Part shown: one piece after another, positions 1 through 64,000 of the stretch | Position numbering within the stretch: the stretch's first letter is position 1 | Layout of the letters: each line of letters starts with the position of its first letter | Source: an uncultured Lachnospiraceae bacterium | Lineage (GTDB): Bacteria > Bacillota > Clostridia > Lachnospirales > Lachnospiraceae | NCBI GenBank assembly: GCA_947165275.1 | Contig: CAMUZQ010000002.1 | Coordinates: 1-64,000, forward strand | Reading direction: 5' to 3' | Length of the DNA: 64,000 nt | Made by a program: the position numbers and the translations under genes | The notes under the pieces: generated by a model | Told to the model about the DNA's origin: nothing | What the model saw: the letters and a program-made list of their open reading frames with translations, nothing else | Databases searched by the model: none

Positions 1-169
1 GATTGAGGGGTATGATGAACTAAGATTTATGAGGCTAGGCTGTCAAACTTCCGAGTTATTTCATCGATAACGCTCCACCAGATGAGCAAGGCGGATATAT
101 CACGAATAAATAAAATACCACAAATACCATGCGGTTTCAAGTGCGGGATAAGGGGATTTTTCAATAAAG

Positions 170-198
170 TTGAAACTTTTTTTCTAATTAGGTATGAT
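170..198 (+). promoter_or_regulatory. Sigma-A type promoter: TTGAAA (170-175), 17 nt, TATGAT (193-198)
   Basis: Consensus-like -35/-10 with 17-nt spacer directly before the ATG at 207. Confidence 0.6.
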
Positions 199-206
199 AT
201 GTAAGT

Positions 207-962
207 ATGTTTAGGATTATTATCAATGCTGATGATCTGGGGATATCTCAGGAAGTGAATGAAGCGATAGCCGAATGCTTCTCATCCAGATTCATCACGA
301 GCACTACGCTTATGGTGAATATGGACTATGCGGACGAGGCTGTGAAAATGGCAGTGAAATACGGCTGGCATGAGCGGGTCGGACTGCATCTTAATTTTAC
401 CAGCGGGATGCCCCTTACGGATGAGATCAGGAAATTCCGGCGTTTCTGTAATAAGGACGGCAGCTTTAATGCGGTCTTTTTTCGCAGGATGAATGCCAGG
501 CTGCATATGTCCAGGGCTGAGATAATGGCTGCAAGAGGTGAGGCCGAGGCTCAGATAAGAAAGTACATATCATACGGCCTGCCGGACAAGCATCTTGATT
601 CCCATCACTATGTGCATACCGATCTTTCCATATGGAAGGCGGTGGAGCCGCTGATAGAGAAATACAGTATCCGTTCGGTAAGACTGACGAGGAACCTGTC
701 AAGAAGGATGTCGCCCTTAAAGAGGATCTATAAGGGACATTTCAACAGGCATATCAGGTCGCTTCCGATACAGACTACGGATTATTTCGGATCCTTCAAG
801 GATTTCATGCAATGCCGTGACGAAATAAGGGACGGGTCCCTGACGGAGATAATGGTCCATCCCATGTATAATGAAGAGGGAGTGCTGGTGGATACTTCCA
901 GACCGATCGAAGAGGAAAGGGATTACCTTTCAAGGATAAAATATATCAAAGAGTTTTATTGA
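207..962 (+). CDS. ChbG/YdjC-like carbohydrate deacetylase
   Basis: N-terminus MFRIIINADDLGISQEVNEAI matches the YdjC family motif; DSHHYVH metal-site motif. Confidence 0.85.
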   Translation: MFRIIINADDLGISQEVNEAIAECFSSRFITSTTLMVNMDYADEAVKMAVKYGWHERVGLHLNFTSGMPLTDEIRKFRRFCNKDGSFNAVFFRRMNARLHMSRAEIMAARGEAEAQIRKYISYGLPDKHLDSHHYVHTDLSIWKAVEPLIEKYSIRSVRLTRNLSRRMSPLKRIYKGHFNRHIRSLPIQTTDYFGSFKDFMQCRDEIRDGSLTEIMVHPMYNEEGVLVDTSRPIEEERDYLSRIKYIKEFY

Positions 963-977
963 GAGTTTTATTTAGCA

Positions 978-3044
978 ATGGGGAAGAAAATCAAAGAACG
1001 AAGTAAAAAGTACAGGGGCACGCTGCGGCTTTATATCAGCTGGCCGCTCATACTGACCCTGTTTCTGGCTGCAGGCACTGCCGGGATATTCTTTATCGAT
1101 AAGAAGGCGGGATTTGCGGCACTGGCGCTTACGATGGCATATGCAGTCATAGCAGCAGTCATACGGTTGTATAACCGTAAGGCGATAACAAATGACATGG
1201 TGAATTTCGCCACGAGCTTCGGACAGGTACAGAAGGGGCTCCTTAAAGGACTGTCGCTTCCTTATGCGCTGCTTGATGAAAACGGACGGTTCGTATGGTG
1301 CAATTCCGGGTTTCAGGAGATAATCGGAAAGGATCAGGCTTTCGGCAGGTCCGTGACCTCATATATTCCCGAGCTGACAAAGGACAGGCTCCCTAAAGAC
1401 GGGGAAAGGACAGAGACTTTTTTTTCCATAGGAGGGATGGATTTCAGAGCAGATATAAGACGGACCTCCCTTGATGAGATGGCTCAGAAATCGCTGATAG
1501 TAGATGATCCGGATTTTTCAGGCTCGATCACGACGATCTTCCTTTATGATATTACCGAATTAAACAATCTGAAAAGGATGATCAGAGACCAGGCCGTGGT
1601 CGCGGGATATATCTTCATGGATAATTATGACGAAGCCATGGAAAACGTGGAGGAGGTCAGACGATCCCTTCTGGTGGCTCTGATAGACAGAAAGATCAAA
1701 AAATACTTCAGCGATTATGACGCAGTGGTGAAAAATACCGAAAGAGACAAGTATTTCATAACCATGAAGAGAGCCTCCTTTGACAGGCTTGTAGAGAACA
1801 GGTTTGACATCCTGGAGGATGTAAAGACCGTCAAGGTCGGAAATGAAATGTCGGTGACTCTTTCCATGGGCTTCGGTCTGGATACGGATACGCTGAGTGA
1901 GGATACGGCATATGCCAGGAGCGCCATAGATCTGGCCCTGGGACGAGGCGGTGACCAGGCCGTGGTCAAGAGCCCGGACAAAACCGCATACTACGGCGGC
2001 AAGAGCCTGCAGATGGAAAAGAATACCCGCGTAAAGGCGAGAGTCAAGGCCCAGGCTCTGAAGGAGATAATAGAGCAGAAGGAGAGAGTCTTCTGCATGG
2101 GCCATCAGATCACGGATATAGATACCTTCGGCGCTGCAGTGGGTATTTACAGAGCCACAAAGCAGCTTGAGAAGAAATGCCACATCGTCATAAATGATGT
2201 GACCCAGTCCATAAGGCCTTTTGTGGATGCCTGCACCAGAGAGCCGGATTTCGATCCTGATATGTTTGTGACGAGCACGGAGGCCCTGCAGCTGGCGGAT
2301 ACCGATACCTCCGTGATGGTGGTCGTGGATACGAACAAGCCGTCCATCACCGAGTGTCCGGAGCTTCTCAGAAGACTGGCGACTGTAGTCGTGCTGGATC
2401 ATCACAGGATAGGGACAGAGACCATAGAGAATGCCACGCTGTCATATATTGAGCCCTATGCATCAAGCGCCTGCGAGATGGTGGCAGAGATCCTGCAGTA
2501 TATTTCGGATAATGCCCGTCTGAGGAGTGTGGAGGCAGACAGCCTCTATGCCGGCATCATGATAGATACAAATAATTTCATGACCAAGGCGGGAGTAAGA
2601 ACCTTTGAGGCGGCGGCCTTCCTTAAGAGGAGCGGCGCGGATATAACAAGGGTCAGGAAGCTCTTTAGGAATGATATCGATTCATTTAAGGCAAGGGCTG
2701 AGGTAGTCAGGCGTGCAGAGCTGTTTCATGACAGATATGCGGTATCCATATGTAACGGCAACGGGCTTGCCAGCCCCACAGTGGTGGGATCCCAGGCTGC
2801 CAATGAGCTGCTGAACATCAATTCGGTCAAGGCTTCCTTTGTGCTTACCGAATATCAGAACCGTATATATATATCCGCAAGATCCATAGATGAGATAAAC
2901 GTCCAGCTCATAATGGAAAGACTCGGAGGCGGAGGCCATATGAACATAGCCGGGGCCCAGCTCACGGATATGTCACCGGAGGCCGCGAAACAAAAGGTTA
3001 AGGATGTGATAGATGAAATGGAAAAGGAGGGATCGATAGAATAA
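978..3044 (+). CDS. gdpP: Cyclic-di-AMP phosphodiesterase GdpP-like (2 TM, PAS, degenerate GGDEF, DHH/DHHA1)
   Basis: GHQITDIDTFGAAVGI, VVVLDHHR and GGGGHMNIAGAQ motifs; immediately upstream of rplI and dnaB as usual. Confidence 0.92.
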   Translation: MGKKIKERSKKYRGTLRLYISWPLILTLFLAAGTAGIFFIDKKAGFAALALTMAYAVIAAVIRLYNRKAITNDMVNFATSFGQVQKGLLKGLSLPYALLDENGRFVWCNSGFQEIIGKDQAFGRSVTSYIPELTKDRLPKDGERTETFFSIGGMDFRADIRRTSLDEMAQKSLIVDDPDFSGSITTIFLYDITELNNLKRMIRDQAVVAGYIFMDNYDEAMENVEEVRRSLLVALIDRKIKKYFSDYDAVVKNTERDKYFITMKRASFDRLVENRFDILEDVKTVKVGNEMSVTLSMGFGLDTDTLSEDTAYARSAIDLALGRGGDQAVVKSPDKTAYYGGKSLQMEKNTRVKARVKAQALKEIIEQKERVFCMGHQITDIDTFGAAVGIYRATKQLEKKCHIVINDVTQSIRPFVDACTREPDFDPDMFVTSTEALQLADTDTSVMVVVDTNKPSITECPELLRRLATVVVLDHHRIGTETIENATLSYIEPYASSACEMVAEILQYISDNARLRSVEADSLYAGIMIDTNNFMTKAGVRTFEAAAFLKRSGADITRVRKLFRNDIDSFKARAEVVRRAELFHDRYAVSICNGNGLASPTVVGSQAANELLNINSVKASFVLTEYQNRIYISARSIDEINVQLIMERLGGGGHMNIAGAQLTDMSPEAAKQKVKDVIDEMEKEGSIE

Positions 3045-3493
3045 TGAAGGTCATATTGCTTGAGGATGTTAAGTCATTGGGGAAGAAGGACGATATAGTA
3101 GAGGTAAAGGAAGGCTATGCCAGAAATTTCCTTTTCACAAAAAATCTCGGAGTACCCGCTGATCCTAAAAACATGAATGATGTGAAGCTGAGGAAGGCAA
3201 AGGAGGCGAAGCTTGCTGCGCAGAAGCTTGCTGAAGCCAAAGAGCTTGCCGAAAAGCTTGAAAAAGCCACACTTACATGCAGGGTAAAAGCAGGAAAGGA
3301 CGGCAAGGTCTTCGGCTCAGTATCCTCCAAGGAGATCGCTGAGGAGATGAAGAAGCAGAACGGGATAGAGATCGATAAAAAGAAGCTCATAGTCACAGAG
3401 CCGATCAAGAATCTCGGAACCTACAAGATAACCGCAAAGCTTCATCCCGAGGTGAATGCAGTTGTGACGGTAGATGTGCTTGCGGAAGAATAA
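3044..3493 (+). CDS. rplI: 50S ribosomal protein L9
   Basis: MKVILLEDVKSLGKKDDIVEVKEGYARNFLF, classic L9 N-terminus. Confidence 0.98.
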   Translation: MKVILLEDVKSLGKKDDIVEVKEGYARNFLFTKNLGVPADPKNMNDVKLRKAKEAKLAAQKLAEAKELAEKLEKATLTCRVKAGKDGKVFGSVSSKEIAEEMKKQNGIEIDKKKLIVTEPIKNLGTYKITAKLHPEVNAVVTVDVLAEE

Positions 3494-3499
3494 TATCCC

Positions 3500-4855
3500 A
3501 TGCCTTCTGAAGAGAATATAATAAAGAGAATACCTCCGCATTCATCTGAGGCAGAGCGCTCGGTCATAGGAGCCATGCTGTATGATGATACGAATGAGGC
3601 TGTCTATGCGGCGACTGAGATACTGACAAGGAAGGATTTTTACGAGGAGAGATACGGTCTTCTGTTTGAAGCCATTGTTGAGCTCTTTAATGAGCAGAAG
3701 CCGGCCGATTCCGTGATGATACAGGAGAAGCTCCGTGAGAAGGGGGCTCCGGCTGAGATCACTAATCCGGTATTCCTTGCAGAGATAGTTGATTCCGTGC
3801 CGACCTCCGCGAATATCAGACATTACGCGGAGATAGTAAGGGAAAAGGCCCTGCTGCGCTCCATAGTGAAGGTCAATTCGGATATAGAAAATGACTGCTA
3901 CAGAGGAGACAGGGATACCTCGGATATATTGCAGGATACCGAAAAGCGGATATTCGATCTGCTGCAGAACAGGGGCAGATCACAGATAAAGCCCATAAAG
4001 GAAGTGGTCATAGATGCCCTGCAGCGCATACAGGAGGTTGCGAAGGCGGATTCCAAGATAACCGGGATCCCGTCCGGGTTTGAGGATCTGGATGACAAGA
4101 CTGCCGGATTTCAGAAATCGGATCTTATACTAATAGCAGCCAGACCATCCATGGGAAAGACGGCCCTGGTGCTCAATATAGCCCAGTATGCCTGCTTTAA
4201 GAAGGATTTTCACTGCCTTTTCTTTTCTCTTGAGATGTCAAAGGAGCAGCTGGTAAACAGGCTGCTGGCAATGGAATCCAGAGTTGATTCACAAAATATC
4301 AGGATTGGTCATTTAAATGATGATGAATGGCGTGGTATTATAGAAAGCGCAGGGGTCATAGGCATGTCAAATCTTGCCATAGACGATACTGCAGCCATAA
4401 GTGTCGCCGAGATGCGTTCAAAGTGCAGGAGATATAAGATCGAGCACGGACTCGATATGGTGATAATCGACTATCTGCAGCTTATGAGCGGTTCGAGGTC
4501 AGGCAGGGCAGAGGTTTCCAGACAGCAGGAGATCTCGGATATATCGAGAAGCCTTAAGGCGCTGGCGCGTGAGCTTCAATGTCCGGTCCTGGCACTTTCG
4601 CAGCTGTCCCGCGCGGTGGAGCAGCGTCCGGATCACCGGCCGATGCTGTCGGATCTGAGAGAATCCGGGGCTATCGAACAGGACGCGGATGTGGTAATGT
4701 TTATATACAGGGATGATTATTATAACGAGGACTCGGAGCGTAAGGGTGTGGCGGACGTCATCATCGCCAAACAGAGAAACGGTTCCATCGGCACCGTGAG
4801 TCTGGCATGGATAGCGCCGCTTACGAAGTTTGAATCATTGGTGAGAGAGCAGTAA
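3500..4855 (+). CDS. dnaB: Replicative DNA helicase DnaB
   Basis: PPHSSEAERSVIGAML; ARPSMGKTAL Walker A; DYLQLMSG; no intein seen. Confidence 0.97.
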   Translation: MPSEENIIKRIPPHSSEAERSVIGAMLYDDTNEAVYAATEILTRKDFYEERYGLLFEAIVELFNEQKPADSVMIQEKLREKGAPAEITNPVFLAEIVDSVPTSANIRHYAEIVREKALLRSIVKVNSDIENDCYRGDRDTSDILQDTEKRIFDLLQNRGRSQIKPIKEVVIDALQRIQEVAKADSKITGIPSGFEDLDDKTAGFQKSDLILIAARPSMGKTALVLNIAQYACFKKDFHCLFFSLEMSKEQLVNRLLAMESRVDSQNIRIGHLNDDEWRGIIESAGVIGMSNLAIDDTAAISVAEMRSKCRRYKIEHGLDMVIIDYLQLMSGSRSGRAEVSRQQEISDISRSLKALARELQCPVLALSQLSRAVEQRPDHRPMLSDLRESGAIEQDADVVMFIYRDDYYNEDSERKGVADVIIAKQRNGSIGTVSLAWIAPLTKFESLVREQ

Positions 4856-4858
4856 TCC

Positions 4859-5653
4859 ATGAAGATAGAAAAGGTAAATGAAAAACAGATAAGGTGTACG
4901 CTTACAAAGAATGACCTCACCTCGAGGAACCTCAAGATGAGCGAGCTGGCATACGGCACGGACAAGGCCAGGAGCCTCTTCAAGGATATGATGAAGGAGG
5001 CTTACCGGAGGTTCGGATTCGAAGTGGAGGATATACCTCTCATGATAGAGGCCATACCGATCTCAAATGAAGCCATCGTACTGGTCATAACAAAGGTTGA
5101 GGATCCGGAGGAGCTGGATACCAGATTCTCAAAATTTGCTCCGTCAGTAGAGGAGAATGAAGGCGCTGAGCCCAGGAAGCTCAAAAATCCCGGGAATGCG
5201 GATGATATAATAGACCTCTTCAAAAAGCTGAAGGAGCAGGTGGAGGATGCAAGGGCTGCGCTTACTGCCAGTGATTCGGGGGATTCCATAACAACCAGCA
5301 GAAAGGTCGGCTCTCCTGATACGGGAGGGGAGCGCGAGGTCAAGATAACGATACAGGTGGATCTCACCAAGCTGTATTCCTTTGATGATCTTGACAATGT
5401 CATAAGGGTTTCAAAGATACTCAAGGGGATATACCACGGGGAGAATACCCTGTACAAGAATCCTGAAAACAACCGGTATTATCTTCTTTTGAGAAAATCC
5501 GACCACACACCGGAGGCCTTTAACAAGGTCTGCAATATGATAACCGAATACGGCCATATGGAGGAATGTACCTCCGCAGTCGAGGGCCGGATCAGAGAGC
5601 ATTTCGAGATCATAGTAAAAAGCTATGCTCTGGAAAAGCTGTCAATTATTTAA
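4859..5653 (+). CDS. mecA: Adaptor protein MecA
   Basis: MKIEKVNEKQIRCTLTKNDLTSRNLKMSELAYGTDKARSLF, MecA N-terminus. Confidence 0.85.
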   Translation: MKIEKVNEKQIRCTLTKNDLTSRNLKMSELAYGTDKARSLFKDMMKEAYRRFGFEVEDIPLMIEAIPISNEAIVLVITKVEDPEELDTRFSKFAPSVEENEGAEPRKLKNPGNADDIIDLFKKLKEQVEDARAALTASDSGDSITTSRKVGSPDTGGEREVKITIQVDLTKLYSFDDLDNVIRVSKILKGIYHGENTLYKNPENNRYYLLLRKSDHTPEAFNKVCNMITEYGHMEECTSAVEGRIREHFEIIVKSYALEKLSII

Positions 5654-5661
5654 CAGAAAGG

Positions 5662-5690
5662 TTGTAATCTGTATACAATTATTGTAAAAT
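5662..5690 (+). promoter_or_regulatory. Sigma-A promoter TTGTAA-17-TAAAAT upstream of ferredoxin
   Basis: ttgtaa (5662-5667), 17 nt, taaaat (5685-5690). Confidence 0.6.
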
Positions 5691-5759
5691 ACCTATACAT
5701 TAAACCAAAGAAGCAAATATCCCACTGCTTCATGAAACAGATTAAGGAGGAATATAAAA

Positions 5760-5930
5760 ATGGCTCACGTTATTAATGATTCGTGCATAAGCTGCGGCGC
5801 TTGTGCAGCACAGTGCCCTGTCAATGCTATCTCAGAGGGCGACGGCAAGTTTGAGGTTGATGCTGCAACCTGTATCGACTGCGGAGCATGCGAGGCAGGA
5901 TGCCCTGTAGGCGCCATCGTAACAGAGTAA
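5760..5930 (+). CDS. 2[4Fe-4S] ferredoxin (56 aa; absent from the supplied ORF track)
   Basis: Manual translation MAHVINDSCISCGACAAQCPVNAISEGDGKFEVDAATCIDCGACEAGCPVGAIVTE; two CxxCxxCxxxCP motifs; SD aaggagg upstream. Confidence 0.97.
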   Translation: MAHVINDSCISCGACAAQCPVNAISEGDGKFEVDAATCIDCGACEAGCPVGAIVTE

Positions 5931-5960
5931 ACGGATAAACAGAGACAGCTGTGAGATCAG

Positions 5961-5989
5961 GAGCATGCCCGTCCGGGCATGCTCTTTTT
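5961..5989 (+). terminator. Rho-independent terminator after ferredoxin
   Basis: GAGCATGCCC-GTCC-GGGCATGCTC followed by TTTTT. Confidence 0.92.
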
Positions 5990-6027
5990 CAACAAAATAA
6001 ACGTTTTTAACAAAATTTTAAAAGGTC

Positions 6028-6056
6028 TTGCAATACGGAATAAAAGCGTATATATT
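6028..6056 (+). promoter_or_regulatory. Sigma-A promoter TTGCAA-17-TATATT
   Basis: ttgcaa 6028-6033, tatatt 6051-6056; about 340 nt upstream of the next ATG. Confidence 0.6.
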
Positions 6057-6062
6057 GCTTTA

Positions 6063-6398
6063 TTGTAGAGCGACCGGAAGACTGAATGCAGACAGGAGGT
6101 GACCGGTCAGAAAATATAATAAAGGGATCCTTTTCCGGATGGTATTTCAATTATCATCCGAAAGCCCCCGGAGACGGGGTGTCAGTTTTTTTCCATACGG
6201 TTTAGCCGTATCTGAACCTTCCCTTAAAAGTTTTTTCCAGATGTAAATGCACGTTTTTCTTCAAAGCTATTTTTATTCGCATTATCCGGTTGCTCTATGA
6301 TCCATGAAGGATGAATGTTAAATTCCAACCAGTGAAGGCGGATATATCACAAAACCTCTATATGGTCGGACAAAAATCATTAAAAAAGGAGAGGTCTT
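6063..6398 (+). ncRNA. Structured leader or small RNA upstream of an orphan small CDS, family unknown
   Basis: Successive hairpins: GACCGG..CCGGTC; CGGATGGTA-TTTCAAT-TATCATCCG; CCCCG-GAGA-CGGGG; ATACGG-TTTAG-CCGTAT; strong upstream promoter. Confidence 0.45.
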
Positions 6399-6620
6399 AT
6401 GAAGTTAGGCAGAAGGCATGAAGGTACAGATGCTGAGCTGATGATGCTGCTTGCCAAATATCAGGCAAACGGCGTACCGATCTATTTTGAGGATCAACCC
6501 AGCACTCCTCAGGAAGTTGTAAATATCATGACGGTAAGAGAGGATGAGGTTTATATGCCTGATTATGTTACAGACAATCAGAATCATGTGGTTCAGATCA
6601 GGTACGATCATGTGAAATAA
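6399..6620 (+). CDS. Hypothetical small protein (73 aa)
   Basis: Good SD (aaaggagagg) before ATG; no family recognised. Confidence 0.75.
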   Translation: MKLGRRHEGTDAELMMLLAKYQANGVPIYFEDQPSTPQEVVNIMTVREDEVYMPDYVTDNQNHVVQIRYDHVK

Positions 6621-6650
6621 AATATCTCCCTGAACACAAAGCGCACGAAA

Positions 6651-6766
6651 TGCAAATTTTCGGCGCAGGCATTGCAGGTTTCCGGAGACCGGACAAAACA
6701 TCTGAGATAAGGCGTCCCGAGTGCTTTTTTTAGGTGAAGGCCGGAAACCGGAAACCTGTATTTGCA
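6651..6766 (+). promoter_or_regulatory. Nested long-stem inverted repeat upstream of GH18 gene
   Basis: TGCAAAT (6651-6657)/ATTTGCA (6760-6766) outside; CAGGTTTCCGG (6675-6685)/CCGGAAACCTG (6748-6758) inside. Confidence 0.5.
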
Positions 6767-6790
6767 AGTTGACATAAGGTGTGGTAAAAT
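6762..6790 (+). promoter_or_regulatory. Extended -10 sigma-A promoter TTGCAA-17-TAAAAT
   Basis: ttgcaa 6762-6767, tgtgg, taaaat 6785-6790; implies the GH18 ORF starts at ATG 6826, not 6781. Confidence 0.55.
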
Positions 6791-6825
6791 CAAGTGTTAA
6801 ATTTTCATGGCAGCAGAGGAGATCC

Positions 6826-8598
6826 ATGCGGGAGACTCGGGAAAGCGAAAGAATAAAAAGAGAGAGGGCAAGACGATATGAATTAGAGGATGCCCGCGAA
6901 CACAGGAGAAGATCAGGCAAACGCCGCCAAAAAGGCAGCGGAAGAAAGAAGGCCAAAAAGGCACTGCCTCTCATGATGGCCGGGCTTGTAATACTTATAA
7001 CAGTGGTGATCCTTTTGGGAAACGGACTCATGAAGGAGTTCGGAAGCTCGAGAGAGCGGGCAGATCTTGCGGAGCATCTGGGACTTGCCGGAAGCGAAGG
7101 GACTGCGCTCATCATAGACGGAGAGATCTCCGGCGAAACGGCGCAGATACAGAACGGAAACGTGTTTATTCCCATGGGACTTGCCAATCAGTTCTATGAC
7201 AATTTTTATTATGACAGCAGTGAAGATCATCTGCTCGTAACGGGAGCGTCGAAGACTGTCGAGGGAAATCAGGGAACAGATTATATTCCCGGTGAAACCG
7301 TATATATCTCGCTTTCATTCCTGAACAGATTTGTCCCTATGTATTATGAGGAATTTGAAGATCCTTCCAGGATAGATATAGTGACAAAGCCGGCTTCCGT
7401 AAATAATGCGGAAACTGCGGAAAATGCGATAATGAGGGTTTCGGCGGATAAAAAGACACCGATACTCATGGACATCGATAAGGGTGAGACCGTACAGGTC
7501 CTCGAAGAGAATGATGACTGGGCCAAGGTCAGATATCAGGCTGTGACCGGCTATATAGAGAGCAGGGAGCTGGATGATGACAGACAGGCCTCCACGACAG
7601 CCATAAGCGGCGGAGATGAGGCAGACCAGCAGTATGCAAGGCATACAAGGGATCACAAGATCGTGCTCGGATTTCATAATGTGGCTGTAGCCGATGCCAA
7701 TTCCTATCTTATAGAGGCAGCGTCCCAGACGAAGGGCATGAATGTAGTAGCGCCTACCTGGTTCGCTCTGGCTGACACTGAGGGTAATATATCAGATCTG
7801 GCGGGGGCAGCCTATGTGCAGAAGGCTCATGAGATGGGATATGAGATCTGGGGAGTTATAGACAACTTTACAAATCCCGTAGATACCAACGAGGTGCTCT
7901 CTCATACTTCAAAGCGTCTGGTGCTGGAGCAGAATCTGATAAATCTTGCAGTATCCTATGGCCTGGACGGGATAAATATAGACTTCGAGCAGCTTTCCGG
8001 TGAGACGGGTGATGATTTCGCCCAGTTTCTGAGAGAGCTGTCGATCTCTACCAGGGCAAACAACCTGGTTTTGTCCGTGGACAATTATGTGCCTCAGGAT
8101 TATACGGATTTTTACAGAAGAGACATACAGGGCAGGGTGGCAGATTATGTCATAATCATGGGATATGATGAGCATACCTCCGCATCGGCCGAGGCCGGTT
8201 CGGTCGCCTCCATAGGCTTTGTGACCCAGGGGATAGAGGATACCTTAAGTGAGGTTCCTGCTGCCCAGATAATAAATGCGATCCCCTTCTATACAAGGAA
8301 ATGGGCATATGAGGAGGGCATCCTTTCATGTGAAAGCATGGGTATGAGAGATGCGGCAGCATTTCTTGCGGATAACGGGGTCAAGGCGGCATGGGATGCG
8401 GAAACCTGCCAGAATTACGCTTCATTTGAAAAGAACGGGGTGCTTTACAGTATATGGCTTGAGGACAGTGAGAGCATATCCTCCAAGCTGGCGGTAATGA
8501 CAGCGCATGATCTGGGAGGAGTGGCCTGCTGGAAGCTTACGCAGGAAACCCCGGATATATGGGATACCATTACTTCATATTATCCTGCAGGGAGCTGA
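6826..8598 (+). CDS. Membrane-anchored SH3 / glycoside hydrolase family 18 protein (YaaH/YdhD-like)
   Basis: N-terminal TM; SH3-like VQVLEENDDWAKVRYQAVTGYIES; GLDGINIDFEQL GH18 active-site motif. Start revised to ATG 6826 with SD agaggag. Confidence 0.85.
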   Translation: MRETRESERIKRERARRYELEDAREHRRRSGKRRQKGSGRKKAKKALPLMMAGLVILITVVILLGNGLMKEFGSSRERADLAEHLGLAGSEGTALIIDGEISGETAQIQNGNVFIPMGLANQFYDNFYYDSSEDHLLVTGASKTVEGNQGTDYIPGETVYISLSFLNRFVPMYYEEFEDPSRIDIVTKPASVNNAETAENAIMRVSADKKTPILMDIDKGETVQVLEENDDWAKVRYQAVTGYIESRELDDDRQASTTAISGGDEADQQYARHTRDHKIVLGFHNVAVADANSYLIEAASQTKGMNVVAPTWFALADTEGNISDLAGAAYVQKAHEMGYEIWGVIDNFTNPVDTNEVLSHTSKRLVLEQNLINLAVSYGLDGINIDFEQLSGETGDDFAQFLRELSISTRANNLVLSVDNYVPQDYTDFYRRDIQGRVADYVIIMGYDEHTSASAEAGSVASIGFVTQGIEDTLSEVPAAQIINAIPFYTRKWAYEEGILSCESMGMRDAAAFLADNGVKAAWDAETCQNYASFEKNGVLYSIWLEDSESISSKLAVMTAHDLGGVACWKLTQETPDIWDTITSYYPAGS

Positions 8599-8604
8599 GA
8601 CAGC

Positions 8605-9765
8605 ATGCAGACCAGGGTAATGAAAGCCTTTGGAGATCCCGGGCGTGACAGACAGGTCATGGAGGAGGCAGGAAGGATCATCAGAGCCGGAGGGCTGGTG
8701 GCGATCCCTACCGAGACAGTATACGGACTAGCAGGAGATGCCTTGAGACCGGAGTCCTCCAAAAAGATTTATGAAGCAAAGGGCAGACCGTCGGACAATC
8801 CGCTGATCGTGCATATAGCAAGGCTTGAGGATCTTGACAGGATAGCAAGGGATATACCCGGTGAGGCCTATGCGCTGGCCGGCAGATACTGGCCCGGGCC
8901 GCTGACCATGGTATTAAACAAAAAGGAGATCGTGCCCCGTGAGACCACCGGAGGTCTGGATACGGTAGCAGTCAGATTTCCCGTGAATAAGATAGCGCAG
9001 GAATTCATCCTGGCTTCGGGGGGGTTTATTGCAGCACCCTCGGCAAATATCTCCGGAAGGCCCAGCTGTACAAGGGCTGAGCACTGTCTGGCGGATCTTG
9101 AGGGCAGGATAGAGCTTATAATAGACGGCGGTGAGGTCGGTATAGGTCTTGAGTCCACAATAGTGGATCTTACGGGGGATGTCCCCTGTATACTAAGACA
9201 GGGCTATATCAACGAGGCAATGCTTAAGGAGGCTCTCGGGAATATAAGCCGGGATACGTCAACAGACGGACATCCGAAGGCTCCCGGAATGAAATACAGG
9301 CATTATGCCCCGAAGGGCAGGCTTACTATCGTCAAGGGAGACAGTGAAAGGGTTGCGGCAAGGATAAAGGAGCTTTTGCAGGAGCATGAAGGCAGGGGCG
9401 AAAGAGCGGCTGTGATCTCGGCGCATGAGCATGCGGATATGTACAGGGGTCGGTACGGAGATCAGAACCTGGAGTCAAACAGGGACCAGGACGCAGACCG
9501 GTACAGGGATCAGTACCCGGATACGGGCAAGGATCAGAAAAGTGATCAGAATGGAGACCGGAACCGGGATCGGTACAGGGTGTATGATCTGGGGAGTCTA
9601 CAGGATGAGGATGTCATCGCTCACAGGCTTTTTGCGGTATTGAGAGAGCTTGATGATGAAGGGATGGAATATATATACAGTGAAAGCTTTGATACTCCGA
9701 GGCTGGGCGAAGCCATAATGGACAGGCTTATGAGGGCCGCAGGGCATAATGTCATTCAGGCCTAG
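8605..9765 (+). CDS. tsaC: Threonylcarbamoyl-AMP synthase (TsaC/Sua5) with repeat-expanded linker
   Basis: GGLVAIPTETVYGLAGDA, KGRPSDNPLIVHI, PSANISGRPS; C-terminal Sua5 domain interrupted by RDQ/RYRDQ-rich segment. Confidence 0.92.
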   Translation: MQTRVMKAFGDPGRDRQVMEEAGRIIRAGGLVAIPTETVYGLAGDALRPESSKKIYEAKGRPSDNPLIVHIARLEDLDRIARDIPGEAYALAGRYWPGPLTMVLNKKEIVPRETTGGLDTVAVRFPVNKIAQEFILASGGFIAAPSANISGRPSCTRAEHCLADLEGRIELIIDGGEVGIGLESTIVDLTGDVPCILRQGYINEAMLKEALGNISRDTSTDGHPKAPGMKYRHYAPKGRLTIVKGDSERVAARIKELLQEHEGRGERAAVISAHEHADMYRGRYGDQNLESNRDQDADRYRDQYPDTGKDQKSDQNGDRNRDRYRVYDLGSLQDEDVIAHRLFAVLRELDDEGMEYIYSESFDTPRLGEAIMDRLMRAAGHNVIQA

Positions 9766-9815
9766 AATAAAGAGGGCTAAGGATCCAAAACCACGATTTT
9801 ACAGAGGAGGAAGAT

Positions 9816-10253
9816 ATGAAGATAGCAATTGCATGTGATCACGGCGGATATGAGCTTAAGGTAAAGCTTATACCGCATCTTAAGGAGCAGGGACACGAGA
9901 TCGAGGATTTCGGATGTGACAGCACGGATTCAGTGGATTATCCCTCATATGGCAAGGCTGTAGGCCATGCGGTGGCCGACGGAAGGGCTGACAGGGGCAT
10001 AGTCATCTGTACTACCGGCATCGGCATCTCCATCGCCGCAAATAAGGTAAAGGGCGTGAGAGCAGCCGTATGTACAAACGGACTTATGGCAAAGATGACA
10101 AGACTTCATAATGACGCAAATGTACTGGCGCTGGGAGCGAATATCATCGGATACGGTCTCGCGGAGGAGATCACGGATGTATTCCTCAAGACAGAGTTTT
10201 CGGGCGGAGAAAGACACGTCCGCAGAGTTAATGCGATCGACGGGGATGACTGA
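9816..10253 (+). CDS. rpiB: Ribose-5-phosphate isomerase B
   Basis: MKIAIACDHGGYELK; GIVICTTGIGISIAANK. Confidence 0.95.
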   Translation: MKIAIACDHGGYELKVKLIPHLKEQGHEIEDFGCDSTDSVDYPSYGKAVGHAVADGRADRGIVICTTGIGISIAANKVKGVRAAVCTNGLMAKMTRLHNDANVLALGANIIGYGLAEEITDVFLKTEFSGGERHVRRVNAIDGDD

Positions 10254-10749
10254 AAAACAGACTAAAAAGAGAGAAGATCATATTTCATGGGATGAGTACT
10301 TCATGGGGGTGGCGAAGCTTACTGCAGACCGCTCCAAGGATCCTAATTCCCAGGTGGGAGCCTGCATCGTAAGCTCCGACCACAGGATACTGTCCATGGG
10401 CTATAACGGGTTTCCCATGGGCTGTTCGGATGATGAGTTTCCCTGGGCGAGAGAGGGCGACGCCCTTTCGGTAAAATATACCTATGTGACTCATGCGGAG
10501 CTTAATGCCATCCTTAATTTCAGGGGGAGCAATTCATCACTTGCAGGGGCTACTCTTTATGTGACGCTTTTTCCATGCAACGAATGCGCGAAGGCCATAA
10601 TACAGACCGGCATAAATACCGTGATCTATGAATCCGATAAGTATGCCGCAACCCCGTCTACCGTTGCTTCCAAAAGAATGTTTGATTCTGCAGGTGTTTC
10701 ATACAGGAAATATGAGCCCAGCGGAAGAAAGGTAAGCATAGATCTATGA
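10246..10749 (+). CDS. dCMP deaminase (ComEB-like)
   Basis: HAELNAI and PCNECAKAI zinc motifs; start chosen at MTEKQTKK, overlapping rpiB by 8 nt. Confidence 0.9.
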   Translation: MTEKQTKKREDHISWDEYFMGVAKLTADRSKDPNSQVGACIVSSDHRILSMGYNGFPMGCSDDEFPWAREGDALSVKYTYVTHAELNAILNFRGSNSSLAGATLYVTLFPCNECAKAIIQTGINTVIYESDKYAATPSTVASKRMFDSAGVSYRKYEPSGRKVSIDL

Positions 10750-12512
10750 GGCTTATGAGGCTGTATCTGAAAAGGATCATATGTATCGCAGCCGCGTTTT
10801 CACTTGCTGTGACTCCGGTGCCGGTTCATGCTTCAACTACATCCGATAAGATAAAACAGGTTGAGAAGGAGCAGGCAAATACAAAGGATAAGCTCGGAGA
10901 AACACAGGATACCCTGGATCAGCTCAAGGACTCCAAACAGGCTATACAGAAAAGCCTGAATAACCTTAATGACCAGCTTGATGAAAAGACAGAGGAGATA
11001 TCCGATATAGAGGATCAGATCTCTGCAAAAAAGCAGGAGATCGAGGATATCGAGAAGGAATATGAGGACGCTCTGGAGCAGGCTGATGAGCAGTATAAAT
11101 TCATCAAGGCCAGGATCAGGACGATATATGAGACAGGCTCAAATGATATATATGATCTTTTATTCAATTCCGGGAGCATGGCCGGGTTTTTGAATAAGGC
11201 CATATATATTTCCAGAATGAATGATTATGACAAAAAGATGATGGACAAGCTCCAGAATCTGATGGATGATGCTAATTCAAAGAAGGAAAGGCTCGTAAAT
11301 GAGGATCAGGAGCTCCAGGAGCTTATCACTGCGAAGGAAAAAGAGGTGGATGATCTGGAAGAGCTCGTGGACAGCACGGAAAACAGCCTTGTAAGCTACG
11401 CAGGTGCCATATCCGAAAAGGAAAGGGAGGCTCTTGAGTATGAGGCGAAGCTCGTGGCAAGCCAGAGTACCCTCGCATCCCTGAAATCAAAGCTTGCAGA
11501 GGAGGAGGAGCTCGCCCGACAGGCTGAAAAGATGGCCTTCAGGGATATTTCAGAGGTATCGGTAGGAGCAGGCGACAGAGACCTGCTCGCAGCTATCATA
11601 CAGTGTGAGGCGGGCGGAGAGCCCTATGCAGGAAAGATAGCGGTGGGAGCCGTCATCATGAACCGTGTAAGGAGCGGAGCCTTCCCTAATACCATAGCCG
11701 GAGTTGTATACCAGCCGATGCAGTTCCAGCCTGTACGTTCCGGAAGACTTGCGATAAGGCTCTCGGAGGGCGCAAACAGCGAATGCTACAAGGCTGCCGA
11801 CGAGGTAATGGCGGGAGCAAATAATATAGGCAACTGTCTCTTCTTCAGGACAGTGGTGCCCGGCATAAAGGGAACTATAATAGGACATCATGTATTCTAT
11901 CTGCACTGGACAGGTGTAGCGTCAGGATACGGCACCGTGGAGGAGTCCATGGACGGAGATGCCTCCGAATCCAAGGCGGCCTCGGAGGAAGCAGCCTCAG
12001 AGGAGGCTTCGAAGGAGAATGCTTCCAAGGAGAGCTCATCCGAGGAGAAATCCTCAAAATCATCTGAGGATAAGTCATCCGGGGATGATGAGGACAGCGA
12101 TGATGAGGAGGAGTCAATGGAGTCTGAGGATAAGTCCGGCGACAGGTCCTCAAAGGATGAATCTTCGAAGGAGCAGGCCTCAAAGGAAGCCTCGGAAGCA
12201 GCGTCGAAGGAAGCAGCGTCGAAGGAGGCAGCATCGAAAGAAGCAGCATCCAAGGAAGCCGATGAGGAAGCGTCAAAAGAAGCAGCATCGAAGGAGGAGG
12301 CCTCTAAGGAAGCAGCATCAAAGGAGCAGGCCGAGAAGGAGGCCAGCGAGCAGGCTTCGAAGGAGAAGGCAGAAAAGGAGGCCAGCGAGCAGGCTTCGAA
12401 GGAGAAGGCAGAAAAGGAGGCCAGCGAGCAGGCTTCGAAGGAGAAGGCGGAAAAAGAGGCTGCAGAGCAGAGCGAGAAGGAGGAGAGCAACTCCGACGGA
12501 GAATCCGAATAA
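10746..12512 (+). CDS. Secreted coiled-coil / SleB-type (Hydrolase_2) cell-wall hydrolase with SKEAA-repeat C-terminal tail
   Basis: Signal peptide; long coiled coil; LLAAIIQCEAGGEPYAGKIAVGAVIMNRVRSGAFPNTIAGVVYQ; low-complexity tail. Confidence 0.85.
   Translation: MRLMRLYLKRIICIAAAFSLAVTPVPVHASTTSDKIKQVEKEQANTKDKLGETQDTLDQLKDSKQAIQKSLNNLNDQLDEKTEEISDIEDQISAKKQEIEDIEKEYEDALEQADEQYKFIKARIRTIYETGSNDIYDLLFNSGSMAGFLNKAIYISRMNDYDKKMMDKLQNLMDDANSKKERLVNEDQELQELITAKEKEVDDLEELVDSTENSLVSYAGAISEKEREALEYEAKLVASQSTLASLKSKLAEEEELARQAEKMAFRDISEVSVGAGDRDLLAAIIQCEAGGEPYAGKIAVGAVIMNRVRSGAFPNTIAGVVYQPMQFQPVRSGRLAIRLSEGANSECYKAADEVMAGANNIGNCLFFRTVVPGIKGTIIGHHVFYLHWTGVASGYGTVEESMDGDASESKAASEEAASEEASKENASKESSSEEKSSKSSEDKSSGDDEDSDDEEESMESEDKSGDRSSKDESSKEQASKEASEAASKEAASKEAASKEAASKEADEEASKEAASKEEASKEAASKEQAEKEASEQASKEKAEKEASEQASKEKAEKEASEQASKEKAEKEAAEQSEKEESNSDGESE
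12341..12457 (+). repeat. 39-bp in-frame tandem repeat, about 3 copies (13 aa EASEQASKEKAEK)
   Basis: ggccagcgagcaggcttcgaaggagaaggcagaaaagga repeated with little change. Confidence 0.9.
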
Positions 12513-12572
12513 AAGGAGAAAGCTTAGACAGCCTGGAGTTAAAAAAATCCCATAAGATAAGAGAATCCCTGG

Positions 12573-12686
12573 AGATAAGATAAAGCACGGGAGATCGAAA
12601 AAACACAGAAAGATAAGATAAAGCACAGGAGATCGAAAAAACACAGAAAGATAAGATAAAGCACAGGAGATCATAAAGAATACTGG
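12573..12686. repeat. 38-bp intergenic tandem repeat, about 3 copies, then degenerate GATCAG-containing copies to about 12830
   Basis: agataagataaagcac(g/a)ggagatcgaaaaaacacaga begins at 12573, 12611 and 12649. Confidence 0.85.
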
Positions 12687-12829
12687 CAGATCAGTAATTA
12701 TCGGGGAGATCAGAAAAAAACACTGGAAGATCAGAAAATACCGGGAGCTAAAAAGCTCTGAAGATAAGGAAATCCTGAGAGATAAGATGAAAGCCGGAGA
12801 TCGGAGATCGAAAGAATAGAGTATAAGAA

Positions 12830-12862
12830 AAGGATTCAGCCCGGAGGCTGAATCCTTTTTTC
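12830..12862. terminator. Bidirectional rho-independent terminator
   Basis: AAGGATTCAGCC-CGGA-GGCTGAATCCTT with A-run before and T-run after; between convergent genes. Confidence 0.9.
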
Positions 12863-13342
12863 TATCTCGTCCTGAAGTTCATTAAAATGACCGTCATATA
12901 TGATGCGGAGCAGGGAATCAAGAGCGCGTATCGCTTTCTTTACCTCGCTTCCTGTGAGGAGCTCCTTATCCAGGGCTTCCTCAAATTCATCAAGGTCAAC
13001 CACCTTTACAAAGCCGTCGGGAAAAACTATCACATCGGCCAGCAGATCACGGAATACGTATTCGTCGCCTTCGTTATCATAGGTATAATCGATGATATCG
13101 CAGTACCAGTAGATAAGACTGTCATCACTGAAGAGGAACTTGCTTACCTTGTAGTTTTTCTTCAAAAAATAGCACGAATATCCGTGGTCGAGACGGGGTT
13201 TGGGATGCAGGGCTTTCCATTTAGTGACGATGATATCGTTGTCCATATATATGATCTCATCGTCCTCCAGTCTTACACATTCATCAGGTATAAGCCGTCT
13301 TCTGTACAAAACCGGGTTGTGTCCAAAGCCTGATCCCTGCAC
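12836..13342 (-). CDS. DUF402 domain protein
   Basis: Sequence pattern HGYSCYFLKKNYKVSKFLFSDDSLIYWYCDIIDYTYD...ADVIVFPDGFVKVVDLDE typical of DUF402. Confidence 0.75.
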   Translation of the reverse strand: MQGSGFGHNPVLYRRRLIPDECVRLEDDEIIYMDNDIIVTKWKALHPKPRLDHGYSCYFLKKNYKVSKFLFSDDSLIYWYCDIIDYTYDNEGDEYVFRDLLADVIVFPDGFVKVVDLDEFEEALDKELLTGSEVKKAIRALDSLLRIIYDGHFNELQDEIEKRIQPPG

Positions 13343-14005
13343 TTACGCCTCCCTTTCGCTGTAGTGATGAGCATCCTCAAGCAGCATGTCTTTAACCTTC
13401 ATAAGTCTTATCTGCGTGCTTCGTTCGTTTTCATCAAGCTTCATGGTGATCATCTTGATACCGGCCTCGGTCTCGGGAATGATCACATGCTCGAGAGCAT
13501 TAACCCTTCGCCTTGTCTTTTCGATCTCGGCCGCCATGAGCTGGCAGGCTTTTTCTATCTCCGCAAGCTTCAGCATGTCTGGCAGCAGATCGGACAGGCT
13601 TTTGACCGCATCATCCAGATCGGATGAGGTAAAGGCGAATCCGTAGGAATAGATATCATTCGGATCGGAGGTTCTCGTTTTGTATTCGAAGACCGGGATA
13701 TCCACGCTCATGATGTTCTTTTCCGATACCTCAAGCGATACCTCCTGCTTGGGCGTCATGAAGGCTACATTAACTGCCTCCTCACTCATCGTGGATTTTG
13801 CGAGCACAAAGTTTTTGTTTGCTGCTTCAAGTCCGGCTTCGACCTTTTTACGGAGCTCCATATTGTCTCGTACCATGGCCAGGAACTGTCTCATAAGCTC
13901 ATCCCGCTTATCCTTGAGAAGCTTATGACCACGTCTGGTGGTCACGAGCTTTCTCTTGAGCCTTGTCAGCTCCATTCTGGTAGCTGTTACGGTTTTATTT
14001 GCCAT
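13343..14005 (-). CDS. atpD: V-type ATP synthase subunit D
   Basis: TRMELTRLKRKLVTTRRGHKLLKDKRDELMR; operon context. Confidence 0.95.
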   Translation of the reverse strand: MANKTVTATRMELTRLKRKLVTTRRGHKLLKDKRDELMRQFLAMVRDNMELRKKVEAGLEAANKNFVLAKSTMSEEAVNVAFMTPKQEVSLEVSEKNIMSVDIPVFEYKTRTSDPNDIYSYGFAFTSSDLDDAVKSLSDLLPDMLKLAEIEKACQLMAAEIEKTRRRVNALEHVIIPETEAGIKMITMKLDENERSTQIRLMKVKDMLLEDAHHYSEREA

Positions 14006-14025
14006 CTGTCACCTTCTACTTTTAA

Positions 14026-15396
14026 TCATTTATTATAATACTTATCCAGGAACTCATCCTTGATACGCTTCAGCTCTGTACGAGGAAGGATCCGGAGAAG
14101 CTCCCAGCCGATATCCAGGGTTTCCTCGATGCTCCTGTCGGCGCGGTAACCCTGATTGATGTACTGCTGCTCAAACTCATCGGCAAATTTTGCATAGAGC
14201 TTGTCTATATCCGTAAGAGCTGCCTCACCGAGGATCATCATGAGCTCCTTGGCGTCCTTACCTCTTGCGTAGGCTGCAAACAGCTGGTTCATGGTATTTG
14301 CATGATCTGCCCTGGTCTTGCCGTCGCCGATACCCTTATCCTTAAGTCTGGAAAGGGAAGGAAGCACGTCAATGGGGGGCTCGATACCACGTCTGTACAG
14401 GTCACGGGAAAGAATGATCTGTCCCTCGGTGATATATCCTGTAAGGTCGGGGATGGGGTGTGTCTTATCATCCTCAGGCATGGTAAGGATCGGGATCATC
14501 GTGATGGAACCCTTCTTGCCCTTCTGACGTCCTGCTCTTTCATAAAGCGAAGCAAGGTCTGTATACATGTATCCGGGATATCCGCGGCGTCCGGGGACCT
14601 CCTTACGTGCGGCAGATACCTCACGGAGGGCGTCAGCGTAGTTTGTGATATCCGTAAGTATTACAAGGACATGCATACCCTTTTCAAAAGCGAGATATTC
14701 GGCAGCAGTAAGGGCCATACGTGGTGTGGCTATACGCTCGACAGCCGGGTCATTTGCAAGGTTCATGAAAAGGACCGTCCTGTCTATGGCTCCGGTCTCA
14801 CGGAAGGACTCAACGAAGTCGTTTGATTCCTCGAAGGTGATACCCATAGCAGCGAATACAACCGCGAACTGCTCATCTGTGCCGCGGACCTTTGCCTGAC
14901 GGGCTATCTGAGCCGCGAGCTTTGCATGAGGGAGACCTGAAGCAGAGAAAATAGGGAGCTTCTGGCCCCTGACAAGGGTATTAAGTCCGTCTATGGCCGA
15001 TACTCCAGTCTGTATGAACTCCTCAGGGTAAGCCCTGGCAGCGGGGTTCATGGGAAGACCGTTTACGTCCCTTCTCTCATCGGGAAGGATCTCCGGTCCG
15101 TTATCTATAGGTCTGCCGAGTCCGTCAAAGACCCTGGAGAGCATGTCCTCGGAAACTCCGAGCTCCATGGTACGTCCAAGGAATCTGACCTTTGAACTCT
15201 CAAGGTTCAGACCTGTGGAATTTTCAAAAAGCTGTACGAGCGCATTACCGCCGTCTATTTCAAGTACTCTGCAGCGACGCTTCTCGCCGTTGGAAAGCTC
15301 GATCTCTCCAAGCTCGTCGAATGCGACATTCTCAACATCGCGGACAAGCATCAGAGGACCGGCAACCTCCTGTATCGTTCTATACTCCTTTGGCAT
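14026..15396 (-). CDS. atpB: V-type ATP synthase subunit B
   Basis: [38 protein letters not shown]. Confidence 0.97.
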
Positions 15397-17175
15397 TTAG
15401 AAGTCCTCCTTTTCCGCAAGAACCTGCTGTATTTCCCTGGAAAGCTCTGCGTTTATCTTATCAAACTCTCCGTCAATATGATCCTCTGCTGTGTATTTGA
15501 AACGTCCTATTGCTTCACGGACATCCATAGCTACAAGCTTCTCGATGGAAGCGCCCTTGGTAAGAGCGTCCCTGGAGCCATTATAGAAGGCGAGCACGAG
15601 CTTCATCATAAGATGCTGCTTTTTCAGTGAGGTATAGGTATCGACCTCGTGGAAAGCATCCTGATGAAGGAAGTCCTCACGTATGGAACGGGCAGCCTCC
15701 ATCTTGAGTCTGTCGGGAGCCGAAAGAGCATCCATACCGACCAGCTGCACCATTTCATTCAGCTCTGACTCATCCTGGAGCAGGCTCATCATCTCCTGAC
15801 GGAGAGCCATCCAGTCATTGCCCTCAACACTGCTGTCGAACCATGCGCCCATGCTGTCGAGATAGAGCGAATAGGATGTAAGCCAGTTGATGGCGGGGAA
15901 GTGTCTCTGCTGTGCCAGTGAAGAATCCAGACTCCAGAAGACCTTGACTATACGGAGAGTAGCCTGTGTAACGGGCTCCGAAATATCACCGCCGGCAGGG
16001 GATACGGCTCCGATGACCGAAAGCGCACCCTCTCTGGGGCTGGAGCCAAGGGTTTCCACAAGACCGGCTCTCTCATAGAACTGGGCAAGTCTTGATCCAA
16101 GATATGCAGGATAGCCTTCTTCACCGGGCATTTCCTCAAGTCGTCCTGACATCTCACGAAGTGCCTCTGCCCATCTTGATGTGGAGTCAGCCATAAGAGC
16201 CACCGAATATCCCATATCCCTGAAGTACTCAGCTATGGTGATACCCGTATAGATGGATGCTTCACGGGCTGCAACCGGCATATCCGATGTATTTGCGATA
16301 AGGACTGTTCTCTCCATCAGGGACTTGCCTGTCTTGGGATCCTTCAGCTCGGGGAATTCATTCAGAACGTCAGTCATCTCATTTCCGCGCTCTCCGCAGC
16401 CGATGTATACCACGATATCAGCCTCTGCCCATTTTGCAAGCTGGTGCTGTACCACGGTCTTGCCGGATCCGAAGGGTCCAGGAACTGCAGCAGTACCGCC
16501 TTTTGCGATAGGGAAGAAAGTATCAACGACTCTCTGTCCTGTTACGAGAGGCTTATCGGGAGCCAGCTTTTTTGCATAAGGACGGCCCCTTCTGACAGGC
16601 CATCTCTGCATAAGGAGGACATCCTCCTTTGATCCGTCAGTCTTTTTGATCTCTGCGATCTTATCTGTTACAAGATAATCGCCCTCGGTAATGGATTCGA
16701 TAGTGCCCTCGACTCCGAAAGGTACCATTATCTTCTGTGTGACGACCTGCGTCTCCTCGACAGTACCGATGATGTCGCCTGCGACGACCCTGTCACCGGC
16801 CTTTGCCGTGGGAACAAAGTGCCATTTCTTATCTCTGTCGATGGAGGGTACCTCCACACCTCTGGACAGATTGTTTGAATGTGTCATTTCCAGTATCTTT
16901 TCCAGAGGTCTCTGGATACCGTCATAGATACTGCTTATGAGTCCGGGGCCCAGCTCAACCGACATGGGCACGCCTGTGGACTCAACCGGAGCGCCGGGAC
17001 CCAAGCCCGCAGTCTCCTCGTAAACCTGTATGGATGCTTCATCTCCGTGAATCTCGATGATCTCACCGATGAGCCTTTCATCACCGACACGAACCACGTC
17101 AAACATGTTCGCATCGCGCATGCCTGTAGCGACGACCAGAGGTCCGGCTACCTTTTTTATTACACCTGCGCTCAT
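15397..17175 (-). CDS. atpA: V-type ATP synthase subunit A (catalytic)
   Basis: [19 protein letters not shown]-loop; [32 protein letters not shown]. Confidence 0.98.
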
Positions 17176-17248
17176 TTACTCTTTGTCACCTCCTAATATA
17201 ATGCCAGAATATACCTGACCACGACCGGACGGATCTGATACAGCAGTA

Positions 17249-17566
17249 TCATGATCCAAATATGATATCCGAACCGACTGCCTGCTCCACGGACTTGCTC
17301 ACATTCCTTACCCCGTCACCCGTATTGCCGGAAACACCGGGCAATAAGATGATGGCGGGCAGCTTCTGCTCGCTGTAGCGATCGATCTCATTCTGTATGC
17401 CTGAGGCGGTATGCTCCGTGACGTATACCACCGCATAATCATTCTCTGCAAGATTCCTCAGCGTCTTTTGCGCACTCTCGGGATTATCGACCGGATATGT
17501 ATCCAGGCCGAGTGTGGCAAAACCGTATATGCTGTCTGATTCGCCCATTATAGCTATCTTATACAT
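17249..17566 (-). CDS. atpF: V-type ATP synthase subunit F
   Basis: MYKIAIMGESDSIYGFATLGLDTYPV; operon position. Confidence 0.93.
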   Translation of the reverse strand: MYKIAIMGESDSIYGFATLGLDTYPVDNPESAQKTLRNLAENDYAVVYVTEHTASGIQNEIDRYSEQKLPAIILLPGVSGNTGDGVRNVSKSVEQAVGSDIIFGS

Positions 17567-18542
17567 ACATTTCCCTTGCCCTTTCCCTGACGGAATCCTC
17601 CGGCAGATCGTTTATAAGCCCTGAAAGGACGATGCGCACGGTAGATATCTCATTTTCCCTGGCTATGATATATGCAGCCAGAGGGCCGATGGTATAAGGA
17701 TGAGTGATCTCACGCCTTATATTCCTGATTATGAGATTGTCACACCATCTCTCGAATGCTGAAGGAGATTTTTTGAGCTCCGGTACGGCATCAGAGTATT
17801 TCGTAAGGGCGAGGTAATCATAGATAGCCTCCATTCCCTCGGCTGATGCTTCCGCAAGCTTCTCCGTATTCAGCGTGTCACAGGGGGCAAGAGCGTTCTT
17901 AATGAAGTTTTTGTCTTTTCCTGTCTTGACCGCACGTATTGCTATCTTGATATCGGCCGAAGCCACCTTCAGTCCGGCATAAAGCTCCAGAACATCGGAA
18001 CCGGACTTCTTAGCAGCCTTTCCGATGGCTTCCAGAGCAGCCTTGTCTATGATAACGTCCGTGAGCTGTCCGTCATGGGTATGGAGAAGTGTCTCCAGAG
18101 CCTTTTCCGCCACAGCCTTCATCTCTTCCGGCAGGGGAGAGAAATCCCTTGATTTAACGGCTTCCTCCATTATCTTCGGCTCTATGGTGCCTCCGCCCAC
18201 GAAAATCTCCGGATGCCTGTCACTGGTCAGAGCTTCCTTGACTGCCGCTTTAAGATTGTGGTAATCATTTTCTATTATGAGAACATCAAAAACGGACATA
18301 TCGTCCACAAGCTCTCCGATAAGATCCCACGTCTTCTTCTTTTCGGCTGCAAGCATTTTTTCAACTCTGTCAGACTCGGTAGTATACTCATCCGGCATCT
18401 GCCAGCCCTTATCCTGCAGCAGTCTCAGGGCTTCGTCTGTCGACTTCGCTCCGAGAAGCTGTTCTATAAAGGACTGGTTCAAAAGCGTAAGCTCTCTCGA
18501 ACGTATACGTGCGACCGCATAATAGTATTGATTATCGGTCAT
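17559..18542 (-). CDS. atpC: V-type ATP synthase subunit C
   Basis: YAVARIRSRELTLL...; C-terminal YIIARENEISTVRIVLSGLIN. Confidence 0.93.
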   Translation of the reverse strand: MTDNQYYYAVARIRSRELTLLNQSFIEQLLGAKSTDEALRLLQDKGWQMPDEYTTESDRVEKMLAAEKKKTWDLIGELVDDMSVFDVLIIENDYHNLKAAVKEALTSDRHPEIFVGGGTIEPKIMEEAVKSRDFSPLPEEMKAVAEKALETLLHTHDGQLTDVIIDKAALEAIGKAAKKSGSDVLELYAGLKVASADIKIAIRAVKTGKDKNFIKNALAPCDTLNTEKLAEASAEGMEAIYDYLALTKYSDAVPELKKSPSAFERWCDNLIIRNIRREITHPYTIGPLAAYIIARENEISTVRIVLSGLINDLPEDSVRERAREMYV

Positions 18543-19142
18543 TTACGCCTCCGCCTTGTCAAACAGTACCTTCGTAACCTTGTCTGTGAGCTTCTCACGT
18601 TCCGCATCTATAAGAGCCCTGAACGTGCAGTTCTGCTCGATGCCGCCATAGGAAAGGATAAAACCGCCTGCGGCATCCGTGGTATCGTCGGATATCTTCA
18701 GACTGCCGCTCTTCAGCCTGCTGTTGAGATCGGCCTCAAAGGAAGAGGGGAGTCTCTTTTTGTCAGCAGCTGAAAAGATGATGGTCCCATCCTCCGGAAG
18801 GGCATTTTTTACAGCTATCTTTGTGATAGTATCAATATACTGAGCGTCCGGCAGCGATATAAGCTTCTGCTCGGCCTCATCAAAGACTTCGGCTATGATA
18901 TCCTGCTTTTCGGAAAGTATAGCCTTACGCTTCAACAGGGCAGCTGCGGACTCCGCGCGGGATATGGTATCCTCTGCGCTTTTCTTGCCGCGCTCTTCTA
19001 TTTCGAGACATTCGTCCCTGACGGAATCCTCGGCTTCCTTTTTTATAGCCTCGGCCCGTGACTTTGCCTCGTCAAGCCTCTTAGCTACGGCCTCATCGGA
19101 CTCAGCCTTGATACTTCCAAGTATCTTGTCTAATCCAGCCAT
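18543..19142 (-). CDS. atpE: V-type ATP synthase subunit E
   Basis: Helical N-terminus and GGFILSYGGIEQNCTFRALID; operon position. Confidence 0.9.
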   Translation of the reverse strand: MAGLDKILGSIKAESDEAVAKRLDEAKSRAEAIKKEAEDSVRDECLEIEERGKKSAEDTISRAESAAALLKRKAILSEKQDIIAEVFDEAEQKLISLPDAQYIDTITKIAVKNALPEDGTIIFSAADKKRLPSSFEADLNSRLKSGSLKISDDTTDAAGGFILSYGGIEQNCTFRALIDAEREKLTDKVTKVLFDKAEA

Positions 19143-19159
19143 CTAAGATCCTCCGTTTA

Positions 19160-19627
<468 letters not shown>

Positions 19628-19715
19628 TTAATTATCCTCCTTAATAATATGAAGTGTTTTATTTTTCAGCAATACGCGCATAACGCGGATCGCGTGTGAA
19701 TACATTGGTTTATAT

Positions 19716-21725
19716 TTAATTTTTGATCTTAATATATTTTGTGTTTGAGGCAAAGGGAGTAAATTTACGTCCTCCGCCGCTGTAAAATTTACCGAAAAAT
19801 TCAACATACTGAAGCCTGTTTGCGTGAACATATGCGCCCAGGGCATTGATCGCGAGGTTCAGCATATGGCCTACAAGGAAGATCAGTATGAAGAATATGA
19901 CACCTACAACAGGCGTGCCGGCTACCATGGAACCCATCTGGTTGAATACGGATGAGATAACGGAGGTTGCAAGTCCCAGAGCCAGGAGTCTGGAATAGGA
20001 GAGCAGATCCGAAAGATAACCGGTAACATTGTAAAGTCCGTAAAGACCCTTGAGAGTCCTCTTGAACCAGTTCTTTGACTCACGGCCGTCCATAAGTATG
20101 ATGCCTATGGCGCCGATAATGGCCATGACCTTGCCCACACTTCCTGCGGTGGCTGATATCTTATTGAGGGAGAACATACCCGTGACCATGTCGGTGGTGA
20201 GACCGAAAAGGATAAGTCCGCCCACGAGAAGCATCCAGAGCACGGAATCCGATATGGCATCCACATATCTCCTGTCCTTCAGGGCAGTGAAGAGATTGAT
20301 GAAAAGACCTGCAAAGAGATGGATGATGCCTATTGCAAAGCAGAGCACAAGCATCTTCATGGGCTCATTAAGCGGATCTATGAGCTTCGGGATCTCCAAA
20401 GTCCTGCCGAAGAAGGTGCTGGCTATGACAGTGGGCGCGTCCCCGAAGTAGCTCCCGAAGAGCAGACCGGAGAGCATCGTGCCGATGCCGCAGTAGCAGA
20501 ACATAGTCAGGGTCTTCCTCATGGAAGGCTCCATATTCTTCAGCTTTTTAATAAGAACAAATGTTGATATGGACATCAATGCGCCATAGGCGAAATCCGA
20601 AAGCATCATTCCGAAAAGGATATAATAGAAGCAGGCCACCGGGGTAGTGGGATCGAGCTCACCCTTGCCGGGCATGGAATAGCTCTCAACAACACCCTCC
20701 ACGGGAGCTGCAAAGCCATTATTCTTTAACAGAACGGGAACATCCTCCGAATCCTCGGGATCCAGGAATTCAAGCGCAAGCTCAAACTTCGATCCGAGCT
20801 CACGCTCCAAAACCGGAGCATACTCTGCAGGGACATAGCCCTCTACGACAAAGACACGCTTTGACTGCTCGAGCCTGCCCAAAACATCATACTTCGCAGC
20901 CCGCATATTGAAATAATCCGAAATGAACCTGATATCATCTCTTTTGTCCGCATATGAAGCAATCTCAGCCGTAGTGGAATCTATACGCTTTACGGCTGCC
21001 TCCCTTTCCTTCTCATAGGCTTCGATCTGAGCGACAGGAACCAGGTCAGATACGGGGGGGCGCTGGAAATTCATGCGCCTCAAAGCATCATCAATGGCAT
21101 TTTTGTCGGATTTCAGGCACGAGATGAGGACAGATGTGAAATTATCCTCAGCTGTGATGATATTGATGTCGAGAGCATCGACATCCGGCGCATTGGCAGC
21201 CAGCGTCTCTGCTATATCGGCCTCTGACAGCTTCTCGGGGAAGGTCCCTATGAAAGCGGCTGTCTTTTTTGTGCCTGCAAAGGATAAGGGATAATCCAGC
21301 GAGGACCATGGTGTCAGGGCCTCGATCTGGGTGGTGATACGCGGAATATCAGCCTTTGCTTCCGTGAGCTCTTTATCAAGACGGAGTATCTCATTCACAT
21401 ACTTCATCATGACGTCGCGCTTTTGGGCTTTTGCCTCATAAGTCTCCTGCGTGACGGGAGTCCTGCCTGCAAAAGCAGATAAGACGGAGCCCTTCTCAGG
21501 TGCGGCAGCTGCCAGTATCTCCAGTGCCTTGTCCGCCTGCGCAGCATTCTTTACGAAGAGCTGGGCTGACTGGGATACGTCCATCCTGCTGAAAACTTCG
21601 TCGGTATCATCGATATCATGGGATATGATCTCTACCGCCTCAAGCCGCTGCAGAAGCTCCAGTATCGCCTTGCGGTCTTGCCTTTTCGCACATATGATCA
21701 TGTGCTTCATTGGCAGAACTGACAT
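19716..21725 (-). CDS. atpI: V-type ATP synthase subunit I
   Basis: N-terminal MKHMIICAKRQDRKAILELLQRL; C-terminal membrane domain. Confidence 0.93.
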   Translation of the reverse strand: MSVLPMKHMIICAKRQDRKAILELLQRLEAVEIISHDIDDTDEVFSRMDVSQSAQLFVKNAAQADKALEILAAAAPEKGSVLSAFAGRTPVTQETYEAKAQKRDVMMKYVNEILRLDKELTEAKADIPRITTQIEALTPWSSLDYPLSFAGTKKTAAFIGTFPEKLSEADIAETLAANAPDVDALDINIITAEDNFTSVLISCLKSDKNAIDDALRRMNFQRPPVSDLVPVAQIEAYEKEREAAVKRIDSTTAEIASYADKRDDIRFISDYFNMRAAKYDVLGRLEQSKRVFVVEGYVPAEYAPVLERELGSKFELALEFLDPEDSEDVPVLLKNNGFAAPVEGVVESYSMPGKGELDPTTPVACFYYILFGMMLSDFAYGALMSISTFVLIKKLKNMEPSMRKTLTMFCYCGIGTMLSGLLFGSYFGDAPTVIASTFFGRTLEIPKLIDPLNEPMKMLVLCFAIGIIHLFAGLFINLFTALKDRRYVDAISDSVLWMLLVGGLILFGLTTDMVTGMFSLNKISATAGSVGKVMAIIGAIGIILMDGRESKNWFKRTLKGLYGLYNVTGYLSDLLSYSRLLALGLATSVISSVFNQMGSMVAGTPVVGVIFFILIFLVGHMLNLAINALGAYVHANRLQYVEFFGKFYSGGGRKFTPFASNTKYIKIKN

Positions 21726-21795
21726 AAATAAACCTCCTTACATAAATATTCAGAGCACGGTATTGACGGCTCTGTAGTGTCCGGTCTCAAAAGCC

Positions 21796-22107
21796 TCAGG
21801 CTGTGAGATCGTCCAGGATGAGCTTTATTGCTTCATCCTTCTTAGCTGCGACATCGGAACGAAGAGCCTTAGCCTCGCTGTCCGCCTCCGTCCTGGCTTC
21901 AGACAGGATACTGTCGCTTTTTGTTTTAGCTTCCTGCAAAAGCGCATCGGCCTTTGCCCTGGCTTCCTTCGTGAGATCTACCTTGAGGGAAGCGGCCGCA
22001 TCCTCTGCCTCGGCGATTATCCTGTCAGCCTCGACGACAGCGTTTTTCTCGGCGTTGTCGGATGCAAGCTCCGCCTCGCGGATCTTCTCGATTGTGTCCA
22101 TTGCCAA
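21796..22107 (-). CDS. V-type ATPase peripheral stalk (H/G-like) coiled-coil protein
   Basis: Highly charged helical 103 aa at the head of the operon. Confidence 0.75.
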   Translation of the reverse strand: MAMDTIEKIREAELASDNAEKNAVVEADRIIAEAEDAAASLKVDLTKEARAKADALLQEAKTKSDSILSEARTEADSEAKALRSDVAAKKDEAIKLILDDLTA

Positions 22108-22157
22108 ATCTGATCACCGTCCGTTTCTTATATAAATTTCACAAAAGTAACTCAATA

Positions 22158-22186
22158 ATTTTAACCCATTTTGTATACTTTATCAA
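22158..22186 (-). promoter_or_regulatory. Sigma-A promoter for the V-ATPase operon: TTGATA-17-TAAAAT (minus strand)
   Basis: Reverse complement of atttta (22158-22163) and tatcaa (22181-22186), exact 17-nt spacer. Confidence 0.65.
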
Positions 22187-22322
22187 CCCGTGGTATCATA
22201 GCTGATGAGGACGGCAGGAGTGAAATAAGCATAAAAAATATAAGGAGGAGGCCGCGGCGTTTACGGATATCATAGGGCCCGGATACGGCAGGCTCAGATA
22301 TAGCGCGGCGGTGAAATAAAAA

Positions 22323-23678
22323 ATGAAAAACATACATTTTATAGGAATAGGCGGGATAAGCATGAGCGGCATAGCGGAGCTGCTGCTTTCGGAGGGATAC
22401 AGGGTATCAGGCTCTGATGCAAGGCGCAGCGCCATAACGGAAAGGCTCGAGGAGCTGGGAGCCGTGATCGGATATCCGCAGAAGGCGGATAATATACCGG
22501 AGGACACGGATACAGTCGTGGTGACAGCCGCCATACATGAGGATAATCCGGAGCTTATGGAAGCAAAAAGACGCGGGCTTGATATAAGGACAAGGGCGGA
22601 TTTCCTCGGTAATGTGATGAAGGAATACGGTACCCCGGTGGCAGTAGCCGGGACACACGGAAAGACCACCACTACAGCCATGATATCGGAGATACTGCTC
22701 GATGCGAAGATGGATCCCACCATATCCATAGGAGGAGTGCTCAGGGATATAGGAGGGAATTTCAGGGTAGGAGGCAGGGATTATTTCGTGATGGAGGCCT
22801 GTGAATATACGAATTCCTATCATTCCTTCTATCCCAGGATCGGGATCATACTGAATGTGGAGCCGGATCATCTGGATTTCTTCAAGGATATAGATGATAT
22901 AAGACATTCCTTCCACAGATACGGAGAAAACATACCGGAGGACGGAGTACTTATAATAAATAAGGATATCGAAGGCTTCGATGCGGTGGCGGGAGGTCTT
23001 AAGTGCAGGGTCGTAACCTTCGGGGGAGATGACAGCGCGGACTATCATGCGGAGAATATAATATATGACGATTTTGCAAGGCCGTCCTTCGATGTCTGCC
23101 ACAAGGGGACGGCAAGAAGGATCACTCTGGGAGTATGTGGTTCACATAATGTCACAAATGCTCTCTCGGCCATAGCAGCTGCGGATGAGCTGTGCATAGA
23201 AGAGGAGCATATCTTACGAGGACTTAAGAATTTCACGGGTACCGACAGACGCTTTGAGGTAAAGGGAACCCTGAAGGGCTTTACCATCATAGACGACTAT
23301 GCGCATCATCCCACTGAGATCAGAGCGACGCTCAATACTGCCCTGAAATACCCCCACAGGGAGCTCTGGGTGGTCTTCCAGTCCCATACCTATACCAGGA
23401 CGAAGGCGCTCATGGAGGAATTTGCCGATGCGCTGACCCTAGCTGACCATGTGATATGCGCCGAGATATATGCCGCCAGGGAGACGGATAACCTTGGGAT
23501 CAGCGGAGAAACACTGGCTGAGAAGATACGGGAGAAGGGTACTGACTGTTATTATTTTCCGACCTTTGAGGAGATAAAAAAATTTATCAGAGAAACTCTT
23601 CTCGACAAGGATCTGTTGATAACAATGGGAGCCGGAGATGTAGTAAAGATCGGGGACGAACTGCTCAGGGAGGGTTAA
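22323..23678 (+). CDS. murC: UDP-N-acetylmuramate--L-alanine ligase
   Basis: IHFIGIGGISMSGIAELL; VAGTHGKTTTTAMIS; DDYAHHPTEI. Confidence 0.97.
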   Translation: MKNIHFIGIGGISMSGIAELLLSEGYRVSGSDARRSAITERLEELGAVIGYPQKADNIPEDTDTVVVTAAIHEDNPELMEAKRRGLDIRTRADFLGNVMKEYGTPVAVAGTHGKTTTTAMISEILLDAKMDPTISIGGVLRDIGGNFRVGGRDYFVMEACEYTNSYHSFYPRIGIILNVEPDHLDFFKDIDDIRHSFHRYGENIPEDGVLIINKDIEGFDAVAGGLKCRVVTFGGDDSADYHAENIIYDDFARPSFDVCHKGTARRITLGVCGSHNVTNALSAIAAADELCIEEEHILRGLKNFTGTDRRFEVKGTLKGFTIIDDYAHHPTEIRATLNTALKYPHRELWVVFQSHTYTRTKALMEEFADALTLADHVICAEIYAARETDNLGISGETLAEKIREKGTDCYYFPTFEEIKKFIRETLLDKDLLITMGAGDVVKIGDELLREG

Positions 23679-23693
23679 TCCACATTATCCACA
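23676..23693 (+). promoter_or_regulatory. Two abutting DnaA-box-like 9-mers (TAATCCACA, TTATCCACA)
   Basis: Second is a perfect TTATNCACA match, first has one mismatch. Confidence 0.5.
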
Positions 23694-23781
23694 ACTTTTT
23701 ATTAACAGAATACAAGAGTTATTTTTATGATAACTCCGTACCTATTAACTTTACTGACTTTTTCAACTTTATCATGCTTTC

Positions 23782-23814
23782 AGCCTCCGGCCTTCCGGAG
23801 GCTATTTTATTTTA
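23782..23814 (+). terminator. Rho-independent terminator after murC
   Basis: AGCCTCCGG-CCTT-CCGGAGGCT followed by a T-rich run (attttatttt). Confidence 0.85.
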
Positions 23815-23885
23815 AATCCCGTTGTGATATACTCCGGTTCGCTTGAAGAAAACTAACGAAAAATAACGCATTATACAGGGAAAAA

Positions 23886-24980
23886 ATGAGTGGAATAGTT
23901 CTTAAAGGAAATCGCTATTCGGGCAATACTATTGTCTCGAATTGCTTTATCGACGAATATATGGCGGAGGCAAACGGAGCGCAGCTCAAGATATATCTCT
24001 ATCTTATGAGATGCATAGAAGCGGATGAGCCTGTGACCGTGCCGCTTCTTGCGGACAGGTTTAACTATACAGAGACGGATATCATACGCTCTCTGCTCTA
24101 TTGGGCAAGGAAGGGAATTGTCTCTCTTGAGTTCGACGAGGACAGGAATGTCTCGGAGATAGTCCTGAACGATCCGTCCGAGGCGGAGCCTACAGAGGTG
24201 TCCCTGCCCAAAAAGTCCGCGCCCAGGACTGCGGAGGGAAGACAGAAGCCGTCATATACCGCTTCCGAGCTGTCTGAATTCGGCTCGAAGACGGAGATAA
24301 AGCAGCTGATATTTGCTGCAGAGCAGTATCTGGGGCATCCCCTTACCCCGACGGATATGAAGACCTTTTTCTTCATATATGACAGACATGGCGGACTCGG
24401 ATTCTCCTCGGATCTGATCGAATATCTGATCGAATACTGTGTGGGCAAGGGCAAGACCAATACCAGGTATATAGAGCAGACTGCCATGAACTGGGCTGAC
24501 TCGGGCATCAGAGACGTGGCAGGAGCCAAGGAGCATGTCAGAGGCTTTGCCGGGAATGATTATTTCATGGTGCTCAAGGCATACGGCATTTCCGACAGGA
24601 ATCCCGTGGAGGGAGAGATCCAGTATATCGACCGGTGGAAAAACGGCTACGGGTTTTCCATGGAGATAATCCTGGAGGCGGTATCGAGGACGATGAAGGC
24701 CATAATGAAGCCCTCCTTCCCTTATACGGATTCCATATTGAAAAGATGGTCAGAAAACGGAGTGGCATCGGTTTCCGACATCGATCTGCTCATCCCTGCA
24801 TGGGGATCCACGGCGAAGCAGACAGGGATAATGCGAAGCAGCGGTTCCGTGACGGGGTCTGCAGCAAGGAAGAGCCCGCAGAATAAATTCCATAATTTTT
24901 CCGAGCGTCAGTATGATATGGATGAGCTGGAGGCAAGACTGCTCGGACAGAAACAGTCAAAGAAGGTAAGCCGCGTATAA
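23886..24980 (+). CDS. DnaD-domain replication initiation protein
   Basis: Winged-helix N-terminus, ISCFI/TPTDMKTFFFIYDRHGGLGFSSDLIEYLIEYC DnaD-like region; next to DnaI-like gene. Confidence 0.85.
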   Translation: MSGIVLKGNRYSGNTIVSNCFIDEYMAEANGAQLKIYLYLMRCIEADEPVTVPLLADRFNYTETDIIRSLLYWARKGIVSLEFDEDRNVSEIVLNDPSEAEPTEVSLPKKSAPRTAEGRQKPSYTASELSEFGSKTEIKQLIFAAEQYLGHPLTPTDMKTFFFIYDRHGGLGFSSDLIEYLIEYCVGKGKTNTRYIEQTAMNWADSGIRDVAGAKEHVRGFAGNDYFMVLKAYGISDRNPVEGEIQYIDRWKNGYGFSMEIILEAVSRTMKAIMKPSFPYTDSILKRWSENGVASVSDIDLLIPAWGSTAKQTGIMRSSGSVTGSAARKSPQNKFHNFSERQYDMDELEARLLGQKQSKKVSRV

Positions 24981-25056
24981 ACGTACAGAAACAGTCAAAG
25001 AAGGCAAGCCGCGTATAAGAGGACAGAAACAGTCAAGGAAGGCAAGCCGCATATAA
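24947..25056 (+). repeat. 38-bp tandem repeat x3 including the dnaD stop codon
   Basis: acagaaacagtcaa(a/g)gaagg(t/c)aagccgc(g/a)tataa at 24947, 24985, 25023. Confidence 0.95.
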
Positions 25057-25119
25057 GCGGATAAAAGCAGGCGGAGGGTTCAGCCGGAGGATAACCTCCG
25101 GAGTATACAGAGGGAGACT

Positions 25120-26067
25120 ATGGATACCTTATACAGAGACATAATGACAGGATATGAGCGGCAGCTGGCCGCCGACAAGAGAGAGCAGAGAAGAAGGATA
25201 CAGGAGGTCCAGGAGAGGATACCCCGGTACAAGGAGCTGGAGGACATGACAGCTGATATCTCCGCTCAGGCGGCGATAATGGCGGCCTCGGGACGGAAAA
25301 CAGAGGTGACTCCCCTGCTGCAGGAGCTGACCCGCATAAGCGAGGAGAAAAAAAGAGTCCTGTCGGAATCCGGCGTGCCTGACGGATATCTGTCCATCAG
25401 ATATGTCTGCCCGGACTGCAAGGATTCCGGATATATAGGCATGAAAAAATGCCACTGCCTCATGCAGAAGCTTACCGAAAGATACTGCGCGGGCAGCGGG
25501 ATCTATGACAAGCTTAAGACGGAAAACTTTGATACCTTCTCCTTTGAGTACTTTTCCGGGCCGGAAAGAGACAATATGGAAAAGATATATGAGGCTGCGA
25601 AGGAATTCACATCAACATTTGCAGACACTTATTGTAATATGCTATTCTATGGAGATGTAGGGTGCGGCAAGAGCTTCATGTCGAATTGTATCGCAAAGGA
25701 GCTGATGGACAAAGGGACAGCCGTTTTTTACATCAGCGCCATAAGGCTCTTTGACATCCTGTCGGCCCACAGGTTTAATCTAAGCGGTAAGGACGCAGAT
25801 GAATATGAAGCTTTATTTGAATATCCGCTTCTGATCATCGACGACCTGGGCACGGAGGTAAACAGCTCCGTGGTGGATTCTGAGTTGTTTAATGTATTGA
25901 ATGAGCGGGATCTGAGATCAAGATCCACCATAATCTCAACGAATCTGTCGCTGGCGAAGCTTAAGGAAATATATTCAGAAAGGTCTGTATCCAGGATCCT
26001 CGGACATTATGAGATCTACAGGTTTTACGGAGATGATATCAGGCTTAAAAAGACGGAGGTAAGCTGA
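25120..26067 (+). CDS. DnaC/DnaI-like helicase loader ATPase
   Basis: CPDCKDSGYIGMKKCHC zinc motif; LLFYGDVGCGKSFMSNCIAKEL Walker A; PLLIIDDLGTE. Confidence 0.92.
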   Translation: MDTLYRDIMTGYERQLAADKREQRRRIQEVQERIPRYKELEDMTADISAQAAIMAASGRKTEVTPLLQELTRISEEKKRVLSESGVPDGYLSIRYVCPDCKDSGYIGMKKCHCLMQKLTERYCAGSGIYDKLKTENFDTFSFEYFSGPERDNMEKIYEAAKEFTSTFADTYCNMLFYGDVGCGKSFMSNCIAKELMDKGTAVFYISAIRLFDILSAHRFNLSGKDADEYEALFEYPLLIIDDLGTEVNSSVVDSELFNVLNERDLRSRSTIISTNLSLAKLKEIYSERSVSRILGHYEIYRFYGDDIRLKKTEVS

Positions 26068-26068
26068 A

Positions 26069-27195
26069 GTGGCTCATACACACGACAAACGAAGGCTTGA
26101 GACCATACCCGTTGGCTCCCTCGGAGTCATAGCATTGGACGGATGCAGGGAGCTTGCCGAGAGGGTGGACGATTACCTGATCGGCTGGAGGGAGGACAGG
26201 GAGAATGAACACAAAAACTCCCTGGTATTCTCAGGATATATGAGAGACTCCTATCTGCTGGATGTATCTCTTCCGAGATTCGGATCCGGCGAGGGCAAGG
26301 GCATGATAAACGAATCTGTCCGCGGAATGGATCTTTATCTTCTTGTAGATGTCTGTAATTACAGTGTCACTTATAATATGTTCGGAGAAGAAAACCATAT
26401 GTCTCCGGATGATCATTACCAGAATCTGAAACGTATAAGAGCAGACAGCATAAAAGATCTGCAAGAGAATCTCTGGACTGCGCCATAGCCCTGCAGGAGC
26501 TCGCAAAGATGGGGGTCGATAATATCATAACCTTCGATGCCCACGATCCCAGGGTCATGAATTCCATACCTCTCAAGGGCTTTGAAACTGTACAGGCCTC
26601 ATATCAGTTCATCAAGGGACTGCTGACAAATATCAAGGATCTTTCCATCGAACCGGAGCATATGATGATAGTTTCTCCCGATGAGGGAGGGATGTCCAGG
26701 GCGATCTATATGGCAAACGTGCTGGGTCTTGACATGGGCATGTTTTATAAAAGACGTGATTATACCAGAGTGGTCGACGGAAGGAATCCGATCGTGGCAC
26801 ATGAATTCCTGGGCTCAGATGTGAGCGGCAAGGACATACTGGTGCTGGATGATATGATAGCCTCCGGCGAGAGCGTGATAGAGGTGGCGGGAGAGCTTAA
26901 AAAGAGAAACGCAGGCAGGATCTTCGTGGCGGCCACCTTCGGATTGTTTTCTCTCGGAATGGAGCCCTTTGACAGGGCAGTGGAGGAGGGGAGCATAACC
27001 GGAGTCCTCACCACAGATCTCGTATATCAGCCTGAGGAGCTGCTTCAAAGGCCCTGGTATATATCCTGTGACATGAGCAAATATCTGGCTTATATCATAG
27101 ATACACTGAATCATGACTCATCCATCAGCGATCTGCTGAGTCCGAATAATCGTATACAATCCCTTGTTAACCGTTATAAAGCAGGGGAGATATAA
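26069..27195 (+). pseudogene. prs: Disrupted ribose-phosphate pyrophosphokinase (internal deletion plus frameshift near 26432-26442)
   Basis: ORF 26069-26488 carries the N-terminal half to NLKRI; another frame encodes YKSRQHKRSARESLDCAIALQELAKMGVDNIITFDAHDPR, continuing in ORF 26509-27195. Confidence 0.8.
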
Positions 27196-27216
27196 GCCAT
27201 ACCGGAGTGAAGGGTC

Positions 27217-29769
27217 ATGAGAGATGCACTGACCAGGATACTCAGCTTTATAATAATCTATAGCATTGCCGCTTTTATATTCAGCGCTACCATGAGTCAC
27301 GGAAATACGACCACCACGACCGTGATGGGAGAGGCCTCCCTTCCCGTCGTGGCCGTAGTGTATAACGGAGCGGAAACAAATTCCATGCACGGGCTTGTGA
27401 CAGAGCCCGATCTTTCAAAATACCGCGCGGACCTGTCCCCTCTCGGAGAGGGAAGGACCCTCGGCATCAAGGTAAAGCCCTATAAGGAAAAAATCACAGA
27501 GATAGCCTATGAGGTGCGCTCGGCAGACGGGAGCAGGCTTGTGGAGGCCTCGGAGCTTCTTGATTATACGGAGCGTAACGGGGAGATCTATGCGACCATA
27601 AAGCTGAAGGATCTTATATCTGACAAAACCGAGTATTCACTCTGTGTGGTGCTCACTCTGGAGGAGGAGAGGCAGGCCAGGTATTATACCAGGGTCATCT
27701 CAGATGAAAGCCTGCATGTAGCGGAAATGGTCACCTTTGTCAGCGATTTCTCCAATACTACAATGGACAAGGACTCTTCCGACATGATAGCTCCCTATCT
27801 TGAAAGCGACTCTTCGGGGGATAATTCCACCTATGCACATGTAGACATTCATTCCAGTCTGGAGCAGGTGACCTGGGGAGACCTGCAGCCGCAGAAGACG
27901 GGTTCCACGGCGGTGCGCGTGCTGGATATCGCAGGAGATATCGGCTCCTTCATGCTCACCTACCGCATGAGCTGCGGCATAGACAATAAGGACAGTGATT
28001 ATGATATCAGGGAGTATTACCGCCTGAGATATTCGGATGAGAGGATATATCTACTGGATTATGAAAGGACGATGAATGAGGAATTCACCGGAGGCAAGTC
28101 CTCCTTCGCAAATGACAAGATAATCCTGGGGATACACGAACGCAATATAGAAATGGCAGAGAATAACTCCGGAAGCTCGGTAGCCTTTGTTTCCGGCGGG
28201 ACGCTTTTTGTATATAAGGCGGAGGATTCGCATATAGCGAGGGTATTTTCCTTTGCGGATCCTGATCATGATGATGAGAGGAGCTCATATCAGGGCTATG
28301 ATATCAGGATCCTGTCCGTGGACGAGGGCGGAAATGTCAGGTTCCTGGTTTACGGCTATCATAACAGAGGAGATCATGAGGGAGAGATATGCGCTGTGGT
28401 GTATTATTATGACAGCGCCCTGAATATAGTCGAGGAGGAGGTCTGCGTGCCCTATACCGGCTCCTCCGAGATGCTGGAGGCCAATATCAGGAGGCTCTCC
28501 TATGTGGACAATATCGGTAATTTCTATCTCTACCTTGACGGCAATATATATCGTATCGACGTGGCTAAAAAGTCAGATGATATCATTGCCTCGGGGATAG
28601 CCTTCGATGAGACGGCATCCTCAGCCAGCGGCAAGATGGGAGCCTTCATAGCCCAGGGTGCGATCGGCGCAGGCTCCAATGACGAGATGAGCTCCATGGC
28701 CGATACCATAACCATGATAGATATGTCTGACGGTACGATCACCGACCTCAAGGCGGATCCGGGATACAAGATCCGTCTGCTGGGCTTTATCGGGGAGGAT
28801 CTCATCTCAGGGCAGCTGAAGATCACCGACAAGACCATCACTCCGCTCGGCATGCCCTTCATACCAATGTCGTCCATAAGGATCATAGGCGGCGACGGCA
28901 CGGTAAAAAAGGAGTACTCGGAGCCCGGGTATTATATCTCCGATGTGGAGATAGACGGATCGACCATATATATAGACCGGATGGTAAGAAATGCGGACGG
29001 CAGCTACACGGCGACAGAGGGTAACCAGATAATGAGCAGCACCGTGGAGAATAATGCCCAGAATAAGATAGTGGTGGCAGCTACGGAGCAGAGGGAGACG
29101 ATCACAGAGATACAGCTTGTAAATGATATAGCGGTATCAAGACTCCAGCTGCTCACACCGGACTTTGCTCTTTTTGAAGGGGACAGATCCATCACGGCGG
29201 CGGGCAATCAGGGCGCCGAGGATAAGGAATACCTCGTATATGCAAAGGGCGGGATATGGGGAGCCAGCTCAGATCCCGGCACATCCGTAAAAAATGCGTC
29301 TGAGCAGGCAGGTATAGTTTTGAGCATGAAAAACACCTATATCTGGAGGAAGGGAAGCAGGGATACGAAGCATATCATAACCGGGCTGTCGGAGCTTGAG
29401 GGCAGGGGAGAGCACGGGGCTTTGTATGACTGTCTGGATGCCGTGCTTTCATATGCAGGCTCCGGAACCTCATCCTATGAGATGATGATGAACGGGGAGA
29501 CCTCGGAGGGTCTCATGGAGTCCAATATAGAAGGAGATGCCCTGTCTCTTATGGGGATAGAGCTTTCGGATGTACTGTATTATGTATCAAAGGACTGTCC
29601 CGTCATAGCACTGACACAGGGCGGACCGGTGCTTATAGTGGGTTATGATACGAATAATACGCTGATCTACGATCCGGGCCTTGGGACTACCCATCATGTG
29701 GGCATCAATGATTCCAGAGAGATGTTTGCAGCAGCGGGAAATGAATATCTGACCTATATCAACGAATGA
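27217..29769 (+). CDS. Hypothetical exported/anchored protein with C39-peptidase-like C-terminus
   Basis: N-terminal TM; C-terminal YVSKDCPVIALTQGGPVLIVGYDTNNTLIYDPGLG resembles C39-like domains. Confidence 0.6.
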   Translation: MRDALTRILSFIIIYSIAAFIFSATMSHGNTTTTTVMGEASLPVVAVVYNGAETNSMHGLVTEPDLSKYRADLSPLGEGRTLGIKVKPYKEKITEIAYEVRSADGSRLVEASELLDYTERNGEIYATIKLKDLISDKTEYSLCVVLTLEEERQARYYTRVISDESLHVAEMVTFVSDFSNTTMDKDSSDMIAPYLESDSSGDNSTYAHVDIHSSLEQVTWGDLQPQKTGSTAVRVLDIAGDIGSFMLTYRMSCGIDNKDSDYDIREYYRLRYSDERIYLLDYERTMNEEFTGGKSSFANDKIILGIHERNIEMAENNSGSSVAFVSGGTLFVYKAEDSHIARVFSFADPDHDDERSSYQGYDIRILSVDEGGNVRFLVYGYHNRGDHEGEICAVVYYYDSALNIVEEEVCVPYTGSSEMLEANIRRLSYVDNIGNFYLYLDGNIYRIDVAKKSDDIIASGIAFDETASSASGKMGAFIAQGAIGAGSNDEMSSMADTITMIDMSDGTITDLKADPGYKIRLLGFIGEDLISGQLKITDKTITPLGMPFIPMSSIRIIGGDGTVKKEYSEPGYYISDVEIDGSTIYIDRMVRNADGSYTATEGNQIMSSTVENNAQNKIVVAATEQRETITEIQLVNDIAVSRLQLLTPDFALFEGDRSITAAGNQGAEDKEYLVYAKGGIWGASSDPGTSVKNASEQAGIVLSMKNTYIWRKGSRDTKHIITGLSELEGRGEHGALYDCLDAVLSYAGSGTSSYEMMMNGETSEGLMESNIEGDALSLMGIELSDVLYYVSKDCPVIALTQGGPVLIVGYDTNNTLIYDPGLGTTHHVGINDSREMFAAAGNEYLTYINE

Positions 29770-32700
29770 GGGGGCTCATCTTCTGAAGCACCAGGTAAAG
29801 AGCAGGGATCATGCCCAGCTCCCTGTCCTCCGGGGTCAGGGTATAGATGAAGGCAGGCCTGCCTGTGGTCACAAAGCGCATGCTGCCCTCAAAGGATGTG
29901 AGCACAGGGGCGATATTTGTGGGATCTATGGTGGCATTCTGATAGATGGTCATGGTTATATCCTTATCCGTGACCTTGATATTTTCTATGAACAGCTCAT
30001 GAGCCCTGGTGCGAAGAAGGGCTATCTCTATGAGATTTTCCGTGCCGGAGGGGATCTTTCCGAAACGGTCGGCGAGCTCGTCCCTCATATCGGAAGCCTC
30101 ATCATCAGAGGAAACCTTTGCGATACGCTTATACATATCAAGCTTCATGTTTTCATTCCTTATATAGCTGTCCGGGATTAGGGCATCTATATCCATATCG
30201 ATATAGGTGGAGAAATCACCGCTGCGGTCGTCTATGCCGCGCTCCTTTTTGACGGCGGAATCAAGCATCCTGCAGTAGAGATCATAGCCTACCTCTGCCA
30301 TATGGCCTGACTGCTCGGCGCCCAGCACATTTCCGGCGCCGCGTATCTCCAGATCCTTCATTGCTATCTTAAAGCCGCTCCCGAGATCCGTGAATTCCTT
30401 GATGGCGGAAAGCCTTTTCTCTGCGGTCTCTTTTAGCATGCGGTCCCTTCTGTACATAAGGAAGGCGTAGGCCATGCGGTTTGACCTGCCTACCCTGCCG
30501 CGAAGCTGATAAAGCTGGGCAAGGCCCATCCTCTCGGAATCATCGACTATGATGGTATTGACATTGGGGATGTCAAGGCCGGTCTCTATTATGGTGGTGG
30601 AGACAAGGATATCTATATCACCATTGATGAAATCAACCATTATATCCTCCAGCTGTCTCTCATTCATCTGTCCGTGGGCGAAGGATACGACAGCGTCAGG
30701 CATGAGACTCTGCACTTTGGCCGCCACATCGGCGATGTCATTTACCCTGTTATGCACGTAATATACCTGGCCGCCCCGGGCGACCTCGCGGCTCAGCGCC
30801 TCTCTTACCATCTCCTCGGAATATTCCATGACGAAGGTCTGGATAGGAAGCCTGTCCTGGGGCGCCTCCCTCAAAAGTGACATATCCCTTATACCTGCAA
30901 GACTCATATGAAGAGTTCTGGGTATGGGGGTCGCCGTGAGAGTGAGGACGTCCACATTATGTCTGAGCTCCTTGATCCTCTCCTTATGAGTCACTCCGAA
31001 GCGCTGCTCCTCATCCACCACCAGAAGGCCCAGATCCTTGAAGCCTACGTCCTTTGACAGGAGACGGTGGGTGCCTATCACGATATCGATCGAGCCGTTT
31101 TTGAGTCCTGCCACGGTCTTTTTTATCTGTGATGCTGAGCGGAATCTTGAAAGCATCTCTATCTGTACCGGATATGAGGACATGCGCTGGGTGAAGGTCT
31201 GCATATGCTGCTGCGCAAGGATGGTCGTGGGAACAAGGACTGCCACCTGCCTGCCCTCCTGGACCGTCTTGAAGGCGGCCCTGATCGCTATCTCGGTCTT
31301 GCCGAAGCCCACATCCCCGCAGATAAGGCGGTCCATTATCACGGAGCTTTCCATGTCATGCTTCACATCCGCTATGGCCTGAAGCTGGTCGTCGGTCTCA
31401 TCATAGGGGAAAAGCTCCTCGAATTCATTCTGCCAGACGGTATCGGGGCCGTAGACATAGCCCTCGCTTCCGGCCCTGCTCGCATACAGCTCCACAAGCT
31501 GTTTCGCCACGCCGTCCACAGCCTGGCGCACCCTGGTCTTTGTCTTTTTCCACTCGGTGCCGCCGAGCTTATTGAGCTTTACCCTTTTCTCAGTGCCTTT
31601 GTCGGCGTATTTCTGGAGGGAATCAAGATTTGAGGCGATGACATTCACGAAGCCTCCGCCGCCGTATTCTATACGGACATAATCCCTTGTGACACCGCCT
31701 ATGGCTATGCTGGTAAGTCCTCTGTAGATGCCTATCCCGTGGGCCTCGTGAACCACATAATCCCCGGGGGTCAGATCCGTAAAGGAGGATATCTTTTCTC
31801 CCTCATAGGCCGTCCTGTGCCTGTGTTTTTTCCTGACCTTGCCGCCGAATATATCGGATTCGGATATCACCGCAAAGCCTATATCGGGGAATTCAAAGCC
31901 CTTGAAGAGGTTGCCGTAGGTCAGCATGATCTCGCCGCCGGAAAGAAGCCTGTCTTCGTCCTCACTGTAAAAGGCGGTGATCTCCTGATCCGAGAGATCC
32001 TCAGTGAGCTTCCTTGCCCTTGTATGCGAAGGAGAGAGGATGACGACCCGGCTTTTTCTTTTTTTGTATCTTTTAAGGTCGGAGGCCAGCTGTTCAAAGC
32101 TTTTATTATAGGAGCTGATCCCCTGGGAATTCACGATGAACTCCGCCTGATAGGAGTAGTCCTCATGATGGAGGCTTATCATGGATGCTGCCAGCACATG
32201 AAGCTCCATAAGCCTTGCAAAAACCTGATCCGAAGGGATCATGACACCGCCCTCGCCCGGAAGCATGTGCCCGGAGGCTATCCTGTGGGTGACACTGTCA
32301 GTCCACTCCGTCCATACCGCATGGGCCCTCTCCTCACAGCGGGCAGGCTCGTCCAGCATTATGATCATATCCCTTCCGGTAAAATGATCCAGCAGGTTTT
32401 CGGGCTTTTCATAAAGATAATCTATATAAGGGGAAAGATTTATGCCGAGGCCTGAAACCAGAGCTTCGCAGATCTGATCCGTGTAGGTTTTGAGCCTGTA
32501 GGCGGCCTCGGTCTGCATGGATCTGCGGAGCCTTGAATGAACCTTCTCACACTCCTTTTCAAGTCTCAGCTTCGCGGCAAGGCGCATATCCCGGTCGGTT
32601 ATCATATCGGTCGCGGGATAGATAGAGACGGTTTCGAGCTTTTCTATGGAGCGCTGGCTTAAGGCATCATATTCCCTTATGCTTGAGATCTCATCCCCCC

Positions 32701-33283
32701 AGAGCTCGATACGGAGCGGATTCTCCTCAGTAAGGGGATAGATATCGATGATACCGCCCCTTACGGCAAACTGACCGGGCTCCTCGGCCTCGGGCTCCCT
32801 CTCGTAGCCCAGATCCGTAAGCCTCGCAGGGAAGTCACCTGTATCTATGACATCACCTGTGGAGAGCTCTATTATATTATCCGTAACAAGGGAGGCCGGA
32901 GGCATCTTTTCCATCAGCGCGTCGAAGGTCGTGATAAAGGTGAGCCCGCCCTCGGGGATATCCTTCTGATGGAGGGCCTTAAGAGCCTGCATCCTCTGCC
33001 TGATGAGAAGATTGCCGGAGAGGTCCGCCTGATAGAACATCATATCCCTTGCGGGATAATAATATACCTCCCTGCCGAAAAGATAAGCCGTCTCCTCGAT
33101 CTGCCGGGCCCTTATCTCGTCGGGAGCGATGAAAAGCCGGATCCTTCCCGGAAGCGCATAAGAAAAGACCGTACGGGCCGGATCCGTAAGGCCTGTGATC
33201 CCTGTGATGCCCTTTGATTTAAGGGCTTTGCACAGGTCTTCATATATTCCGAGTTCTTTTATGGGAGCGGTTAATGCCTTCAT
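29759..33283 (-). CDS. mfd: Transcription-repair coupling factor Mfd
   Basis: DRLICGDVGFGKTEIAIRAAFK; LTLTATPIPRTLHMSLAGIRDMS. Confidence 0.98.
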   Translation of the reverse strand: MKALTAPIKELGIYEDLCKALKSKGITGITGLTDPARTVFSYALPGRIRLFIAPDEIRARQIEETAYLFGREVYYYPARDMMFYQADLSGNLLIRQRMQALKALHQKDIPEGGLTFITTFDALMEKMPPASLVTDNIIELSTGDVIDTGDFPARLTDLGYEREPEAEEPGQFAVRGGIIDIYPLTEENPLRIELWGDEISSIREYDALSQRSIEKLETVSIYPATDMITDRDMRLAAKLRLEKECEKVHSRLRRSMQTEAAYRLKTYTDQICEALVSGLGINLSPYIDYLYEKPENLLDHFTGRDMIIMLDEPARCEERAHAVWTEWTDSVTHRIASGHMLPGEGGVMIPSDQVFARLMELHVLAASMISLHHEDYSYQAEFIVNSQGISSYNKSFEQLASDLKRYKKRKSRVVILSPSHTRARKLTEDLSDQEITAFYSEDEDRLLSGGEIMLTYGNLFKGFEFPDIGFAVISESDIFGGKVRKKHRHRTAYEGEKISSFTDLTPGDYVVHEAHGIGIYRGLTSIAIGGVTRDYVRIEYGGGGFVNVIASNLDSLQKYADKGTEKRVKLNKLGGTEWKKTKTRVRQAVDGVAKQLVELYASRAGSEGYVYGPDTVWQNEFEELFPYDETDDQLQAIADVKHDMESSVIMDRLICGDVGFGKTEIAIRAAFKTVQEGRQVAVLVPTTILAQQHMQTFTQRMSSYPVQIEMLSRFRSASQIKKTVAGLKNGSIDIVIGTHRLLSKDVGFKDLGLLVVDEEQRFGVTHKERIKELRHNVDVLTLTATPIPRTLHMSLAGIRDMSLLREAPQDRLPIQTFVMEYSEEMVREALSREVARGGQVYYVHNRVNDIADVAAKVQSLMPDAVVSFAHGQMNERQLEDIMVDFINGDIDILVSTTIIETGLDIPNVNTIIVDDSERMGLAQLYQLRGRVGRSNRMAYAFLMYRRDRMLKETAEKRLSAIKEFTDLGSGFKIAMKDLEIRGAGNVLGAEQSGHMAEVGYDLYCRMLDSAVKKERGIDDRSGDFSTYIDMDIDALIPDSYIRNENMKLDMYKRIAKVSSDDEASDMRDELADRFGKIPSGTENLIEIALLRTRAHELFIENIKVTDKDITMTIYQNATIDPTNIAPVLTSFEGSMRFVTTGRPAFIYTLTPEDRELGMIPALYLVLQKMSPLIR

Positions 33284-33843
33284 CCGTTAAACCGGGACAT
33301 GACAAGACCGGTATCATCCTTCAGCATGGCTTCTACCGATTCCGCAGCCCTTTCTCTTACATCCTTCATTATTTTTTCCTCATCGGGAGAAAAGCCTGAA
33401 AGCACCCAGTCAGCAAGATCCCGGTCCTGAGGCTTCGCTCCCACGCCTACCCTGACTCTCCTGAAGCTTTCGGTGCCAAGGCGGGATATGATATCCTTCA
33501 TTCCGTTATGCCCCCCGGCGGAGCCCTCCGGACGGATACGTATTTTGCCCACGGGAAGATCTATATCATCATAGATCACGATAAGATCCCTTGCGGGATC
33601 AGCCTTGTAGAAATTCACGGCATCAGCTATGGCCTCTCCGGAGAGATTCATATAGGTCTGAGGCTTCATTAGCATCAGTCTCACACCCTCGACCGTACCG
33701 GTCCCGCAAAGGGACCGGTGCTTTTTTGAATCTGTCCGTATACCCCACCTGCCGGACAGGATATCCAGTACCTCAAAGCCTGTATTGTGCTTTGTATGCT
33801 CATATTTTTTATCCGGATTGCCGAGGCCTGCTATTATCAGCAT
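33280..33843 (-). CDS. pth: Peptidyl-tRNA hydrolase
   Basis: [27 protein letters not shown]; start at 33843 rather than the longer ORF start. Confidence 0.95.
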   Translation of the reverse strand: MLIIAGLGNPDKKYEHTKHNTGFEVLDILSGRWGIRTDSKKHRSLCGTGTVEGVRLMLMKPQTYMNLSGEAIADAVNFYKADPARDLIVIYDDIDLPVGKIRIRPEGSAGGHNGMKDIISRLGTESFRRVRVGVGAKPQDRDLADWVLSGFSPDEEKIMKDVRERAAESVEAMLKDDTGLVMSRFNG

Positions 33844-34961
33844 TACATTATGAACCTGTCGCCGGATTCGATCACGACATCGACACCCTGCTCGCATTTA
33901 TGATAATAATTGCTGCGTATGGTACTGTGGCTCTCTACGATGCAGTTCTCGAGATGGGAATTATCCGCTATATATACATCATTCAGGATGATGGAGTTTT
34001 TGATATAGCAGTTATTCCCGACGAAGGTCTTCTTGAATATCATCGAATCCTCCACGGTGCCGTTTATGATGGAGCCCGAGGCTATCATGCTGTTTTTGAT
34101 ATTGGAGCCGGAATTGATCTTTGCCGGAGGCAGATCGTCGACCTTGGTATAGATACCGGGGTAATCGATCATGAAGAAATACCTGACCTCTTTTTTAAGG
34201 AAATCCATATTGGTACGGTAATAATCCTCGATCGATGCGATATTGCTCCAGTAGGTCTCAAGCTTATAGCCGTATATCGCCTTTACATCACGGTATCTGA
34301 CCAGGATATCGCTGACAAAATCATGCCTGTCCTCCTCGGCGCATCTCTCGATCAGCTCGATGAGATGCCTGCGCCGCAGGATATATATGCCGCAGGAGAC
34401 GGTATTGGAGCTTGTGACTATGGGCTTCTCCTCAAAATCTATGATCCTGTTGTTCTCATCCATCTTCACGCAGCCGTAGCGGTCTGAATGAAAGCCCTCC
34501 TCCATTTCCTTCACTACGACAGTGATATCCGCCTGCTTCTCTATATGATATTCCAGGACCTTCCCGTAATCTATCTTGTATATGCCGTCGCCGGAGGCTA
34601 TGATCACATAGGGCTCATGGCTGTTTTTGAGGAAGGAAAGATTCTGGTACATGGCATCGGCGGTGCCTCTGAACCAGAGATTATTATCATCGGTTATCGA
34701 GGGCGTAAAGATAGTGAGGCCGCCCTGCTTGCGTCCGAAATCCCACCATTTGGAAGAGCTTAAATGCTCGGTCAGGGATCTGGAATTATACTGGGTGAAA
34801 ACCGCCACTCTCTGCACATGTGAATTCGTCATGGAGGACAGGGCGAAATCAATGCTGCGGAAATTACCCACAATCGGAAGAGCCGCGACTGCCCTGTTTT
34901 TTGTAAGCTCCCTGATACGGCGGCTGTTGCCCCCTGCAAGTATCATGCCTATCGCTCTCAT
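33843..34961 (-). CDS. glgD: Glucose-1-phosphate adenylyltransferase subunit GlgD
   Basis: ADP-glucose pyrophosphorylase fold, paralogous to adjacent glgC. Confidence 0.92.
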
Positions 34962-36232
34962 CGCCTGTCACCTCCCCTTATCAGAGTGCTGCCCGGCAGG
35001 AGCCTGCCGTTAGGAAAATCATCCTCTGTAAAGCAGCCTGCAGCCACGGAGTTTTTGCCTATGCTGACTCCGTCAGGAATCACGCTTCTCTCTCCTATGG
35101 TGACGAGACCGTGATTGTATATATCGGGGCGGGTGTCGTTTTCGGCCTCCTCGCCGGTGCCGAGGCGGACATTATCACCGATCGTCACATCCTCCGCGAT
35201 TATGGCCTTTTCGATGAAGCAGCCCTTCCCGATGTGGACGCCGTTCATAATGATGGAATCCCTTATCTCGGTGCCCTCGCCCACGATCACGTCGCCGCCC
35301 ATCACGGAGGCGCAGACCCTGCCGTAGATGCCGGTCCGCTCTCCCACAATTGTCCGCTCTACATAGGCATTATTGCCCACATAGGTAGGAGGCACGGCCT
35401 GGGCCTTGGTATATATCTTCCAGTATTCCTCATAGAGATTGAATTCGGGGATGATATCTATGAGCTCCATATTCGCTTCCCAGTAGGAATAGAGAGTACC
35501 TACATCCTTCCAGTAGGAATTGAATTCATAAGCGAATATATTCTCCTTCTTTTCGTGGCAATAAGGGATCACATGCTTGCCGAAGTCAAGATTCGGCTGG
35601 TCGGCATTTGCCATGAGGGCTTCCCTTAAGGTCTTCCAGGAGAAGATATATATTCCCATGGAGGCCAGATTGCTGCGGGGCTGCTTCGGCTTTTCCTGGA
35701 ATTCGGTAATGCGCTTGCCCTCATCAGTCACGACGATGCCGAACCTGCCGGCCTCCTCCATGGGCACCGGCATCACCGCAAGTGTGACTGTGGCGCCCTT
35801 TTTCTTATGGAAATCCAGCATGACCTCATAATCCATCTTGTAAATATGATCGCCGGAAAGGATGAGCACATAATCCGGATTGAAGCTCTCCATATATTCG
35901 ATATTCTGATATATGGCATTGGCTGTGCCTGTATACCAGTCGGTGTTTATATTGCGCTCGAAGGGCGGAAGCACTGTGACGCCGCCTATATTCCTGTCGA
36001 GATCCCAGGGGATGCCTATCCCGATGTGGGTATTGAGCCTTAAGGGCTGATACTGGGTCAGCACTCCGACTGTGTCTATGCCTGAATTAATGCAGTTTGA
36101 AAGCGGAAAATCGATTATGCGGTACCGTCCCCCGAAGGGTACCGCAGGTTTAGCCATACGGGTCGTCAGAACCCCGAGTCTGCTTCCCTGTCCCCCGGCA
36201 AGAAGCATGGCTATCATTTCTTTCTTAACCAT
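34958..36232 (-). CDS. glgC: Glucose-1-phosphate adenylyltransferase GlgC
   Basis: [31 protein letters not shown]. Confidence 0.97.
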
Positions 36233-36328
36233 ATGATCCTTCTCCTTAAATGCGTATTCAAATATCTGACTTAAATTTTATCATAATTTCGTCAGGTTTT
36301 GTCATATACATAAGAAAAAAGGAGGTGA

Positions 36329-36358
36329 TTGATAATATACTTGTTGTTATGATAGAAT
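36329..36358 (+). promoter_or_regulatory. Sigma-A promoter TTGATA-18-TAGAAT upstream of pncB
   Basis: ttgata 36329-36334, tagaat 36353-36358. Confidence 0.5.
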
Positions 36359-36401
36359 ACATTGTTTGAAGGTGTCGATCAAAAGGCCGGAAAGGGGCAA
36401 T

Positions 36402-37853
36402 ATGGACAGACAGAATCTTACATTATTAACAGATCTATACGAGCTCACTATGATGCAGGGCTATTTCAAGAATGAAAACGCCAACCAGACCGTGATATTC
36501 GATATGTTTTACCGGACTAATCCCCTGGAGAGCGGATATGCGGTGATGGCAGGCCTGGAGCAGGTCATACAGTACATCAAGGAGCTTAGATTTGATGCGG
36601 AGGATATCGAGTATTTACGGGGACTGGGGATATTCCAGGAGGATTTTCTGGAGTACCTGAAGGATTTCAGATTCACGGGATCGGTCTGGTCCATACCCGA
36701 GGGTGAGGTCATATTTCCCAGGGAGCCTCTCGTAAAGGTGATAGCTCCCATAATGCAGGCGCAGCTTGTGGAGACGGCGATACTTAATATCATAAACCAC
36801 CAGTCACTCATAGCGACAAAAACAGCCAGGGTATGCTATGCGGCCCGCGGGGACGGGGTCATGGAGTTCGGCCTGAGGCGGGCCCAGGGACCAGACGCAG
36901 GGACATACGGCGCAAGGGCTGCGATGATAGGAGGCTGCATAGGCACCTCCAATGTACTCGCGGGACAGCTTTTTGATGTGCCCGTAAAGGGAACAAATGC
37001 GCATTCATGGGTGATGAGCTTCCCTGATGAGCTTACGGCCTTCAGGAAATATGCGGAGATATATCCCGATGCCTGCCTGCTCATAGCAGATACCTATGAT
37101 ACACTCAAATCCGGAGTACCGAATGCCATAAAGGTATTTACGGAGCTCAGGGAAAAGGGAATACATCCGAAGCTCTACGGAGTCAGGTTTGATTCGGGAG
37201 ATCTGGCATATCTTTCAAAGAAGGCAAGAAAGATGCTTGATGAGGCGGGCTTCCCCGACGCGGTGCTCTCCGCATCGAATGATCTGGATGAATTCCTCAT
37301 AGATTCACTGAAGGTGCAGGGAGCGATGATAACCAGCTGGGGCGTGGGCACGAATCTCATAACCTCAAAGGACTGGCCTGCCTTCGGCGGAGTGTACAAG
37401 CTTGCAGGCATAGTCAATGAGGACGGCAGCTGCACGCCGAAGATCAAGCTTTCGGAGAATTCTGAGAAGATAACCAATCCGGGGAATAAGAAGATAATAA
37501 GGGTATATGACAGTGAGGGCAAGGTGAAGGCAGATCTTATCTGTCTGATAGAGGAGGAATTCGATCCGAAGGAGGACCTGATCCTTTTCGATCCCCAGGA
37601 GCCCTGGAAGAGGACAAGGCTCAAGGGCGGTGAGTATACCATGAGGGAGCTTATGATACAGGTATTTGACAAGGGGGAGTGTGTATATACTTCGCCATCC
37701 GTCATGGAGATGAGGGATTACTGTCGGAAAGAGCTGGATACACTTTGGGATGAGACGAGGAGGCTTGTGAATCCGCATAAGGTTTATGTGGATCTGTCGC
37801 AGAAGCTGTATGATATGAAGCTGAATCTGCTGGACGAGATGAGTATGAGGTGA
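36402..37853 (+). CDS. pncB: Nicotinate phosphoribosyltransferase
   Basis: LTLLTDLYELTMMQGYF; FGLRRAQGPDA; start revised to ATG 36402 (SD ggaaagggg). Confidence 0.95.
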   Translation: MDRQNLTLLTDLYELTMMQGYFKNENANQTVIFDMFYRTNPLESGYAVMAGLEQVIQYIKELRFDAEDIEYLRGLGIFQEDFLEYLKDFRFTGSVWSIPEGEVIFPREPLVKVIAPIMQAQLVETAILNIINHQSLIATKTARVCYAARGDGVMEFGLRRAQGPDAGTYGARAAMIGGCIGTSNVLAGQLFDVPVKGTNAHSWVMSFPDELTAFRKYAEIYPDACLLIADTYDTLKSGVPNAIKVFTELREKGIHPKLYGVRFDSGDLAYLSKKARKMLDEAGFPDAVLSASNDLDEFLIDSLKVQGAMITSWGVGTNLITSKDWPAFGGVYKLAGIVNEDGSCTPKIKLSENSEKITNPGNKKIIRVYDSEGKVKADLICLIEEEFDPKEDLILFDPQEPWKRTRLKGGEYTMRELMIQVFDKGECVYTSPSVMEMRDYCRKELDTLWDETRRLVNPHKVYVDLSQKLYDMKLNLLDEMSMR

Positions 37854-37899
37854 ACGTGAGATGACACTGTGAAGAGGGCAGGGGATGAGTATAAGATAA

Positions 37900-38213
37900 C
37901 ACTGTGAAGAGGCCTGATGAGATGAGATGTTTTCAGCGCCGTACTTTTTCGAGGCGTGATGTCACTTAGAAAGTGCTCCTAAACTCAGGGGCTCGCGTAC
38001 ATGGATGTACGCGAGAGGCATTCCTGCAAAATATGCCCTTTGGCATATTTTGAGCGCCGTTTAGATGCGCCGGGCGCATCTGGCGCCGAGACATGGATGT
38101 GAATAATGCCGGCCCCGTGGGGAGCCAATACATAAATGCACTTTCTTAGTGACATAGCTGAGAAAAAACTGCAAGCTGAAAATATCTCATTTCAGCAGGC
38201 CAGGCACACAGTG
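37900..38213. mobile_element. MITE-like nested inverted-repeat element between pncB and ileS
   Basis: Outer arms CACTGTG/CACAGTG, GGCCTG../..CAGGCC, ATGAGATGTTTTCAGC/GCTGAAAATATCTCAT, GTCACTTAGAAAGTGC/GCACTTTCTTAGTGAC; internal perfect hairpins at 37992-38015, 38027-38052, 38054-38086. Confidence 0.65.
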
Positions 38214-38284
38214 AACATACTTCATATTATAAGTATTATTTACAAAGGAATTCATAGTAAGAAATAAAAAATCAGGAGAGAAAA

Positions 38285-41200
38285 ATGTATCAGAAAGTTA
38301 ACACAGATCTGAATTTCGTGGACCGGGAGAGGGAGGTCGAGAAGTTCTGGAAGGATGAGGACATCTTCATGAAGTCCATGGAGATCCGAAAGGACGGACC
38401 TATCTATACCTTTTATGACGGACCGCCCACGGCAAACGGCAAGCCCCATATAGGGCATGTGCTTACCAGGGTCATCAAGGATATGATCCCGAGATACCGT
38501 ACCATGAAGGGGTATTATGTGCCGAGGAAGGCTGGATGGGATACCCACGGACTCCCGGTGGAGCTCGAGGTCGAGAAAAAGCTGGGACTTGACGGCAAGG
38601 ACCAGATAGAGGAATACGGACTGGAGCCTTTCATAGGAGAATGTAAGGAATCTGTCTGGAAATATAAGGGCATGTGGGAGAAATTCTCAGGGCAGGTAGG
38701 CTTCTGGGCCGATATGGACGATCCCTATGTCACATATCATGACGACTTCATAGAGTCCGAATGGTGGGCTTTAAAGCAGATATATGACAAGGGTCTCCTG
38801 TATAAGGGCTTCAAGATAGTCCCTTATTGTCCCAGGTGCGGGACTCCGCTCTCGTCACATGAGGTGGCGCAGGGCTATAAGGCAGTGAAGGAGCGCTCGG
38901 CCATAGCAAGGTTTCAGGTAAAGGGTGAGGAGAATAAATACATCCTGGCATGGACCACAACCCCCTGGACCCTGCCCTCAAACGTGGCTCTCTGCGTGAA
39001 TCCCGATGAGGAATACTGCGAGGTAAAGACAGCAGACGGATATGATTACATCATGGCTAAGGCCCTGCTCGAGAAGGTGCTCGGCGGAGAGGACGCGCCC
39101 ACGAGCCCCTATGAGATAATAAAGACCTGCAGCGGATCAGAGCTTTGCGGCATAGAATACGTGCCTCTCTTTGAATGCGCTGCGGCAGAGGCTGAGAGAC
39201 AGCATAAAAAGGCGCATTACATCGTGGCGGACGGCTATGTCACCATGGAGGACGGTACCGGAGTGGTACATATAGCTCCTGCCTTCGGTGAGGACGACGC
39301 GAGAGTAGGAAGGGCGAATGACCTGCCTCTGGTACAGTTTGTCGATGACAAGGGGCATATGACGGAGCAGACCCCCGTAGCCGGGCTTTTCGTGAAGGAC
39401 GCGGATCCCGAGATACTCAAGGATCTGGACAGGAGAGGGCTTTTATTCTCGGCTCCGAAATTCGAGCATGATTATCCTTTCTGCTGGAGATGCGACACGC
39501 CGCTCATATATTATGCAAGGGAATCCTGGTTCATCAAGGTGACCGAGGTCAAGGACCAGATGATCGAGAATAATAAAAAGATCAACTGGATCCCCCAGAA
39601 TATAGGCACGGGAAGATTCGGAGAGTGGCTCAATAATATCCAGGACTGGGCAGTATCCAGAAACAGATACTGGGGGACGCCCTTGAATATCTGGGAGTGC
39701 CCCGACTGCGGAGAGAGGCTTTCCGTAGGCTCCAGGGAGGAGCTGTATAAGCTCACGGGACTGGAGGAGGCAAAGACTGTGGAGCTCCACAGGCCCTTCA
39801 TAGACAGATTCACCATCAAATGCGCAAAATGCGGCGGTGAGATGAAGAGAGTGCCCGAGGTCATAGACTGCTGGTTTGATTCAGGTGCGATGCCTTTCGC
39901 ACAGCATCATTATCCCTTCGAGAATAAGGAGCTTTTCGAGCAGCAGTATCCGGCAGCCTTCATATCAGAGGCAGTGGACCAGACCAGGGGATGGTTTTAT
40001 TCCCTTCATGCAGAGTCAACACTGCTTTTCGGCAAGCCCGCATATGAAAATGTCATAGTACTGGGGCTTGTGCTCGATGAGGACGGCAATAAGATGAGCA
40101 AATCAAAGGGGAATTCCGTGGATCCTTTTGATGCCCTGGACCGTTTCGGAGCGGATGCCATCAGATGGTATTTCTATATCAATTCCGCGCCCTGGCTTCC
40201 AAACAGGTTCCATGACAAGGCAGTGGTGGAGTGCCAGAGGAAATTCATGGGAACCCTGTGGAATACCTACGCCTTCTTCGTGCTCTATGCGAATATAGAC
40301 GATTTCGACGCATCAAAATATAAGCTGGAGCCTGAGAAGCTCGCAGTGATGGACAAATGGATACTTTCAAAGCTGAATTCCTGCATCAGGCAGACAGATG
40401 CTTATCTTAATGATTACAGGATAACAGAGGCAGCCAAGTGCCTGCAGGATTTTGTGGATGATATGAGCAACTGGTATGTGAGACGCTCCAGAGAGAGATT
40501 CTGGGCATCGGGCATGGAGCAGGATAAGATAAATGCTTACATGACGCTCTATACCTGCCTTGTAAATATATCTAAGGCAGCGGCTCCCATGATACCCTTC
40601 ATGACAGAGGAGATATATCAGAATCTCGTGCTCTCGGTCGACAAGAGCCAGCCCGAATCCATACATCTTACTGATTATCCCGTATGTGATGAGAGCATGG
40701 TGGATGAGAAGCTTGAGCATGACATGGATGAGGTCCTTGATATAGTAGTGCTGGGCCGCGCCGCAAGAAATGCAGTGAATATCAAAAACCGCCAGCCCAT
40801 CGCAAGGATGTATGTGAAGGCCGGCGAGACGCTCTCGGACTTCTATACGGATATCGTGGCGGATGAGCTTAATGTAAAAGAGGTGGTATTCTCCGATGAT
40901 GTGAGGGGATATACGACCTATACCTTCAAGCCGCAGCTGCGCACTGTAGGCCCGAAATACGGCAAGCAGCTGGGTGCCATCCGTGAATATCTCTCAAAGA
41001 TAGACGGCAATGCAGCCATGGACCAGCTTAATGCCGGAGAGGAGCTGCGCCTCGAGGCCGACGGAGTGGAGATAGTCCTCGAAAAGGAGGATCTGCTGAT
41101 AGAGATGACCTCGAAGGAGGGCTTCGTGGAGCAGGGCGATAATAAGATCACAGTAGTCCTTGATACGAATCTCACACCGGAGCTCATAGAAGAGGGCTTC

Positions 41201-41440
41201 GTGCGCGAGCTTATCTCCAAGGTCCAGAATATGAGAAAAGAAGCCGGTTTTGAGGTCATGGACAGGATCACCGTATATGAAAAGGATAATGAGGTCCTGG
41301 CAAAGTACCTTATGGACAACAGGGACTTCGTATTGAAGGAGGTCATGGCTTCCGACATAGTCACAGGCTCCGTGGACGGATATACCAGGGAATGGGATAT
41401 CAACGGCGAGCATGTGACGCTTGGTGTGAAGAAGAACTGA
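38285..41440 (+). CDS. ileS: Isoleucyl-tRNA synthetase
   Basis: PPTANGKPHIGHVLTR (HIGH); KMSKSKGN (KMSKS). Confidence 0.98.
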   Translation: MYQKVNTDLNFVDREREVEKFWKDEDIFMKSMEIRKDGPIYTFYDGPPTANGKPHIGHVLTRVIKDMIPRYRTMKGYYVPRKAGWDTHGLPVELEVEKKLGLDGKDQIEEYGLEPFIGECKESVWKYKGMWEKFSGQVGFWADMDDPYVTYHDDFIESEWWALKQIYDKGLLYKGFKIVPYCPRCGTPLSSHEVAQGYKAVKERSAIARFQVKGEENKYILAWTTTPWTLPSNVALCVNPDEEYCEVKTADGYDYIMAKALLEKVLGGEDAPTSPYEIIKTCSGSELCGIEYVPLFECAAAEAERQHKKAHYIVADGYVTMEDGTGVVHIAPAFGEDDARVGRANDLPLVQFVDDKGHMTEQTPVAGLFVKDADPEILKDLDRRGLLFSAPKFEHDYPFCWRCDTPLIYYARESWFIKVTEVKDQMIENNKKINWIPQNIGTGRFGEWLNNIQDWAVSRNRYWGTPLNIWECPDCGERLSVGSREELYKLTGLEEAKTVELHRPFIDRFTIKCAKCGGEMKRVPEVIDCWFDSGAMPFAQHHYPFENKELFEQQYPAAFISEAVDQTRGWFYSLHAESTLLFGKPAYENVIVLGLVLDEDGNKMSKSKGNSVDPFDALDRFGADAIRWYFYINSAPWLPNRFHDKAVVECQRKFMGTLWNTYAFFVLYANIDDFDASKYKLEPEKLAVMDKWILSKLNSCIRQTDAYLNDYRITEAAKCLQDFVDDMSNWYVRRSRERFWASGMEQDKINAYMTLYTCLVNISKAAAPMIPFMTEEIYQNLVLSVDKSQPESIHLTDYPVCDESMVDEKLEHDMDEVLDIVVLGRAARNAVNIKNRQPIARMYVKAGETLSDFYTDIVADELNVKEVVFSDDVRGYTTYTFKPQLRTVGPKYGKQLGAIREYLSKIDGNAAMDQLNAGEELRLEADGVEIVLEKEDLLIEMTSKEGFVEQGDNKITVVLDTNLTPELIEEGFVRELISKVQNMRKEAGFEVMDRITVYEKDNEVLAKYLMDNRDFVLKEVMASDIVTGSVDGYTREWDINGEHVTLGVKKN

Positions 41441-41470
41441 AAACAAAATAACATAGATTAAGGAGAGAAT

Positions 41471-43954
41471 ATGCTATCTACAAACACAACTTTTGACAAG
41501 GAGGCCTTCAAAAAAGAGGTCCGTGAGCAGGTCAAGGTCCTCTACAGAAGGACTCTGCAGGAGGCGAGCCCGCAGCAGGTCTACCAGGCAGTCTGCTACG
41601 CGGTGAAGGACACCATCATCGACAACTGGATGAAGACCCAGAAGGCAATGGATGCCCAGGATCCGAAGACTGTGTATTATATGTCGATGGAATTCCTGAT
41701 GGGACGCGCACTGGGCAATAATCTCATCAATCTCTGCGAATATAAGGAAGTGAAAAAAGCTTTGAAGGAGCTTGATATCGACCTTAATGAGGTGGAGGAC
41801 CAGGAGCCGGATGCAGCGCTTGGAAACGGAGGCCTCGGAAGGCTTGCAGCCTGCTTCCTTGATTCGCTGGCAACCCTGAGCTATCCGGCATACGGCTGCG
41901 GCATCAGATACAGATACGGCATGTTCAAGCAGAAGATCAGGGACGGATATCAGATAGAGGCTCCCGATGACTGGCTGAGAGACGGCAATCCCTTCGAGCT
42001 CAGACGCCATGAGTACAAGAAGGAGGTCAAATTCGGCGGCTATGTAAGGGTTGAGACAGATGAGAATGGCCGTAACAAATTCATCCAGGAGGGATATCAG
42101 TCAGTAAACGCGATACCCTACGATATGCCCATAGTAGGCTACGGCAACGGCATAGTCAATACTCTCCGCATATGGGACGCAGAGCCCGTGGAATGCTTCG
42201 AGCTGGATTCCTTTGACAAGGGTGATTATCACAAGGCTGTGGAGCAGGACAATCTGGCAAGGAATATAGTAGAGGTCCTCTATCCGAATGACAACCACTA
42301 TGCCGGCAAGGAGCTCAGACTCAAGCAGCAGTACTTCTTCATCTCCGCATCAGTGCAGGAGGCAGTGGCAAAATATATGAGGAAGCACGATGATATCAGG
42401 AAATTTGCCGACAAGAATGTATTCCAGCTCAATGATACCCATCCTACGGTGGCAGTACCCGAGCTTATGAGGATACTCATGGACGAGCAGGGACTCACCT
42501 GGGACGAGGCATGGGCAGTGACCACAAGGACCTGCGCATATACAAACCATACCATCATGAGCGAGGCGCTGGAGAAATGGCCCCTCGAGCTTTTCTCAAG
42601 GCTGCTCCCCCGTATCTATCAGATCGTGGAGGAGATAAACCGTCGCTTCTGCCTGCATATCAGCGAGAAATATCCCGGTGATCAGGAGAAGATAAGAAAG
42701 ATGGCCATAGTCTATGACGGCCAGGTACGCATGGCAAATCTCGCCATCTGCGCAGGCTTCTCAGTAAACGGCGTGGCAAGGCTCCATACAGAGATATTAA
42801 AGAAGCAGGAGCTCAAGGACTTCTATGAGATGTTCCCTGAGAAGTTCAATAATAAGACAAACGGCATCACCCAGAGACGTTTCCTCCTTCACGGAAATCC
42901 TCTCCTCGCAGAATGGGTCACAGACCATGTGGGACCTGACTGGATCACGGATCTCTCCGCCATCAAGGGCGTGGAGGTATATGCCGATGATAAAAAGGCG
43001 CAGAAGGAATTCATGAATATCAAATACAAGAATAAGGAGCGCCTTGCAAAATACATCCTCGAGCATAACGGCGTAGAGGTGGATCCCAGATCAATATTTG
43101 ATGTCCAGGTAAAGAGACTGCATGAATACAAGAGACAGCTCTTAAACATCCTGCATGTCATGTATCTTTATAATAAAATAAAGGCCAATCCGACCATGGA
43201 ATTCACACCCAGGACCTTCATTTTCGGCGCCAAGGCGGCAGCGGGCTACAAGATCGCCAAGCTTACGATCAAGCTCATAAACAGCGTGGCCGAGGTGGTG
43301 AATAATGACGCTTCCATCGGAGGCAAGATCAAGGTCGTATTCATCGAGGATTACAGGGTGTCAAATGCAGAGATGATATTTGCTGCAGCAGATGTCTCAG
43401 AGCAGATCTCGACTGCATCCAAGGAGGCTTCCGGCACAGGAAACATGAAATTCATGCTGAATGGAGCACTTACCATAGGCACTATGGACGGAGCCAATGT
43501 GGAGATGGCAGAGGAGGTAGGAGAGGAGAATATGTTCATCTTCGGAATGTCCTCTGATGAGGTCATAGGCTATGAGAATAACGGCGGCTACGATCCCATG
43601 ACTATCTTCAACAGCGATCAGGATATAAGGGACGTGCTCATGCAGCTCATAAACGGCTTTTATTCAAAGTCGGATCCGGAGAGGTTCAGGGATATATATA
43701 ATTCCCTGCTTAATACCCAGTCCACCTCCAAGGCGGATACGTATTTCATACTGAAGGATTTCCGCAGCTATGCAGAGGCTCAGGAAAAGGTTGAGGAATG
43801 CTATAAGGACGAGACCGGATGGGCCCGCAAGGCAATACTCAATACGGCAGCCGCAGGGAAATTCTCCTCAGACCGTACCATACAGGAGTATGTGGACGAG
43901 CTCTGGCATCTTGACAAGATAAATCTCAAGAAGCCCGGCATAAGGAAGAAGTGA
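41471..43954 (+). CDS. glgP: Glycogen/starch phosphorylase
   Basis: EDQEPDAALGNGGLGRLAACFLDS; EASGTGNMKFMLNGALTIGTMDGANVE PLP motif. Confidence 0.98.
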   Translation: MLSTNTTFDKEAFKKEVREQVKVLYRRTLQEASPQQVYQAVCYAVKDTIIDNWMKTQKAMDAQDPKTVYYMSMEFLMGRALGNNLINLCEYKEVKKALKELDIDLNEVEDQEPDAALGNGGLGRLAACFLDSLATLSYPAYGCGIRYRYGMFKQKIRDGYQIEAPDDWLRDGNPFELRRHEYKKEVKFGGYVRVETDENGRNKFIQEGYQSVNAIPYDMPIVGYGNGIVNTLRIWDAEPVECFELDSFDKGDYHKAVEQDNLARNIVEVLYPNDNHYAGKELRLKQQYFFISASVQEAVAKYMRKHDDIRKFADKNVFQLNDTHPTVAVPELMRILMDEQGLTWDEAWAVTTRTCAYTNHTIMSEALEKWPLELFSRLLPRIYQIVEEINRRFCLHISEKYPGDQEKIRKMAIVYDGQVRMANLAICAGFSVNGVARLHTEILKKQELKDFYEMFPEKFNNKTNGITQRRFLLHGNPLLAEWVTDHVGPDWITDLSAIKGVEVYADDKKAQKEFMNIKYKNKERLAKYILEHNGVEVDPRSIFDVQVKRLHEYKRQLLNILHVMYLYNKIKANPTMEFTPRTFIFGAKAAAGYKIAKLTIKLINSVAEVVNNDASIGGKIKVVFIEDYRVSNAEMIFAAADVSEQISTASKEASGTGNMKFMLNGALTIGTMDGANVEMAEEVGEENMFIFGMSSDEVIGYENNGGYDPMTIFNSDQDIRDVLMQLINGFYSKSDPERFRDIYNSLLNTQSTSKADTYFILKDFRSYAEAQEKVEECYKDETGWARKAILNTAAAGKFSSDRTIQEYVDELWHLDKINLKKPGIRKK

Positions 43955-45066
43955 GCAGAAAAACAGGAAAAATATATGCAATCATACAGGGGCTCGCCAT
44001 AATCGACGTGCTCCTGCTCATGTTGTGCGCAATACTTGCTTTTAAGGCTATAGATTATCAAAAGGAAAACGCAAGACTGGCACAGGCCAATGAGGATCTC
44101 CAGATTTCCCTGAACAGGGCGCAGAACCCGTCAGGGGGATCCGTGGAGGCCGGAGCCATGGAATCAGAAGAAATGGTATCCGACGGCGTGCCGGAAATAC
44201 CACTTGAGGAGCTGCCGGAGAGTGATACGAAGGCAGTACTCAAAAGCTATGCAGAGCAGGGGAAGAGCTTTATCACCACCCTGAAGGCGATATTTGCGGA
44301 TCAGTTCGTGATCGCGGATGAGGGGAAGTTTTATTTCATGGATATAGATCCGTCCCTCCGGCCTTATTCATATGACAGCTCCAAGATGACCCTCACGGAC
44401 GAGGGAGTGATACAGTATGAGGATGAAAGCATGGATGTCAGCTACGGCATCGACATCTCCCAGCATAACGGGGAGATAGACTGGGAGGAGTTTTATAAAA
44501 ACGATTATATCCCGGATTTCATCTATATAAGGCTGGGACTCAGGGGCTATGAATCAGGGAGACTTGTGGCGGATACGCAGGTATCCGCAAACCTCATAGG
44601 CGCCAGGGAGTCAGGGGCGGAGGTCGGAGTGTATTTCGTGACCCAGGCCGTAAATGAAGAGGAGGCCAGGGAGGAAGCGAGATTTGTGATAGATACCCTG
44701 TCTGATAATAAGGTGGATCTCCCCATTGCAATAGATGTGGAAAAGATCGAAAATTATCAGACGAAGCCCAGGACAGCGGATCTCTCCGCTGCGGAATATA
44801 CGCAGAATGTGCTCGCCTTCGTGGATGAGCTGAAAAAATACGGCTATGAGACCATTATCTACGGGAACGGAAAGAGCTTCATGCTGATGATGGACATCAC
44901 ACAGATCGATGATATAGACAAATGGTTTGCAGACTATGTGGCGACGGATGATTACACGCCTTATTTCCCTTATGATTTCTCCATCTGGCAGTTCAGCAGC
45001 CAGGGCTATATGCAGGGCATCACAGGGGACGTGGATCTGAATATACGGTTTAATAAAGATAACTGA
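43951..45066 (+). CDS. Membrane-anchored GH25 lysozyme-like protein
   Basis: N-terminal TM; YGIDISQHNGEIDWEEF; VDLPIAIDVEKIENY. Confidence 0.87.
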   Translation: MSRKTGKIYAIIQGLAIIDVLLLMLCAILAFKAIDYQKENARLAQANEDLQISLNRAQNPSGGSVEAGAMESEEMVSDGVPEIPLEELPESDTKAVLKSYAEQGKSFITTLKAIFADQFVIADEGKFYFMDIDPSLRPYSYDSSKMTLTDEGVIQYEDESMDVSYGIDISQHNGEIDWEEFYKNDYIPDFIYIRLGLRGYESGRLVADTQVSANLIGARESGAEVGVYFVTQAVNEEEAREEARFVIDTLSDNKVDLPIAIDVEKIENYQTKPRTADLSAAEYTQNVLAFVDELKKYGYETIIYGNGKSFMLMMDITQIDDIDKWFADYVATDDYTPYFPYDFSIWQFSSQGYMQGITGDVDLNIRFNKDN

Positions 45067-45130
45067 CATTCTTTAACAGGAACTATTGGAGATATTTCAG
45101 CTGATGCTGGAGGATGGGAATTAAAAGGAA

Positions 45131-45914
45131 ATGAAGGTAGTATTATTAGCGGGCGGGAAGGGCACAAGGATATCTGAAGAGAGCCAATACCGCCCGAAAC
45201 CAATGATAGAGATAGGCGGCAAGCCGATACTCTGGCACATTAATGAAGGAATATTCCTATTACGGCTTCAATGAATTCGTGATCTGCGCAGGGTATAAGC
45301 AGGAATATATCAAGGAGTGGTTCAGCCGATATTTCATCAGCTACTCTGATGTGACCTTTGATTATAGGGGGGGACTGAAGACCGTGATCCATGATGAGCA
45401 TATAGAGCCCTGGGTGGTCACTGTGGTGGATACGGGGCTTAATACCATGACCGGGGGCCGCGTGAAGCGTGTGCAGAAATATATAGGGGATGAGCCCTTC
45501 ATGCTGACCTACGGGGACGGGGTCTGTGATGTAAATATCTCAAAGCTCCTTGATTTTCATAAGGAAAACGGGAAGACGGCCACTCTCACGGCAGTATTAA
45601 GAGAAGAGGAAAAGGGCGTCCTTGATATAGATGAGAATAATTCCGTCAGATCCTTCAGGGAAAAGAGGGCATCCGACGGGACACCGATAAATGCGGGCTA
45701 CATGGTCCTGGAGCCGAAGATTTTCGACTATATAGAAGGCGACTCCACAGTATTTGAGCGCGATGTGCTGGAGAAGCTTGCTGATGAGGGAGAGCTCATG
45801 AGCTATACCCATAAGGGCTTCTGGCAGTGTATGGACAGCGCCAGGGAAAAGGTGATACTCGAGACCATGATAGAAAACGGCAAGGCGCCCTGGATACATA
45901 AGGAGCAGCCATAA
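45131..45914 (+). pseudogene. rfbF: Glucose-1-phosphate cytidylyltransferase, frameshifted
   Basis: Frame 1 from ATG 45131: [37 protein letters not shown]; +1 nt then (M)[26 protein letters not shown]... in ORF 45243-45914. Confidence 0.85.
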
Positions 45915-46016
45915 GAGAGAGCAGACGTAAGAGAGGGAGCGGAGTAAGAGAGTGATCAGCCGTAAGAGTGGGATCAACGTAAGAGAAGGAACAGACGTAA
46001 GAGAAGGATCAGACGC
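45912..46016 (+). repeat. Degenerate 16-18 bp tandem repeat, about 6 copies, starting at the rfbF stop codon
   Basis: TAAGAG at 45912, 45928, 45945, 45963, 45980, 45998 in units like cgtaagagaaggatcaga. Confidence 0.85.
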
Positions 46017-46038
46017 AGAAAAGAGACAGGGGAGAGAA

Positions 46039-47388
46039 ATGACAGAGCAGGAACTTAGAAATCAGATCAAGGATCTCGTAGGAGAATATTACAGGGAATA
46101 TAAGGCGCCTGCCGAATCAAAGGAGGATTTCAGACCCGGAGACAGGATAAGCTATGCCTCGAGGGTATATGACGAGAAGGAAATGCAGAGCCTTACGGAC
46201 GCGATGCTTGATTTCTGGCTCACGGCAGGACGCTTCTCAGAGGAATTTGAGAGAGATTTCGCCTCCTGGATCGGCTCGAAATACGCCCATCTCGTAAATT
46301 CCGGATCCAGCGCAAACCTCATAGCCTTCATGGTCCTCACAGCCCCGGAGCTGGGAGAGAGAAGGGTGAAAAGAGGCGATGAGGTCATAACAGTCGCCTG
46401 CGGCTTCCCCACCACGGTGGCGCCCATATTGCAATACGGCGCAGTACCGGTTTTCGTGGATGTCACGATACCGCAGTATAATATAGACATATCAAGGCTT
46501 GAGGAGGCTCTGTCTGATAAGACCAAGGCTGTAATGATAGCCCATACACTGGGAAATCCCTTTGATATAAAGGCCGTAAAGGAATTCTGCGACAGACATA
46601 AGCTCTGGCTTGTAGAGGATAACTGCGATGCTCTGGGCTCCAAATATACCATAGACGGAAAGACAAAATATACCGGAACCTGGGGCGATATAGGGACCTC
46701 CAGCTTCTATCCCCCCCATCATATGACGATGGGAGAGGGCGGCTGCGTATATACAGACGATCCGCTGCTCAACAGGCTGATACTTTCATACCGTGACTGG
46801 GGCAGGGACTGCATATGCCCCCCCGGGAGGGACGGGGTTTGTGGTCACCGTTATGACGGACAGCAGGGCGAGCTCCCGAAGGGATATGATCATAAATACA
46901 CCTACAGCCACCTCGGATACAACCTCAAAGCCACAGACCTGCAGGCAGCTATAGGAGTCGAGCAGCTGAAAAAATTCCCTTCCTTCATAGAGAAGAGAAA
47001 GCATAACTGGCAGTATCTCAGAGACAGGCTCACAGAAGCAGGGGCAGAAAAAAGCCTTATCCTGCCTGAGGCATGTAAGGATTCGGATCCCTCCTGGTTC
47101 GGCTTCCTCATCACGGTAAAGGAGGAGTGCCGCAGGAGCAGGACTGAGCTGGTCCGGTATCTGGAGAATAATAATATCCAGACCCGTCTGCTCTTCTCAG
47201 GAAATCTCATCAAGCATCCCTGCTTTGATGATATCAGGGGAACAGACGCCTACAGGGTATCCGGAAGCCTTGAGGTCACCGATCATATCATGGATCATAC
47301 CTTCTGGGTAGGCGTATACCCCGGCATGACCGACAGGATGCTCGATCATATGGCGGATACAATAAAAAGGGCGGTCGATGGAAATTAA
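46039..47388 (+). CDS. rfbH: CDP-4-dehydro-6-deoxyglucose 3-dehydrase (E1, PMP and [2Fe-2S] dependent)
   Basis: TSSFYPPHHMTMGEGG (His in place of PLP-lysine); CIC..VC cluster motif; start revised to ATG 46039. Confidence 0.93.
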   Translation: MTEQELRNQIKDLVGEYYREYKAPAESKEDFRPGDRISYASRVYDEKEMQSLTDAMLDFWLTAGRFSEEFERDFASWIGSKYAHLVNSGSSANLIAFMVLTAPELGERRVKRGDEVITVACGFPTTVAPILQYGAVPVFVDVTIPQYNIDISRLEEALSDKTKAVMIAHTLGNPFDIKAVKEFCDRHKLWLVEDNCDALGSKYTIDGKTKYTGTWGDIGTSSFYPPHHMTMGEGGCVYTDDPLLNRLILSYRDWGRDCICPPGRDGVCGHRYDGQQGELPKGYDHKYTYSHLGYNLKATDLQAAIGVEQLKKFPSFIEKRKHNWQYLRDRLTEAGAEKSLILPEACKDSDPSWFGFLITVKEECRRSRTELVRYLENNNIQTRLLFSGNLIKHPCFDDIRGTDAYRVSGSLEVTDHIMDHTFWVGVYPGMTDRMLDHMADTIKRAVDGN

Positions 47389-49249
47389 TGACTTCTTGAA
47401 CTATGATTTGCATGGAAACAGAAGAGGAAAAGCGATGATAAAGGTATCGGATTATGTCATAAAAAAACTGGAGGAAACCGGCTCTGAGCATATGTTCATG
47501 CTCCCCGGGGGAGGCGCGATGCATTTAAATGACTCCCTGGGAAAGAGCAAAAAGATAAAATTCATATGCACCCAGAATGAACAGGGCGCAGCCATAGCTG
47601 CTGAAGCCTATGCAAGAGTCAACGGCAGACCGGGTCTCCTCATGGTGACCACAGGCCCCGGAGGGACAAATGCGATGACAGGAGTCGCAGGAGCCTGGAT
47701 AGAGTCGACACCCGTGATAGTCATCTCCGGCCAGGTCAAAAGACTTGATATGATCAGGGACCAGGGGCTCAGACAGCAGGGAATGCAGGAGCTTGATATC
47801 ATATCCTGCGTGAAGCCGATCACAAAATATGCAGCCCTAGTGGATGATCCGCAGCTTATCAGATACCATCTTGAAAAAGCGATATATGAAGCGACCCATG
47901 GCAGGAAGGGCCCTGTATGGCTTGATATCCCTCTGGATGTGCAGGCCTATATGGTGGATGAGGATGCGATGCCTGCCTATACGCCCCTTGATATCCCGCA
48001 TAAGGACCCGGAGCCTGTCGTACTTGATGTCATAGACCGGCTGAACAGATCCGAGCGCCCGGTGCTCCTTGCAGGAGGAGGGATCAGGCTTGCGGGCGGA
48101 GCAGATACACTGAGGGAGCTTATAGATATATTGAAGATCCCGGTGCTAACCTCCTGGAACGGCATAGATCTCATAGAGGAGACACATCCGCTGTATTACG
48201 GCAGACCCGGCGGCATAGGCCACAGATATGCCAATTTCATCCAGCAGAATTCGGATTTTTTCATGAGCATAGGCTCAAGACTTAATTTCCTCCAGACCGG
48301 ATTTAATTTTGACGGCTTCGCAAGAGCCGCAGAGCGGATAATGGTGGACATAGATCCTAATGAGCTGCATAAGATAAATGTCCGTCCGACCCTTCCCGTC
48401 TGCGCGGACGCAAAGGAATTCATGGAGCTTCTCATAAAGAATGCAGACAGGATAGAGAAAAAGGACCGCAGCCAATGGATAAGCTATGCTGATAAGGTGA
48501 GGGATAAATATCCCCTTGTAACAGATGAGCACAGAAGCAGCTCCATGAGCAATACAGAGGATGGCTCTACTGATACCTATCTGCTCCTTGAGACCATATC
48601 TGATCAGATGAAGGCAGATGATATCTATGTATCAGGAAGCTCAGGCAGCTGCATAGATATATCAATGCAGACCTTCAGGGTGAAGAAGGGGCAGAGAGCT
48701 TTTTGTACCAAGGGACTTGCTTCCATGGGCTACGGCCTGCCCTCGGCGATAGGAGCCTGCCTTGCAGGAGGCAGGAGACGGACAGTAGGAGTAAACGGCG
48801 ACGGCGGCTTCGTCATGAATATCCAGGAGCTTGAGACCATACACAGACTGAACCTTCCCGTAAAGATCTTCGTGCTCTGCAATAAGGGATACGGCGCCAT
48901 CAAGGCCACACAGACCAGCCGCTTCAAAGGACATTTCGTAGCCTGCGATCCCGCATCGGATCTTACGATCCCGGATATCGGCAGCGTTGCAAGGGCATAC
49001 GGACTCCATACGGAGGAGATACATAGCAGCGGCGAGCTCGCCGAAAAGGTGGATAAGGTCCTGTCCTTTGACGGCCCCGTGATCTGCCAGGTATACACCC
49101 CCATAGGTCTCACAGCATGGCCAAGACAGGTGTCCTATATGAGAAAGGACGGCCAGATGGAATCCAAACCCCTGGAATACATGGATCCCCTCCTCCCCGA
49201 GGATGAATTCGAAGAAAACATGCTGATACCCATGTTTGAGGAGAAATAA
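47378..49249 (+). CDS. Thiamine-diphosphate-dependent acetolactate synthase-like enzyme (YerE-like candidate)
   Basis: QNEQGAAIAAEAYARVNGRPGLLMVTTGPGGTNAMTGVAGA; TPP motif NGDGGFVMNIQELETI; adjacent to rfbH. Confidence 0.8.
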   Translation: MEINDFLNYDLHGNRRGKAMIKVSDYVIKKLEETGSEHMFMLPGGGAMHLNDSLGKSKKIKFICTQNEQGAAIAAEAYARVNGRPGLLMVTTGPGGTNAMTGVAGAWIESTPVIVISGQVKRLDMIRDQGLRQQGMQELDIISCVKPITKYAALVDDPQLIRYHLEKAIYEATHGRKGPVWLDIPLDVQAYMVDEDAMPAYTPLDIPHKDPEPVVLDVIDRLNRSERPVLLAGGGIRLAGGADTLRELIDILKIPVLTSWNGIDLIEETHPLYYGRPGGIGHRYANFIQQNSDFFMSIGSRLNFLQTGFNFDGFARAAERIMVDIDPNELHKINVRPTLPVCADAKEFMELLIKNADRIEKKDRSQWISYADKVRDKYPLVTDEHRSSSMSNTEDGSTDTYLLLETISDQMKADDIYVSGSSGSCIDISMQTFRVKKGQRAFCTKGLASMGYGLPSAIGACLAGGRRRTVGVNGDGGFVMNIQELETIHRLNLPVKIFVLCNKGYGAIKATQTSRFKGHFVACDPASDLTIPDIGSVARAYGLHTEEIHSSGELAEKVDKVLSFDGPVICQVYTPIGLTAWPRQVSYMRKDGQMESKPLEYMDPLLPEDEFEENMLIPMFEEK

Positions 49250-49320
49250 CAAAAAGCTGCTTATAATTGGGGAAAGTTTGTATTTTTGGATAAAAATCCC
49301 TGCGTTTAAGCGGCATCGTA

Positions 49321-50493
49321 ATGAACTGTCATAATAAGAGGAGAGACAGATACTTGAATATATCAGATGGGAATAAGAGATTTGATATACTGCTGTGTAT
49401 AGCAGCCGTTTATTATATCTTTTACAGCTTCCTTCAATCGAATACAATGTTTGCCCAGCAGTGGAATGCCATCTACGGCATACCCCTGCGCCTGTATCAT
49501 ATCTCCGAGGTGATCATCCTTTTCTTTGCCATACTGGCTGTCATCACGGAGGAAAAGAGAGAAAGACAGCTGCTGTACACCGTCCTCATACTGACAGGGA
49601 TGGTCAATATGACGATGCTCCTGATAATGTGGCCCGCCTTCGCAGGCAGATCGATGAGGTTCTGGATGAGGCTGGGAGCCGCGACGACCCTTATCATGTT
49701 TGCATTCACGATAATAAGCGCGCTGACAGGGCATATCAGCATGTACGGACACGACAACGGTCCACTCGCTTACGGCATGATAAACAGGACCAATTTTTCC
49801 TTCACGGTCCTCTTTTTGATCATATCCTTCGGAGTCCTGAAAAAGGGCAGATTCAGGTTTTATACATATATCATCCTTTATCTCATCACAGCCATAACCT
49901 TCTATCTGGTCACTGCAAAAAACAGCATGATATGCACAGTTCTTTTCATAACCCTGTGCCTTGCAGGACAGCTCTATGACAGATTCATCCACAATGAGAA
50001 GATCAGCAGAGTCTTTACGGGGATCCAGAAATATTTCCTGGATTATTCGTTTATCATAGCGTATGGATTATTCAGGCTTTTAGTGGGAATGAAGGATAAA
50101 CTGGGGGAGCTGGTGCCGAAATATCCTTTTTTGGGTAATTTTGTATTAAGACTTGATACAGCCCAGAGAACGGCGGATATGCCCTTTTCCCTTTTCGGAA
50201 GACATATAGCAGAATCCGGGAATGAGAAAAATTATTTCGTGGTGGATTCCTTCATGGCAAGGAGCCCTGCTATGGACGGACTTATAGTATTTGTAATATT
50301 AATGCTTGTATTTACGTATTTTATGATAAGGGCCAGGAGACTGAAGGCGCATCCTGTATATTTTGCCTTCATGGTAATGGCGCTCTATGCCATCACGGAT
50401 CCCTCATTCACAGGTCCGGATCTTAATTTCCTGATAGCGCTGCCCTTTGCCTGCTGGGACGTATATATGAGCAAAGCGGAGGCTGAGGCATGA
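49321..50493 (+). CDS. Polytopic membrane protein, Wzy/O-antigen-polymerase-like
   Basis: Many TM segments; large loop with SLFGRHIAESGNEKNYFVVDSFM. Confidence 0.6.
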   Translation: MNCHNKRRDRYLNISDGNKRFDILLCIAAVYYIFYSFLQSNTMFAQQWNAIYGIPLRLYHISEVIILFFAILAVITEEKRERQLLYTVLILTGMVNMTMLLIMWPAFAGRSMRFWMRLGAATTLIMFAFTIISALTGHISMYGHDNGPLAYGMINRTNFSFTVLFLIISFGVLKKGRFRFYTYIILYLITAITFYLVTAKNSMICTVLFITLCLAGQLYDRFIHNEKISRVFTGIQKYFLDYSFIIAYGLFRLLVGMKDKLGELVPKYPFLGNFVLRLDTAQRTADMPFSLFGRHIAESGNEKNYFVVDSFMARSPAMDGLIVFVILMLVFTYFMIRARRLKAHPVYFAFMVMALYAITDPSFTGPDLNFLIALPFACWDVYMSKAEAEA

Positions 50494-51098
50494 AAAAGGA
50501 GATCATCAGATATACAATATGTGCTGCAGTCATCCTGCTTTTGACACTGCCCGGCTCGCTTTTCCTGAAAAATGCAAAGGAGAATCTGTATCATTGGCGT
50601 ATAGACATGGCAGGAGTCCCTGAGATATCATACAGGATCTATATGGAGGATACAGGCTGGCAGGATTGGAAAAAAGCCGGGGAGATAGCCGGAGTAGTAG
50701 GTCAGGGGAAAAGAACAGAGGCTATAGAGCTGAAAATAGATCATGCCGCTAATATGGAAGGCATAAAATACAGAGTGCATGTACAGGATTTAGGCTGGCA
50801 GGGTTGGAAAAAAACCGGGGAGACAGCAGGAACCACAGGGCGGTCCCTCCGTATGGAGGCTATAGAGATAGAATTTACCGGAGAACTGGCTGAAAAATAT
50901 AATATTTATTACAAAGTACATGCTCAGGACAAAGGGTGGATGGGCTGGGCAGGAAACGGGGAAACAGCCGGTACCACAGGTATGGAAAAGCAGATTGAGG
51001 CAATCCAGATGGTTTGTACTCCGAAATCCATGAAAACACCGCCCGAAAGCTATAACAGCGTGACTCAAAATGAGATCAACCCATACATAGGTCAATAG
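50490..51098 (+). CDS. ChW-repeat protein (3 repeats)
   Basis: YRVHVQDLGWQGWKKTGETAGTTGRSLRMEAIEIEF-type repeats. Confidence 0.85.
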   Translation: MKKEIIRYTICAAVILLLTLPGSLFLKNAKENLYHWRIDMAGVPEISYRIYMEDTGWQDWKKAGEIAGVVGQGKRTEAIELKIDHAANMEGIKYRVHVQDLGWQGWKKTGETAGTTGRSLRMEAIEIEFTGELAEKYNIYYKVHAQDKGWMGWAGNGETAGTTGMEKQIEAIQMVCTPKSMKTPPESYNSVTQNEINPYIGQ

Positions 51099-51165
51099 CC
51101 GGATACTGTTAGCGGCCGCACTTTGTTCTATTACGGGATGATACGGAGATTTAAGGAGGATTATA

Positions 51166-53277
51166 GTGAGAGTAATTAGAAAAATACTGTTTTCTGTTTT
51201 TATGGTTATTCTGGCATTCTGCATGCCTGAAAAAGCAAAAGCGAATGATGCGATGATTCCGGCGGAATACATCGATTATCTGGAGACAGGCGATTTCACC
51301 TATGAGAACGGGAGCCTGTATTATCACGGACTGAAGCTTAATGATGAAGGAATGTATGAATATACCGATGAAGAGGGGAAGACATGGCTGTACGACCCTT
51401 TGGATCCGGAGTTCCTGCATTATTTCGGTGATACTGCAGGAGTACAGGAGCTGGATGCAGGAGCAGATATCCAGCAGTCCTCAGGCTCCTCATCAGGTGC
51501 GGCCTTCGAAGGCGGCATAGACGGGAGGACCTACAGATATCCCGCGTATGTTGATGGAAAAAAGGTCATAAACGGAGTAGATGTCTCATATTATCAGCAG
51601 TCCATAAACTGGGAAAAGCTTGCATCCAAAGGGGTAAAGTATGCCATCATACGGGCCGGATACAGGGGATATGGAGACTCTGGAAATATGAAGGAGGATC
51701 CCATGTGCCGTACTTATATAGAGGGCGCAAGAGAAGCCGGGATCAAGGTCGGCATATATTTCCTCTCTCAGGCAAAAAACCGCAGTGAGGCTGCTGCAGA
51801 AGCGAAGAAATGCGCAGAGATAATAAGCTCATATAAAAGCAGTATATCATTGCCTGTTTTCATGGATTATGAATATGCCGGAAGCTCTACCAACCCCGGA
51901 AGACTCTATAAACAGCATCAGGCGGACTGGGGCTCGGGAGCAGACTACAGGGCCATACATACGGATGTGATAAACGGCTTTATGGATACGATAGCGGGTT
52001 ATGGTTACAGAGGAGGCGTATATTGTAACCGCAGCATGCTCGAGAGCCAGCTGTATGCTTCAGCCATATCCTCCAAATATTACATCTGGATGGCGAATTA
52101 TACGACCTCGACTCCGTATACAGACCGTCTCGAGTGCTGGCAGTATACATCCACATATTCAGGATTCGGCTCCTCCGGGGCAGTCGGAAGCCAGAATGTG
52201 GATCTGGATTTCTGGTTTGGCAATCTTCCGGGAGATAATTCAGGACCCGAGGGAGCGGAGGGAAGTGATCTGGGACAGCTGACTGACGTTTCCGTGTCTT
52301 ATCGTACGCATGTGCAGGACATAGGCTGGCAGGATTATGTTTCAAATGGCGCAGTAGCAGGCACAAGCGGGAGATCCCTGCGCCTGGAGGGGATAAATAT
52401 AAGAGTCTCCGGCAGATCGGGCCTTGGAGTGCAGTATACGACCCATTGTCAGGATTACGGCTGGCTGAAATGGTCATCTGATGATGAGATGAGTGGAACA
52501 GAGGGAGAATCCAAGCGTTTGGAAGCTATAATGATAAAGCTGACAGGCCAAGACGAAGACAGATATGATATATGGTACAGAGTGCATGCTCAGGATGTAG
52601 GCTGGATGGGATGGACCAAAAACGGCGCTCCTGCCGGTACAGCAGGCTATTCCCGACGACTGGAGGCGATACAGATCATAGTATCGGATAAGGGGGCATC
52701 ATTTGACCGGAACCTTGGCGGGATTACAAGTGTGACGTCTTCGGCATATCTTGATGGTTCCGGTGGAGGAAGTTCAGGCTTTTCCGGACCGGAAGGAACC
52801 AATCTGTCATATAGGACTCATGTACAGAATGAGGGCTGGCAGGACTGGAGATCAAACGGAGAATTCTCCGGTACGAGCGGACAGTCTTTACGACTTGAGG
52901 GGATAAATATCAAGCTTACCGATAATGACCATTCCGGAGGAATCCGATACAAAACCCATGTGCAGGACATCGGGTGGCAGGATTGGAAATATGACGGGGA
53001 TATGTCAGGTACTACAGGGCGCTCATTAAGACTCGAAGCGATAAATATAGAGCTGACGGGAGATCTGGTCGATCATTATGATCTGTATTACCGGGTACAT
53101 GCTCAGGATATAGGCTGGATGGGCTGGGCAAGGAACGGAGAGGATTCAGGTACAGCAGGCTTTTCAAGGCGTCTAGAGGGCATACAGATAGTCCTTGTAA
53201 ATAAAGGTGATGCCGCTCCGGGAAATTCCTTCAATGGTATCAACTCTGACACCGGCGAGGCTTTCATATCCCAATAG
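51166..53277 (+). CDS. Secreted GH25 lysozyme with six C-terminal ChW repeats
   Basis: GVDVSYYQQSINWEKLASKGVKYAIIRAGYRGY; VFMDYEYAG; six YRTHVQDIGWQ repeats. Confidence 0.92.
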   Translation: MRVIRKILFSVFMVILAFCMPEKAKANDAMIPAEYIDYLETGDFTYENGSLYYHGLKLNDEGMYEYTDEEGKTWLYDPLDPEFLHYFGDTAGVQELDAGADIQQSSGSSSGAAFEGGIDGRTYRYPAYVDGKKVINGVDVSYYQQSINWEKLASKGVKYAIIRAGYRGYGDSGNMKEDPMCRTYIEGAREAGIKVGIYFLSQAKNRSEAAAEAKKCAEIISSYKSSISLPVFMDYEYAGSSTNPGRLYKQHQADWGSGADYRAIHTDVINGFMDTIAGYGYRGGVYCNRSMLESQLYASAISSKYYIWMANYTTSTPYTDRLECWQYTSTYSGFGSSGAVGSQNVDLDFWFGNLPGDNSGPEGAEGSDLGQLTDVSVSYRTHVQDIGWQDYVSNGAVAGTSGRSLRLEGINIRVSGRSGLGVQYTTHCQDYGWLKWSSDDEMSGTEGESKRLEAIMIKLTGQDEDRYDIWYRVHAQDVGWMGWTKNGAPAGTAGYSRRLEAIQIIVSDKGASFDRNLGGITSVTSSAYLDGSGGGSSGFSGPEGTNLSYRTHVQNEGWQDWRSNGEFSGTSGQSLRLEGINIKLTDNDHSGGIRYKTHVQDIGWQDWKYDGDMSGTTGRSLRLEAINIELTGDLVDHYDLYYRVHAQDIGWMGWARNGEDSGTAGFSRRLEGIQIVLVNKGDAAPGNSFNGINSDTGEAFISQ

Positions 53278-53303
53278 GAGAAGATGCTTAGAAATGTACG
53301 ATT

Positions 53304-53332
53304 TTGAAAACCTGATGATGCTATGTTAAAAT
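53304..53332 (+). promoter_or_regulatory. Sigma-A promoter TTGAAA-17-TAAAAT upstream of C1 protease gene
   Basis: ttgaaa 53304-53309; taaaat 53327-53332. Confidence 0.6.
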
Positions 53333-53422
53333 TTACTGAAAAAGTGTTTCAGCGGCCTCTGAAAACCAGGCTTATCCGCATTTTCGAGTGGACATGCGTG
53401 TTTGAAGTGATCAGGAGATAAG

Positions 53423-56400
53423 ATGAGAAAAAAATCTATTTCATTTGCTATAGCCATATTGCTTGCTCTGGGAGCTATCCTGAGCCCTGTGACTGCTGTG
53501 TATGCAGAGCCGGAGGATACACAGACAGAGGGAACAGCATCTGATACAGAGGAGACTACGGATACATCTGGCGCTGCCGGATCGGCTGGAGATGCAACAA
53601 ATAATACGACATCAAATCCACCATCAGATACAGCATCAAATGAAGCATCAGATGCAACTGATAATATGACGCCTGATACAGCATCACTTCCTGCGTCTGA
53701 TAACACAGCTGACGACACATCCGGTACAGCAGGTACGCCGGGGGCAGCCTCGGATACACAGGACCCGGTATCGGATCCTGATACCAATTCGGAAAGTAAA
53801 GGAAATGTCCCATCGGGATCCGAAGCATCCGTCAGCAGCGATAAAACAGATGATCCTGCTGATAATCCGAAAACACCGGAATCATCAAAAACAAATGAGC
53901 CATCCGAAAACAGTTTATCGCCCGGATCAGTATCTTCAGACAGCTCAAAAGAAAACGGATCACAGAACACAAAGGATGACGGCTCTGTTTCAAAAAACGG
54001 CGGAGTATCGGATAATTCTTCGGATGGCTCTATCCTAAAATCCTCCGTGTCTGCGGACAAGACCTCATTATCCGCAAATAAGACCACGGTATCGGATCCT
54101 TCTGTTATAACAGCCATCGATCCGGTCGAGATAAAAGAGGTTACCCTGGAATACAAGACAACCATTGAAAGTCTCCAGGAGGAGCTGCCGGAATCCATAA
54201 CAGTACATCGAGGTGAGACTTCGGAGATTTTGGCTGTATCCTGGAATTGCGCAAAGGATTACAATAAAACATTTGAGGAATACCCTTTTGTGCCGGATCT
54301 TGGCAAGGAAAAGGTGCTCCCGGAGCTGACGCTCCCCACTATAATGATACATTTCGAGCATGATGATGAGGGCACGACAGGGGGATATATCGAGGATCCT
54401 GATGCTTACGGCGCGGACATGATAGGCGCCGGCAGGGGGCTGCTAAGGGCTTCTGCATCATCCTATAATGGATATACAAAAGGCTATCTGCCGAATGTGC
54501 GAAGCCAGGGCTCAGATGGAGCATGCTGGGCCTTTGCATCCATAGGTTCTACTGAGACAGATCTTATCCATGACGGGGCAGCTGATAAAGGGATAGATCT
54601 GTCAGAGATACATCTGGCATATTACGCAACCCATAATTATACAGATCCAAAGGGCTGCAGATCAGATTCGGTATCTTCATCCGGAAACTGGCTTACAAAT
54701 GGTGGTAATTCAGTACAGGCTTACAGGCTTTTTTCTAATCATGTGGGAGTAGTGAAGGAGTCAGACGCTCCGTATTCTCAAAGAGACAGCTATAATCCCG
54801 GAACAGGCAAGGCTTTTTCCATGGATTATGTGCATGTGAAAAATGCCTTCAGGATGAATCCCTCGGACAGGGAGGCGATCAAATCCGCTATACAGGGCCA
54901 CTACGGAGTTTCCGTTTCATATGCGGATTACAATTCATGCTACAACAGCACATACGCCTCATATTATTGTGATGAAAGCGGGTATACGAATCATGCTGTG
55001 ATGCTTGTGGGATGGGATGATAATTTCTCAAGGGATCATTTCACAAGCAGACCTTCCGGCAACGGCGCCTGGCTTGTGAGAAACAGCTGGGGAGGAAGGG
55101 GATATAGTCATCAGGGATATTTCTGGCTTTCGTATTATGATAAAAGCTTTTTAGGCAGCAAGTATGTGGTCGCCTTCGATGCAGACAGGGAGCTTTTTGA
55201 TAACTGCTATGCTTATGACGGTCAGCCGGTGTTTGATACGATAATACCGGCAGCCAGCAATCAGCCGGTGACGGAGACTTATAGGGTATCAGGCGGCGAG
55301 ACCATCAAAGGCGTGGGATATGAGGTGGCTACGGCAAATGTTACGGCAAATGTTACTGTCACAGATAAAACCCACAATAAGTCAGTGAATATCTCAAACA
55401 GAACCACCTATCCCGGATTCTATACAGTCCCTGTCACAGGGCTTGATTTCAGAGAGGATTCGGAGGTGGAGGTCTCAATCAGATACAGCTCCACAAGCGA
55501 TGAAGTCGTAGAGATCGTAGCGGAGAATACTGGATATTCATCCTTTGGAAATACCACATACCGTGGAGTATGCGATAAGGGAGTCACCATAGGATCCCGC
55601 AGGTATTCATTTGATCCAAGGATGAAGCTCTATACTGACGACAAATACTTCCCTGTGGTCATGCCTACAGGCGTTACATTGAACAGGAGTTCCCTGACCC
55701 TTACAGCAGGACAGGGAGGACAGCTGACAGCGACAGTGTCACCCTCTGATGCAACATATACGACCGTAACCTGGAGCAGCAATAACTCATCAGTGGCAGC
55801 AGTAAACTCATCCGGCTATGTGACAGCTGTGAAAGCCGGAACCGCAGTCATAACAGCGAAGACGACCAATAATAAGACTGCGGCATGTACAGTGACTGTA
55901 TCCGCGGCAGCTCCATCAAGTGTAGCAGTGACAGGTGTGAGTCTGAGTGCGACGTCTCTTTCCTTGACCAAAGGCTATGGAGCTCAGCTTACGGCGACTG
56001 TAAGGCCGACAAATGCAACAAATAAATCCGTGACCTGGAGCAGCAGCAATACATCCGTGGCGACAGTGAATTTGAGCGGTTATGTCACAGGCAAAGGAGC
56101 CGGAAGTGCGGTTATAACTGTAAGGACTGCGGATGGAGGCAAGACATCCACCTGTAAAGTGACTGTGACAGTTCCAAATGTATCGGTTTCCTACAGGACA
56201 CATGTGCAGGATGTCGGTTGGCAGGGCTATGTGTCAAATGGCGCTGTAGCAGGGACAAGCGGCAGATCTCTAAGGCTGGAGGGGATAAACATATATCTTA
56301 CCGGAAATTCAAACCTGGGTGTACAGTACACGACCCACTGTCAGGATTACGGCTGGCTTGCGTGGTCATCAAATAACGAAATGAGCGGTACAGAGGGAGA

Positions 56401-57166
56401 GTCCAAGCGTCTCGAGGCAATAATGATCAATCTTACAGGCGCAGATAAGGATCAGTATGATATCTACTACAGAGTGCATGCTCAAGATATAGGCTGGATG
56501 GGTTGGGCAAAAAATGGTGCAGCAGCGGGTACTGCGGGATACTCCCGCAGGCTTGAAGCTATCCAGATACAGGTCGCCAGGAAGGGCGCATCAATCAATA
56601 CAAATGCTGCTGGAATACACAGCGTTACTTCACAGGCATACATAAGCACAAGCGGAGGCACGCCCAGCGTGGCAAACAGTGCGATACCAAATCTTTCATA
56701 CCGCACCCATGTACAGGATGTAGGCTGGCAGGGCTGGCGAACGAACGGGCAGTTTGCCGGCACGAGCGGTCAATCACTCAGATTAGAGGGAATAAATATA
56801 AAGCTGTCAAATAAAAACTACAGCGGAGGCATAAGATATAAGACTCATGTACAGGATATAGGCTGGCAGGGCTGGATGTATGACGGGGCCATGTCCGGGA
56901 CAAGCGGACGATCACTGAGACTTGAAGCGATCAATATAGAATTGTATGGAGATATGGCAAAGCATTACGACATCTACTACAGAGTGCACGCTCAGGATGT
57001 AGGCTGGATGGGTTGGGCAAAGAATGGCGTCAGCTCCGGAACAGCAGGGTATTCACGCCGACTCGAAGGTATACAGATAGTGATCGTGAATAAAGGAGCT
57101 TCTGCGCCTGCTACAAACTACGGAGGGATCACACAAAACGATGGCAGGGCTTTTATCAGCAGATAG
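53423..57166 (+). CDS. Secreted papain-family (C1A) cysteine protease with BIG2 domains and six ChW repeats
   Basis: Signal peptide; GSDGACWAFASIGS, TNHAVMLVGWDD, WLVRNSWGGRGY catalytic motifs; two BIG2 repeats; six ChW repeats. Confidence 0.92.
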   Translation: MRKKSISFAIAILLALGAILSPVTAVYAEPEDTQTEGTASDTEETTDTSGAAGSAGDATNNTTSNPPSDTASNEASDATDNMTPDTASLPASDNTADDTSGTAGTPGAASDTQDPVSDPDTNSESKGNVPSGSEASVSSDKTDDPADNPKTPESSKTNEPSENSLSPGSVSSDSSKENGSQNTKDDGSVSKNGGVSDNSSDGSILKSSVSADKTSLSANKTTVSDPSVITAIDPVEIKEVTLEYKTTIESLQEELPESITVHRGETSEILAVSWNCAKDYNKTFEEYPFVPDLGKEKVLPELTLPTIMIHFEHDDEGTTGGYIEDPDAYGADMIGAGRGLLRASASSYNGYTKGYLPNVRSQGSDGACWAFASIGSTETDLIHDGAADKGIDLSEIHLAYYATHNYTDPKGCRSDSVSSSGNWLTNGGNSVQAYRLFSNHVGVVKESDAPYSQRDSYNPGTGKAFSMDYVHVKNAFRMNPSDREAIKSAIQGHYGVSVSYADYNSCYNSTYASYYCDESGYTNHAVMLVGWDDNFSRDHFTSRPSGNGAWLVRNSWGGRGYSHQGYFWLSYYDKSFLGSKYVVAFDADRELFDNCYAYDGQPVFDTIIPAASNQPVTETYRVSGGETIKGVGYEVATANVTANVTVTDKTHNKSVNISNRTTYPGFYTVPVTGLDFREDSEVEVSIRYSSTSDEVVEIVAENTGYSSFGNTTYRGVCDKGVTIGSRRYSFDPRMKLYTDDKYFPVVMPTGVTLNRSSLTLTAGQGGQLTATVSPSDATYTTVTWSSNNSSVAAVNSSGYVTAVKAGTAVITAKTTNNKTAACTVTVSAAAPSSVAVTGVSLSATSLSLTKGYGAQLTATVRPTNATNKSVTWSSSNTSVATVNLSGYVTGKGAGSAVITVRTADGGKTSTCKVTVTVPNVSVSYRTHVQDVGWQGYVSNGAVAGTSGRSLRLEGINIYLTGNSNLGVQYTTHCQDYGWLAWSSNNEMSGTEGESKRLEAIMINLTGADKDQYDIYYRVHAQDIGWMGWAKNGAAAGTAGYSRRLEAIQIQVARKGASINTNAAGIHSVTSQAYISTSGGTPSVANSAIPNLSYRTHVQDVGWQGWRTNGQFAGTSGQSLRLEGINIKLSNKNYSGGIRYKTHVQDIGWQGWMYDGAMSGTSGRSLRLEAINIELYGDMAKHYDIYYRVHAQDVGWMGWAKNGVSSGTAGYSRRLEGIQIVIVNKGASAPATNYGGITQNDGRAFISR

Positions 57167-57186
57167 ATTGGCAGCCGGGAATTAAG

Positions 57187-57921
57187 ATGAATATGACAAT
57201 TTCAATTATCTGTCCTTATACGGACGAGAATATCCGAAAGGAACATCTGGATAAATCGTTGGTAAGGCAAAGCATTCAAAACTATGAGCTTATAGCGCTT
57301 AAGGGGAGCGAGCTTGGTTTGAACAGTGCGGCGCAAGTCCTGAACGAAGGAGCAAAAAGATCCTCCGGAGATATTCTGGTTTTTGTACATCAGGATATAG
57401 AATTATTGGACTCGCTTTTGCTTCAAAAGATCATTACTTATTGCGATACATATGAATTTGGTATTGCAGGAGTAGCCGGAGTTGCCGGGGATGATTTTAG
57501 GGTGCACTCCTCGGTAGTACAGGGGCGCAAAAAGACTCAGGTCGGAGATGTGGTAACTGAGCCTATAGAGGCATGGTCGTGTGATGAGTGTTTCTTTTTT
57601 GTCAAAAAGGAGAGATTCCGAGGGTTTGCTGATCTAGGTCCGGTCTGGCATTTGTATTCAGTGGAGTATTCTCTCCGCTGCAGTTTGTATGAAGAAAAGA
57701 CCATGCTTTTTCCATTGGAAATATATCATCTGTCTCCCGGATGTTCATTAGATGTATCGTATTGGAAAACACTGGCAGTCGTTGCAAAAAGATATCGTGG
57801 AAAACTTGAAATGATCCCGACAGTATTTGGAGTGTTCCCTATTGATTGGAGCTTTTCGATCAGAAATACAAAAAGAATGATCTGGACAAAACTGGGATGG
57901 GACACAATTAAGGATGTATGA
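57187..57921 (+). CDS. Glycosyltransferase family 2-like protein
   Basis: ISIICPYTDENIRKEHLDKSL; SSGDILVFVHQDIEL. Confidence 0.7.
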   Translation: MNMTISIICPYTDENIRKEHLDKSLVRQSIQNYELIALKGSELGLNSAAQVLNEGAKRSSGDILVFVHQDIELLDSLLLQKIITYCDTYEFGIAGVAGVAGDDFRVHSSVVQGRKKTQVGDVVTEPIEAWSCDECFFFVKKERFRGFADLGPVWHLYSVEYSLRCSLYEEKTMLFPLEIYHLSPGCSLDVSYWKTLAVVAKRYRGKLEMIPTVFGVFPIDWSFSIRNTKRMIWTKLGWDTIKDV

Positions 57922-57931
57922 TGCCTGAAAT

Positions 57932-57960
57932 TTTTCATAATAATCAGGGTGTGGTATAAT
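57932..57960 (+). promoter_or_regulatory. Sigma-A promoter TTTTCA-17-TATAAT with extended -10 (TGTGGTATAAT)
   Basis: Precedes the wzz-like gene; ttttca 57932-57937, tataat 57955-57960. Confidence 0.65.
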
Positions 57961-58009
57961 CGAAAAATGATTATTATATAGAATTCAGATGAAATGGAGA
58001 GACGGTGTT

Positions 58010-59434
58010 ATGTCAGATTATAGGCAGTATAACGATAGTGTTGATATCAGGCTTGTGATACGTTCTATATATAAGCATAGAAAGATTGTTTTAATAATTG
58101 CCATAGCGTTAGCTGTTATATTTCCTGTATTTAAGTATAAAACCGACCCGCCGGTCGCAGAGAATATCGAAGGCTCAGCAGGATCGGATCCAGTAGCTCC
58201 CGCGGAGACTGCTAATAGTGTGCCGGATACTCCTGAAATCAGGAATCTAAGGGCGGAATTGAATACTCTTTCGAATAATAAGGCCAAACTTGAGAATTAT
58301 CTTGCTGAGATCGAAGAGCAGTACACCCAGTTAAAGGAGGAAAAGAGTCGTCTGGATGAACATAAGAAAAGTTCTATGCTCATGAAAATAGACCCCTACA
58401 ATGTGAACAGGGCTTTAAGGGTTTACAGGATCACAAACAAAGAAGGAGCTGAACCCCTTAAGGATGATGTCCTAAACAGAATCGTTGCCTCATATGCAGC
58501 AAGCGCTGCTGCGGCTAATGCAGATGCAAATGAGACCCTTATTGCGGAGCCGAATATCCTGGTATTTGAAGCAAAGGCTGACGGGAATACCATAACACTT
58601 AGAGCTACAGCACCGGATAAGGCTACAGCAGATAAATATATAAAGAATGGTGCTGATGCGATTGAAAAATCGAAAGCAGGGATCGAGTCAGGATATGGAA
58701 GCCATGAGATAACCATGATCGATGATAAATCTTATACGGAAACAGACGAGAATCTGAAAAAAGTGCAGGAAGCGTATGATGATGCAAAAATAACAGCGCT
58801 AAATGGTGTAGAAGATAAAATACAGTCTTTAAATGCCAGCCTTTATACGATCAGTACACAGATGCGTGGGACGGAGGATGCGCTCGGAAAAGCAATGAAT
58901 CCCCCTGCCGTGGAGGATACTTCTGAAGAAGAGAATCTTGAGGAGGATAAGGGAACAACGCCGGCAGATATGGTAATATGGGCAATTCTCGGTTTTGTAT
59001 TGGGTATGCTGTTCCCTTCATTGTATTATGGATTTGTATACATAATGGCAGATACGATAAGATGCGACGATGAGATCATTGACAGATACGGGGTCAGGGT
59101 GATAGGCTCGTATGCTGATAAAGAGACTTCTCCTGCGGTATCGGCTGTTATAGAGACCCTTCTGGGTGCTGATAAAGAGGTTCTGCTTTTGAGCACTTTA
59201 GGTGCAGGAGAGTGTGATAAGGTTGCTGAAGTTCTCAGAGAAAACATCAAAGATATCAATATCTTAAGCGGTGGAGATATCAGAAGGGATGCAGAAGGGG
59301 TTAAATTGTTGAATAAAAAAGGAAAGATCATACTGCTGGAGCAAAAGGATAAATCTTCCGTGAATGGTATCCGGTATGAGGTAGACATAGTCAGGACATC
59401 GGGATCAGATATTATAGGATGTTTAGTTTCTTAA
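58010..59434 (+). CDS. Wzz/chain-length determinant-like polysaccharide co-polymerase
   Basis: VDIRLVIRSIYKHRKIVLIIAIAL N-terminal TM; coiled coil; C-terminal TM then cytoplasmic domain; start revised to 58010. Confidence 0.8.
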   Translation: MSDYRQYNDSVDIRLVIRSIYKHRKIVLIIAIALAVIFPVFKYKTDPPVAENIEGSAGSDPVAPAETANSVPDTPEIRNLRAELNTLSNNKAKLENYLAEIEEQYTQLKEEKSRLDEHKKSSMLMKIDPYNVNRALRVYRITNKEGAEPLKDDVLNRIVASYAASAAAANADANETLIAEPNILVFEAKADGNTITLRATAPDKATADKYIKNGADAIEKSKAGIESGYGSHEITMIDDKSYTETDENLKKVQEAYDDAKITALNGVEDKIQSLNASLYTISTQMRGTEDALGKAMNPPAVEDTSEEENLEEDKGTTPADMVIWAILGFVLGMLFPSLYYGFVYIMADTIRCDDEIIDRYGVRVIGSYADKETSPAVSAVIETLLGADKEVLLLSTLGAGECDKVAEVLRENIKDINILSGGDIRRDAEGVKLLNKKGKIILLEQKDKSSVNGIRYEVDIVRTSGSDIIGCLVS

Positions 59435-59436
59435 TT

Positions 59437-60711
59437 ATGAGAGCGGAGGAAAAAAGCAGCAGATTTATACTTCATGATCTCAATATAAATATATCCAGAG
59501 TTGACTTGAACGAATATCTTTATATTATCGCATTGTTCATGTTTGAAGCTGGATCGATAATGGAGCTGACTTTTTTTACATATCAAAACAGGGCATTTCC
59601 TTTATTGATAAAGCTTGTCCGTTATCTGGCATATTTTATCTGTCTGATATGTCTTTATTATAAGAAAACAGAAATAAACAGATTATTTGCCATGATCCTT
59701 TTTGTCAGTCCCTTCTTGCTTAGTTACGTAGGCAGCCATAATCAGACCATGGTTTTATATTCTATATTGTTTATTGCAGCAGCAGGAGTATCATCTGAGA
59801 AAATAGTAAAATGTGCAGTATATGTCCAGGGGGCAGCGCTGATAGTATTTCCTTTATTGAGTCAATTAGGGGTAGTAATGGATTATGTTTATGATCCCTC
59901 TGAGAGAGAAAGACATTGTTTGGGCTTTTTGTATACAACATTTGCCCCCATCCTGTTGTTTCATTTTGCTTTAGGGGTAGTTTTCTTAATGAGAAGACGT
60001 ATCAGTGTCATTGTATTATTACTATTAGAGGCTGTGAATTATTATTTTTATGTAATGACAGATACAGCGATGACATTTTACACTCTGACACTGTTCCTGT
60101 TCATCCTGCTTATGTACAGACTGGCAGGAGAACACAAACATGTTTCACCCGGATTAAAGTGTTTTTTTCTTTTTTACCCGGCCATCATGATGGCGGTATC
60201 CGTTGCTGTCGTTATGATGTTTGATCCTGAGGATAAATGGTGGTTGTCTTTTAATGAAATGGTTCATCACAGGATCGCACTTGGCTATTTTGGCATGAAG
60301 AAATATGGTGTTAGTCTGTTTGGAAAAGAGATTGAGTGGATTGGAACAGCCGTAGCCGGAGGAGAAATTGCCGGGGATTATAATTATGTGGATTCTTCTT
60401 ATATGCAGCTGCTATATAATTACGGAGTGTTTTTCATTACAGCAGTATTGATCATATATGTAGTATTGATATATATATCCATTAAAAATGACGATTTTGT
60501 ATTATGTATTATATATCTGGCAATATTGACACTGGCCTTGTCTGAACCAAGGCTAATGCATCTGACTTTCAATTGTTTTCCGCTGCTGCTGTTTTCTGCA
60601 ATACCGATGTGCAGGGATAACCGATTTGGAGCGGGTATGGTAAGTACAGAAACCTTAATGAAACAAATGGATAAGGACAAGGATCTTAGTATTGGTAATG
60701 AGTGCACATAA
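59437..60711 (+). CDS. Polytopic membrane protein, Wzy-like polysaccharide polymerase candidate
   Basis: Multiple TM segments; SLFGKEIEWIG...NYVDSSYMQLLYNYGVFF loop; EPS context; start (59437 or 59419) uncertain. Confidence 0.65.
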   Translation: MRAEEKSSRFILHDLNINISRVDLNEYLYIIALFMFEAGSIMELTFFTYQNRAFPLLIKLVRYLAYFICLICLYYKKTEINRLFAMILFVSPFLLSYVGSHNQTMVLYSILFIAAAGVSSEKIVKCAVYVQGAALIVFPLLSQLGVVMDYVYDPSERERHCLGFLYTTFAPILLFHFALGVVFLMRRRISVIVLLLLEAVNYYFYVMTDTAMTFYTLTLFLFILLMYRLAGEHKHVSPGLKCFFLFYPAIMMAVSVAVVMMFDPEDKWWLSFNEMVHHRIALGYFGMKKYGVSLFGKEIEWIGTAVAGGEIAGDYNYVDSSYMQLLYNYGVFFITAVLIIYVVLIYISIKNDDFVLCIIYLAILTLALSEPRLMHLTFNCFPLLLFSAIPMCRDNRFGAGMVSTETLMKQMDKDKDLSIGNECT

Positions 60712-61801
60712 AGCTTGGTTTATATCTGAAACCAACCAGCCGGATGCCTTAAAAAAGACAGCGGGAGTCAAGGCCAGAGTGGATGCAGAAAGAGTATTCC
60801 TGGAGGAGGGATTAAACCCCGTCAATATAGGCACAGACGAGAGGAGCGGACTTTCTTATATTAAGAAGATAATCTGGCATTTCAGAGCAAGATTGCTTTG
60901 GGAATCAAAAACAAAATGCTTAAAATCCGGTGATATTCTTTTTTGTCAGTTCCCACTTTCTGATCATACAGTTTTTTTATCAGGAGTATTCAAAAAATTA
61001 AAGAACAGAGGCGTAAAAATAGTTGCGTTAATTCATGATCTGGACTTATTTCGGACAGCTATTCGAAATTCAGGGACTGATCCATTGGAGAGATTTCGTA
61101 TCCGATTGGAAAGCAGACAGCTTCGATATATGAAATACTTCATAACACACAACGAGAAAATGAATGATTTTATGATCCGGCATGGGTTTGAGAAGGAAAA
61201 CCTGATCACATTAGGATTGTTTGATTATTTATATGATGCAAATATAGGCATGGACACCGAAGGGAGAATAGGAAAAGATAAGCCTGTGATCATTGCAGGG
61301 GCGCTAAGACCGTATAAAGCCGGTTATGTTTATAAATTGCCGGGATCACAGGACTTTGCGTTATATGGAGTAGGTTATACAGGAGATACATCAGGAAATG
61401 CAGACTACAGAGGGGCATTCGAACCGGAGGAATTGCCTTTTGCCTTAAGTGGCAGCTTCGGGCTTGTATGGGATGGCAATTCAACGGAGACATGCGAAGG
61501 AGTATTTGGAGAATACTTGAGGATCAATAATCCACATAAAGTTTCTCTATATCTGGCGTCAGGTATTCCTGTTATAATATGGGAAGAGGCAGCCCTGGCA
61601 GCTTTTATTGAAAAGGAAAAATGCGGGTTTTCGGTAAAAAGACTGGAGGACATTTCCTATCAGATAAGCCACATATCTGATGAGGAGTACGAAGAGATGT
61701 GTCGAAATGCTAAACGGGTGGGAGAGAATCTGAGAACGGGGATGTATTTAAAAAAAGCGGTTTCAGAGGCGATGGAAAAGATAGGCAACGAGGGCTGTTA
61801 A
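60692..61801 (+). CDS. Gtf3/galactofuranosyltransferase-like glycosyltransferase
   Basis: WFISETNQPDALKKTAGVKARVDAERVF; GLVWDGNSTETCEGVFGEYLRINNPHKVSLYLASGIPVI. Confidence 0.75.
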   Translation: MVMSAHKAWFISETNQPDALKKTAGVKARVDAERVFLEEGLNPVNIGTDERSGLSYIKKIIWHFRARLLWESKTKCLKSGDILFCQFPLSDHTVFLSGVFKKLKNRGVKIVALIHDLDLFRTAIRNSGTDPLERFRIRLESRQLRYMKYFITHNEKMNDFMIRHGFEKENLITLGLFDYLYDANIGMDTEGRIGKDKPVIIAGALRPYKAGYVYKLPGSQDFALYGVGYTGDTSGNADYRGAFEPEELPFALSGSFGLVWDGNSTETCEGVFGEYLRINNPHKVSLYLASGIPVIIWEEAALAAFIEKEKCGFSVKRLEDISYQISHISDEEYEEMCRNAKRVGENLRTGMYLKKAVSEAMEKIGNEGC

Positions 61802-61825
61802 AATACAGCAGATCAAGGGTATCAT

Positions 61826-62908
61826 ATGAAAAGATATGTCATAAATGGGTTGTTTATGTGCGAAAGGGTGTCAGGCATTCAGAGATATGCTGTAGAGATC
61901 CTGAAAAGGATAGACAGGATGGTATCTCAGTCGGATATAAAAATGGTTTTGCTTATACCCTTTCAACCGGTAGAGACCTGGAGACCTGCAAATATACGCG
62001 TAGTAGAATTAAAAAGAAAGTTTAATACATTGAACAAGCATATGTGGTATCTTTATGAATTACCGGGGTATGCTTTGAGAAATAAGGCTGTTACCATTAA
62101 TATGTGCAATATGGCACCTGTTTCAGACTCCGGTATAGTTTGTATACATGATATAATGTATTTGACACATCCTGAGTTTTTTTCTTTGAGGAAAAGAATA
62201 GTCCCTTGTTTTTATTACCATTTCGAAACCAGACATTATAGGAAAGTAGTAACTGTTTCCGAATACACGAAAAGAACCTTAAACGAAAAATACAATATAC
62301 CCAGTGAAGATATTGAAGTCATAGGAAATGGCTGGGAGCATATGGAATCCATCAAAGAAGATGACAGCATACTGAAAAGACTGAATTTGAAAAAAGACGG
62401 ATATTATATTGCATTAGGGAATATTTACCCTCATAAGAATCTAAAATGGGTATTAGAAGAAGCTTCGGTTAATCCGGAGGATTTTTTTGTGATAGTGGGG
62501 CAAAAAATGACAGGGATATCATTAGATGGATATGAGGTCAAAAAGAGACAAAACGTATTGTTTACGGGTTATGTTAGTGATGAAGAGAATAAAACACTCC
62601 TGAAGAATGCAAAAGCACTATTGTTCCCATCGTATAGTGAGGGATTTGGCATACCGCCTTTGGAAATGCTGGCTCTGGGTAAGCCTGCTGTGATTTCTGA
62701 CAGGACGTGTCTCCCGGAAATATATGGAGATTCTGTTTGCTATATCGATCCTGATAAAAATGATTATATATTAGGAAACCTGAAGCTCTCGACAGAAAAT
62801 GCGAAGAAGGTATTGGATGCAAACAGCTGGGATATAGCAGCACAGAAGTGGATGAGCTTATTAACAGAATACGATACAGCACAAACGAAAAACCAGAGGG
62901 GGGATTAG
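61826..62908 (+). CDS. Glycosyltransferase family 4
   Basis: GLFMCERVSGIQRYAVEIL; LFPSYSEGFGIPPLEMLALGKPAVIS. Confidence 0.9.
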   Translation: MKRYVINGLFMCERVSGIQRYAVEILKRIDRMVSQSDIKMVLLIPFQPVETWRPANIRVVELKRKFNTLNKHMWYLYELPGYALRNKAVTINMCNMAPVSDSGIVCIHDIMYLTHPEFFSLRKRIVPCFYYHFETRHYRKVVTVSEYTKRTLNEKYNIPSEDIEVIGNGWEHMESIKEDDSILKRLNLKKDGYYIALGNIYPHKNLKWVLEEASVNPEDFFVIVGQKMTGISLDGYEVKKRQNVLFTGYVSDEENKTLLKNAKALLFPSYSEGFGIPPLEMLALGKPAVISDRTCLPEIYGDSVCYIDPDKNDYILGNLKLSTENAKKVLDANSWDIAAQKWMSLLTEYDTAQTKNQRGD

Positions 62909-62910
62909 AT

Positions 62911-63873
62911 ATGTCATCGTCAGGCAATGAAGAGACTCCATCAGTATCAATTGTAATGACTACATTTAATGGAAAAAAAAACTTAATAGAACAGCTTGAT
63001 TCAATACGGCTTCAGGAGAAAGCGGAATTTGAAGTAATAATTAAAGATGATTGTTCCGTTGATAATACAGTTGGTATTATCAACGATTATATAAAAAAAT
63101 ACAGGCTTGATAATATTAAGCTTTTTGTAAATAAATGCAATATAGGCTTTAGGGAAAACTTTATATCGGCTATAGAGAATTCATCAGGTGATTTGATCTT
63201 TCTCTGTGACCAGGATGATATATGGAGATCAGATAAGATAGAGAAAATGACTGAAGCCATGATCCGCTTTTCAGAGATAGATTTATTAGCATGCGGTTTT
63301 ACTGAGCTTGTAGAGGATGGAGGAATAAAAAACAGGATACAATGCAAGACAGTGAAATATGACGAAAGCGGATCGATCCGTAAGGTTGCGGAACCGGACA
63401 ATTTATTAGAGGTTCCGTATCCAGGGTGTACATATTGTGTCAGAAGGACATTTTATGACAGATGCAAAAAGTATTGGCTTAAAACATGTCCTCATGACGC
63501 TTTTTTATGGAGAAGCGCAGAAGTGATGAATACGGCCTATGTATATGATTTGGAGCTGATGATCTGGAGAAAGCATGGAGAGAGCAGTTGGAATATAGAA
63601 AATAGGAAGGATTCCGGATCGACAGATATAAAATGGAGAAATGCAGAAGAGGCAGAGTTGAAGATGCTTTTGAATTACGCTAAAAACGAAGTGTCCGATA
63701 ATGTTGGGATCAAAAAAAAGATAGTAAATAATCTGGAATGGGTAAGGCTGAGAAAAAAACTGATACAGCAAAAAGATATCAGATCCGGTCTGAGACTTAT
63801 AAGGCATCTGAATCTCTATCCAAGATTCAGAACATATATCAGGGATTGGGTCGTTGCTTTTTCCGCCAGATAG
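62911..63873 (+). CDS. Glycosyltransferase family 2 (rhamnosyltransferase-like)
   Basis: VSIVMTTFNGKKNLIEQLDSI; IFLCDQDDIWRSDKIEKM; start revised to ATG 62911. Confidence 0.9.
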   Translation: MSSSGNEETPSVSIVMTTFNGKKNLIEQLDSIRLQEKAEFEVIIKDDCSVDNTVGIINDYIKKYRLDNIKLFVNKCNIGFRENFISAIENSSGDLIFLCDQDDIWRSDKIEKMTEAMIRFSEIDLLACGFTELVEDGGIKNRIQCKTVKYDESGSIRKVAEPDNLLEVPYPGCTYCVRRTFYDRCKKYWLKTCPHDAFLWRSAEVMNTAYVYDLELMIWRKHGESSWNIENRKDSGSTDIKWRNAEEAELKMLLNYAKNEVSDNVGIKKKIVNNLEWVRLRKKLIQQKDIRSGLRLIRHLNLYPRFRTYIRDWVVAFSAR

Positions 63874-63905
63874 GTCACAGAGTCGGTATTTTTCGGAGGA
63901 AGAAT

Positions 63906-64000
63906 ATGAAAATATGGTATATTTCCGAGAGCGGACATCCAGAGTGGATGAAAAAATCAGCCGGTGTTAAGGCCAGAGATGATGCTGAGGAGATATTCAG
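63906..64000 (+). CDS. Partial Gtf3-like glycosyltransferase, truncated by window end
   Basis: Manual translation MKIWYISESGHPEWMKKSAGVKARDDAEEIF, paralogous to N-terminus of the 60692 protein. Confidence 0.75.
   Translation, partial: MKIWYISESGHPEWMKKSAGVKARDDAEEIF

Follow-up and report, generated by a model that had tools for sequence, protein, structure and literature searches.

The RNA family TwoAYGGAY (RF01731; Weinberg et al. 2010, PMC2864571) comprises two hairpins with AYGGAY loops that are closed by a long outer stem; it is modelled over 168 positions in Rfam, where it is typed as Cis-reg. Binding of CsrA by this family, taken as a CsrA-binding sRNA, was proposed in 2014 from motif matches (PMC4333381). 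The consensus obtained for CsrA by SELEX is RUACARGGAUGU, with the ANGGAN hexaloop as the preferred hairpin loop; the ligands had mostly four or fewer contiguous pairs and two sites can be bridged by one CsrA dimer over 10-63 nt, while the known antagonist of CsrA in firmicutes is the protein FliW (PMC7652899). The CsrB/CsrC/RsmX/Y/Z RNAs of Gammaproteobacteria resemble TwoAYGGAY in having GGA in hairpin loops and a host with CsrA, but TwoAYGGAY, as read from sequence alone, has two predicted sites per element, occurs in many mobile copies and is found in Clostridia. For Clostridia, it appears that no RNA that sequesters CsrA has been established. TwoAYGGAY also shares with bacterial MITEs a short, geneless and multicopy nature, terminal inverted repeats (the arms of the copy described here, and common repeats in two other lineages) and target-site duplications (in those two lineages). 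Mobility of the family is nowhere stated in the portion of the TwoAYGGAY literature that was consulted and a literature search combining MITE with CsrA returned nothing relevant. The mobility and target-site duplications described below, the nesting of two repeats and the association with CsrA appear to be new.

The locus under study lies in a window of 64,000 nt, i.e. the whole stretch of DNA analysed, from an uncultured Lachnospiraceae bacterium. It consists of a nested inverted repeat of 314 nt located between pncB and ileS, with its sense on the same strand as both genes. We regard it as a member of a known RNA family whose MITE-like, mobile nature is recognised here and whose link with CsrA is unproven but now better supported. 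Its features and flanking genes are as follows.

36366-37853, plus strand: pncB, nicotinate phosphoribosyltransferase (name kept from an earlier note), an ORF that adjoins ileS in relatives
37900-38213, plus strand: whole element, bounded by the outermost pairing (sequence and fold; absent in relatives)
37900-37906 and 38207-38213: outermost pair, CACTGTG with CACAGTG (sequence)
37911-37916 and 38196-38201: GGCCTG paired with CAGGCC (sequence)
37911-37937, plus strand: 5' outer arm, lineage- and copy-specific, GGCCTG... here and GGCTCG... in sister copies
37922-37937 and 38175-38190: paired arms (sequence)
37925-38187, plus strand: portion common to the dispersed copies in its own genome and genus, AGATGTTTTCAGC...GCTGAAAATATCT
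37954-38160, plus strand: match to the RF01731 TwoAYGGAY covariance model, 66.1 bits
37961-37976: GTCACTTAGAAAGTGC, with its complementary partner as located in the earlier note (sequence)
37994-38015, plus strand: hairpin 1 of RF01731, CTCGCGTACA-TGGA-TGTACGCGAG, with loop site 1, ACATGGATGT, at 37999-38008 and its GGA at 38003-38005
38018-38023 and 38105-38110: stem of hairpin 2, GGCATT...AATGCC, split by the inner repeat
38027-38090, plus strand: inner REP-like palindrome of ca. 64 bp with two hairpins, in the loop of hairpin 2 (solo copies in the genus)
38091-38100, plus strand: loop site 2, ACATGGATGT, GGA at 38095-38097 (sequence, Rfam match, genus alignment)
38175-38201, plus strand: 3' outer arm, pairing with the 5' arm (fold, copy comparison)
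38285-41440, plus strand: ileS, isoleucyl-tRNA synthetase (ORF; tblastn matches in 43 of 48 genus genomes)

The fold computed for positions 37880-38240 (361 nt) reached -159.5 kcal/mol; 100 dinucleotide shuffles averaged -101.6 (sd 5.2), and none of them was as good (z = -11.2). This agrees with the nested structure described in the earlier note, which had been made from the letters of the window; its arm segments were all found in place, and the lack of coding potential that it reported also holds, with no ORF of at least 80 aa in the 314 nt. The three inner hairpins that it listed are all present, but only one of them is a TwoAYGGAY hairpin (hairpin 1), the other two forming the separate repeat lodged at 38027-38090; the second ACATGGATGT, and with it the second AYGGAY site, had been overlooked. 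An Rfam search, which the note had recommended, returned TwoAYGGAY with 66.1 bits for a gathering cut-off of 43. This was the sole family above cut-off in the window, a T-box, whose absence from this copy had been noted, not being among the matches. Both AYGGAY loops are present as ATGGAT (38001-38006 and 38093-38098). Compared with the Rfam model, the unit found in the window is longer, reaching about 310 nt, and its second hairpin is interrupted by the insertion of 64 bp. Just 5' of the element, ACACTGTGAAGAGG occurs twice (37865-37878 and 37899-37912), 34 nt apart, and is possibly what remains of the end of another element.

When 48 genus genomes were searched at the DNA level, the two components could be told apart. 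The outer repeat (37925-38026 plus 38091-38187) is found elsewhere without the interior, and the inner unit (about 38027-38090) occurs alone in many copies across the genus and is absent from 20 of the 27 aligned sister outer elements. Its position is the same in six elements, with a second one in L036 and a third in L189, and these three different positions indicate that it moves independently. The inner unit resembles REP elements in being short, dispersed, palindromic, intergenic and present in many copies per genome, with the difference that no inner unit flanks the Y1/RAYT-like gene in G000:C73. A RAYT link was considered and found unsupported, since no inner unit occurs near the Y1 genes at G000:C73, G000:C2 and G079:C26. 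Two of these Y1 (IS200/RAYT-like) transposase genes are located at G000:C2:82537-82743 (broken; on the contig of the window but outside it) and at G000:C73:9990-10325.

In the bacterial family to which the window belongs, RF01731 was detected in 39 of 250 genomes, with copy numbers per genome that are lower bounds and amount to at least ten in 11 of the 39; family copies are about 280-310 nt long. The window's own genome carries two full outer copies that are 93% identical, together with incomplete ones at the breaks of the assembly (contig ends). In another bacterial family, nine copies are spread over the single-contig 3.1-Mb genome G331. Across the genomes compared, the nearest relative of a copy lies in the same genome for 44 of 45 copies. 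At the pncB-ileS site, the two genes are adjacent and co-oriented in the closest genus members, in which element-free spacers measure 14 nt (G263, G254), 30 nt (G079), 43 nt (G281) and 62 nt (G255); the spacer is 431 nt long in the window and 140 nt in G283. The spacers of the close relatives leave no place for the element, which points to an insertion rather than to a conserved regulator of ileS, and the single copy conserved only upstream of ileS that, for the earlier note, would have spoken against mobility was not what was found. Spacers of 187 nt in G292 (L090) and 343 nt in G286 (L086) contain unrelated palindromic-looking filler, as judged by eye, and the pncB-ileS spacer may be a place where insertions are tolerated.

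The ends of the copies in G176 and G122 read ATTCGGGTGTCAAAAGGT...ACCTTTTGACACCCGAAT, and the 9 flanking bases exactly outside these ends match at 6.14 of 9 positions versus 4.01 in shuffles (z = 9.4), with z values of at most 2.4 at all other offsets. The G331 copies have other ends (CTNNGATTCGTAATAT) and are bordered on both sides by direct repeats, among them ATCATATAA, GTACATAAA and ATGGAATGG. When 8-10 bp were allowed, a shared direct repeat of at least 7 bp was found for 12 of 18 copies in G331 (1.1 expected) and 15 of 28 in G176 (2.7 expected); the mean longest direct repeat in the two lineages was 7.6 versus 3.9 shuffled and 6.6 versus 4.4 shuffled, the observed mean being reached by no shuffle in either genome. 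In the window's own genus, no such signal was detected at any offset in 22 copies; the case for insertion there is made by the empty sites, and the mechanism is extrapolated from relatives. The non-autonomous mobile element postulated in the earlier note is thus supported by dispersed copies, by the insertion polymorphism between pncB and ileS and by target-site duplications in two other lineages; the duplications expected next to the copies were found in G176 and G331 and were not detected in the window's genus. Taken together, these sequence comparisons make it very probable that the TwoAYGGAY family, typed Cis-reg by Rfam, is mobile.

Searches with the end patterns in G176, G122 and G331 gave no transposase-bearing pair; a pair of ends 1510 bp apart in G331 was rejected as an autonomous element and is regarded as a chance pair, since it encloses glycosidase-like and transporter-like ORFs and no transposase. 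TwoAYGGAY differs from bacterial MITEs in that no transposase-bearing partner was found in these three genomes, in its ends, which are wholly unlike between lineages, and in its conserved structured centre with loops resembling protein sites. Elements of ca. 396 bp sharing the ends of the 284-bp ones were seen in G331 (C1:383032-383428, 736181-736577, 875854-876250 and 1943781-1944176), which suggests another nested insertion in that lineage. Several genomes contain oppositely oriented pairs of TwoAYGGAY copies, the two lying no more than about 500 bp apart (G086:C1:72285/72750, G008:C47:139778/140187, G008:C33:53805/54268, G037:C123:25808/26152 and G286:C105:1-173/258-466).

Among 65 copies flanked by a gene on either side, 31 share the orientation of the upstream gene and 22 that of the downstream gene, which is convergent in the other 43; about half of the copies are antisense to neighbouring genes. 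There is therefore no tie to the downstream gene, and the cis-regulatory position implied by the Rfam type, which forms no part of the family's definition by sequence, is not observed. For an RNA family typed in this way and spread by transposition, alignments, covariation and genomic neighbours need rereading. Around the window copy, no promoter or terminator signal was above chance except for a 9/12 match downstream, and in G176 the flanks of the copies showed no common promoter outside the inverted repeats. Lying in sense orientation between co-oriented genes, the window copy would be well placed for transcription.

The arms differ between copies of one genome, yet they pair along their whole length. 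In 19 genus copies, 92.9% of arm cells pair, compared with 39-48% in slid controls, and changes on both sides affect 237 cells versus 74.5 in shuffles. Structure is therefore conserved among homologues, as the earlier note had proposed to examine, but this does not prove selection on an RNA, because G-U and A-C combinations are nearly equal in the arms. Overall, with a scoring alike for both, 187 G-U were counted versus 150 A-C; the near-identical copies of G176 alone, which repeat the same pairs, account for 74:13, and without them the counts are 113 versus 137 (12 versus 13 genomes). Strand asymmetry was consequently dropped as an argument that the arms are under RNA selection, the excess being due to G176. 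RNase P RNA of the same genus shows 205 G-U versus 18 A-C. When the RNase P procedure was run on TwoAYGGAY, it gave 40 versus 13 and 93 versus 53, the RNAalifold structures favouring G-U in both. Since the arms show no G-U excess of the kind seen in RNase P RNA, their pairing looks to be maintained mostly in the DNA itself, where correction of palindromes or selection on inverted repeats, for instance, could act. Both RNA selection and palindromic DNA can thus give rise to strong covariation; the G-U:A-C ratio helps to discriminate between them. The idea of an insertion into pre-existing hairpins, which came from flanks that are unlike but complementary, was abandoned as the arms are homologous between copies and paired throughout.

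The centre behaves differently. All 27 aligned genus copies have CA.GGATG as loop 1, and 26 have it as loop 2. Within genomes the loops changed in 1 of 240 cells in G176 and 0 of 160 in G331, against 5.2% and 4.3% elsewhere; some of the copies in these sets had been selected with the covariance model, which is biased towards intact loops. When full-length copies were selected solely by their ends, the loops were again retained, with AGAATG in L163 as the sole exception. The stems of the centre also vary less than the arms in the within-genome sets. Membership in RF01731 and the two conserved loops make a role of the element as RNA likely, and one that is not specific to ileS.

By reading, site 1 (GUACAUGGAUGU) matches the CsrA consensus at 11 of 12 positions and site 2 (AGACAUGGAUGU) at 10 of 12. 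The gene csrA (PF02599) is present in 38 of the 39 element-bearing genomes of the family versus 90 of the 211 others (p = 1e-11, kinship ignored), and across the class in 24 of 28 genomes with the element versus 71 of 263 without (p = 1.5e-9, kinship ignored). By bacterial family, the figures are 10 of 10 with the element and about 22 of 67 without (p = 6e-5; 77 families in all), intersections and families having been counted by hand with phylogeny and motility uncontrolled, and this co-occurrence may reflect shared ancestry or motility. The five element-bearing genomes in which csrA was not detected (G168, G471, G512, G551 and G569) are all incomplete assemblies. The csrA gene of the window's own genome (G000:C19) adjoins flagellar-type ORFs, one of which is FliW-like (named from sequence). 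Two or three csrA genes were seen in several of the genomes with the element, and at L133 a TwoAYGGAY copy is separated by 1.2 kb from a second, divergent CsrA gene (G042:C54:10614-10763 and 11975-12139). Together with loops that stay constant amid drifting arms, the csrA co-occurrence provides a testable case for mobile paired CsrA sites in Clostridia.

The reading that we favour, and consider probable, is that of a MITE-like TwoAYGGAY copy whose transcribed loops bind CsrA, the copies acting as decoys. The element is a long, geneless DNA palindrome with lineage-specific terminal repeats, fast-changing complementary arms and a slow-changing centre of two hairpins. It spreads in a cut-and-paste manner with duplication of a target of 8-10 bp, as shown in two other lineages. 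The window copy inserted itself between the closely spaced pncB and ileS, in sense with both, and the second small palindromic repeat entered the loop of hairpin 2 before or after this jump. It would be transcribed, most likely by read-through from pncB, and the centre of its transcript would expose two CA(N)GGAUG loops resembling RUACARGGAUGU and probably able to bind CsrA. Jointly, transcribed copies could act as decoys and would locally bring CsrA to host messages. Hairpin 1 of the window copy has about 10 pairs, compared with four or fewer contiguous ones in most SELEX ligands, and the distance between the two GGA is 92 nt in this copy versus about 28 nt without the inner repeat; since 92 nt is beyond the range bridged by a CsrA dimer, the window copy may bind CsrA less well than its sisters. 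A physiological role as a CsrA sponge is proposed only tentatively, and that mobile copies titrate CsrA through their transcripts is put forward with the same reserve. If true, copy number and insertion site would tune a flagellar and carbon regulator of Clostridia, and the family would be a CsrA antagonist of a new class, one disseminated by transposition.

The same mobility would be expected of a purely selfish MITE, whose hairpins and GGA loops would have their function in transposition, being recognised by a transposase, perhaps in the form of ssDNA hairpins, and for which CsrA would be irrelevant. The arms pair without strand preference once G176 is set aside, in contrast with RNase P RNA, and a slow-changing centre could be a transposase constraint. 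This explanation, which we consider rather unlikely, leaves aside that the loops fit the CsrA consensus both in sequence and in hexaloop form and that the element tracks csrA across 10 families. Moreover, a DDE-type insertion with duplications of 8-10 bp needs the ends and not the centre, and palindromes of 57-187 bp bounded by the same ends in G176, with a different centre or none, also move.

Two CsrA-like sites and many copies would also suit a chromosomally fixed gene for a trans-acting CsrA-sequestering sRNA that multiplied by duplication and not by transposition, in line with the 2014 proposal of a CsrA-binding sRNA (PMC4333381). This is contradicted by the target-site duplications and by the sharp ends; it also finds little to build on in the promoter and terminator signals mentioned above for G176 and the window copy, and is very unlikely. 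Slightly less credible still is a structural repeat of the REP/ERIC type whose transcript would stabilise, process (RNase III) or terminate mRNAs: the hairpin is very long and near-perfect and is often intergenic with a convergent downstream gene, but two invariant GGA loops on one strand and the link with csrA would be left unexplained.

Finally, a cis-regulatory leader of ileS (riboswitch or attenuator), close to the structured RNA controlling ileS that the earlier note had envisaged, is refuted as a conserved leader and has next to no probability left, since in spite of the sense orientation of the window copy upstream of ileS, of another TwoAYGGAY copy upstream of ileS in G264 and a remnant in G273, and of the Cis-reg type, the element is missing at this place in close relatives, the downstream gene is on the same strand in only 22 of 65 copies and no terminator was found. 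Any effect of the window copy on ileS would be incidental. An ileS riboswitch or T-box was likewise rejected, with no Rfam match and no counterpart in close relatives. By eye, a T-box-like leader (AAAGGCTATGACGA...GGTGGTACAACGG) precedes ileS in distant genus members that have no pncB there (L097-L103, L106-L109 and L111) and was apparently lost where ileS follows pncB. At L191 (G264:C50), a TwoAYGGAY copy has repeats of the GGAGACAGGGGGACGGTCC / GGACCGTCCCCCTGTCTCC type on both sides.
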